Shown: positions 1 to 34,339 of the stretch, piece by piece | Layout of the letters: every line of letters starts with the position of its first letter | Position numbering within the stretch: the first letter of the stretch is position 1 | Source: Solirubrobacterales bacterium | GTDB lineage: Bacteria; Actinomycetota; Thermoleophilia; Solirubrobacterales; Solirubrobacteraceae | Length of the DNA: 34,339 nt | Assembly: GCA_019239445.1 (NCBI GenBank) | Contig: JAFAZV010000270.1 | Location: 1 to 34,339, forward strand | Reading direction: 5' to 3' | The notes under the pieces: generated by a model | What the model was told of the DNA's origin: nothing | The model's database searches: none | Seen by the model: the letters and a program-made list of their open reading frames with translations, nothing else | Program-made: the position numbers and the translations under genes

Positions 1-666
1 ACGGTTCTCACGCGCGTCCGCGTCGACGCCCACGACTCGTCGTTCGTGCGGCCGACGAAGCCGATCGGCCGCTTCTTCGCTGACGAGCGAGCGGCTCGTG
101 CCGCGGTCAGTGGTCAGCTTGCTGTGGCCCCCGACGCTGGACGAGGCTGGCGTGCGGTAGTGCCAAGCCCGAAGCCGCAGCAGATCGTTGATGTGTCGGC
201 AATCAAGCTGCTCCTCGACCGCGGCATGGTGGTGATCGCGGCCGGCGGCGGCGGTATCCCAGTCGCCCGCGGCAAGCGAGGCCTGGTCGGGCAGCAGGCG
301 GTGATCGACAAAGACCGCGCATCCGCGGTTCTAGCGCAAGCCGTCGACGCCGACCTGCTGGTGATGCTGACCGCTGTCGAATGCGTAGCGGTCGATTTCG
401 GAACCCGCTGGCAACGCGACATGGCGCGGCTCACGATCTCGGACGCACGGGAGCTCCATGCCTCCGGCGAGTTTCCCGCCGGGAGCATGGGACCCAAGGT
501 CGAGTCGGCGATCACCTTCGTTCAGGGCGGCGGGCGCGGCGCGATCGTCACCTGCGCCGAGCGGCTGCGCGACGCGATTCGGGGAACCGCGGGCACGCGC
601 CTCGTTCCGGATGCGCAAGGACCCTCGGCGACGGTTTGGAGCGGCGCCGGCACGGTGGCCGCATGA
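1..666 (+). CDS. arcC: Carbamate kinase, 5'-truncated by window edge
   Basis: Carbamate kinase interconverts carbamoyl phosphate + ADP and carbamate + ATP in the cytoplasm. The reading frame is open from base 1 (TVLTRVRVDAHD...PTKPIG), so the ATG at 46 in the ORF track is internal. About 221 C-terminal residues are present, against roughly 310 for the family. The glycine-rich AAGGGGIPV motif, the VIDKDRASAVLA stretch and the GTRLVP C-terminus are typical. The stop overlaps the next start (ATGA, 663-666), so it is coupled to the FdrA-like gene. In the E. coli allantoin pathway this enzyme (AllK) makes ATP from the carbamoyl phosphate released by oxamate transcarbamylase. The FdrA and M20 neighbours suggest the same catabolic direction here (inference). 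Confidence 0.93.
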   Translation, partial: TVLTRVRVDAHDSSFVRPTKPIGRFFADERAARAAVSGQLAVAPDAGRGWRAVVPSPKPQQIVDVSAIKLLLDRGMVVIAAGGGGIPVARGKRGLVGQQAVIDKDRASAVLAQAVDADLLVMLTAVECVAVDFGTRWQRDMARLTISDARELHASGEFPAGSMGPKVESAITFVQGGGRGAIVTCAERLRDAIRGTAGTRLVPDAQGPSATVWSGAGTVAA

Positions 667-2117
667 GCTGGCACATCCGGGTACTCGCGAACCGCTACGC
701 CGACAGCGTCCGGCTGATGAGCATCTCGCGAGCGATCCGCGAGCAGCAGGACGTTCGTCGCTGCGAGCTCGGCATGGGAACGGCTGCAAACCTCGAGTTC
801 CTCGCTGGGCTGGGCGCAGACGCGCAGGCCTCGCCTGTTGACCTGGTCATCGCCGTCGAAGCGGACGACGGCGCCGCTTCAAACGCGCTGGTCTTGGCCG
901 GGCAGCAACTCGAGGCACTGCACGCGCCGAGGGGCGCCGACGAGCGTGGCGCTGTTAAGGCGCGCTCGCTCGGCCAGGCTGCCCGGTTGCTCGACGCCGC
1001 GAACATCGCGCTGATCTCGGTACCAGGCGAGTACGCCGCACTCGAGGCGCACCAGGCGCTGTCGGCGGGTTTGCACGTGTTCCTCTTCTCCGATCACGTC
1101 CCGCTCGAGGCAGAACTCGAGCTGAAACGGCGCGGGGCCCACCTCGGGCTTCTCGTCATGGGCCCCGAATGCGGTACGGCTATGCTCGGAGGCATCGGGC
1201 TCGGCTTCGCCAACGTCGTCGCACCCGGACCGGTCGGAATTGTCGCCGCGGCGGGGACGGGAGCCCAGGAAAGCGCGTGTCTGCTCGACGCCGCCGGCGT
1301 GGGGGTCTCCCACATCGTTGGCGTGGGTGGACGCGACCTGTCGGCCGAAGTCGGAGGGATCATGTTCCGACGCGGGATGCAGCTGCTGGCCGAAGATCCC
1401 GGCACCGAGACGCTCCTGCTCGTTTCGAAGCCACCGTCCCCCGACGCCGTACGCGCGCTGGCGGGCGACGTTCCGGAGGGCGTCCGAGTGATCGCGGCCT
1501 TCGTGGGGTGGGAGGGCGGCGAGGCTCCATTCGAGGTGCATTCAAGCCTCGAAGCCGGTGCCGCGGCCGCCGCTGGCACTGCGCCCCCCGACGCCTCGAA
1601 TCTCGCGCGGGCCGTCGACGCGCGGCGGGCGCAAACCTCGGGGTATGCGCTGCTCGGCCTCTACTCCGGCGGGTCGCTCGCCCACGAGGCGGCGACGATC
1701 CTCGAACCCGTGCTCGGGCCGATTGCGGGCAATGTGGGCGGTGGACCGTCCGATGAGCCGAGCGGCCACCGCATCTTCGACCTCGGCGAGGAGCAGTTCA
1801 CGCAGGGCCGGCCGCACCCGATGGTCGACCTCACCGCCCGAGTCGAGATGCTCGAGCGCGCCGCCGCCGATGAGCGGACCGGTTGCATCCTGATGGACGT
1901 CGTGCTCGGCTACGGTGCTCACCCCGATCCAGCCGGGGGCTTGTTCGACGCTGTGCGCCATGCGTCGAAGGGCGCGGCCGTGATCGCCCATGTCTGCGGG
2001 ACGGGGGGCGATCCGCAAGACGGGGCCCGGCAGCAGAACAGGCTTCGCGACGCCGGAGCGCTCGTGGCCCCCTCGAACGCGGCAGCCGCGCGGCTGGCCC
2101 TGCGTGCGGTCGGTTAG
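663..2117 (+). CDS. fdrA: FdrA/AllF-like acyl-CoA synthetase-fold protein (oxamate carbamoyltransferase component)
   Basis: Protein of 484 aa related to FdrA, which has a succinyl-CoA-synthetase-like fold. In E. coli, FdrA (AllF) works with AllG and AllH as oxamate transcarbamylase, producing carbamoyl phosphate. Visible family motifs are NRYADSVRLMSIS at the N-terminus, MGPECGTAMLGGIGLGFANVV, GTGAQE, HIVGVGGRDLSAEVGGI, YSGGSLAHEA and ILMDVVLGYGAHPDP. The start chosen is the ATG at 663 that overlaps the carbamate kinase stop; the longer ORF from 381 is an upstream extension without homology. Partners of the AllG (DUF1116) and AllH (DUF2877) type are not in the window but may lie upstream of base 1. 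Substrate is inferred from family and context only. Confidence 0.88.
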   Translation: MSWHIRVLANRYADSVRLMSISRAIREQQDVRRCELGMGTAANLEFLAGLGADAQASPVDLVIAVEADDGAASNALVLAGQQLEALHAPRGADERGAVKARSLGQAARLLDAANIALISVPGEYAALEAHQALSAGLHVFLFSDHVPLEAELELKRRGAHLGLLVMGPECGTAMLGGIGLGFANVVAPGPVGIVAAAGTGAQESACLLDAAGVGVSHIVGVGGRDLSAEVGGIMFRRGMQLLAEDPGTETLLLVSKPPSPDAVRALAGDVPEGVRVIAAFVGWEGGEAPFEVHSSLEAGAAAAAGTAPPDASNLARAVDARRAQTSGYALLGLYSGGSLAHEAATILEPVLGPIAGNVGGGPSDEPSGHRIFDLGEEQFTQGRPHPMVDLTARVEMLERAAADERTGCILMDVVLGYGAHPDPAGGLFDAVRHASKGAAVIAHVCGTGGDPQDGARQQNRLRDAGALVAPSNAAAARLALRAVG

Positions 2118-2122
2118 TCGCC

Positions 2123-3316
2123 TTGCGGATCGCGATGCTCACGTACTCGCTGCGACCGCGCGGGGGCGTCGTCCACGCGCTCGAGGTCGCGGAGGCACTT
2201 TTCCGGCGCGGACACGAGGTCGAGTTGATGGCGCTCGGCCGTCCGCAGGACGTTTTCTTCCGCGACCCCGCGGTGCCGTGGCGGATCGTGCGCTACGAAC
2301 CGACCGATGCGCCCTTCGACACGCGCGTGCAGGCGATGCTCGACGCGTATCGCGATGGACTCGCCGCAGTGCTGCGGGACTTCGACGTGATCCACGCTCA
2401 GGATTGCTTGTCGGCAAACGCAGCGCTCGCCCTGCGCGACGCCGGGCTGATACCGCATGTGATTCGCACCGTTCACCATGTCGACGCGTTCACGTCGCCG
2501 TCGCTGATCGAGTGTCAGCGCCGCTCGATCCTCGATCCAGACGCCCTCCTGTGCGTCTCGGCACCGTGGCGCGCGTGGCTCGCGGGCGAGTTCGGGCGCC
2601 GAGCGCTGCTGGTACCGAACGGCGTTGACACGCGGCGCTATCGTCCCCCGGCCGATAGCGCCGAGCGTAGAAGTGACCGGATCGCGAGCGGATGCGACGC
2701 CTGCTTCACGGTTCTGGCGGTCGGCGGCGTCGAGCCTCGCAAAGGTTCGCTCACGCTGCTAGAAGCGTTCGCCGAGCTTCGCGAACTTGTGCGCGCCGTC
2801 GATCCGCTGTTAGTCATCGCGGGCGGCGCGACGCTGTTCGATTACCGGCACGAAGTGGAGCGCTTCCACTCCCGTGTGCGCGCCCTTGGGCTCGACGCGC
2901 GGGTACGGGTGCTCGGCTCTCTGCCGTGCCACGAGTTGGAGCGGCTCTACCGTGCCGCCGACGTGTTTGCCTTCCCCTCGATCACAGAGGGCTTCGGCCT
3001 CGCGGCGCTCGAGGCCGCGGCTTCGGGGCTGCCGGTGGTGGCGTCTGACCTGGAGGCTTTCAGGACCTTTCTCGAGCATGAACGTAGCGCGCTCCTGGTG
3101 CCGGTCGGCGACAGCGGTGCACTCGCCGACGCGCTTGTTCATCTGGCGTCGGACGCGCGTGAGCGTCAGCGCCTGGCCGCCGTCGGCCCGGAGCTCGCGC
3201 GCCGGTTCAGCTGGGATGACGCCGCGATCACCCACGAGCGCGTCTACGCCCAGCTCTTTACGCTCGGCCTCAACTCCGGCGGATCGCCTGCACCCGTGGC
3301 CGGGATCAGCGGCTGA
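2123..3316 (+). CDS. GT4-type glycosyltransferase, resembles MSMEG_0565 family
   Basis: GT-B fold glycosyltransferase of about 397 aa. The N-terminal domain has LTYSLRPRGGVVHALEVAEAL, DVIHAQDC and IRTVHHVDAFTSP. The C-terminal nucleotide-sugar domain has VPNGVDTRRY, GGVEPRKG and the EX7E-type TEGFGLAALEAAASGLPVVASD. The N-terminal wording closely resembles the MSMEG_0565 family, which elsewhere sits in actinobacterial and cyanobacterial nitrogen-starvation clusters (nitrilase, radical SAM, GNAT); those genes are not seen here. The start is probably TTG 2123 (LRIAMLTYS), 5 bp after the FdrA stop; ATG 2135 is an alternative that would cut into the first beta strand. Donor and acceptor are unknown. 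It may glycosylate a small metabolite made by this operon (inference). Confidence 0.87.
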   Translation: MRIAMLTYSLRPRGGVVHALEVAEALFRRGHEVELMALGRPQDVFFRDPAVPWRIVRYEPTDAPFDTRVQAMLDAYRDGLAAVLRDFDVIHAQDCLSANAALALRDAGLIPHVIRTVHHVDAFTSPSLIECQRRSILDPDALLCVSAPWRAWLAGEFGRRALLVPNGVDTRRYRPPADSAERRSDRIASGCDACFTVLAVGGVEPRKGSLTLLEAFAELRELVRAVDPLLVIAGGATLFDYRHEVERFHSRVRALGLDARVRVLGSLPCHELERLYRAADVFAFPSITEGFGLAALEAAASGLPVVASDLEAFRTFLEHERSALLVPVGDSGALADALVHLASDARERQRLAAVGPELARRFSWDDAAITHERVYAQLFTLGLNSGGSPAPVAGISG

Positions 3317-3317
3317 C

Positions 3318-3740
3318 ATGGCGGAGCAACTCGAAGTCAGCGCAAGCTGGATGGGCGGCTACATGTCGCGCGTTTGTGCCCGTGGTCACGAGATCGTGAT
3401 CGACGAGCCTTCATCGGCGGGCGGAAGCGACGGCGGGATGATGCCAACGGAAGCGTTCTGCGCCTCGATCGCAGCTTGCTTCTGCCTCGCGCTGGCGCAC
3501 GTGGCCGGCAAGCGCGGGCGGGAGCTGCCCGGGCTCCATGTCGTGGTGCGAGCGCAGCGCGCGGGGCGGGAGCTGCGCTATGCGCGCTTCGAGATCGAGG
3601 CGCAGGCTGACGTCGCCGAAGAGGTGCTGGGGAACCTGATCGAGCCAGCGCGCCGCGTGTGCTGGGTGTCGAACACGCTGGCCAGCGGAGTGCAGCTCAG
3701 CTATCGTTACACTCGCGTGGACGGCCATACACGAAGGTAG
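3318..3740 (+). CDS. OsmC family protein
   Basis: Protein of 140 aa with the OsmC/Ohr layout. These proteins use two cysteines to reduce organic or fatty-acid hydroperoxides, although many OsmC-like members have no proven substrate. A first Cys lies in the central helix (IAACFCLALAHVAGKRG) and a second near the C-terminus in RVCWVSNTL, matching the family pattern of a helix Cys plus a Cys before a hydrophobic turn. The N-terminal segment with GYMSRV...GHEIVIDEP fits the OsmC beta sheet. The ATG lies one base after the glycosyltransferase stop, consistent with an operon. A peroxidase role protecting the redox enzymes downstream is inference. Confidence 0.8.
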   Translation: MAEQLEVSASWMGGYMSRVCARGHEIVIDEPSSAGGSDGGMMPTEAFCASIAACFCLALAHVAGKRGRELPGLHVVVRAQRAGRELRYARFEIEAQADVAEEVLGNLIEPARRVCWVSNTLASGVQLSYRYTRVDGHTRR

Positions 3741-3754
3741 AAAGGACCACCCGG

Positions 3755-4294
3755 GTGCTCCAGAATCGCTCGGAGCTTGAGCAGATGCTCCGCGGCCCCG
3801 GCAGCCTGGGCGCCGTCTTCGCGCGTCATGCCTACGGGATGCGCCGATGGGTCGAGTTGTTCGCCGTTCGCCTCCCGCAGATCGCCGACGCCCAGCTGAC
3901 GGAACTGGTGGCGTCGATCGTATGCCTGAACGCCAAGCACACGGTGCTATTCCGCGAGCGGGCGCTCGCCCACGGGGTCAACCCAGACGCATACGTCTGC
4001 CCGCCTGAGGGTCAGCTCATCTACGAGCGGATGGCACCGCTGGATGCCCAGCAGACGCTCGCTTATGCGCTCGGGTCGCTCGAGCACTTCGCGGATCTGC
4101 TCGCGGTTTACGCCGAGGTCGCTCGCGATCAGCGCGATGCCGAGGTCCTTGCCGCTGTGCGGGCCGACAACGATCGCTCCATCGCCCGGCTTCGCGAGGT
4201 TGTGGGGCATCCGGCTGGCCCATCGGCGGCCGCGCACGAGCTCTACCGCTTGCGTGAGCTGGCTGAGACGCCGCTGTATGCCAACGGGCACTGA
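3755..4294 (+). CDS. Predicted four-helix (ferritin-like) protein of unknown function
   Basis: Protein of 179 aa from a GTG at 3755 preceded by a good ribosome site (AGAAAGGA). The track start at 3659 lies inside the OsmC gene and is rejected. The sequence looks all-helical, with four amphipathic stretches: HAYGMRRWVELFAVRL, LVASIVCLNAKHTVLFRERALAHG, TLAYALGSLEHFADLLAVYAEVA and VLAAVRADNDRSIARLREVV. The E/H-rich turns NAKHTVLFRERA and SLEH recall ferritin-like di-metal bundles, but I cannot place a full EXXH pair set. Its last 17 bases overlap the methyltransferase gene. A metal-dependent oxidase or storage role would be speculative. Confidence 0.65.
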   Translation: MLQNRSELEQMLRGPGSLGAVFARHAYGMRRWVELFAVRLPQIADAQLTELVASIVCLNAKHTVLFRERALAHGVNPDAYVCPPEGQLIYERMAPLDAQQTLAYALGSLEHFADLLAVYAEVARDQRDAEVLAAVRADNDRSIARLREVVGHPAGPSAAAHELYRLRELAETPLYANGH

Positions 4295-5141
4295 CACCGT
4301 CGCTAGCCCTACCTTCCTCGAGCTGCAGCGCGAGCTTGCCGTCCTCTCGCCTCGCGCCTGGCGCTTCGGCGCGCTGACGCTGGCGTCGCGCGCGGGGGCG
4401 CTGGTGAGCGAGGGATTGCGGATCGGCCACCGGTACGGGTTCGACTCCGGCTTGTTCATGGCGCACGTCTACGAGAACGCACCACGCGGGCGGACACGTG
4501 TGGGCACGGCGATCGACCGCCGCCTCCTCGCCCGGCGGACCTGTCAGGCGTTCCGCGAGATCCGCGTTCTTGCCCGGGACGCGCTCGATGAGGCGCTCGC
4601 GGCCGACGCATCTGGAGCTCCGGTCATCGCCGATCTCGCTGCAGGTCCGGCGCCTTACCTGTTCGAGGCGCTGTCCGCGCATCCCGCTGCCGTGGCGATC
4701 GTTGCCGACATCGATCCAGTTGCGCTCGCGCAAGCGCGTGCCGCGGCGAGGAACGTCGGCCTGGAGGGTCGCGCGACGTTTGTCAACGCCAACGCGTTTG
4801 AGCGCACTGCGCTGGCCGAACTGGAGCCCCGCCCCACGATCGTCATTGAGCTCGGGTTGTACGGCATTTATCCGGACGACGCGATGATCGAGCGCCATTT
4901 CCGCGATCTCGCCGAGACCGTCTCGCCGCAGCAGATCGTGCTCAACGTCCAGACCGAGAATCCCGAGATCGAGCACATCGCGAGGGTGTGGCGCAACGCA
5001 CGCGGCCAGCGCTGCGTGTGGCGGCTGCGGCCCCTCGAGCTGATCCTCCGATGGGCTGGCGCCGCAGGCTACGAAGCTGCGTCGATACGTGCGGACCGTC
5101 ACCGCATCTACCGCGTGGCGCGGCTCGAGCGGAGTCGCTGA
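4278..5141 (+). CDS. Class I SAM-dependent methyltransferase, Methyltransf_20-like
   Basis: Protein of 287 aa with a Rossmann methyltransferase domain in its C-terminal two thirds. The SAM-binding loop is VIADLAAGPAPYLFEAL, followed by an acidic strand end IVADIDPVALAQARAAARNVGL and NANAF. The downstream LGLYGIYPDDAMIERHFRDLAE and LNVQTENPEIEHIARV resemble the Pfam Methyltransf_20 pattern (GLYELFPDN... and QPWHPQLE...). The preceding RTCQAFREIR also fits. ATG 4278 gives a 17-nt overlap with the helical-protein gene; the track's 4044 start is an unlikely longer overlap. Substrate is unknown; the family is often linked to lipid or polyester genes, which are not seen here. Confidence 0.75.
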   Translation: MPTGTDTVASPTFLELQRELAVLSPRAWRFGALTLASRAGALVSEGLRIGHRYGFDSGLFMAHVYENAPRGRTRVGTAIDRRLLARRTCQAFREIRVLARDALDEALAADASGAPVIADLAAGPAPYLFEALSAHPAAVAIVADIDPVALAQARAAARNVGLEGRATFVNANAFERTALAELEPRPTIVIELGLYGIYPDDAMIERHFRDLAETVSPQQIVLNVQTENPEIEHIARVWRNARGQRCVWRLRPLELILRWAGAAGYEAASIRADRHRIYRVARLERSR

Positions 5142-5150
5142 GGCGCAGCC

Positions 5151-6503
5151 GTGAGCGTCCTTACCTGGACCGAGCCGCGGCCGAGCGCCGTCGCGATCTC
5201 GGACCGCCTACGCCGGGTCCAGGCGAGCCACCACGGCATGTGGAACTACGTCACCTACCGCGACGCGATCCACATCCTCCAGATCGACCCGAGCACTATC
5301 TACCCCGATGGAAGCACGCGACTGGACCCAAACTCGTGGGCGGATCTTGGCTGGCTGACGTGCTTCTGCGGCCCACCCGCCTCGGCAGTACAGGCGATGA
5401 AGGATGCGGTGAGCGCGCCGTCGTTGAATCAGTACACGCCTGACCTGATCGAGCCGCTGCGCGAGCTCGCGGCGGTACATCTTGGCCGCGCGCGAGGGGA
5501 GGACTTCGAAGTCGTGGGCACCGAGGGCGCGCAGGCCGCGCTCGCGCTCGCGCTGCTGGCGACGGTGAATCCCGGCGACGAGGTGATCGTCAGCGACCCC
5601 GGTTACTTCCATGTTCCTTCCGCCGTGCTCGCCGCCGGCGGCGTGCCGGTGGTCGTGCGGATCGATGCTGGAAGCGGCTTTCGTTTCGATCCGGACGCCG
5701 TGGCGAGCGCGCTCACCCGCCGCACGGCAGCAATTTGCTTGATCGATCCGGTGAACCCATACGGAACCATGCAGAGCGCCGACGAGCTGGAGGCGTTCGC
5801 CGCGCTGGCCGAGCGTCACGATCTGCTGCTCCTACACGACGTCACCCACGGGCCGCTAGCGCTCGACGCAGGTCGAGCCTTCAGCCCCCTCCCGGCGCTC
5901 GCGCGAACCGAGCGAGCCGTGGCGCTCATGTCCGTCTCTCACTGCTATGGGATGGCCGGGGCACGGCTCGGGTTCCTTGGCGGGCCGCCAGGTTTCGTCC
6001 GCGGCTGCCTTCAGCTCAAGGCCGCGCTTACTCGCCTGAACACGAATTTGATCTCTCAGCATGGTGCCTTGGCCGCACTGGGCGACGCCGACTACCTACG
6101 TCGCGCCGAGCAGACCATCGTCGGAAACCTCTCCCACCTGGAGGAGACGCTGAAGCGCGTTCCCGGCGTCCGCCTCGTCGTGCGCCCGCAGCGTGGACTG
6201 GCGTGCGCGATTGACGTATCCGAAACCGGCGCAAGCGCACAAGAGCTGATGGTTGCCCTGTTCGCGCGTCGCGTGGCCGTCTACCCCGGTGATGGCCTGG
6301 GCGAGACGATTGCGGCCAGCACCATCCGGGTGAACCTCTCCCGCCCGGATGCATGGGCCATGGAGCACCTGCGCGCGGTGCTCCTCGACGCCGTGGAGGA
6401 GGCCGCGTCCGGCCGCTGGCGGGCGCCGGTGGCATCGCTACTCGAACGCAAGGGCACTGAGCGCGCCGCCATGCTAGCGCGGCAGATGCGAGGCTCGCGA
6501 TGA
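5151..6503 (+). CDS. Aminotransferase class I/II-fold protein with PLP lysine replaced by His
   Basis: Protein of 450 aa with the fold-type I aminotransferase layout: NQYTPDLIEPLRELA (residues ~93-107), GTEGAQAALALAL, NPGDEVIVSDPGYFHV, DPVNPYGTM (Asn202) and LLLLHDVTH (Asp230, the PLP ring-nitrogen partner). It then has SVSHCYGMAGARLGFLGG where the family normally reads SFSKTYGMAGxRLGY. The Schiff-base lysine position is therefore His264 (codon CAC at 5940-5942), and the usual Tyr of D-x-x-Y is His233. The C-terminal STIRVNLSRP keeps the carboxylate-binding Arg. GTG 5151 follows a TGAGG site. Possible readings are a PMP-using dehydratase-like chemistry, as in ColD or E1 sugar dehydratases that also carry His, or a pseudoenzyme. 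It is coupled by ATGA to the next PLP gene. Confidence 0.85.
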   Translation: MSVLTWTEPRPSAVAISDRLRRVQASHHGMWNYVTYRDAIHILQIDPSTIYPDGSTRLDPNSWADLGWLTCFCGPPASAVQAMKDAVSAPSLNQYTPDLIEPLRELAAVHLGRARGEDFEVVGTEGAQAALALALLATVNPGDEVIVSDPGYFHVPSAVLAAGGVPVVVRIDAGSGFRFDPDAVASALTRRTAAICLIDPVNPYGTMQSADELEAFAALAERHDLLLLHDVTHGPLALDAGRAFSPLPALARTERAVALMSVSHCYGMAGARLGFLGGPPGFVRGCLQLKAALTRLNTNLISQHGALAALGDADYLRRAEQTIVGNLSHLEETLKRVPGVRLVVRPQRGLACAIDVSETGASAQELMVALFARRVAVYPGDGLGETIAASTIRVNLSRPDAWAMEHLRAVLLDAVEEAASGRWRAPVASLLERKGTERAAMLARQMRGSR

Positions 6504-7669
6504 ACGTGCGCGAGTTGATCGCTGACCACGGCTCGCCGCTGTGGCTCGCCGACGCAGACCTTTTCAGCGCGAACCTTCGGGCATTCGAGTCAGTATGGAA
6601 GGGACATTGGCCGCAGTCGCGGATCGCGTACTCCTACAAGACGAACCGCTTGGCGTGGTTCCTGCACCGCGTCGAGCGCGCCGGCGGCTCGGCCGAGGTG
6701 GTGTGTCTTGCCGAGTACGAACTTGCGCGCCGTGTGGTCGCAGATCCGACGAGGATCGTCGTCGATGGTCCGGCCAAGCCTGAGCCCTTGCTCACGCGTG
6801 CCGGCGCAGACGGCGCGCTCGTGATTGCGGATTCACTGGCCGAGCTCGAGCGGGCGGCGGTCGCCGGCGTCAGACGCGTGGGTTTACGGGTAGCCGTGAA
6901 CAGCTTCACCGGGACGCCGAGTCGGTTCGGGATCCCGCCGGCGGAGATCCTCGCGGCTGCGCGGGCTGCCGCGGCCCTCGGCCTGTCGGTGCGCGCGCTG
7001 TCGGTTCACCTCGTGTCAACTGATTTCGAAGCGACCAGCGGGCGCGTCGTCGTATCGTGGCCACGCGCGCCCGACGAGCACGCCGCGGCGGCGGCGCTGC
7101 TCGCCCGCCTCGCTTCCCAGTTGGGGCTCGAGTCGCACGCCATCGACGAGATCGACCTCGGCGGCGGGCTTCCTGCGGCCTCGGCATGCGCCGGCCATGC
7201 ACGCGCCGTGACTCGGGCGCTGCGAGACCACGGCTTCTCAGGCGGGCTGCTGCTCGAGCCGGGCCGCGCCGTTGCGGCAGACGCCGTCGATCTCGCGTTA
7301 TCGGTCGTGGCGATCAAGAGCCTGGCCTGTGGAGCGCGCTGCGTGATCTGCGACGCTGGCACGAACTTCCTGCCCGGGGCGCTGACGGGCCCGCCCCGCC
7401 TCGACGTGCCCGGCCGCCGCGGCCCCCGTTCACCTGCGCTCGTCACGGGGCCGCTGTGCCTGAACGCTGATGTCGTGCATCCGTGTGCGCAGCTGCCGGC
7501 GCTCGAACCCGGCGACCTGCTGCTCGCGCGCGCCGTGGGTGCGTATCAGCAGAGCGCCTCGACCGAATTCGGGGAGGCCCGGCCGCGCGTTCTCGTCAGC
7601 GAGCGAGGAACTTGGAGGCCGGCGGATGATCTCCATCACCGCAGGCAAGTCGAACGTCAGGCAGCCTAG
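6500..7669 (+). CDS. DAP/ornithine decarboxylase-like PLP enzyme (fold type III)
   Basis: Protein of 389 aa in the alanine-racemase-fold decarboxylase group. IAYSYKTN holds the PLP lysine (Lys47); VDGPAKP, LGGGLP and EPGRAVAADA are the phosphate-binding parts; GPLCLNADVV carries the active-site Cys of the C-terminal beta domain; GAYQQSASTEF is the end motif. The segment usually reading HVGSQ is SVHLVSTD, which differs from true diaminopimelate decarboxylases. The substrate may therefore not be DAP. ATGA overlap with the aminotransferase-like gene and a GAGG site 10 nt upstream support the start. A carboxylated amino acid or amine precursor made in this operon is the likely substrate (inference). 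This is probably not the housekeeping LysA. Confidence 0.83.
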   Translation: MNVRELIADHGSPLWLADADLFSANLRAFESVWKGHWPQSRIAYSYKTNRLAWFLHRVERAGGSAEVVCLAEYELARRVVADPTRIVVDGPAKPEPLLTRAGADGALVIADSLAELERAAVAGVRRVGLRVAVNSFTGTPSRFGIPPAEILAAARAAAALGLSVRALSVHLVSTDFEATSGRVVVSWPRAPDEHAAAAALLARLASQLGLESHAIDEIDLGGGLPAASACAGHARAVTRALRDHGFSGGLLLEPGRAVAADAVDLALSVVAIKSLACGARCVICDAGTNFLPGALTGPPRLDVPGRRGPRSPALVTGPLCLNADVVHPCAQLPALEPGDLLLARAVGAYQQSASTEFGEARPRVLVSERGTWRPADDLHHRRQVERQAA

Positions 7670-7691
7670 GTGGTTCGCTAAGAGAGGAGCA

Positions 7692-9059
7692 ATGATGACC
7701 GAGCGCTTGATCGTCATCGGAGGGGGTGGCGCGGGAACCGCGGCATCCACGATCGCCAAACGCGCGAATCCCAACCTTCACGTCAGCGTCTTCACCGAGT
7801 ACCCGGACATCGCCTATTCGCCGTGTGGAATTCCGTACGCCCATGGACGCGAGATACCGGAGTTCGAGAACCTGTTCCTCTCCACCGTGCAGCGCTACGT
7901 CGATGACGGGCTCGACATGCGGATGGAAACCTGCGTCACAGACATCGACCTCGCCCGCCGCACGATTACTGCACGCAACGCCCACGAGGGCTTCGACAAG
8001 CTCATCCTGTGCACCGGATTCGTCTGGGAGCAGCCCGACGTACCCGGCGCGAATCTCGAAGGCCTGCATTACGTGAAGGACATTCGCCGCGCGATGGAAT
8101 TCGACAAGGAGCTCGACACAATGAAGCGGGCGGTGGTAATCGGCGGCATGTGGCTCGGCGTCGAGATGTCGGGCGCTCTCGCGCGACGCGGCCTTGAGGT
8201 CGACTTCATCGACGACGGGCCATGGCTGCTCTCTGAGCTCGTCGATCCGGACGTCGCGGAGCCCGCGCAGCAGGCGCTCGAGCGCCTCGGCGTAAACGTT
8301 CGTACGGGAACCAAGCTGATCGGCTTTGAGGGGTCCGACGGCCGTATGCGCGCAGTGTCGACGAGCGCGGGCGAGCTCGCCTGCGACGTGGCAGTCATCT
8401 GCCTGCACAAGCTCCCGAACACGACGCTAGCTTCGGCCATCGGGCTCGAGCTCGGCACCACCGGCGGGGTCGTCGTCGATGACCACATGCGCACCTCCGC
8501 GCCCGGCGTCTGGGCGGCCGGGGACGTGGTCGAGGTCCCGCACGGCCTGTCGATGCTTCCGATCCGGGGGCTCACTGGATCCCATGCCTACGCACAGGGG
8601 CGCGTGGCTGGAGCCAACGCAGCCGGCGAGGATCGTTCGTATGACCCGGTGTGGATTCCTTGGGCGTTCATGTCCGGCGACTACACGATCGGCGGATTCT
8701 CCATCGGCGAGACCTTGGCCGAGGCGATGGGCATCCCCTACGTGCTCGCGAGCGGAGTCGGCGTGTCTCGCGCTCGCTACTTCCCGGGCGCGGCGCGAAC
8801 GCACGTGAAGCTGCTCGCGGAGCCTGGGACGCTTCGGCTGATCGGCGCGCAGCTGCACGGAGGCGAGGGAATCAAGGAGCGTTGTGACTTCCTCGCGTTC
8901 GTTGGCAAGCGCGGAGCGACGCTCGAGGACCTTGCCTGGATGGAGAACATCTACTCTCCGCCGATCGGCGCCCTGTTCGAGCCGATCCAGATCGCGGCCC
9001 AGGCCGGCCTGGCAGAGCAGAAGGTGCACCAGCCGGAGCGCGAGAAGGTGACCATATGA
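7692..9059 (+). CDS. FAD/NAD(P)-dependent disulfide oxidoreductase, CoA-disulfide reductase/NADH oxidase type
   Basis: Protein of 455 aa. The FAD-binding motif VIGGGGAGTAAS starts near residue 8; the single redox Cys45 sits in AYSPCGIPY, as in CoA-disulfide reductases, NADH oxidases and peroxidases. LILCTGFVWEQPDVPGANL and the second Rossmann motif AVVIGGMWLGVEMSGALARRG are followed by the FAD site GVWAAGDVVEV. The C-terminal dimerisation domain (IGAQLHGGEGIKERCDFLA) is present and there is no fused rhodanese. ATG 7692 has a clear AGAGAGGAG site; the longer ORF from 7470 overlaps the decarboxylase. Electron acceptor (O2, CoA disulfide, persulfide or another thiol) cannot be chosen from sequence. 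Confidence 0.88.
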   Translation: MMTERLIVIGGGGAGTAASTIAKRANPNLHVSVFTEYPDIAYSPCGIPYAHGREIPEFENLFLSTVQRYVDDGLDMRMETCVTDIDLARRTITARNAHEGFDKLILCTGFVWEQPDVPGANLEGLHYVKDIRRAMEFDKELDTMKRAVVIGGMWLGVEMSGALARRGLEVDFIDDGPWLLSELVDPDVAEPAQQALERLGVNVRTGTKLIGFEGSDGRMRAVSTSAGELACDVAVICLHKLPNTTLASAIGLELGTTGGVVVDDHMRTSAPGVWAAGDVVEVPHGLSMLPIRGLTGSHAYAQGRVAGANAAGEDRSYDPVWIPWAFMSGDYTIGGFSIGETLAEAMGIPYVLASGVGVSRARYFPGAARTHVKLLAEPGTLRLIGAQLHGGEGIKERCDFLAFVGKRGATLEDLAWMENIYSPPIGALFEPIQIAAQAGLAEQKVHQPEREKVTI

Positions 9060-9382
9060 CGCTTTCCGAGCGCAAACAGCGCCTGCGCGAGCGCTCGGAG
9101 TACGTGCTACGGCTAGCTGCGATGGATGAGGTTGCGCGCCGATACCCCGACCAGGCAACCAAAGCTGCCCTTCCCCGAACGAACCCGTTCTGGCGCTGGG
9201 TGTTCGTCCCCCTGTACCGCCGCGTGCCGTGGTCGTTCAAGCGTGACGCGATGCGCAGACTGAAGATGACGGCTCAAGGTTGGCCGCAAGACGCACGCCG
9301 CTTTGGTGAGCCGTGGCGGCCACCAGCGCCGCCGGCGCGTCCCACCGCTCTCGAAGGTGCTCGGGGGGCGCCTGCATCCTGA
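9056..9382 (+). CDS. Hypothetical basic protein, 108 aa
   Basis: Unrecognised short protein starting at an ATGA overlap with the oxidoreductase stop and preceded by GAGAAGGTGA. The first third is a charged helix (ERKQRLRERSEYVLRLAAMDEVARRYP). The middle has TNPFWRWVFVPLYRRVPWSFKRDAMRRLKMTAQGWP, rich in Trp and Arg, and the tail is Pro/Ala-rich. There is no signal peptide or clear membrane segment. Its coupling to both neighbours suggests it is expressed with them, possibly as a small partner of the flavoprotein (inference). The 3' end overlaps the possible start of the PRTase gene. Confidence 0.6.
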   Translation: MTLSERKQRLRERSEYVLRLAAMDEVARRYPDQATKAALPRTNPFWRWVFVPLYRRVPWSFKRDAMRRLKMTAQGWPQDARRFGEPWRPPAPPARPTALEGARGAPAS

Positions 9383-9930
9383 GCGACGGGGCGTTCACGG
9401 TCACGCGCGATTTGCTGCGTGCGGAACTGGCCGGAGATCTCAGCCGCGGCGGATATGTCCTGCGCAGCGACGCCTCGGCCTCCGTGACCCGGCGCTACTT
9501 CGACAAGTTCCTCGTCCTCAGTCGACCCGGTCTGCTCACGCGCGCGGCGCGACTGCTCGCGGACCTCGTCGCCGAGGATTGCGAGCGACTTGCCGTCACG
9601 GGAGTGCCCTCTGCGACGCTGGCAACCGCTCTCGCACAGGAAACCGGGCTGACGCTGCTACTCGGGCGGGAACGGCAAGCAGGCGCGTTCGGGGGTGAGC
9701 TTTCGGCGGGCACACGCGCGACGCTGGTTGAGGACGTTGTCTTCAGCGGCCAGACAGCACTGGCAGGCGCCCGCGCGCTGCGCGAAGCGGGCGCTGAGCC
9801 GCTGGAAGTCGTCGCTCTGCTCGACCGTCAGTCTGGCGCGGCCCAGCTGCTCGCGTCCGAGGGACTGCCACTACGAGCGTTGTTCACCGAGGCGCAGCTG
9901 TTGGAACAGCCCGGCCGGCCGCCGCTATGA
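9313..9930 (+). CDS. Orotate phosphoribosyltransferase-like protein, atypical
   Basis: Protein of up to 205 aa with type I PRTase features. VTRRYFDKFLVL matches the OPRT N-terminal YFDK element, GVPSATLATALA the GGxxxA helix, and ATLVEDVVFSGQTALAGARALREAGA the PRPP-binding strand-loop (usually EDVxTTGxS). The flexible catalytic loop, normally RKExKxHG, is reduced to GRERQAGAFGG, so the usual Lys and His are missing. The start is uncertain: GTG 9313 (with GGTGAG upstream) overlaps the previous gene by 70 nt, and later starts near 9379-9412 are possible. The stop overlaps the M20 gene (ATGA). It probably acts on a different base or serves a non-OPRT role, since no other pyr genes are near. Confidence 0.72.
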   Translation: MAATSAAGASHRSRRCSGGACILSDGAFTVTRDLLRAELAGDLSRGGYVLRSDASASVTRRYFDKFLVLSRPGLLTRAARLLADLVAEDCERLAVTGVPSATLATALAQETGLTLLLGRERQAGAFGGELSAGTRATLVEDVVFSGQTALAGARALREAGAEPLEVVALLDRQSGAAQLLASEGLPLRALFTEAQLLEQPGRPPL

Positions 9931-11174
9931 CTGAGCCGCCAATTGGTGAGCAGTCCGCCAATGCCAGCGCGAAACGAGTGCGCGAGCGACTGGCCGAGCT
10001 CGCCACGATCGGCGGCGAGGGCGGCGGCGGTGTCACCCGCCTCGCCTACACCGAAGCTGAACGTGAGGCCCATCGTCGTTTCGCCGATTGGGCAACTCTC
10101 GAGGGGGCCCGGTGCCATGTCGACCCGGCGGGCAACACAGTCGCCATTTTCCGCGACGGCGCTCCCTACTTCCTCATCGGTTCGCACCTCGACACAGTCA
10201 TGCACGGCGGCCGATACGACGGTGCCGCAGGCGTCGTCGCCGCGCTGGAGGCGGCAAGCGCGCTGAGCGAGACGCGCCACGGCGTTCGTGTGGTTGCGTT
10301 CGCGGCAGAAGAGGGAGCGCGGTTCGGCCGCCCGACGATCGGCAGTTCGCTGGCCGCCGGAGTACTAAATGATCTCGGTCTCGGAGCACTGCGCGACGCA
10401 GACGGAGTCACGCCAGCGGCCGCGGCGGCCGAAGTCGGCCTCAGCCCGACCGAGACTCAGCCTTGGCTCGATAGCGACGTGGCGTGCTTCTTTGAGCTAC
10501 ACATCGAACAGGGACGCCAGCTCGAGAGCGGCGCGGCGCGCATCGGGCTCGTTGATGCGATCGCGGGCAGCGTACGGCTCCAGTTTGAGCTCACCGGCAG
10601 AGCAGATCACTCCGGCGCGACGCCCATGCGGATGCGCGCCGATGCGCTGGCTGCCGCGAGTGAGCTCGTGCTCGCCGTCGAGGAGATCGCGCGGCGACAT
10701 CGATCAACCGTCGCGACGGTCGGTCGTGTGCAGGTCCGCCCAAACAGCGTAACCACGATCCCCGGCCACGTGATGCTGTGGGTCGACTTGCGCGACGTCG
10801 ATCCCGACCTTCAACGACGCGCTGCGCGCCAGGTGCTCGAGACAGCCATGGACATCACCGAAGCTCGAGGCCTGCACATGGGCAGTCGCGTGCTCTCCGA
10901 ACAGCCGCCGATCGTATTGCCGGCGTGGCCACGCGCGATCCTCTACGACGACTGCCGAGCGCGCAACCTGACCTACCGCGTGCTCTCGAGCGGCGCCGGA
11001 CATGATGCCGCCGTGGTCGCGCGACGGGCCCCCGCGGCGATGTTGTTCATTCCGTGCGTTGATGGGGTCAGCCATTCTCCCCGCGAACAGGCCAGTCCCG
11101 AAGACATTGCCCTCGGCGCCGAGGTTCTCTGCAGCGCGCTGCGCCGGACCGACGCGATCATCGCCAGCCAATGA
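9927..11174 (+). CDS. M20 family Zn-dependent amidohydrolase, allantoate/N-carbamoyl-amino-acid type
   Basis: Protein of 415 aa of the AllC / N-carbamoyl-L-amino acid / beta-ureidopropionase group, which removes the carbamoyl group from ureido compounds. Dinuclear metal ligands are visible in order: HLDTVMHGGRYDGAAGV, AAEEGARFG, ELHIEQGRQLE and the C-terminal DGVSHSPREQAS. The lid domain holds TGRADHSGATPMRMRADAL and RVQVRPNSVTTIPG. Length matches the family (about 410-420). ATG overlaps the PRTase-like stop. With carbamate kinase and FdrA at the other end of this run, the layout recalls the E. coli allC-allF-allK allantoin genes. Which ureido substrate is used cannot be decided from sequence. 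Confidence 0.9.
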   Translation: MTEPPIGEQSANASAKRVRERLAELATIGGEGGGGVTRLAYTEAEREAHRRFADWATLEGARCHVDPAGNTVAIFRDGAPYFLIGSHLDTVMHGGRYDGAAGVVAALEAASALSETRHGVRVVAFAAEEGARFGRPTIGSSLAAGVLNDLGLGALRDADGVTPAAAAAEVGLSPTETQPWLDSDVACFFELHIEQGRQLESGAARIGLVDAIAGSVRLQFELTGRADHSGATPMRMRADALAAASELVLAVEEIARRHRSTVATVGRVQVRPNSVTTIPGHVMLWVDLRDVDPDLQRRAARQVLETAMDITEARGLHMGSRVLSEQPPIVLPAWPRAILYDDCRARNLTYRVLSSGAGHDAAVVARRAPAAMLFIPCVDGVSHSPREQASPEDIALGAEVLCSALRRTDAIIASQ

Positions 11175-11256
11175 GCGAACGTCGCCGGCGCGACCGGATC
11201 CGCGCGCCGACGCCACCCGTCCGACCGCCACAGGCGGGGGAGGATCATTTGCGCAT

Positions 11257-11442
11257 ATGCGCGAGCTAAGGCGGTTCTTCCGAGCGAACCCTCAGGTGCT
11301 GGTACTGCTGCTCATATGCCTGATCTTGGGGCTCGGAACCTTCCTGGCCGTGATCTTCGGCATCATCAGTTCGGGCACGGGCTCGAATTCTGGCGAGCCG
11401 TCCGGCGCCGTGGGCGCCTTGGCGGTGCTCGTAGGCGCATAG
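11257..11442 (+). CDS. Small single-span membrane protein, 61 aa
   Basis: Short ORF from ATG 11257 with a strong upstream purine block (GGGGGAGGA). It is hidden inside a longer track ORF. A basic N-terminus (MRELRRFFRANPQ) precedes one hydrophobic helix (VLVLLLICLILGLGTFLAVIFGII), then a Ser/Gly linker and a hydrophobic end (GAVGALAVLVGA). The positive-inside rule predicts a cytoplasmic N-terminus. It lies 82 bp after the M20 gene and may close that transcript. Function is unknown. Confidence 0.6.
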   Translation: MRELRRFFRANPQVLVLLLICLILGLGTFLAVIFGIISSGTGSNSGEPSGAVGALAVLVGA

Positions 11443-11829
11443 CTGCCCCGTCTCGGTCAGCGAGCGACACGTTCGCGGCCGGCATCGCCAGCCACGGCGC
11501 GGATCGGTGAGATGCAGTGTGCTGGGGGCGGCGGAATCGATCCCGGACGCCGTGCGCGCTCCCAGCGCAACGGTTGGCGGTGAGGATGCGGCTCGGGGTG
11601 GCGCTGGGGCTGTGGTCCGGGCTCGCGGTGGAGATACGGCCCGGGGCTCTGCTCGTCGCGCCGCGCTTCCGCTGGATGGTCGGCGAGGAGATCGTCAACT
11701 CGGCTCAACCAGGCGCGCCAGCGCTTGCTTGAAGACTGGAACATATGTTCGTGAGAGTAGAGGGCCGAGCGGACGGAACCGTGGGACGGGCGTGGCCCGG
11801 CGCACGCGAAGACGGGGTGCCGACGGCTG
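11443..11829. other. Gene-poor interval between convergent genes
   Basis: I see no convincing gene here. The best small ORF on the + strand (11585-11731, about 48 aa, MRLGVALGLWSGLAVEI...) follows a GGCGGTGAGG block but has no recognisable family. The interval also holds the LexA-like palindrome listed separately. No terminator with a T-run was found for either converging transcript. Confidence 0.4.
11739..11750. promoter_or_regulatory. LexA/SOS-box-like palindrome
   Basis: GAACATATGTTC is a perfect 12-bp palindrome containing the GAAC-N4-GTTC core of Gram-positive and actinobacterial LexA boxes (consensus near CGAACNNNNGTTCG), followed by G. It is not placed before any recognised SOS gene: the gene to the right is on the opposite strand and convergent. 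It could be a relic, control the tiny ORFs here, or be chance. Confidence 0.35.
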
Positions 11830-13008
11830 TTACGTCGGCGAGCCCAGCTGGGACCAGATCTCGAGCTTGCTGCTGACGCGCTCGATCACGGCGTCGGTGA
11901 ACTCGGTCGTGCCGGCGTGGCCGCCGAGGTCGGGTGTCTTGATGCCGGCGCCGACGGTTTCGAGGGCGGCCTCGTAGACGGCACGCGCCGCGCGTTCGAC
12001 GGTGGCACCGCTGTCGCGGGAGCGATGCGGCAGGGCGCTGGCACGTCCTGGATGGTTGGCCGAGTGCGTCGGTCCGGCCTCGGCGCGCTCGCCGGCTTGG
12101 CTGAGCAACGCCCCGACGGCGAGGATCATCGCGAGCGGGTTGGCGAGATCCTTGCCCTGCAGCGCCGGCGCGGTCCCATGAGGCGCCTCGGCCATGGCGA
12201 CCGTGGTGTCGTAGCGCTCGTCGAAGGCGAGGAGGATGGACTCGGCGCCGGCGATCGACCCGTACATCGGGAGCACGAGGTCCGAGAGGCAGTCGCCGTC
12301 GCGATTCAGCGCAGGGATCACTAGGGGCGCGTCCGTGGCGCCCGAGAGCAGGCCGGCGTAAGTGGCGTCGATCAGCACCGGCTGGTAGGGGACCTCTGGG
12401 TAGCGGGCGGCGGCGGCGTCGATCTCCTCCTTGAGCATGCCTTCGTACACGGGCGACACCGTCCATTTCGGGCCGCCATAGACACGGGCGCTCATCCTCT
12501 CGGCGGTGCGGAAGGTGTACTCCGCGACGGCTCGGCAGGTCGAGCGGGTGACGCGCTCGGTGCGGTAGGCGACCTCGTCCGCGGCGCCCGCGTGGCCTTC
12601 GCGCCACTGCTCAGCGCCGTAAGCGTCCCCGACCGCCATCCGCACGACCGATATCGGGTGGTGGACGCCGGCGATCGGTGTGACGCCGGGTAGACGCCGT
12701 CCGGTCCTGACGATCACCTTGCCGTCGACCCGTTCGCGCAGGATGCGGTTCGGCGATCCGACATCGTCCGCGCCCTCGGGCGTGATCGTCGCGGCTTTCA
12801 GGCCAAGACCGGCCTCGCGCATCGCTTCCGCCGCGTCGACCACGACCTGATTCTGCGTCGCGCGGCGGTTCTCGAGCGAGAGGTCGAAGCGTTCCAGCCC
12901 GGGCTCGAGGCCGAGCAAGCCAGGATCCAGGAGGCGGAGAGCTTGCTCGAGCAGCTCCTGACCGGTCTCGTCTCCCTCGAGCACGATGACCCTGAGCGTC
13001 CCGGCCAT
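11830..13008 (-). CDS. Isocitrate/isopropylmalate dehydrogenase family protein
   Basis: Protein of 392 aa of the NAD(P)-dependent beta-decarboxylating dehydrogenase family (isocitrate, 3-isopropylmalate or homoisocitrate). The opening strand VIVLEGDETGQELLEQAL, ITPEGADDVGSPNRILRE, AVAEYTFRTAERM (catalytic Tyr164), GGPKWTVSPVYEGM (Lys181), NRDGDCLSDLVLPMYGSI (metal Asp) and EAPHGTAPALQGKDLANPLAMILA (cofactor loop) are all present. An extra hydrophilic segment (about residues 313-336, SANHPGRASALPHRSRD) sits after the cofactor loop. It shares the minus strand with the upstream HD-domain gene 29 bp away. No leu genes or other TCA-cycle genes are near, so the substrate stays open; isocitrate is my first guess. 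Confidence 0.83.
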   Translation of the reverse strand: MAGTLRVIVLEGDETGQELLEQALRLLDPGLLGLEPGLERFDLSLENRRATQNQVVVDAAEAMREAGLGLKAATITPEGADDVGSPNRILRERVDGKVIVRTGRRLPGVTPIAGVHHPISVVRMAVGDAYGAEQWREGHAGAADEVAYRTERVTRSTCRAVAEYTFRTAERMSARVYGGPKWTVSPVYEGMLKEEIDAAAARYPEVPYQPVLIDATYAGLLSGATDAPLVIPALNRDGDCLSDLVLPMYGSIAGAESILLAFDERYDTTVAMAEAPHGTAPALQGKDLANPLAMILAVGALLSQAGERAEAGPTHSANHPGRASALPHRSRDSGATVERAARAVYEAALETVGAGIKTPDLGGHAGTTEFTDAVIERVSSKLEIWSQLGSPT

Positions 13009-13037
13009 ATCGGTGACGATACTCGAGGGGAAGCCAG

Positions 13038-13607
13038 CTAAGCCGCCGGCAGGAGAACCTCACGCCGCTCGGCGAGCGCGGCGATGACGTTCGCCAGGTG
13101 CTCGTCAAAGTCGATTCCGAGCTCGTCGGCGCCATGCTGGAGCTCCTCGCGGTTAACGGCGGCGGCGAAGCTCGGCTGGCGCAGCTTCTTCTTGACCGAC
13201 TTCGGCGTCATGCCGACCAGGCCCTCGGGTCGGACGTAGGCGACGGCGAGGACAAAGCCGGAAAGCTCGTCGACCGCATACAGCGTCTTCTCCATCGGCG
13301 TTTCGCGCGGGACGCCGAGGAAGTCGGCGTGCGACGCGACCGCCCGCACGAGCTCGGGTGGATAGCCGCGCGCCTCGAGCTCGCGCAGTGCGTAGCGAGG
13401 ATGGCCGTCGTCGAGGTTCGGGTAGCGCTCGTAGTCGAGGTCGTGCAGTAGGCCGGTCACGCCCCACAGTTCCGGATCGCCGTCGAAGCGGGGGGCGTAG
13501 GCGCGCATCGCGGCCTCTACGGCGAGCATGTGGCGGCGCAGCGGTTCCGACTGCGTCCATTCGCAAAGGAGGGTCCAGGCGTCTTCTCGCGAAACCTGTT
13601 CGGGCAT
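13038..13607 (-). CDS. HD-domain protein (predicted metal-dependent phosphohydrolase)
   Basis: Protein of 189 aa with an HD/HDIG-type core: RRHMLAVEAAMRAYA (first His), GVTGLLHDLDYERYPN (HD pair) and AVASHADFLG (later His). LYAVDELSGFVLAVAYVRPEG supplies the conserved Asp of the helical bundle. Such short stand-alone HD proteins hydrolyse phosphate esters or nucleotides, but the substrate here is unknown. The tail KSVKKKLRQPSFAAAVNREEL...GIDFDEHLANVIAAL is usual for the subfamily. It is the first gene of a minus-strand pair with the dehydrogenase and is divergent from murA (148 bp). Confidence 0.85.
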   Translation of the reverse strand: MPEQVSREDAWTLLCEWTQSEPLRRHMLAVEAAMRAYAPRFDGDPELWGVTGLLHDLDYERYPNLDDGHPRYALRELEARGYPPELVRAVASHADFLGVPRETPMEKTLYAVDELSGFVLAVAYVRPEGLVGMTPKSVKKKLRQPSFAAAVNREELQHGADELGIDFDEHLANVIAALAERREVLLPAA

Positions 13608-13755
13608 GGCTGTTACCCTAGCTCAGCGCTCAGGACTGGAGCAGGCGCCGGAGCGAACGAGCAATGTCGCCAACGGACACCGTCCGCCGACTGCTACAAA
13701 TCCGGCGCGCGCCCTGAAGGCCACCCGTCCCCCTATCCCGGCGCCTGAGATCCCG

Positions 13756-15057
13756 ATGGAGAAATTCGTAATCGAAGGCGGTGTGCCGCTGTCCGGCACG
13801 ATCGTGCCCGCCGGCAACAAGAACGGGGCGCTTCCGGTCCTCGCAGCCTGCCTGCTCACCGACGACGAAGTCATTCTGCGCAACGTGCCGCGGATCAACG
13901 ATGTCGAGGCAATGGCCCTGTTGCTCGAGTCTCTCGGGGCGCGGGTGCGCTGGCTTGGCGAGCAGGAGGTCGCCGTCGACGCCTCGACGGTCGACAGCCA
14001 CGAGGTGGACCGCGAGCTGGCGGAGCGGATCAGGGCGTCGTTTCTCCTTGCCGGGCCGTTGCTGGCCCGGTTCGGGCGGGCGTACATGCCGCCCCCCGGC
14101 GGGGACGTGATCGGCCGGCGCCGGCTTGATCCGCACCTGGACGCGTTCCGGGCGCTCGGCGCGACGGTCAGGCACGGGCACGACATCGAGCTCGAGGCGC
14201 CGGCGCTGGGTCTGCGCAACTGTGACTTTCTGATGGACGAGCCGTCCGTGATGGGGACCGAGAACGCGCTCATGGCCGCTGCGCTAACGCCCGGGCCGAC
14301 GGTGATCCGCAACGCGGCGTCAGAGCCCCATGTGCAGGATCTTGCGCGGATGCTCGTCGCGATGGGAGCGTCGATCGACGGGATCGGCTCAAACGTGATG
14401 ACCGTCCACGGCACCACGAGCCTGCGCGGCTGTACACACACCATTGCTCCGGATCACATCGAGATCGGCTCATTCATGGCTCTTGCTGGCGTGACCGGCG
14501 GAGAGCTCATCGTCAAGGACACAGTCCCCCAGGATCTGCGCATGATCCGGCTGGTGTTCGACCGTCTCGGGCTGCGCAGCGAGCAGCGCGGCGCTGAGGT
14601 GATCGTGCCCGGCCGCCAGGAGCTTGTGGTCCGTAACGACCTGGGCGACTACATGCCGAAGGTCGAAGACGGTCCGTGGCCGGCGTTTCCGGCCGACCTG
14701 ACGAGCATCGCGCTTGCCCTCGCGACGCAGGCCGCGGGGTCGGTGATCATCCACGAGAAGATGTTCGAGAACCGCCTGTTCTTCACCGACAAGCTGCAGC
14801 TGATGGGAGCCGCGATTACGATCTGCGATCCGCATCGGGCGATCGTCGTCGGGCCACGGCAGCTTCACGCGGCCCGGCTCGAATCCCCCGACATCCGCGC
14901 CGGGATGGCGATGCTGATCGCCGCGCTGTGCGCCGAAGGACTGACCGAGATCGGCAACATCCGCCAGATCGACCGCGGCTATGAGCGGATCGACGAGCGC
15001 TTGCGGCAGCTGGGGGCGCGGATCGAGCGGGTGGATGACGTGCCCGCTCACGTCTGA
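13756..15057 (+). CDS. murA: UDP-N-acetylglucosamine 1-carboxyvinyltransferase with Asp at the fosfomycin-target position
   Basis: MurA transfers enolpyruvate from PEP to UDP-GlcNAc, the first committed step of peptidoglycan synthesis. The protein is 433 aa from ATG 13756, which opens at the family N-terminus MEKFVIEGG. NKNGALPVLAA holds the conserved Lys-Asn pair, WPAFPADLTSIAL the catalytic Asp, and DIRAGMAMLIAAL...IDRGYERIDERL the C-terminal substrate-binding part. The active-site loop reads PPGGDVIGRRRLD, so residue 117 is Asp instead of the Cys that fosfomycin alkylates. The same Cys-to-Asp change occurs in Mycobacterium and Chlamydia MurA and keeps activity. Natural fosfomycin insensitivity is the expected consequence. 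hisZ follows after 66 bp. Confidence 0.93.
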   Translation: MEKFVIEGGVPLSGTIVPAGNKNGALPVLAACLLTDDEVILRNVPRINDVEAMALLLESLGARVRWLGEQEVAVDASTVDSHEVDRELAERIRASFLLAGPLLARFGRAYMPPPGGDVIGRRRLDPHLDAFRALGATVRHGHDIELEAPALGLRNCDFLMDEPSVMGTENALMAAALTPGPTVIRNAASEPHVQDLARMLVAMGASIDGIGSNVMTVHGTTSLRGCTHTIAPDHIEIGSFMALAGVTGGELIVKDTVPQDLRMIRLVFDRLGLRSEQRGAEVIVPGRQELVVRNDLGDYMPKVEDGPWPAFPADLTSIALALATQAAGSVIIHEKMFENRLFFTDKLQLMGAAITICDPHRAIVVGPRQLHAARLESPDIRAGMAMLIAALCAEGLTEIGNIRQIDRGYERIDERLRQLGARIERVDDVPAHV

Positions 15058-15069
15058 GGCGCTCCTGCG

Positions 15070-15087
15070 GCCGCGCGTCAGCGCGGC
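15070..15087 (+). other. Small GC hairpin in the murA-hisZ spacer
   Basis: GCCGCGC-GTCA-GCGCGGC forms a 7-bp stem with a 4-nt loop just after the murA stop. There is no following T-run, so it is not a clear intrinsic terminator. It may be an mRNA processing or stability element or a weak pause site. Confidence 0.3.
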
Positions 15088-15123
15088 GGATCCAAGGCCG
15101 CCACACGTAGCATCCGGGCGAGC

Positions 15124-16092
15124 ATGATCCACCGGATACCCAGCGGCACGCGCGACGTCCTGCCCGACGAAATGCGCGAGCTGCGCGCCATGACCGACCG
15201 GATGCGCGCTGTGTTCGAGCGTGCCGGGTACGGCGAGATCTACACGCCGGTGCTCGAGTACGAGGGAACGTTCGAGCGGGCGAATCTCGCAGCGCCGCGG
15301 CCGGCGTACAGGATGTTCGACGAGGACGGACAGGTGCTGGTGCTGCGCTCCGATATGACCGTGCCGATCGCGCGGCTGGTGTCGACGCGCTATCAGGCCG
15401 CGACGCCTCCGCTGCGCTTCTCCTACATCGCGTACGCGTATCGCGGAGTGCGACCGCAACGAGGTCACTCGCGGGAGTTGCTGCAGGCCGGTGTGGAGCT
15501 GATCGGCGCGCCGGGGGCCGTGGGCACGGCGGAGGCGCTGACGGTGCTGTGTCACGCGCTCGATGCCGCCGGCCTCAAGACCTACCGAGTCGGCCTCGGA
15601 GACGCGTCGCTCTACCCAGCGCTGTTGCAGGCAGTCGGGGTCGAGGCTGAGCAGCGCGAGCGGATCCTCTCCGAGCTCGTGACCGGTGACTTCGTTGGCG
15701 TCGAGCGTGAGCTCGAATCGCTCCACCTGGCCCAGGACGAGCGCGAGCTGCTGCTGCGCGTGCCGCGGACGCGCGGCGGTCCCGAGGTTCTCGAGGGCTT
15801 GAGCGGAGCGCTGCACGCGGCTGGAACCGGGATGCGCGCGGTGCAGGCGCTGCTGCCAGGTCCCGTGGCCGAGCGGATCATCTTCGACTTCGGACTCGTG
15901 CGAAGCCTCGGCTACTACACCGGCGCGGTGTTCCAGGTATATGACCCGGCCTATGGCGTCCCGATCGGGAGCGGCGGCCGGTACGACGACCTGCTCGGCC
16001 GGTTCGGTCGTCCGCTGCCGGCGGTCGGCTTCGCGCTGAATGTCGAGCGCGTGCACATCGCGCTGACAGGCGAGGAGCGCGGGCTGGCGTGA
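15124..16092 (+). CDS. hisZ: ATP phosphoribosyltransferase regulatory subunit
   Basis: HisZ is a catalytically inactive histidyl-tRNA-synthetase-like protein that forms a hetero-octamer with short HisG and gives histidine feedback control. The protein is 322 aa. IPSGTRDVLPDEM, YTPVLEYEGTF, YRMFDEDGQVLVLRSDMTVPIARLVSTR and AYRGVRPQRGHSRELLQAGVELIG correspond to HisRS motifs 1 and 2. IIFDFGLVRSLGYYTGAVFQVYDP and IGSGGRYDDLLGRFG match motif 3 and the HisZ end. There is no HisRS anticodon domain, which separates it from HisS. The stop overlaps the hisG start (GTGA). Confidence 0.92.
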   Translation: MIHRIPSGTRDVLPDEMRELRAMTDRMRAVFERAGYGEIYTPVLEYEGTFERANLAAPRPAYRMFDEDGQVLVLRSDMTVPIARLVSTRYQAATPPLRFSYIAYAYRGVRPQRGHSRELLQAGVELIGAPGAVGTAEALTVLCHALDAAGLKTYRVGLGDASLYPALLQAVGVEAEQRERILSELVTGDFVGVERELESLHLAQDERELLLRVPRTRGGPEVLEGLSGALHAAGTGMRAVQALLPGPVAERIIFDFGLVRSLGYYTGAVFQVYDPAYGVPIGSGGRYDDLLGRFGRPLPAVGFALNVERVHIALTGEERGLA

Positions 16093-16715
16093 ACGAGCTG
16101 CGGATCGCGGTGCCGCGGGGTGTGCTCCTCGACGAAACGCTCGACCTGCTCGACCGGCTCGGGCTCGACACGAGCGAAGTTCGGGCCAATGAGCGCAAGC
16201 TACTGTTCGAGGAGGTCGGGATCGTGACCATGCGACCTTCCGACGTGCCGACGTACGTAGCGGCCGGAGCCGCCGACATCGGGATCACCGGCAAGGACGT
16301 GCTGATGGAGCAGCCGGAGACCGAGGTGCTCGAGCTCGTCGACCTCGGCTACGGGCAGTGCAAGATGGTGCTGGCGACCGTTGCGGGAGAGGACCGGGCG
16401 GCGGAGGCACTGCGCCGGCTCGGAGTGGTGCGGATCGCGACCAAGTACCCACGGGTCGCGGCCCGGCACTTCCTCGAGACCGGTCGCCAGGCGGAGATCG
16501 TCGAGGTCAAGGGATCGGTCGAGCTCGCCCCGCTGACGGGCCTGGTCGAGGGCATCGTCGATCTCACCGCAACCGGCACGACGTTGCGCGAGAACGGTCT
16601 CGTCGTACGGGAGGAGATCGCCGAATGCACGGCGCGGCTGATCGCAAACCCGGTGGCGCACAGGCTCAAGGCACGCGCGATCGACGGGCTGCTGGAGCGA
16701 CTGAGTGCGGTGTGA
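16089..16715 (+). CDS. hisG: ATP phosphoribosyltransferase, short form
   Basis: HisG condenses ATP with PRPP, the first step of histidine synthesis. At 208 aa it is the short form without the C-terminal regulatory domain, consistent with hisZ just upstream. LRIAVPRGVLLDETLDLLDRLG, VTMRPSDVPTYVAAGAADIGITGKDVL and RIATKYPRVAARHF form the periplasmic-binding-protein-like fold. The PRPP loop is GLVEGIVDLTATGTTLRENGL. GTG 16089 overlaps the hisZ stop. Feedback inhibition by histidine through HisZ is family knowledge. Confidence 0.95.
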   Translation: MNELRIAVPRGVLLDETLDLLDRLGLDTSEVRANERKLLFEEVGIVTMRPSDVPTYVAAGAADIGITGKDVLMEQPETEVLELVDLGYGQCKMVLATVAGEDRAAEALRRLGVVRIATKYPRVAARHFLETGRQAEIVEVKGSVELAPLTGLVEGIVDLTATGTTLRENGLVVREEIAECTARLIANPVAHRLKARAIDGLLERLSAV

Positions 16716-17964
16716 GCGAATCCGGCTGACGGGAGACCCCGGCGCCGCCGCGCGCCGGCTTCGCGCGCTTGTGCCTTCACCCAGCTCGGTGCAGGACGCC
16801 GTGGCCGAGATCGTCGCGCAGGTGCGAGGACAGGGCGACGCGGCGATCGCCGGGTATACGCGGCGCTTCGACACCCAGGATGCCGAGCCGGCAGCGCTGC
16901 GCGTAGATTTGGAAGCCCTTGCGAGCGCCGCCCTCGGCCTCGAGCCAGATCTCGCGGCGGGTCTGAAGGAAGCGATACACAACGTCGGGGTTGTTGCGGG
17001 CGCGTGGCGAGAGGAGAACGACCACGTCGTCGAGCTCGGACGGCACCGTGTCACGTTGCGCACGGCACCAGTCGCTCGCGCCGCAGTCTACGTTCCGGGA
17101 GGACGGGCCCCGTATCCCAGCACGGTGGTGATGGGTGTCGTCACCGCCCGGGCTGCCGGCGTTCGCGAGGTGGTGGTCTGCGCGCCGCCGGGTCACGACG
17201 GGGAGCTCCACCCGGTGATCCTGGGTGCGTGTCAACTCACGGGTGCGCGGGAGGTCTACCGGATGGGAGGAGCGCAGGCGATCGCGGCGCTGGCGTATGG
17301 GAGTGAATCCGTGACACCCGTCGACGTGATCGTCGGTCCGGGCAACCTGTACGTGCAGGAGGCCAAGCGCCAGGTCTCGGCTCAGGTCGGGATCGACGCG
17401 TTCGCCGGGCCGAGCGACCTCGTGGTCATCGCCGACGACGGAGCTGATCCAGAGCTTCTCCGGCTCGACCTGCTGGCGCAGGCCGAGCATGGGCCGGGTG
17501 CGCTGGTGATCGGCGTTTCGAGCTCGACATCGCTGCTTGGCGGGATCGCGGAGCAGCTCGCCGCGGCACCTGAGACCGGCGCGGTGGCCGCGCTGGTGCA
17601 GGTTGGAAACGCACGCCAGGCGCTTGCGCTGGCGCAGGCGTTCGCGCCCGAGCACCTCGAGCTCGTCGGCCCCGCCGCTGAGGCTCTGGCCCCGGAGATC
17701 ACGGCCGCGGGCTGCGTGTTCGTCGGCGCCAATGCCGGAACGGCGTTCGGCGACTACATCGCGGGCTCGAACCACGTGCTTCCGACGAACGGCGCGGCGC
17801 GGTTTGCCTCCGCGTTGTCGCCGCGCCACTTTCGCCGCAGCTTCACCGAAGTCCGGGTCGACGACGGCAGCGCGCTGGCGCGAGCTGCGGCGCCGATCGC
17901 GCGGGCGGAGGGATTCGAGTTGCACGCCCGGTCGATGGAGGCCCGCATCCGCGAGAATGGCTAG
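16705..17964 (+). CDS. hisD: Histidinol dehydrogenase
   Basis: Zn-dependent enzyme performing the two NAD-linked oxidations of L-histidinol to histidine, the last steps of the pathway. The protein is 419 aa, normal for the family. Visible motifs are YVPGGRAPYPSTVVMGVVTARAAGV, YRMGGAQAIAALAYG, the signature VDVIVGPGNLYVQEAKRQV and GIDAFAGPSDLVVIAD. It ends with FAPEHLELV, NAGTAFGDYIAGSNHVLPT and GFELHARSMEAR, carrying the conserved Glu-His and His residues. GTG 16705 gives an 11-nt overlap with hisG. hisC, which normally feeds histidinol phosphate into this branch, is not in the window. Confidence 0.96.
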   Translation: MRCERIRLTGDPGAAARRLRALVPSPSSVQDAVAEIVAQVRGQGDAAIAGYTRRFDTQDAEPAALRVDLEALASAALGLEPDLAAGLKEAIHNVGVVAGAWREENDHVVELGRHRVTLRTAPVARAAVYVPGGRAPYPSTVVMGVVTARAAGVREVVVCAPPGHDGELHPVILGACQLTGAREVYRMGGAQAIAALAYGSESVTPVDVIVGPGNLYVQEAKRQVSAQVGIDAFAGPSDLVVIADDGADPELLRLDLLAQAEHGPGALVIGVSSSTSLLGGIAEQLAAAPETGAVAALVQVGNARQALALAQAFAPEHLELVGPAAEALAPEITAAGCVFVGANAGTAFGDYIAGSNHVLPTNGAARFASALSPRHFRRSFTEVRVDDGSALARAAAPIARAEGFELHARSMEARIRENG

Positions 17965-17966
17965 GC

Positions 17967-18557
17967 ATGGCGCGTACGGCTGAAATCGACCGCAGCACGC
18001 GGGAGACCGATGTGCACGTTGCGTTGAGGCTCGAAGGCGACGGCCGTGGTGAGCGCGAGACCGGTGTCGGCTTCTTCGATCACATGCTCGACCTGTTGGC
18101 TCGTCACGCTCGCCTCGAGCTGCACGTACGGGCGAGCGGCGACCTGCATACGGGTGCTCATCACACGGTCGAGGACGTCGGCATCTGCATCGGGCAGGCA
18201 CTCGATCGCGCGCTCGGCGACCGGGCCGGGATCGGGCGCTTCGGCCAGGCCACGGTGCCTATGGACGAAGCGCGCGCCGCGTGCGCTATCGACATCTCCG
18301 GCCGTGGGCTGTGCGTGTTCGCCGGGACGCTGCCCGCGGGCGCGATCGGGAACTTCGACCACGAGCTTTTGGAGGAGTTCTTCCGCGCGCTGGCGGTGAA
18401 CGCCAAGCTGACGCTCCATCTCACGCTCGAGGCAGGATCCAACGCGCACCACATGATCGAGTCCGCGTTCAAGGCGGCGGCCCGTGCGCTGCGGATGGCG
18501 GTGGCGCTCGATTCGACCGAGCGAGGCGTTCCCAGCACCAAGGGGATGCTGCGGTGA
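17967..18557 (+). CDS. hisB: Imidazoleglycerol-phosphate dehydratase
   Basis: Mn-dependent dehydratase converting imidazole glycerol phosphate to imidazole acetol phosphate. The protein is 196 aa, the stand-alone form without the histidinol phosphatase domain found in enterobacterial HisB. Metal ligands appear in GFFDHMLDLLARH, GAHHTVEDVGICIGQAL, DHELLEEFF and SNAHHMIESAFKAAARAL. The C-terminus STKGML is diagnostic. It begins 2 bp after the hisD stop and its own stop overlaps the hisH start. A separate histidinol-phosphate phosphatase must be elsewhere in the genome. Confidence 0.96.
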   Translation: MARTAEIDRSTRETDVHVALRLEGDGRGERETGVGFFDHMLDLLARHARLELHVRASGDLHTGAHHTVEDVGICIGQALDRALGDRAGIGRFGQATVPMDEARAACAIDISGRGLCVFAGTLPAGAIGNFDHELLEEFFRALAVNAKLTLHLTLEAGSNAHHMIESAFKAAARALRMAVALDSTERGVPSTKGMLR

Positions 18558-19219
18558 GCGCGACGCTGCGGATCGCGGTCGTCGACTACGGAATGGGAAA
18601 CCGGCGCTCGGTCCAGAAGGCGCTCGAGCATGTCGGCGCACAGGCGACGATCACGCGCGAGCACGAGGAGCTGGGGCTCGCCGACGGCCTCGTACTACCG
18701 GGCGTAGGCGCGTTCCCGCAGGCGATGGCGAATCTCGAGGCGCTCGGCCTGCGGGAGCTGATTCTGGCTCGAGCCGCCGCGGGCACGCCAGTGTTAGGAA
18801 TCTGCCTTGGAATGCAGCTCCTGTTCGAGCGCTCGATCGAGCTCGAGCCCACCGACGGCCTCGGCCTGATCCCGGGCGAGGTCACCTGGCTGGACGCCGG
18901 CGGCCGGCGCATCCCGCACATTGGCTGGAACGAGGTTCGCTTCGGACGCGCCTCTCGTCTCACTGAGGGTCTACCGCTCCACGGCGCGGCGTTCTACCAC
19001 GTTCACTCGCTGGCGGTCAGGCCGAGCGACCCGCGCGACGTGATCGCCACCACCGAGTACGGCGAGCGGTTCGCGACGATCGTCGAGCGTGACGCCGTAC
19101 TCGGCGTGCAGTTCCATCCCGAGAAGTCGTCGCTGATCGGATTGCGGATGCTCGCCAACTTCGGGGCGATCTGCGGCGGAAGGGCGCGGGAGCCGGCCGG
19201 CGCGGCGGCGCGGCGATGA
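18554..19219 (+). CDS. hisH: Imidazole glycerol phosphate synthase, glutaminase subunit
   Basis: Class I glutamine amidotransferase that hydrolyses glutamine and channels ammonia to HisF. The protein is 221 aa from GTG 18554 (GTGA overlap with hisB); the track start at 18281 lies inside hisB. The nucleophile Cys84 is in GICLGMQLLFERS, and the His-Glu pair is in GVQFHPEKSS near the C-terminus. VVDYGMGNRRSVQKALE and LPGVGAFPQAM are standard N-terminal motifs. The tail ([14 protein letters not shown]) is slightly longer than usual. The stop overlaps hisA by ATGA. Confidence 0.95.
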   Translation: MSATLRIAVVDYGMGNRRSVQKALEHVGAQATITREHEELGLADGLVLPGVGAFPQAMANLEALGLRELILARAAAGTPVLGICLGMQLLFERSIELEPTDGLGLIPGEVTWLDAGGRRIPHIGWNEVRFGRASRLTEGLPLHGAAFYHVHSLAVRPSDPRDVIATTEYGERFATIVERDAVLGVQFHPEKSSLIGLRMLANFGAICGGRAREPAGAAARR

Positions 19220-19947
19220 TCCTTCTACCTTCGGTGGACATCCTCGGCGGCAAGACGGTCCGCCTCGCCCAGGGCGACTTCGACGCCCAAACGACCTACG
19301 ACGCCGATCCCATCGACGCCGCGCGACGGTGGGTGGCCGAAGGCGCGCGCGCGCTACATGTGGTCGACCTCGACGGCGCGCGCAGCGGCACACCATCGAA
19401 TCTGGCTCATGTCGAGAAGATCACGGGCGAGGTCGAGGTGCCGGTTCAGGTCGGTGGCGGCCTGCGCACGATCGAGGCGGTGAATCAGGCGCTGGCGGCG
19501 GGGGCCGCTCGTGTCGTGCTCGGCACGGCCGCGTTCAGCGACCTCGACTTCCTCGACACCGCGGTAGCGGAGCATGCGGATCGGGTCGTGATATCGCTCG
19601 ACGCCCGCAACGGGCTGCTGGCGCGCTCGGGGTGGACCGAGCAGACGGATATCCCGGTCGAATCGGTCGTGCAGCTGATGCACGATCGCGGCGTACGGCG
19701 GTTCGTGTTCTCGAGCATCGACGCGGATGGAACCCTGGGAGGTCCTGATGTGGAAGGCACGAAACGGATCGCGCGAGCGATCCGCGGGAGCTTCATCTAC
19801 TCAGGCGGAATCTCGACGCTCGAGGATCTGCTCCTGCTGGCGAGCTTGCGCCAGGTCAACCTGTCCGGCGTGATCGTTGGCAAGGCGCTCTACGAACGCA
19901 GGTTCACCGTGGCCGAGGCGCATTCGGTCCTCGACGGCCTCACCTAG
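19216..19947 (+). CDS. hisA: ProFAR isomerase (HisA; PriA-like dual role not excluded)
   Basis: TIM-barrel isomerase acting on the ProFAR aminoaldose (Amadori rearrangement) in histidine synthesis. The protein is 243 aa. [20 protein letters not shown] carries the first catalytic Asp, VQVGGGLRT and VVLGTAA the phosphate sites, and VISLDARNG the second catalytic Asp. [14 protein letters not shown] and [11 protein letters not shown] complete the barrel. Many actinobacteria use a PriA version that also does the TrpF step; the sequence alone does not decide between the two. It sits between hisH and hisF with tight spacing. Confidence 0.94.
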
Positions 19948-19951
19948 CGGC

Positions 19952-20713
19952 TTGCACTACAAGCGCGTCATCCCGTGCCTCGACGTCGACGCCGGACGCG
20001 TGGTCAAGGGGATCGGCTTCCTCGACCTCCGGGACGCGGGCGACCCGGTCGAGCTCGCGTCGCGCTACGACGAGGCGGGCGCCGACGAACTCGTGTTCCT
20101 CGACATCACGGCGACCTCGGACAAGCGCGAGACGGTGGTCGAACTCGCGCGCCGCGCCGCTGATGAGGTCTTCATCCCGTTCACCATCGGCGGTGGCGTC
20201 CGATCGATCGCCGACGCGCAAGCGGTGCTCGATGCCGGCGCGGACAAAGTGTCAATCAATTCTGCGGCGTTGGCCCGGCCAGCGCTGATCGACGAGCTGG
20301 CGCGAACGTTCGGCGCGCAATGCGTGGTCTTGGCGATCGACGCCAAGGCCCAAGAGGGGGGAAGCTGGGAGGCCTACGTAGCCGGCGGGCGGCACGCGAC
20401 CGGTCGGGACGCGGTGGTCTGGGCACAAGAAGGGACCGAACGCGGCGCGGGCGAGATACTGCTCACGAGCATGGATCGCGACGGCACGAGCGACGGCTAC
20501 GACCTCGAGCTCATACGAGCTGTTGCGCGGGCAGTGCGGGTGCCTGTGATCGCCTCAGGCGGGGCGGGTGAACCCGAGCATCTGGCGGCGGCGCTCGAGG
20601 CCGGGGCGGATGCCGCACTGTGCGCGTCGATATTTCACTACGGGCACCACACGGTTCCGGAGGTCAAGCGGCGACTGGCGGCACGCGGCGTCGCGATCAG
20701 ACCTAGCGCTTAA
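19952..20713 (+). CDS. hisF: Imidazole glycerol phosphate synthase, cyclase subunit
   Basis: TIM-barrel cyclase that uses HisH-derived ammonia to make IGP and AICAR. The protein is 253 aa. [19 protein letters not shown] carries the catalytic Asp; [62 protein letters not shown] (second Asp) and [13 protein letters not shown] follow in normal order. The start chosen is TTG 19952, 4 bp after the hisA stop, giving the family N-terminus [12 protein letters not shown]; the ATG-type start at 19877 lies within hisA. It is the last his gene here; hisI/hisE do not follow. Confidence 0.95.
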
Positions 20714-20835
20714 CCCGCGCGCGGGGGGAGTGTCGTCCACGCGGGAGTTCGCAGGGCTGACCAGCGGCCGTGCTCACCCGGCCGCGTCGGCAATGATCAA
20801 GTTATTTGTTGTATCCGGCTGCGAGAGCGCCGCGA

Positions 20836-21084
20836 CTAAGCGGCCTCTTCCACGTATCCGGCCGCCGAGCACGTATCGCAGTACGCGGCGGGCGGAACAC
20901 GAGGCTCGTAGCAGCCGGGCCGACAGCAGGTTGACGACCGCTTGGGCCGGCCCCGACCAATGCGAGCAGCGGCAGCATCCTTGAGCTCCTCGCGCATGCG
21001 ATCGAGCTCGGCTGCATGCTCCGCGCAGAACCGACGACCCTTGATGGCCGGCTGCTGACAGTGACTTCCACTACGACAACGCAT
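20836..21084 (-). CDS. Small Cys-rich protein with two putative zinc-binding knuckles
   Basis: Protein of 82 aa with two similar Cys/His clusters: C-x4-C...RRFCAEH near the N-terminus and CCRPGC...YCDTC near the C-terminus, joined by a charged helix (AAELDRMREELKDAAAARIGRGRPKRS). The spacing suggests two treble-clef or zinc-ribbon-like units that could bind nucleic acid or a protein partner. I do not recognise a named family. A TATCCT hexamer ends 10 bp before the ATG, so a nearly leaderless transcript is possible. It is isolated between hisF (+) and the propeller gene (-). Confidence 0.55.
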   Translation of the reverse strand: MRCRSGSHCQQPAIKGRRFCAEHAAELDRMREELKDAAAARIGRGRPKRSSTCCRPGCYEPRVPPAAYCDTCSAAGYVEEAA

Positions 21085-21093
21085 AGACCCGTA

Positions 21094-21099
21094 AGGATA
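21094..21099 (-). promoter_or_regulatory. Possible -10 element (TATCCT) for the Cys-rich gene
   Basis: TATCCT on the minus strand resembles an actinobacterial -10 hexamer and ends 10 bp before the ATG at 21084, so the mRNA would be leaderless or nearly so. No Shine-Dalgarno is visible, which agrees. No convincing -35 is seen. Confidence 0.3.
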
Positions 21100-21203
21100 G
21101 CAAAAGCGCCCGAACGCACGTTCCGAAGTGGCTATTTTGCGAGGATTTTTGCGGTTCTGCGAGCGTGTCAGCTCGAGGACTTGTGACCATTGGCACGCGC
21201 GGT

Positions 21204-22520
21204 CTAGCTCGCGTGATGCGGCTGCAGCTGGTACAGGGTCGTATAGCCAGCCAGGTAGATGGCGTGGAAATCGCTGATCACGGGGTTGAAGGCGCCATCG
21301 GAGAATGAGAACACCTGTCTGCCGGTGCGCGCGTCGAGGCCAGCGGTCGACTTCTTGCCCAGGTCCGAGAAGTAGATGATGCCGTCCACGATCGTCGGAG
21401 ACCCAGAGATCTTGCCGCCGGAGTTGTGAGTCCAGCGGATCGAACCGGAGCGCGCGTCGAAGGCGTACATGTTGCCGTCGTAGGAGCCGATATAGACGGT
21501 GGGGCCGAGTCCGGGAGTGTCCTGCACCGCCGGCGAGGCGTAGACATAGGCGCCGGTGCCGGTCGCCCAGGCGAGCTGACCGGTGCGGGCCGCGAACGAG
21601 TACACACGGCCATCGGTGTTACCCATATACACCCGGCCGAAGGCAACTGCCGGCGTCGAGTAGAACTCGCCCGAGCCGAATCCGAACTGCGCGCCGCTCG
21701 TACTCACCGCCCACAGCTGGTGACCGCTATCCGCCTTCAGCGCGTACGCACGGCCGGCGTAGTCGCCGAAGAAGAGGACGCCGTCCGAATAGGCGAGCCC
21801 GCCCTTGACCGCGCCGGAGGCGTGATAGCTCCACAGGAGGTGGCCGTCGCGGGCGCGCAGGGCTCGCACGGTGCCGTCCTGATCGCCGAAATACACGGTT
21901 CCGTTCCAGACCAGCGGCGAAGACTCGGTGCCGGGCGCGATCGGGCGCGACCAAACCTGGTGGCCGCCGCGCATGCTCAACGCCACGAAGCGCCCATTGC
22001 CAGGATGCTGGCCGGCGTGGGGGTCGGTCGAGAGCAGCGGGAAGAAAACCATCTGCTCCGCGACGCCAACCGCCGGTGAGGCGGCGGCGAGGGACCCGAC
22101 CCTGCGCTCCCAGATCTTGCGTCCGCTCAGCTTGTCGATCGCCTTAGCGGAGCCGTTGTCGTCGAGCAGGTACAGCGTCGTGCCAGAGATCACGGGCGGG
22201 AACTCGAGCAGCTCGTAGTCTTGAAAGCGCCAGCCGACGCGGAAAGGTGGAACGAGGCCGTGCGGCTCGTTGAACACACGCGTACGCGCAGCATCGAACC
22301 CGTAGCGCGGCCAAACAAACGTGTCAACCGGCTTTGGCTTCTTTGGCGGCGGCGGACTCGGGGTCGGTCGGGTGAAGGAGAGGTTGGGGTGGGACACGTT
22401 GCCCGGCTTGTGCAGGAGAACGAATGCCACCGCGCCTCCTGCTGCTACGAGCAGGACGGCGACGGCGGCCAGTCCCCACCGCAGCCCGCGCCGCGTACCG
22501 GGGCCAAGCATGCGAGCCAT
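21204..22520 (-). CDS. Membrane-anchored PQQ-like beta-propeller (BamB-type repeat) protein
   Basis: Protein of 438 aa from ATG 22520 (MARMLGPGTRRG); a TTG at 22556 would add 12 residues. A basic N-terminus and one hydrophobic helix (WGLAAVAVLLVAAGGAVAFVLL) act as a signal anchor, followed by a Pro/Lys-rich linker (TPSPPPPKKPKP). The exported part has repeated propeller blades of the type VYFGDQDGTVRALRARDGHLLWSYH, GRAYALKADSGHQLW and VYIGSYDGNMYAFDARSGSIRW. Such repeats often form 7-8 bladed scaffolds; no PQQ-dehydrogenase catalytic residues are evident. In a Gram-positive-type cell it would be an extracytoplasmic scaffold or sensor. It is divergent from the CCA-type gene 38 bp away. Confidence 0.82.
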   Translation of the reverse strand: MARMLGPGTRRGLRWGLAAVAVLLVAAGGAVAFVLLHKPGNVSHPNLSFTRPTPSPPPPKKPKPVDTFVWPRYGFDAARTRVFNEPHGLVPPFRVGWRFQDYELLEFPPVISGTTLYLLDDNGSAKAIDKLSGRKIWERRVGSLAAASPAVGVAEQMVFFPLLSTDPHAGQHPGNGRFVALSMRGGHQVWSRPIAPGTESSPLVWNGTVYFGDQDGTVRALRARDGHLLWSYHASGAVKGGLAYSDGVLFFGDYAGRAYALKADSGHQLWAVSTSGAQFGFGSGEFYSTPAVAFGRVYMGNTDGRVYSFAARTGQLAWATGTGAYVYASPAVQDTPGLGPTVYIGSYDGNMYAFDARSGSIRWTHNSGGKISGSPTIVDGIIYFSDLGKKSTAGLDARTGRQVFSFSDGAFNPVISDFHAIYLAGYTTLYQLQPHHAS

Positions 22521-22558
22521 GCTAGCCAGGCACCCGGAAAGCACGCCAAGATCCAACC

Positions 22559-23779
22559 GTGGAAGTTCCGTCGCGACGCGAGCTCATCGAGCGGGTGCGC
22601 GCGCTGCCGGGCGCGGCAGCGTTGTTCGAGCGATTGAGGGACGAATCGGGAGTCCATCTCGTCGGCGGTGCCGTGCGCGACGTACTCATCGGTCGCGAGC
22701 CGCGTGAGCTCGACCTGGTAGTCGAAGGCGACCCCGCACCTGTGGCGGCGCAGCTCGGCGGGTCGATCCGCGAGCACGACCGCTTCGGTACCTCGACGGT
22801 GACGGTGAGCGGACGAACCTACGACCTCGCCCGCGCGAGGCGGGAGACGTACTCCCACCCCGGCGCGCTGCCTGACGTGACGCCGGCAGGTCTGCGTGAA
22901 GATCTGTGGCGGCGCGACTTCAGTGTCAACGCCGGCGCGATCGCGCTTGCCGGCAAGCGAGCCGGCGAGCTCCAAGCCGTGCCGTCAATGCTGCCCGATC
23001 TCAAGGCGCAGCAGCTGCGGGTTCTGCACGACCGGAGCTTCACCGACGACCCGACGCGGCTGCTCCGGCTGGCCCGCTACGGCTCGAGGCTCGGGTTCGG
23101 GGTCGAGCCGCACACGCGCGAGCTCGTCGATGCCGCGCTCGAGGATGAGGCGCTGAGCACGGTCAGCGGCGCCCGCCTCGGGGCGGAGCTGCGGCTGCTC
23201 GCCCGTGAGCCTGATCCGCCGATGGCGCTCGCCGCGCTGCGAGCGCTCGGTCTCGACCGCCCGCTCGGCCTCGACGCTGGGCCTGAGTCGGTTCAGCTGG
23301 CGCGGCTCGGGCTGGCGCTGCTGCCGGATGGCGAGCGGGCCGATCGCGTGGCTCTGGCGGCCGCGCTGCAGGGGATCGACCCCGGGGCACTCGCCGCGCA
23401 GCTGGACGAGCTCACCTTCTCGGCCGCTGATCGCGACGTCATCGCGGCGGCCGCAACCGGTGCGCAGCGGCTGGCGGAACGGCTCGCCGTCGCGGCAAGC
23501 CCGTCGGAGATCGCTCGCGCGGTTGGCGCCTCGCCGGCCGAGATGGTCGCGCTGGCCGGGGCCCTCGGGCGGGAGGCGCAGGCGCGTGAGTGGCTGGAGG
23601 AGCTCCGCCATGTCCGGCTCGAGATCGACGGACACGATCTCCTGGCGGCGGGGGTTCCGCCCGGTCCGGCGATTGGGAGGGGGTTGAGCGCAGCGCTGGC
23701 CGACAAGCTCGACGGCCGGGCCAGCGGGCGTGACCAGGAGCTCGCGAGCGCGGTGCGGGCGGCGCGCGGCAGCGAGTAG
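22559..23779 (+). CDS. CCA tRNA nucleotidyltransferase / poly(A) polymerase family protein
   Basis: Class II nucleotidyltransferase of 406 aa from GTG 22559. The head has HLVGGAVRDVLIGREPRELDLVVEGD (the GG motif and metal-binding acidic strand), REHDRFGTSTVTVSGRTYDLARARRETY and LWRRDFSVNAGAIAL. The neck has LRVLHDRSFTDDPTRLLRLARYGSRLGFGVEPHT. These are the standard motifs for adding CCA to tRNA 3' ends. The first acidic residue of the usual DxD is Glu50, with Asp52 kept. The C-terminal half is Ala/Leu-rich helical. Sequence alone does not separate CCA-adding from poly(A)-adding members; CCA addition is the likelier role. Confidence 0.87.
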   Translation: MEVPSRRELIERVRALPGAAALFERLRDESGVHLVGGAVRDVLIGREPRELDLVVEGDPAPVAAQLGGSIREHDRFGTSTVTVSGRTYDLARARRETYSHPGALPDVTPAGLREDLWRRDFSVNAGAIALAGKRAGELQAVPSMLPDLKAQQLRVLHDRSFTDDPTRLLRLARYGSRLGFGVEPHTRELVDAALEDEALSTVSGARLGAELRLLAREPDPPMALAALRALGLDRPLGLDAGPESVQLARLGLALLPDGERADRVALAAALQGIDPGALAAQLDELTFSAADRDVIAAAATGAQRLAERLAVAASPSEIARAVGASPAEMVALAGALGREAQAREWLEELRHVRLEIDGHDLLAAGVPPGPAIGRGLSAALADKLDGRASGRDQELASAVRAARGSE

Positions 23780-23790
23780 CCTGCCGCCCG

Positions 23791-24810
23791 ATGCTCGCAG
23801 CTCCGAACCGGCTGCGCTGGCGCGGTCAGGCCGGCCATTACGAGGTCTACTACCTGACGCTCACCGACCCTGCCAGCGGCATCGGGCTGTGGATCCGCTA
23901 CACGATGCTCGCGCCGTCGGCGTCGCCGGCCGAAGCGGCGACCGCGTCGCTGTGGCTCGCGGCGATGGACCCGCGCGCGGGGCGCACGTCGACGATCACG
24001 CGCAAGACAACGCTCCCTATCGCCGCGCTTCAGAGCCGCGGCGAGCCGTTTGAGCTCAGGATCGATGGCGCCACCCTCAGCGACAGCGGCATGACGGGAG
24101 GCTTTGAGGACGTGGCCTGGGACCTGCGCTGGGATGACTCAGGCCGGGGGTATGAGCACGTCTCGCCCGTGCTGCGTCGGGCCGGCATAGCCAAGACGAT
24201 TCTTGTGCTGCCGCACGCTGACTTGCGGATAGACGGGTCGGTGTCGCTCCCCGATGAGCGGCTCGAGGTACGCCAGGCACGCGGCGGACAGGCGCACCTT
24301 TGGGGCTCCAAGCACGCGAGCCGATGGGCGTGGGCGCACTGCAACGACTTCGTCCTGACCGACGGCAAGCCGGCAGCACCCGGGACGTTCGTCGACGCGG
24401 TATCCGTGATCCTGCCCCGCTTCGGGCGGCAGGTCGGTCCTAGCACCCCGGTGCTCGCGCGTATCGAGGGGCGCGACTTCGAGTCCACGTCGCCGCTGCG
24501 GGTGATCGCCAACGACAGCACGTTCGCGCTGACCGGGTGGCGCTTCGAAGCCATCGACGGCGAGCGCAAGCTGGTGGGCGAGGTCGATGCCGACCGGCGG
24601 CTGCTGGCCGGCGTCACCTACACCGATCCCGACGGCGAACGTGCCTACTGCTACAACAGCGAGACGGCGTCGATGCGGTTGCACCTGTACGAGCGCGCGC
24701 CCAGAGTGGGAGGCTGGGCGCTGCGGGACACGTTCGTAGCGAACGGTCGGGCGCACTTCGAGTACGGACAGCGGGACGAGGTTCCCGGCCTCGAGCTGCT
24801 GACGCGATGA
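23791..24810 (+). CDS. Unknown protein, possibly lipocalin/CrtC/tocopherol-cyclase-like
   Basis: Protein of 339 aa, mostly beta-strand in character. It lacks a signal peptide. Motifs such as GHYEVYYLTLTDPASGIGLWIRYT, DVAWDLRWDD, HLWGSKHASRWAWAHCNDF and GWALRDTFVANGRAHFEYG suggest paired beta-barrel domains like the hydroxyneurosporene-synthase/tocopherol-cyclase or Svf1 group. The WGSKH...W.HCN segment looks like a conserved binding site. This is pattern recognition only. It starts 11 bp after the nucleotidyltransferase stop and its stop overlaps pgeF (ATGA), so it is transcribed into the division cluster. Function is unknown. Confidence 0.6.
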   Translation: MLAAPNRLRWRGQAGHYEVYYLTLTDPASGIGLWIRYTMLAPSASPAEAATASLWLAAMDPRAGRTSTITRKTTLPIAALQSRGEPFELRIDGATLSDSGMTGGFEDVAWDLRWDDSGRGYEHVSPVLRRAGIAKTILVLPHADLRIDGSVSLPDERLEVRQARGGQAHLWGSKHASRWAWAHCNDFVLTDGKPAAPGTFVDAVSVILPRFGRQVGPSTPVLARIEGRDFESTSPLRVIANDSTFALTGWRFEAIDGERKLVGEVDADRRLLAGVTYTDPDGERAYCYNSETASMRLHLYERAPRVGGWALRDTFVANGRAHFEYGQRDEVPGLELLTR

Positions 24811-25538
24811 ACTCCGTCGACGCCATCAAGGACCACCTGAAGCTCGAGCTGCCCGGCGCCCACGTCGTCTTCACGACCCGCCGCGGCGGGTTCTCGCTCG
24901 GGCCGTACCGAAGCCTTAACCTCGGCCGCTTCACCGACGATGACCCGGACGCCGTCGAGCGAAACCGAGCCGCGCTGGCGAGCGGCTTGGGCGTGCGCTT
25001 TGCCTATGCCCGCCAGGTGCACGGCGCCCATGTGGCCCGCGTGCTCGACGTCCCGGCCAACGGCTCGCCGGCTGAGGCGGCCGACGGCCAGGCGACGGCG
25101 CTACGCGACGTCGCGCCGATGGTCTTGACCGCGGACTGCCTACCGATCGCGGTGGCCGGGGGCGGGGCGGTGGCGATGCTGCACGCGGGTTGGCGCGGGC
25201 TGGCCGCAGGCGTGATCGGCGAGGGGGTGCGCGCGGTGCGCGGGCTACAGACGGACGGCGGGGCGCCGCTGCACGCGGCGATCGGACCCGGCGCAGGCGC
25301 CTGCTGCTATGAGGTGAGCGACGAAGTCAGGCATGTGTTCGCGTCCTACGGCCCGGCAGCACGCCGAAGCCGCAACCTCGACCTCAAGGCAATCGCCCAA
25401 CGGCAGCTCGAGGCCGCCGGAGTCGGTTCGATCGATGACGTCGGGCTGTGCACGATCTGCTCGGAATCGCTGTTCTTCTCTCACCGGCGGGACCGCGGGA
25501 TCACCGGCCGCCAGGCGGGCCTGGTTTGGTCGAGCTAG
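24807..25538 (+). CDS. pgeF: PgeF/YfiH family peptidoglycan-editing or laccase-domain protein
   Basis: Multicopper-like DUF152 protein of 243 aa. E. coli YfiH (PgeF) removes L-Ser wrongly added to UDP-MurNAc in place of L-Ala; human FAMIN-type relatives act on purine nucleosides. Metal-site motifs are RQVHGAHV (His), LTADCLPIAV (Cys), MLHAGWRGLAAGVI (His) and GLCTICSE, with IGPGAGACCYEV between. ATG 24807 overlaps the preceding stop. Its place directly before yggS and sepF is the conserved division-cluster order in Gram-positives. Confidence 0.9.
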   Translation: MNSVDAIKDHLKLELPGAHVVFTTRRGGFSLGPYRSLNLGRFTDDDPDAVERNRAALASGLGVRFAYARQVHGAHVARVLDVPANGSPAEAADGQATALRDVAPMVLTADCLPIAVAGGGAVAMLHAGWRGLAAGVIGEGVRAVRGLQTDGGAPLHAAIGPGAGACCYEVSDEVRHVFASYGPAARRSRNLDLKAIAQRQLEAAGVGSIDDVGLCTICSESLFFSHRRDRGITGRQAGLVWSS

Positions 25539-26176
25539 TCACTGGCCTCGACGCGACGCGCGTGCGGGCGAACCTCGAGTCCGCGCGCCGCGAGATCGAG
25601 CGAGCCGGGCGCTCGCCGGACTCGGTGGAGATCCTGGCGGCGGTGAAGTACGTGCCGGTGGACGAGCTGGGGGCTCTCGAGAGGGCGGGCGTCTCCGTGC
25701 TGGGCGAGAATCGCGCGCAGGAGCTGGTGGCGAAAGCGGATGCCTACGCGGGGCGCTTTACCTGGGACTTCATCGGGCATCTGCAGAGCCGCAAGGTCCG
25801 CCAGATCTTGCCTCATGTTCGCTACATCCACTCGGTCGCCAGCGACTCGGTGCTGGCTCAGCTCGAGCGCCACGGAAGCCCCGAGACCGCGGTCCTGATC
25901 GAGGTCAACGTATCGGGCGAGGTGGGCAAGAGCGGCATCGCGCCCGAGGAGCTCGGGGCCTTCATTAGACGGTGTCCGGTCCAGGCGGTGGGCCTCATGA
26001 CCATGCCTCCGCTGGCGACCGATCCCGAACAGAGCCGGCCTTACTTCGCGTCGCTGCGCGAGCTGGCGACGCGGTACGGCCTGCCGCAGCTCTCGATGGG
26101 TACCAGCCAGGATTACGTCGTCGCCGTACAGGAAGGCGCGACGATCATCCGTCTCGGGACGACCCTGTACAGCTGA
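25526..26176 (+). CDS. YggS/YlmE family PLP homeostasis protein
   Basis: PLP-binding protein of about 216 aa that carries cofactor without a known catalytic reaction and affects PLP and amino-acid balance. The PLP lysine is Lys41 in ILAAVKYVP. LGENRAQELVAKA, WDFIGHLQSRKVRQIL, LIEVNVSGEVGKSGIAPEE, GLMTMPPLA and SMGTSQDYVVAVQEGATIIRLGTTLY follow in the normal order. The probable start is TTG 25526, a 13-nt overlap with pgeF; GTG 25562 is a shorter alternative. The track's 25448 start lies deeper in pgeF. It precedes sepF, as ylmE does in other Gram-positives. Confidence 0.92.
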   Translation: MVELVTGLDATRVRANLESARREIERAGRSPDSVEILAAVKYVPVDELGALERAGVSVLGENRAQELVAKADAYAGRFTWDFIGHLQSRKVRQILPHVRYIHSVASDSVLAQLERHGSPETAVLIEVNVSGEVGKSGIAPEELGAFIRRCPVQAVGLMTMPPLATDPEQSRPYFASLRELATRYGLPQLSMGTSQDYVVAVQEGATIIRLGTTLYS

Positions 26177-26251
26177 TCTGCCAACCCGCCGCTCTGGTCG
26201 TCATAATCCCGGCAGGGAATCCGGCGAGCCCAGCGAAACCCACCCACGACC

Positions 26252-26815
26252 ATGGCCTTTCGCGACACCTGGCACCGCACGCTCGTGTACTTCGGCCTCG
26301 CGGAGGACGAAGCTTATGAAGACGAGGTCGAGCCGTACGAGGAGCCCGAAGAGGAGGTGCAGGAGAGCTATCGCGAGCGGCCCAACGTGCGCCGCCTCAG
26401 CGCCCGGCGTCGTCGGGACGACATCGACGACATCTTCGCTGACGATGCGGCGAGCGAGCGGCGGTCGAGCGCTCTGCGGCCGGTCGGCGGGACGCGTGGC
26501 AACGGCGGGACGCGGGGCAACGGCCGAAGCGGGAACGACGTCCGCGTCCACTTTGTCGCGCCCAAGAGTTTCAACGACGTCCAGGACGTGGCGGACAAGT
26601 TCAAGGACTCGATCCCGGTCATCCTCAATCTTCAGAGCACGGACACCGACCTGTCCAAGCGCCTGATCGACTTCTCCAGCGGCCTGACCTACGCGCTCGA
26701 TGGCGGCATGCAGCGGATCGCCGACAAGGTGTTCCTCCTCACCCCGCACAATGTCGAGGTCTCGGCCGAAGAGCGCGCGCGCTTGGTCGAAAAGGGCTTC
26801 TTCAATCAGTCTTAG
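26252..26815 (+). CDS. sepF: Cell division protein SepF
   Basis: SepF of 187 aa links FtsZ to the membrane in Gram-positive bacteria. The N-terminal MAFRDTWHRTLVYFGLAEDE is the membrane-binding helix, followed by a long acidic then Arg/Gly-rich linker (YEDEVEPYEEPEEEV; GGTRGNGGTRGNGRSGND). The C-terminal domain VHFVAPKSFNDVQDVADKFKDSIPVILNLQ...LSKRLIDFSSGLTYALDGGMQRIADKVFLLTPHNVEVS is diagnostic. FtsZ itself is not in the window. Confidence 0.95.
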   Translation: MAFRDTWHRTLVYFGLAEDEAYEDEVEPYEEPEEEVQESYRERPNVRRLSARRRRDDIDDIFADDAASERRSSALRPVGGTRGNGGTRGNGRSGNDVRVHFVAPKSFNDVQDVADKFKDSIPVILNLQSTDTDLSKRLIDFSSGLTYALDGGMQRIADKVFLLTPHNVEVSAEERARLVEKGFFNQS

Positions 26816-26841
26816 AGACTGTCGGCGGTAACGTTCCGCCG

Positions 26842-27606
26842 ATGCGACTCGGCCTCATCGGAGCCGGCAACATGGCCCGTGCGCTTGCGCGCGGCTGGGG
26901 CGAGCCGGTGCTCGTCTCAGACTCGGGATCGGGGTCTGGGCGCGCGCAGGCCCTGGCAGCAGAAGTGGGCGGCGAGGCGCTCGCCTCGAACCTGGCGCTT
27001 GCCGAACGCGCCGAGCTCGTCGTTTTGTGCCACAAGCCGGCGCAGCTCCACCTCATCGCAGGCGAGATAGCGCCAGCCGCGAGAGCGGTGCTGTCGGTGC
27101 TCGGAGGCGTGAACACGGCGGCGCTGCAGGAGGCCTATGCCGCAACGCCACTCGTGCGCGCGATGCCGAACACGCCGGTTGAGGTCCGGCGCGGCGTCGT
27201 TTGCTACTCGGTGCCGCCGGAAACTCCTGCAGAGTTCGAATCCGAGGTGCGGTCGCTGCTCGAGCGGCTCGGCACCGCCGTGAAGATCGAGGAACGCTTG
27301 ATGCCGGCCGCCACTGCCGTGACCGGCGTCGGGCCCGCTTACGGCGCGCTCGTGGCCGAGGCGCAGGTCGACGCCGCTGTGCGGCATGGACTGCCCCCTT
27401 CTCTGGCGGGATCGCTCGTTGCGGAGACGATGGCCGGAACCGCGGCGCTGCTGGAGGTGCGCGGATACGACACGCTGCGCGTCCGCCGCGAGGTCACCTC
27501 GCCGGGCGGGGGCACGGCTCGCGGCCTCGCCGCGCTGGAGCGCGGTGGCCTCCGCAGCGCGTTCCAGGACGCGAGCGATGCGCTGCTCGGCTGGAGTTCG
27601 AGCTGA
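26842..27606 (+). CDS. proC: Pyrroline-5-carboxylate reductase family protein
   Basis: NAD(P)H-dependent enzyme for the last step of proline synthesis. The protein is 254 aa, slightly short. The Rossmann motif GLIGAGNMARALARGW opens the protein; LVVLCHKPAQ, PLVRAMPNTPVEVRRGV, TAVTGVGPAYGALVAEA, VAETMAGTAAL and EVTSPGGGTARGLAALERGG follow in family order, the last being the ProC signature. The stop shares bases with the yggT start (TGATG). proC sits inside the division cluster between sepF and yggT. Confidence 0.92.
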   Translation: MRLGLIGAGNMARALARGWGEPVLVSDSGSGSGRAQALAAEVGGEALASNLALAERAELVVLCHKPAQLHLIAGEIAPAARAVLSVLGGVNTAALQEAYAATPLVRAMPNTPVEVRRGVVCYSVPPETPAEFESEVRSLLERLGTAVKIEERLMPAATAVTGVGPAYGALVAEAQVDAAVRHGLPPSLAGSLVAETMAGTAALLEVRGYDTLRVRREVTSPGGGTARGLAALERGGLRSAFQDASDALLGWSSS

Positions 27607-27908
27607 TGCTTGCGCCAGCGCTTACGCGCGTCGACGTCGCCAACTACGTCGACGCCCTGTTCACCGTCTACATCATCCTGATCTTCGTCTACATCCTGCT
27701 CAATCTGCTGCTCGGGTTCGGCCTGCGGCTGCCGTACTCGCGCTGGTCGGACGCCGTGCTCGGCTTCCTGCGCGACGTGTGCGACCCCTACCTGCGGATC
27801 TTCCGTCGCTTCATCCCGCCTATCGGGATGTTCGACCTCTCGCCGATGATCGCGATCATCGTCCTCTACTTCGTGCGGACGCTCGTCGTGGGCGCGATCG
27901 CCGGCTGA
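27606..27908 (+). CDS. YggT family membrane protein
   Basis: Protein of 100 aa with two hydrophobic segments (ALFTVYIILIFVYILLNLLLGFG and LSPMIAIIVLYFVRTLVVGAIAG). Between them lies the family loop LGFLRDVCDPYLRIFRRFIPPIGMFDLSPM. YggT proteins are conserved beside sepF and are linked to division or osmotic functions without a known reaction. ATG 27606 overlaps the proC stop; the longer track ORF is its upstream shadow. Confidence 0.9.
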   Translation: MLAPALTRVDVANYVDALFTVYIILIFVYILLNLLLGFGLRLPYSRWSDAVLGFLRDVCDPYLRIFRRFIPPIGMFDLSPMIAIIVLYFVRTLVVGAIAG

Positions 27909-27924
27909 GCCTGCGCGGGCCGCG

Positions 27925-28416
27925 GTGGCGATGTCTCTGCAGGCGCGCAAGTCGCCCAGGTTGAGGTCGGCCGCGTTCGCGCGCGCGGGCGTTGTGGCCG
28001 CGATCGTGGTCGGGCTCGACCAGCTGACCAAGCACGCGATCACGGCCGGGATCGACCCCGGAGAGCATCGCGACGTCGTGCTCGGGATCAAGCTCGTGCA
28101 CGTGCGCAACAAGGGCGTCGCGTTCGGCTTCTTCTCCGGCGGCGGGACGATCGTGCTCGTGTTCACGCTCCTCGCGTTGCTGGCACTCATCGGCTACCTC
28201 GCGTTACGCCCTGAGCGGCCATGGTTATGGCTCCCGACCGGAATGCTGATCGGCGGCGCACTGGGCAACTTGATCGACCGGCTCGTCAATGGCGCGGTGA
28301 CGGACTTCATCAAACTGCCGCTGTGGCCCGCGTTCAACTTGGCGGACACGTCGATCACCGTCGGCGTCCTCGTTCTGGTCTGGGTGCTCGAGGGACCGCG
28401 ACGTGCCCGGCGCTGA
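27925..28416 (+). CDS. lspA: Lipoprotein signal peptidase (signal peptidase II)
   Basis: Aspartic membrane protease that cleaves lipoprotein signal peptides after lipidation. The protein is 163 aa with four predicted spans. LDQLTKHAI, LVHVRNKGVAFGFFSG, GGALGNLIDRLVNGAVTDFI (catalytic Asp127) and FNLADTSITVG (catalytic Asp141) are the conserved boxes. GTG 27925 or ATG 27931 may start translation; no strong ribosome site distinguishes them. In other actinobacteria divIVA usually lies between yggT and lspA, but the 16-bp gap here leaves no room for it. Confidence 0.95.
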   Translation: MAMSLQARKSPRLRSAAFARAGVVAAIVVGLDQLTKHAITAGIDPGEHRDVVLGIKLVHVRNKGVAFGFFSGGGTIVLVFTLLALLALIGYLALRPERPWLWLPTGMLIGGALGNLIDRLVNGAVTDFIKLPLWPAFNLADTSITVGVLVLVWVLEGPRRARR

Positions 28417-29413
28417 CACAACCTCGAGTGGCCGGCGCGCGAGCAACGAGCGACTCGAGCTCGAGGTCCCGAGCGAGGCGGCCGGCGTTCGGCTCGACTC
28501 GTTCCTGGCCGGACCGTTGGGTTCCCGCGCCCAGGCACAGCAGCTGATCGAATCGGGGCTGGTGCGCGTGGATGGAGAACCACGCCCCAAGCGCCACCCT
28601 GTGCGCGGCGGCGAGCGGATCTCGGTGGTCAGGCGGTTAGCCGAGCAGCCAGCTCCGTCAGCGCCCGATCTCGGCTTCGCGGTTCCGTTCGAGGATGAGC
28701 ATCTGCTGATCGTGGACAAGCCCGCCGGCCTGGTCGTGCACCCGGCGCGCGGGCACCGTACGGGGACCCTGGCCCAAGCGCTCGGCGGCCGCGGCGCGGG
28801 AGGGGAGGAGTGGCGGGCCGGGATCGTCCACCGTCTCGACCGCGACACATCCGGCTTGCTGGTCGTTGCCAAGAGCGAGGCCGTGCACCGGGCGCTGAAG
28901 GCTTTGATCGCCCGGCGCGAGATGCGGCGCGAATACCTGGCGCTCGTCGCCGGCATCCCGCCGGCGCGCACGGGCACGATCGACGCTCCGATCGGGCGTC
29001 ATCGCCACGAGCGCGTGCTGATGTCGATCCACTCCGACGACCCGCGCGAGGCGCGGACGCATTTCGAGTTGGAGCAGGCGCTCGGCGATGCGACGTTGCT
29101 GCGCGTCGTGCTCGAGACAGGCCGGACTCACCAGATTCGCGTCCACATGGCGTCGATCGGGCATCCCGTGGTGGGCGATCGCACCTACGGCGGCCCGGTC
29201 CGCTACGGGCTGACGCGTCAGTTCCTGCATGCTGCCCGGCTCGGGTTCGTGCACCCGGTGAGCGACGCGCCGATCGACGTTCGCTCGCCGCTGCCGCCCG
29301 ATCTCGCCTCCGCTCTGGCCTCTGCCTCCGGACGCGCGACGCCTGACCCGGAGGCGGCGGCGGCCCTCCGCTCATCGGCGAGTCACCCAGCCGAGGAGCC
29401 GGAACGCGGCTGA
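28403..29413 (+). CDS. rluD: RluA/RluD family pseudouridine synthase
   Basis: Converts uridines in rRNA, probably helix 69 of 23S, to pseudouridine. The protein is 336 aa. An S4 RNA-binding domain occupies residues ~28-80 (VRLDSFLAG...AQQLIESGLVRVDGEP), then comes the catalytic domain with VDKPAGLVVHP and GIVHRLDRDTSGLLVVAK (catalytic Asp146). ETGRTHQIRVHMASIGHPVVGDRTYGG closes the core. A disordered Ala/Pro-rich tail follows and its gene end overlaps the convergent cupin gene by 42 bp. The start overlaps lspA by 14 nt. Confidence 0.92.
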   Translation: MPGADTTSSGRRASNERLELEVPSEAAGVRLDSFLAGPLGSRAQAQQLIESGLVRVDGEPRPKRHPVRGGERISVVRRLAEQPAPSAPDLGFAVPFEDEHLLIVDKPAGLVVHPARGHRTGTLAQALGGRGAGGEEWRAGIVHRLDRDTSGLLVVAKSEAVHRALKALIARREMRREYLALVAGIPPARTGTIDAPIGRHRHERVLMSIHSDDPREARTHFELEQALGDATLLRVVLETGRTHQIRVHMASIGHPVVGDRTYGGPVRYGLTRQFLHAARLGFVHPVSDAPIDVRSPLPPDLASALASASGRATPDPEAAAALRSSASHPAEEPERG

Positions 29414-29866
29414 GACGAGCGGCCAGAGCGGCCGCGGCCCGACGGCGAGCCGGAATACGTCTCGGTACTCGTCCAGCGAAGCCGTCACCTGCGCAATCGG
29501 CGGCTGGCGAGCGCCGTGCTGCGAGAGGCGATCGATGGAGCGAAACCAGTCGATCGTGCGCAGCGCAGGCTGCGTACGCCACAGGGCGCGGGCATCCGCG
29601 TTGCTCGCGTTCCACATCTTGTGCGGCACCCCGCGGGGAACCTTCACTGCCTCGCCCGCGGCAAGGTGTCGTTCCGCTCCGCCGATGAGCGCATCGAGAG
29701 AGCCGGCGTAGACCTCGAAGTACTCGTCCTGGCTTGGATGCAGGTGCGGCGGCGGCGGCGCCGCCGCTCCAGGTGTCCAGAAACCCTCGACCTCGAGCTC
29801 GTCCTCCGTCTCGCGCAGCACCCGGACGGCCTCGTGCGTTCCGAGGTGGAGCAGCTCGCCCTCCAT
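29372..29866 (-). CDS. Cupin-domain protein
   Basis: Protein of 164 aa with a single cupin barrel. Motif 1 reads PPPPHLHPSQDEYFEVYAGSLDALIGG (His-x-His and Glu metal ligands). Motif 2 reads AGEAVKVPRGVPHKMWNAS (His). The C-terminal part (ALRTIDWFRSIDRLSQHG...PLWPLVSAAFRLLGWVTRR) adds a hydrophobic helix. Such proteins bind small ligands or act as dioxygenases or isomerases; the reaction is not deducible. Its end lies within the 3' end of rluD on the opposite strand, and it is divergent from the TMEM175-like gene. Confidence 0.82.
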   Translation of the reverse strand: MEGELLHLGTHEAVRVLRETEDELEVEGFWTPGAAAPPPPHLHPSQDEYFEVYAGSLDALIGGAERHLAAGEAVKVPRGVPHKMWNASNADARALWRTQPALRTIDWFRSIDRLSQHGARQPPIAQVTASLDEYRDVFRLAVGPRPLWPLVSAAFRLLGWVTRR

Positions 29867-29968
29867 CTCGCGATGACTCTACCTGTGTACCGCCGCCGCG
29901 GATCTCGCTGCAGTCTGGCCGGATGGGGGGTCGCGAACCGCGGCCGACCGGGTTTAGTCTGCCGAGAA

Positions 29969-30616
29969 ATGTTCGAGGAAGACGAGGACTCCGAAACCCC
30001 GTCAGAGCGAGCGTTCGACTACGCGCGCACGGTAGCCCTCAGCGACGGCGTGTTCGCGATCGCGCTGACCCTTCTCGTGTTCACGATCACCTTCCCGGAG
30101 CTTCAGGGAGTTGCTCGCCGGCGCCTCGGGCATGAGCTGGAGAATCGGCTGCCTGAGCTCTTCTCGTGGGCCTTGAGCTTCGCGGTCTTGGGCTTGCTCT
30201 GGCTTCGACATCATGGGTTCTTCCGCGATCTGCGCACGATCGATGCGCGCATGGCCAGGTTGAACCTCGTGTACCTGGCCCTGATCGCGTTCCTGCCCTA
30301 TCCGACGAGGCTCGTTGGCCAATACGGGAACCGCTCCGTCGCGGTCGTCTCATACGCCGCGACGGTGGTTCTGATCGGGCTGGTAACGGGTTGGATGCGC
30401 ATCCATGCGAGCCGAGCGGGCCTGCTGCCGCCGTCGGCGGTCGGAGACTGGCGCGATCATGCCCTGATCCCGGTCGTGTTCCTGCTCTCGATTCCCGTGG
30501 CGATGTTCGTCAGCGCCGACGTGGCCAAATGGTGTTGGCTGCTGGCCGTGATCGTCGGTCTCCTCATGCGCGGTCGACGCAGGTCGGGCGCCAGGCGACG
30601 CAGGCGCAGATCTTGA
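29969..30616 (+). CDS. TMEM175/DUF1211 family potassium channel-like protein
   Basis: Membrane protein of 215 aa from ATG 29969; the long track ORF from 29516 runs antisense through the cupin gene and is rejected. The first helix carries the family signature ALSDGVFAIALTLLVFTI, which in bacterial TMEM175 lines a K+-selective pore. Further hydrophobic spans are LFSWALSFAVLGLLWL, LVYLALIAFLPYP, VAVVSYAATVVLIGLV, LIPVVFLLSIPVAMFV and WCWLLAVIVGLLM, giving about six spans. The Arg-rich tail (RGRRRSGARRRRRRS) is cytoplasmic by the positive-inside rule. Confidence 0.85.
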   Translation: MFEEDEDSETPSERAFDYARTVALSDGVFAIALTLLVFTITFPELQGVARRRLGHELENRLPELFSWALSFAVLGLLWLRHHGFFRDLRTIDARMARLNLVYLALIAFLPYPTRLVGQYGNRSVAVVSYAATVVLIGLVTGWMRIHASRAGLLPPSAVGDWRDHALIPVVFLLSIPVAMFVSADVAKWCWLLAVIVGLLMRGRRRSGARRRRRRS

Positions 30617-30625
30617 TTGCTTGCG

Positions 30626-31366
30626 TCACGGGCTGAAGACCCGGATGCCCGCCGCGCGCCGGTAGACGAGCCACGTCACCAGCGCCAGCCCAGCAGCTCC
30701 GAGCAGAGGTGCGACCAGGCTCGTCTTCAGCAGCAGCGCTCCGATCAGCGCCCCAGCGAGCATCGCGATCACGGCGCTCGAGCGGCGCGGTGATCCTGCG
30801 CCCGATCCGCCGAACAGGCGCGAATCGGCGGCCAGGGCGGTGAGAGTCATGGTGAGCACGGTGGTGGTCAGGTCCGCGACCCCCATCCGGCGCACGGTGG
30901 CATTGCGAACGCCCATCGCCAGGGCCAGCGCAGCGATGAGAACGTAGCCCGTGACCCGCCCTGGTTGAACCGCGACAATCCCTGCGACGATCGCGCAGCC
31001 GGCTGTGAGGCTCGCCTCGATGATCAGCGCGATGGCGACGTGCACCGGCTGACGATCCGGATACGCCTTAGCCAGCGCGCCTCCAGCGGCCGCCCCAAAG
31101 ACGAAGGCGGCCAGAGAGATGATCGGCGCGAGGACGGGCAGCCCCTGGATGTTTGCGAGGCCAAAGCCGAGCAACACGACGTTGCCGGTCATGTTGGCGG
31201 TGAACACCCGGCCCAGGCCGAGATAGCTGACCGCGTCAACGAGGCCGGTGGTGAAGGTGAGCAGCAACAGAGCCCAGGCCAGGGGATGGCGCACGGTGGC
31301 GGCGGCACGGCGAAGCGCGCCCTCGTCGAGGCGCGATGGATCAGGAGCGCTGGCGCTACCGTTCAT
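30626..31366 (-). CDS. YoaK/DUF1275 family membrane protein
   Basis: Protein of 246 aa. The N-terminal LLLLTFTTGLVDAVSYLGLGRVFTANMTGNVVLLGFGLA is the DUF1275 signature, followed by several more spans (LISLAAFVFGAAAGGALA, VAIALIIEASLTAGCAIVAGI, VLIAALALAMGVRNATVRRMGVADLTTTVLTMTLTALA, MLAGALIGALLL). Transport function is suspected for the family but not shown. A strong GGAGG lies 6 nt before the ATG. It converges with the TMEM175-like gene 9 bp away. Confidence 0.87.
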   Translation of the reverse strand: MNGSASAPDPSRLDEGALRRAAATVRHPLAWALLLLTFTTGLVDAVSYLGLGRVFTANMTGNVVLLGFGLANIQGLPVLAPIISLAAFVFGAAAGGALAKAYPDRQPVHVAIALIIEASLTAGCAIVAGIVAVQPGRVTGYVLIAALALAMGVRNATVRRMGVADLTTTVLTMTLTALAADSRLFGGSGAGSPRRSSAVIAMLAGALIGALLLKTSLVAPLLGAAGLALVTWLVYRRAAGIRVFSP

Positions 31367-31530
31367 GGAGGACCTCCGTTGACGCGGACCTGGAACGCGG
31401 GCTCCCGATGGCGATGTCGAGCGTCAAGCCGCGGGCGCGCTCCTGGCAAAGCCTAGAAATGTCCCCGCGTGTCCGGAGGGTTCGAGCCCGCGGCCGGTTT
31501 CTCGAGGCCGCAGGTCTGAGGCCGTGCGTC
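31367..31530. other. Leader side of DUF1275 gene, no gene seen
   Basis: Spacer between the DUF1275 start and the minus-strand terminator. It holds an 8-bp inverted repeat (GCCGCGGG 31428-31435 / CCCGCGGC 31487-31494) around a GGTTCGAGCCC stretch that looks tRNA-like but does not fold as one. A DUF1275 promoter should lie here; I could not place it with confidence. Confidence 0.35.
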
Positions 31531-31575
31531 TTAAAAAGCCGGCGGGGCGGCCCGTCCAAAAGCCGCCCCGCCGGT
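31531..31575 (-). terminator. Strong intrinsic terminator, minus strand
   Basis: A 13-bp perfect GC stem (CCGGCGGGGCGGC and its complement) with a 10-nt loop is followed on the minus strand by a TTTTT run (plus-strand AAAAA at 31533-31537). The plus strand has no T-run after the stem, so the direction is clear. No protein gene lies just upstream on the minus strand, which points to a non-coding transcript or a DUF1275 leader. Confidence 0.75.
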
Positions 31576-31598
31576 CAGGTTGCGAACCGAGCCACCGG

Positions 31599-31656
31599 AG
31601 GTAGGGGAAGGGAGGTTCGGCCCGCGAAGCGGAACGTCACCAAGGTAGGGGAAGGG
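31599..31656. repeat. 14-nt direct repeat pair AGGTAGGGGAAGGG
   Basis: AGGTAGGGGAAGGG occurs exactly at 31599-31612 and 31643-31656, each within a hairpin loop of the candidate small RNA. On the plus strand it is purine-rich and Shine-Dalgarno-like; on the minus strand it is C-rich. Confidence 0.85.
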
Positions 31657-31699
31657 TGACTGCCCCGCTGGACCCGGAAACGTAGCGCTTCTGGGAGAG

Positions 31700-31735
31700 T
31701 TGCGTAAACTTTTTTCCGAAATTCTTCTGTAATCG
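31700..31735. promoter_or_regulatory. AT-rich probable promoter region between the sRNA and rpsB
   Basis: TTGCGTAAACTTTTTTCCGAAATTCTTCTGTAAT stands out as the most AT-rich stretch nearby. It may carry the rpsB promoter (TGTAAT as a -10 on +, about 100 nt before the start) and/or the sRNA promoter on -. Hexamer matches are weak in both directions. Confidence 0.4.
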
Positions 31736-31788
31736 ACCCCGCCCGCACGGATCGCGCCCTGCCTTGGCAACAGCCGAGGTTCGCGAGC

Positions 31789-31803
31789 ACCCGGCGGCCG
31801 GGT
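31789..31803 (+). other. Hairpin in rpsB leader
   Basis: ACCCGG-CGG-CCGGGT, a 6-bp perfect stem with a 3-nt loop, ends 28 nt before the rpsB GTG and 13 nt before its AAGGGAG ribosome site. It might take part in S2 autoregulation, but this is only a position-based guess. Confidence 0.3.
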
Positions 31804-31831
31804 ACAACTTGAAATCAAGGGAGTAGGAGCA

Positions 31832-32994
31832 GTGGCTCAAATCGGAATCAAGGAGCTGCTGGAGGCCGGCGTGCATTTCGGCCACCAGACGCGCCGCTGG
31901 AACCCCAAGATGCGCCGCTTCATCTTCGGTGAGCGGGACGGCATCTACATCATCGACCTACTGCAGACGCAGGAGCTGCTCGACAGCGCGCAACGCTTCG
32001 CCTCGACCGTCGCTCATCGGGGCGGGACCGTGCTGTTTGTCGGGACCAAGAAGCAGGCCCGCGACGCGATCGAGGAGACCGCGCGCGCGGCCGACATGCC
32101 CTACGTCAACCACCGCTGGCTCGGCGGGCTGTTGACCAACTTCCAGACCATCTCGCTGCGGATCAAGCGCCTGCACGACCTCGAACGCTACGAGACCGAA
32201 GGGCAGCTGCAGCTGCTGCCGACGCGCGAGCGAATGGCCGCGCAGGCGGATTTGGAGAAGCTGCGCGCCAACCTCGGCGGCGTGAAGAACATGCAGCGCG
32301 TGCCGGACGCCGTGTTCGTGATCGACCTGAAGACCGAGGCGATCGCAGTACGCGAGGCGCAGCGGCTGCGCATCCCGATCATCGGGCTGGTCGACACGAA
32401 CTGTGACCCCGACGGGATCGAATACGTGATCCCCGGCAACGACGACGCGATTCGCTCCTGCGGCGCGATCACGCGCGCGATCGGTGACGTGGTGGCGCAG
32501 GGACACAATGTGTTCCGCGAGGAGGAGGAGCGCGCGCGGATCGAGCGTGAGCGCCAGGAGGCCGAGGAGCGGGCGCGCCAAGAGGCTGAGCAGCGGGCTC
32601 GCCAAGAAGCCGAGGAGCGGGCTCGGCAGGAGGCCGAGGAACAGGCCCGCCGTCAGGCCGAGGAGGCTGCCGCCGCGGCTGCGGCTCCGGCCGAGGCAGC
32701 GCCCGCGGCTGCGGCTCCGGCCGAGGCAGCGCCCGCGCCCGCGGCTCCGGCCGAGGCAGCGCTCGCCGCGCAAGCCCCGGCGCCGGTCGCCGAACCGGCG
32801 CTACCCGCAGCCGAAGCGCCGGCGCCACCAGCCGCCGAAGCCGAGGCGCCACCACCGCTCCAGCCCGAGCCTACACCCAGTGAGGCGCCGGCCGGTGGCC
32901 AAGACGCCTCCGGCGCGCAGCCCGCGCCCGAACCCGCGTCCGGCGCCCAAGCCGCGCCCGAACCCGCCACCCCCGCCAGCCGAGAGGAGCAGGC

Positions 32995-32998
<4 letters not shown>
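31832..32998 (+). CDS. rpsB: 30S ribosomal protein S2 with long C-terminal extension
   Basis: S2 of 388 aa, against about 250-300 usually. Residues 1 to ~228 are ordinary S2: IGIKELLEAGVHFGHQTRRWNPKM, FVGTKKQARDAIEE, MPYVNHRWLGGLLTNFQTI, PDAVFVIDLKTEAIAVREAQRL, IIGLVDTNCDPDGIEYVIPGNDDAIRS. After VFREEEERA comes a charged helical repeat (EAEERARQ units) and then about 110 residues rich in Ala, Pro and Glu. GTG 31832 follows AAGGGAG. The tail is repeat-coded at the DNA level (see repeats). The stop overlaps tsf (ATGA). Confidence 0.95.
32558..32660 (+). repeat. 24-nt tandem repeat coding EAEERARQ in rpsB
   Basis: About four units encode QEAEERARQEAEQRARQEAEERARQEAEEQARRQ, a charged 8-residue repeat expected to form a long single helix or coiled coil at the S2 tail. 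Confidence 0.75.
32671..32760 (+). repeat. 30-nt tandem repeat coding Ala/Pro-rich units in rpsB
   Basis: Three consecutive 30-nt units end in GCGGCTCCGGCCGAGGCAGC (32671-32700, 32701-32730, 32731-32760) with few differences, encoding AAPAEAAPA-type blocks. Such a repeat can expand or contract by slippage. Confidence 0.85.

Positions 32999-34339
<1,341 letters not shown>

What the first reader, a model, noticed from the sequence alone, without database searches (positions are those of the whole stretch)
31531..31690. Candidate C-rich-loop small RNA on the strand opposite rpsB
An excellent minus-strand terminator has no protein gene to end. Before it are two hairpins presenting the identical 14-nt CCCTTCCCCTACCT, complementary to purine-rich ribosome sites. 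This is the layout of 6C-type regulatory RNAs but the loop sequence differs, so it could be a divergent member or a new class. It could also be an attenuated leader of the DUF1275 gene.
Basis: partly seen in the sequence, partly recalled or inferred. Interest (0 to 1): 0.68.

Follow-up and report, generated by a model that had tools for sequence, protein, structure and literature searches.

The report
New C-rich-loop small RNA beside rpsB
Between two housekeeping genes of soil bacteria of the order Solirubrobacterales lies an uncatalogued small RNA that holds out one or two identical C-rich loops, probably to grab and silence messenger RNAs, much as the unrelated actinobacterial 6C RNA does.

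Summary
On the minus strand (about 31671-31533) two hairpins each present CCCTTCCCCTACCT, followed by a 15-bp terminator. The element is conserved in about 40 of 232 Solirubrobacterales genomes, in two families, always between rluD (convergent) and rpsB (divergent). Hairpin 2 shows compensatory changes at 8 of 13 pairs (0 of 500 shuffles reach this). Hairpin 1 keeps its stem while its arm sequences differ almost completely. G-U wobbles (37 cells against 3 A-C) assign the RNA to the minus strand. Every intact copy has CGCAAG-N16-CGTT ending about 10 nt before the first stem (one mismatch in the window): a promoter-hairpin(s)-terminator unit of about 90-140 nt. Distant members have only one C-rich hairpin. 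The DUF1275-leader idea is rejected: DUF1275 is not next to the element in relatives. It is not a detectable 6C RNA: no RF01066 match even at E=10, the C-loop hairpins are separate from the terminator, and 6C itself is found in only 1 of 232 genomes of the order. No Rfam 15 family matches. Best reading: a new trans-acting sRNA family using C-rich loops. Structure and strand are shown by comparison; promoter, expression, targets and mechanism are inferred. Target searches gave no signal.

The parts
31699..31704 (-). Upstream promoter element CGCAAC (family consensus CGCAAG)
   Evidence: At this position the consensus letters occur in 32-35 of 35 aligned rows (one row is a non-family hit); next-best site in the window scores 11.1 against 21.9
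31679..31682 (-). Downstream promoter element CGTT, exactly 16 nt from the upstream element; start site predicted about 8 nt further, at the foot of hairpin 1
   Evidence: CGTT in every family row with fixed N16 spacing; start site inferred
31533..31671 (-). Predicted small RNA, about 139 nt
   Evidence: Comparative anatomy; ends inferred, not measured
31628..31669 (-). Hairpin 1; C-rich loop at 31642-31654
   Evidence: 14-pair stem in fold; 15 distinct inner helices among 16 relatives; own-arm duplex -20.2 against -13.2 kcal/mol for swapped arms
31582..31625 (-). Hairpin 2; loop CTTCCCCTACCTCC at 31597-31610
   Evidence: R1 match E 9.5e-13 in own genome; covariation on 27 distinct sequences
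31533..31574 (-). Intrinsic terminator: 15-bp stem plus U5
   Evidence: stem conserved in most relatives, U-tract variable
31705..31710 (+). Probable rpsB -10 box TAAACT, abutting the upstream element of the small RNA promoter
   Evidence: Conserved in relatives with and without the RNA; inferred
31832..32998 (+). rpsB (ribosomal protein S2), divergent neighbour
   Evidence: Pfam PF00318 E 2.2e-90

Best explanation
The element is a stand-alone small RNA gene (about 139 nt here, about 90 nt in one-hairpin relatives) of a previously uncatalogued family. It is transcribed away from rpsB from its own promoter (CGCAAG-N16-CGTT) and ends at an intrinsic terminator. Its one or two stems are scaffolds that hold an unpaired C-rich loop (core UUCCCCUAC, usually CUUCCCCUACCUYC). 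The loop most likely base-pairs with G/A-rich stretches at or near ribosome-binding sites of several mRNAs and blocks their translation, with duplicated loops giving redundancy or avidity. Shown by comparison: conservation, strand, structure, open loop, promoter-like element, synteny. Inferred: that it is transcribed, that it acts in trans, that it represses, its targets and its inducing signal.
For: Conserved in relatives (24 of 101 by BLAST; 34 of 232 by covariance model, one of these not at this locus). Covariation of H2: 97.4% of cells paired, 33 double-changed cells against 5.8 in shuffles, 0/500. H1 arms turn over almost completely while the stem and loop persist. 37 G-U against 3 A-C cells fix the RNA strand as minus. 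The loop core is unpaired (probability about 0.87-1.0) in nearly all predicted transcripts. The promoter-like element has fixed spacing in all intact copies and sits just before the first stem in both the one- and two-hairpin forms. A scan for the promoter element alone recovered divergent copies that the RNA model missed (G406, G029, G403, G059, G039), with further copies seen in G404 and G407. Synteny rluD> <RNA | rpsB> wherever both flanks are on the contig; the window alone has extra genes before rluD. Known analogues act through C-rich loops: B11/6C (PMC10470900) and sX13 (PMC3771888).
Against: No transcript data. No target signal: exact GGTAGGGGAAG sites in four genomes carrying the RNA rarely precede a plausible start codon, and counts are similar in genomes without the RNA. 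Loop pairing with the rpsB and tsf ribosome sites is no better than shuffled. U-tracts are weak in several relatives. The RNA is absent from most genomes of the order, so it is dispensable. The sigma factor is unidentified: no matching promoter near 30 of 42 sigma-factor loci of G009.
Confidence: 0.68

Rival explanations
1. Divergent member of the 6C (RF01066) family.
For: Same phylum, two hairpins with C-rich loops, intrinsic terminator; 6C itself is nearly absent from this order (1 of 232 genomes), so the RNA could be its local descendant.
Against: No RF01066 match up to E=10 with permissive filters or in own and order genomes. In the 6C hits seen, the second C-rich loop caps the terminator stem; here the terminator is a separate third hairpin. 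The loop sequence is UUCCCCUACC, not at least six C, and one-hairpin members exist.
Confidence: 0.08
2. Cis-acting element only: transcription of the RNA from a promoter overlapping the rpsB -10 box interferes with rpsB transcription; the RNA itself is a by-product.
For: The upstream element abuts the probable rpsB -10 box in most members; synteny with rpsB is invariant.
Against: Does not explain why 9-14 loop nucleotides are nearly invariant while stems covary, or loop duplication. In the second family the rpsB -10 sequence at that position is lost, yet CGCAAG stays.
Confidence: 0.1
3. Protein-binding RNA: the C-rich loops sequester an RNA-binding protein, as GGA hairpins of CsrB/RsmY do for CsrA.
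For: Repeated identical loops in stem-loops, one or two copies.
Against: No C-rich-loop-binding titrated protein is known to me in this lineage; only 1-2 sites per RNA. Not tested.
Confidence: 0.08
4. Attenuated leader of the downstream DUF1275 gene.
For: In the window a DUF1275 gene follows on the same strand (30626-31366).
Against: In relatives the RNA is followed by rluD on the opposite strand; the gene is a local insertion.
Confidence: 0.02

Closest known systems
6C RNA / B11 (RF01066), Actinobacteria
   Same: Small stable RNA with two hairpins presenting C-rich loops, intrinsic terminator, Actinomycetota; B11 can repress through either loop, and G-tract targets are reported (PMC10470900)
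   Different: No covariance-model match; loop UUCCCCUACC instead of a C run; C-loops separate from the terminator; one-hairpin forms; fixed rluD-rpsB locus; own promoter-like element
sX13 (Xanthomonas)
   Same: Several stem-loops with C-rich (4C) loops that repress mRNAs with G-rich motifs at ribosome sites, independent of Hfq (PMC3771888)
   Different: Proteobacterial, three loops, no sequence or locus relationship seen
Intergenic palindromic repeats of the Streptomyces group (CCTTCCCCTACCTTCGGTGGGGAGGCCCC)
   Same: Share the 20-base string CCTTCCCCTAYCTYCGGYGG
   Different: Dispersed in and between genes, the C-rich part pairs with a G-rich arm, no promoter element, different loci; probably coincidence or convergence

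Membership tests
6C RNA (RF01066) | Scores above the Rfam gathering threshold with the family model | tested here: not met
   No hit at gathering in the window or in 20 relatives; not among matches up to E=10; none in own genome
6C RNA (RF01066) | Two stem-loops with C-rich loops of at least six C | tested here: not met
   Two C-rich loops in most near relatives, but the longest C run is four (UUCCCCUACC); many members have one hairpin
6C RNA (RF01066) | Second C-rich loop caps the terminator hairpin (as in the hits) | tested here: not met
   Terminator is a third, separate hairpin
C-rich-loop regulatory small RNAs (functional kind) | C-rich stretch held unpaired in a conserved stem-loop | tested here: met
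C-rich-loop regulatory small RNAs (functional kind) | Stand-alone gene with own promoter and terminator | tested here: inconclusive
   Conserved promoter-like element and terminator hairpin, synteny excludes a leader role; no transcript data
C-rich-loop regulatory small RNAs (functional kind) | Loop pairs with G-rich mRNA sites and regulates them | tested here: inconclusive
   No enriched or conserved target sites found; experiment needed
Leader / attenuator of DUF1275 | Regulated gene conserved downstream on the same strand | tested here: not met
   rluD convergent in relatives

The most novel reading that the evidence does not exclude
A dedicated (alternative-sigma or regulator-controlled) promoter that overlaps the rpsB promoter makes this RNA, so one event both lowers transcription of the rpsB-tsf-pyrH operon and releases an anti-Shine-Dalgarno-like loop RNA (H2 loop contains ACCUCC) that damps translation of a set of mRNAs: a growth-to-stress switch that stands in for 6C in a lineage lacking it.
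Probability: 0.13. Interest if true: 0.75.

Novelty: new member of a known kind. Interest (0 to 1): 0.5.

Why it matters
My literature searches found no small RNA work on Solirubrobacterales, which are abundant soil actinobacteria. This is a clean, syntenic, covarying RNA family not in Rfam 15, in an order where 6C is almost absent. It suggests that C-rich-loop regulators arose more than once, and it gives a compact system (one or two loops, defined promoter-like element) for testing how loop number and sequence set target choice.

Tried and rejected
Rfam at gathering and relaxed thresholds: nothing. RF01066 across phylum and order: no match to this locus. Phylum-wide R1 search: no convincing homologue outside the order; a class-level weak hit (G571, E 4e-4) is a terminator-like hairpin after a phoU-like gene, not this locus. 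Streptomyces matches to the 20-mer are other repeats. Regulon of the promoter element in the own genome: 20 sites against 24 reversed-pattern controls, no signal; no matching promoter near 30 sigma-factor loci of G009. Target search with GGTAGGGGAAG: no difference between genomes with and without the RNA; hits are mostly not at start codons. Loop against rpsB and tsf ribosome sites: not better than shuffled. DUF1275 leader: rejected by synteny. Literature: no small RNA work found for Solirubrobacter or Conexibacter.

Full report
What is there. On the minus strand, 31533-31704, the order is: CGCAAC (31704-31699), 16 nt, CGTT (31682-31679), hairpin 1 (31669-31628), hairpin 2 (31625-31582), terminator stem (31574-31539) and U5 (31537-31533). 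Both loops carry the identical CCCTTCCCCTACCT. The 12-mer core is found twice, and only there, in the window, against 0.03 expected with one mismatch. The fold is more stable than shuffles (z -3.35).

Conservation. A BLAST search of 101 relatives finds it in 24. A covariance model of hairpin 2 (R1) finds the two copies at this locus and nothing else convincing in the own genome, and matches 34 of 232 genomes of the order. One of those, G294, is a weak match without rpsB or rluD nearby. Named relatives are Solirubrobacterales, Solirubrobacteraceae and Thermoleophilaceae MAGs. Outside the order nothing convincing was found in 347 phylum genomes or 399 class genomes. Scanning rpsB-upstream regions of genomes that R1 had mostly called negative, with a weight matrix of the promoter element alone, found further divergent copies (G005, G406, G029, G403, G059, G039); G404 and G407 were then seen by eye. 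In each the element is followed by a hairpin with a C-rich loop. Many other relatives have rluD and rpsB close together with no RNA, so the gene is patchily present.

Structure and strand. On 27 distinct H2 sequences 97.4% of cells pair, 8 of 13 pairs show changes on both sides, and 33 double-changed cells compare with 5.8 in shuffles, 0/500 reaching the observed value (the alignment was fitted to the structure, but the MAFFT alignment of 16 sequences agrees). There are 37 G-U cells and 3 A-C cells; on the plus strand these would be 37 mismatches, so the RNA is the minus strand. H1 is even more telling: 15 distinct inner helices in 16 sequences, own-arm duplex energy -20.2 against -13.2 kcal/mol for swapped arms, while the loop stays near UUCCCCUACC. 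The loop core is unpaired with probability about 0.87-1.0 in nearly all predicted transcripts. Members of the second family and some genera of the first have a single hairpin.

Promoter. All intact copies carry CGCAAG-N16-CGTT, each consensus letter in 32-35 of 35 rows (one row being a non-family hit), ending about 10 nt before the first stem. The spacing was fixed in my scan, but the copies were first seen by eye in an unconstrained alignment. The second A of a sigma-70 type -10 box is not conserved, and CGTT with fixed spacing recalls ECF-type promoters; this is inference. Scans for a regulon and for promoters near sigma-factor genes gave nothing. The rpsB -10 box (TAAACT, 31705-31710) abuts the element.

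Context. Wherever the flanks are on the contig, the RNA lies between rluD (convergent) and rpsB (divergent). The DUF1275, TMEM175 and cupin genes between rluD and the RNA in the window were not found next to it in relatives. This rejects the DUF1275 leader model.

Mechanism. By anatomy it works like B11/6C and sX13, which use C-rich loops against G-rich mRNA sites. The H2 loop also contains ACCUCC, identical to the anti-Shine-Dalgarno core (own knowledge). Tests for targets were negative or uninformative: trans-acting repression is the likeliest but unproven function.

Known or new. No Rfam 15 family matches the window or 20 relatives. RF01066 does not match even at E=10, and 6C itself is seen in only 1 of 232 genomes of the order. 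It is a new family of a known kind (C-rich-loop small RNA), not a member of 6C by the tests available.

Noticed in passing
window:31709-31831 (+): The rpsB 5' leader is conserved across the order: GC-rich outer stem, internal loop CCCUG opposite U, inner stem (e.g. GCGGCCCTGCCCGG...CCGGGTCCGCG), then AAGGGAG. It looks like an uncatalogued S2 autoregulatory leader; no Rfam match. Only a rough alignment was made, and its automatic consensus fold was weak.
   Followed up: partly
L088, L095, L098, L100, L103, L105, L106, L107, L112, L114, L116, L117, L119, L120, L125: Streptomyces-group genomes carry a dispersed palindromic repeat CCTTCCCCTACCTTCGGTGGGGAGGCCCC, between genes and apparently inside some, sharing 20 bases with the RNA loop region but folding differently.
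   Followed up: partly
L324 (G571:C160:1096-1131): A terminator-like hairpin GACCCGGGCCTTCCCCTACCAGGCCCGGGTC after a phoU-like gene in another family of the class has a similar C-rich loop.
   Followed up: no
L323 (G314:C194:534-608): Single true 6C RNA hit (75 bits) in the whole order; may be a contaminant contig or a rare acquisition.
   Followed up: no
window:29372-31366: Cupin, TMEM175-like channel and DUF1275 genes lie between rluD and the small RNA in this genome; relatives lack them at this spot.
   Followed up: partly
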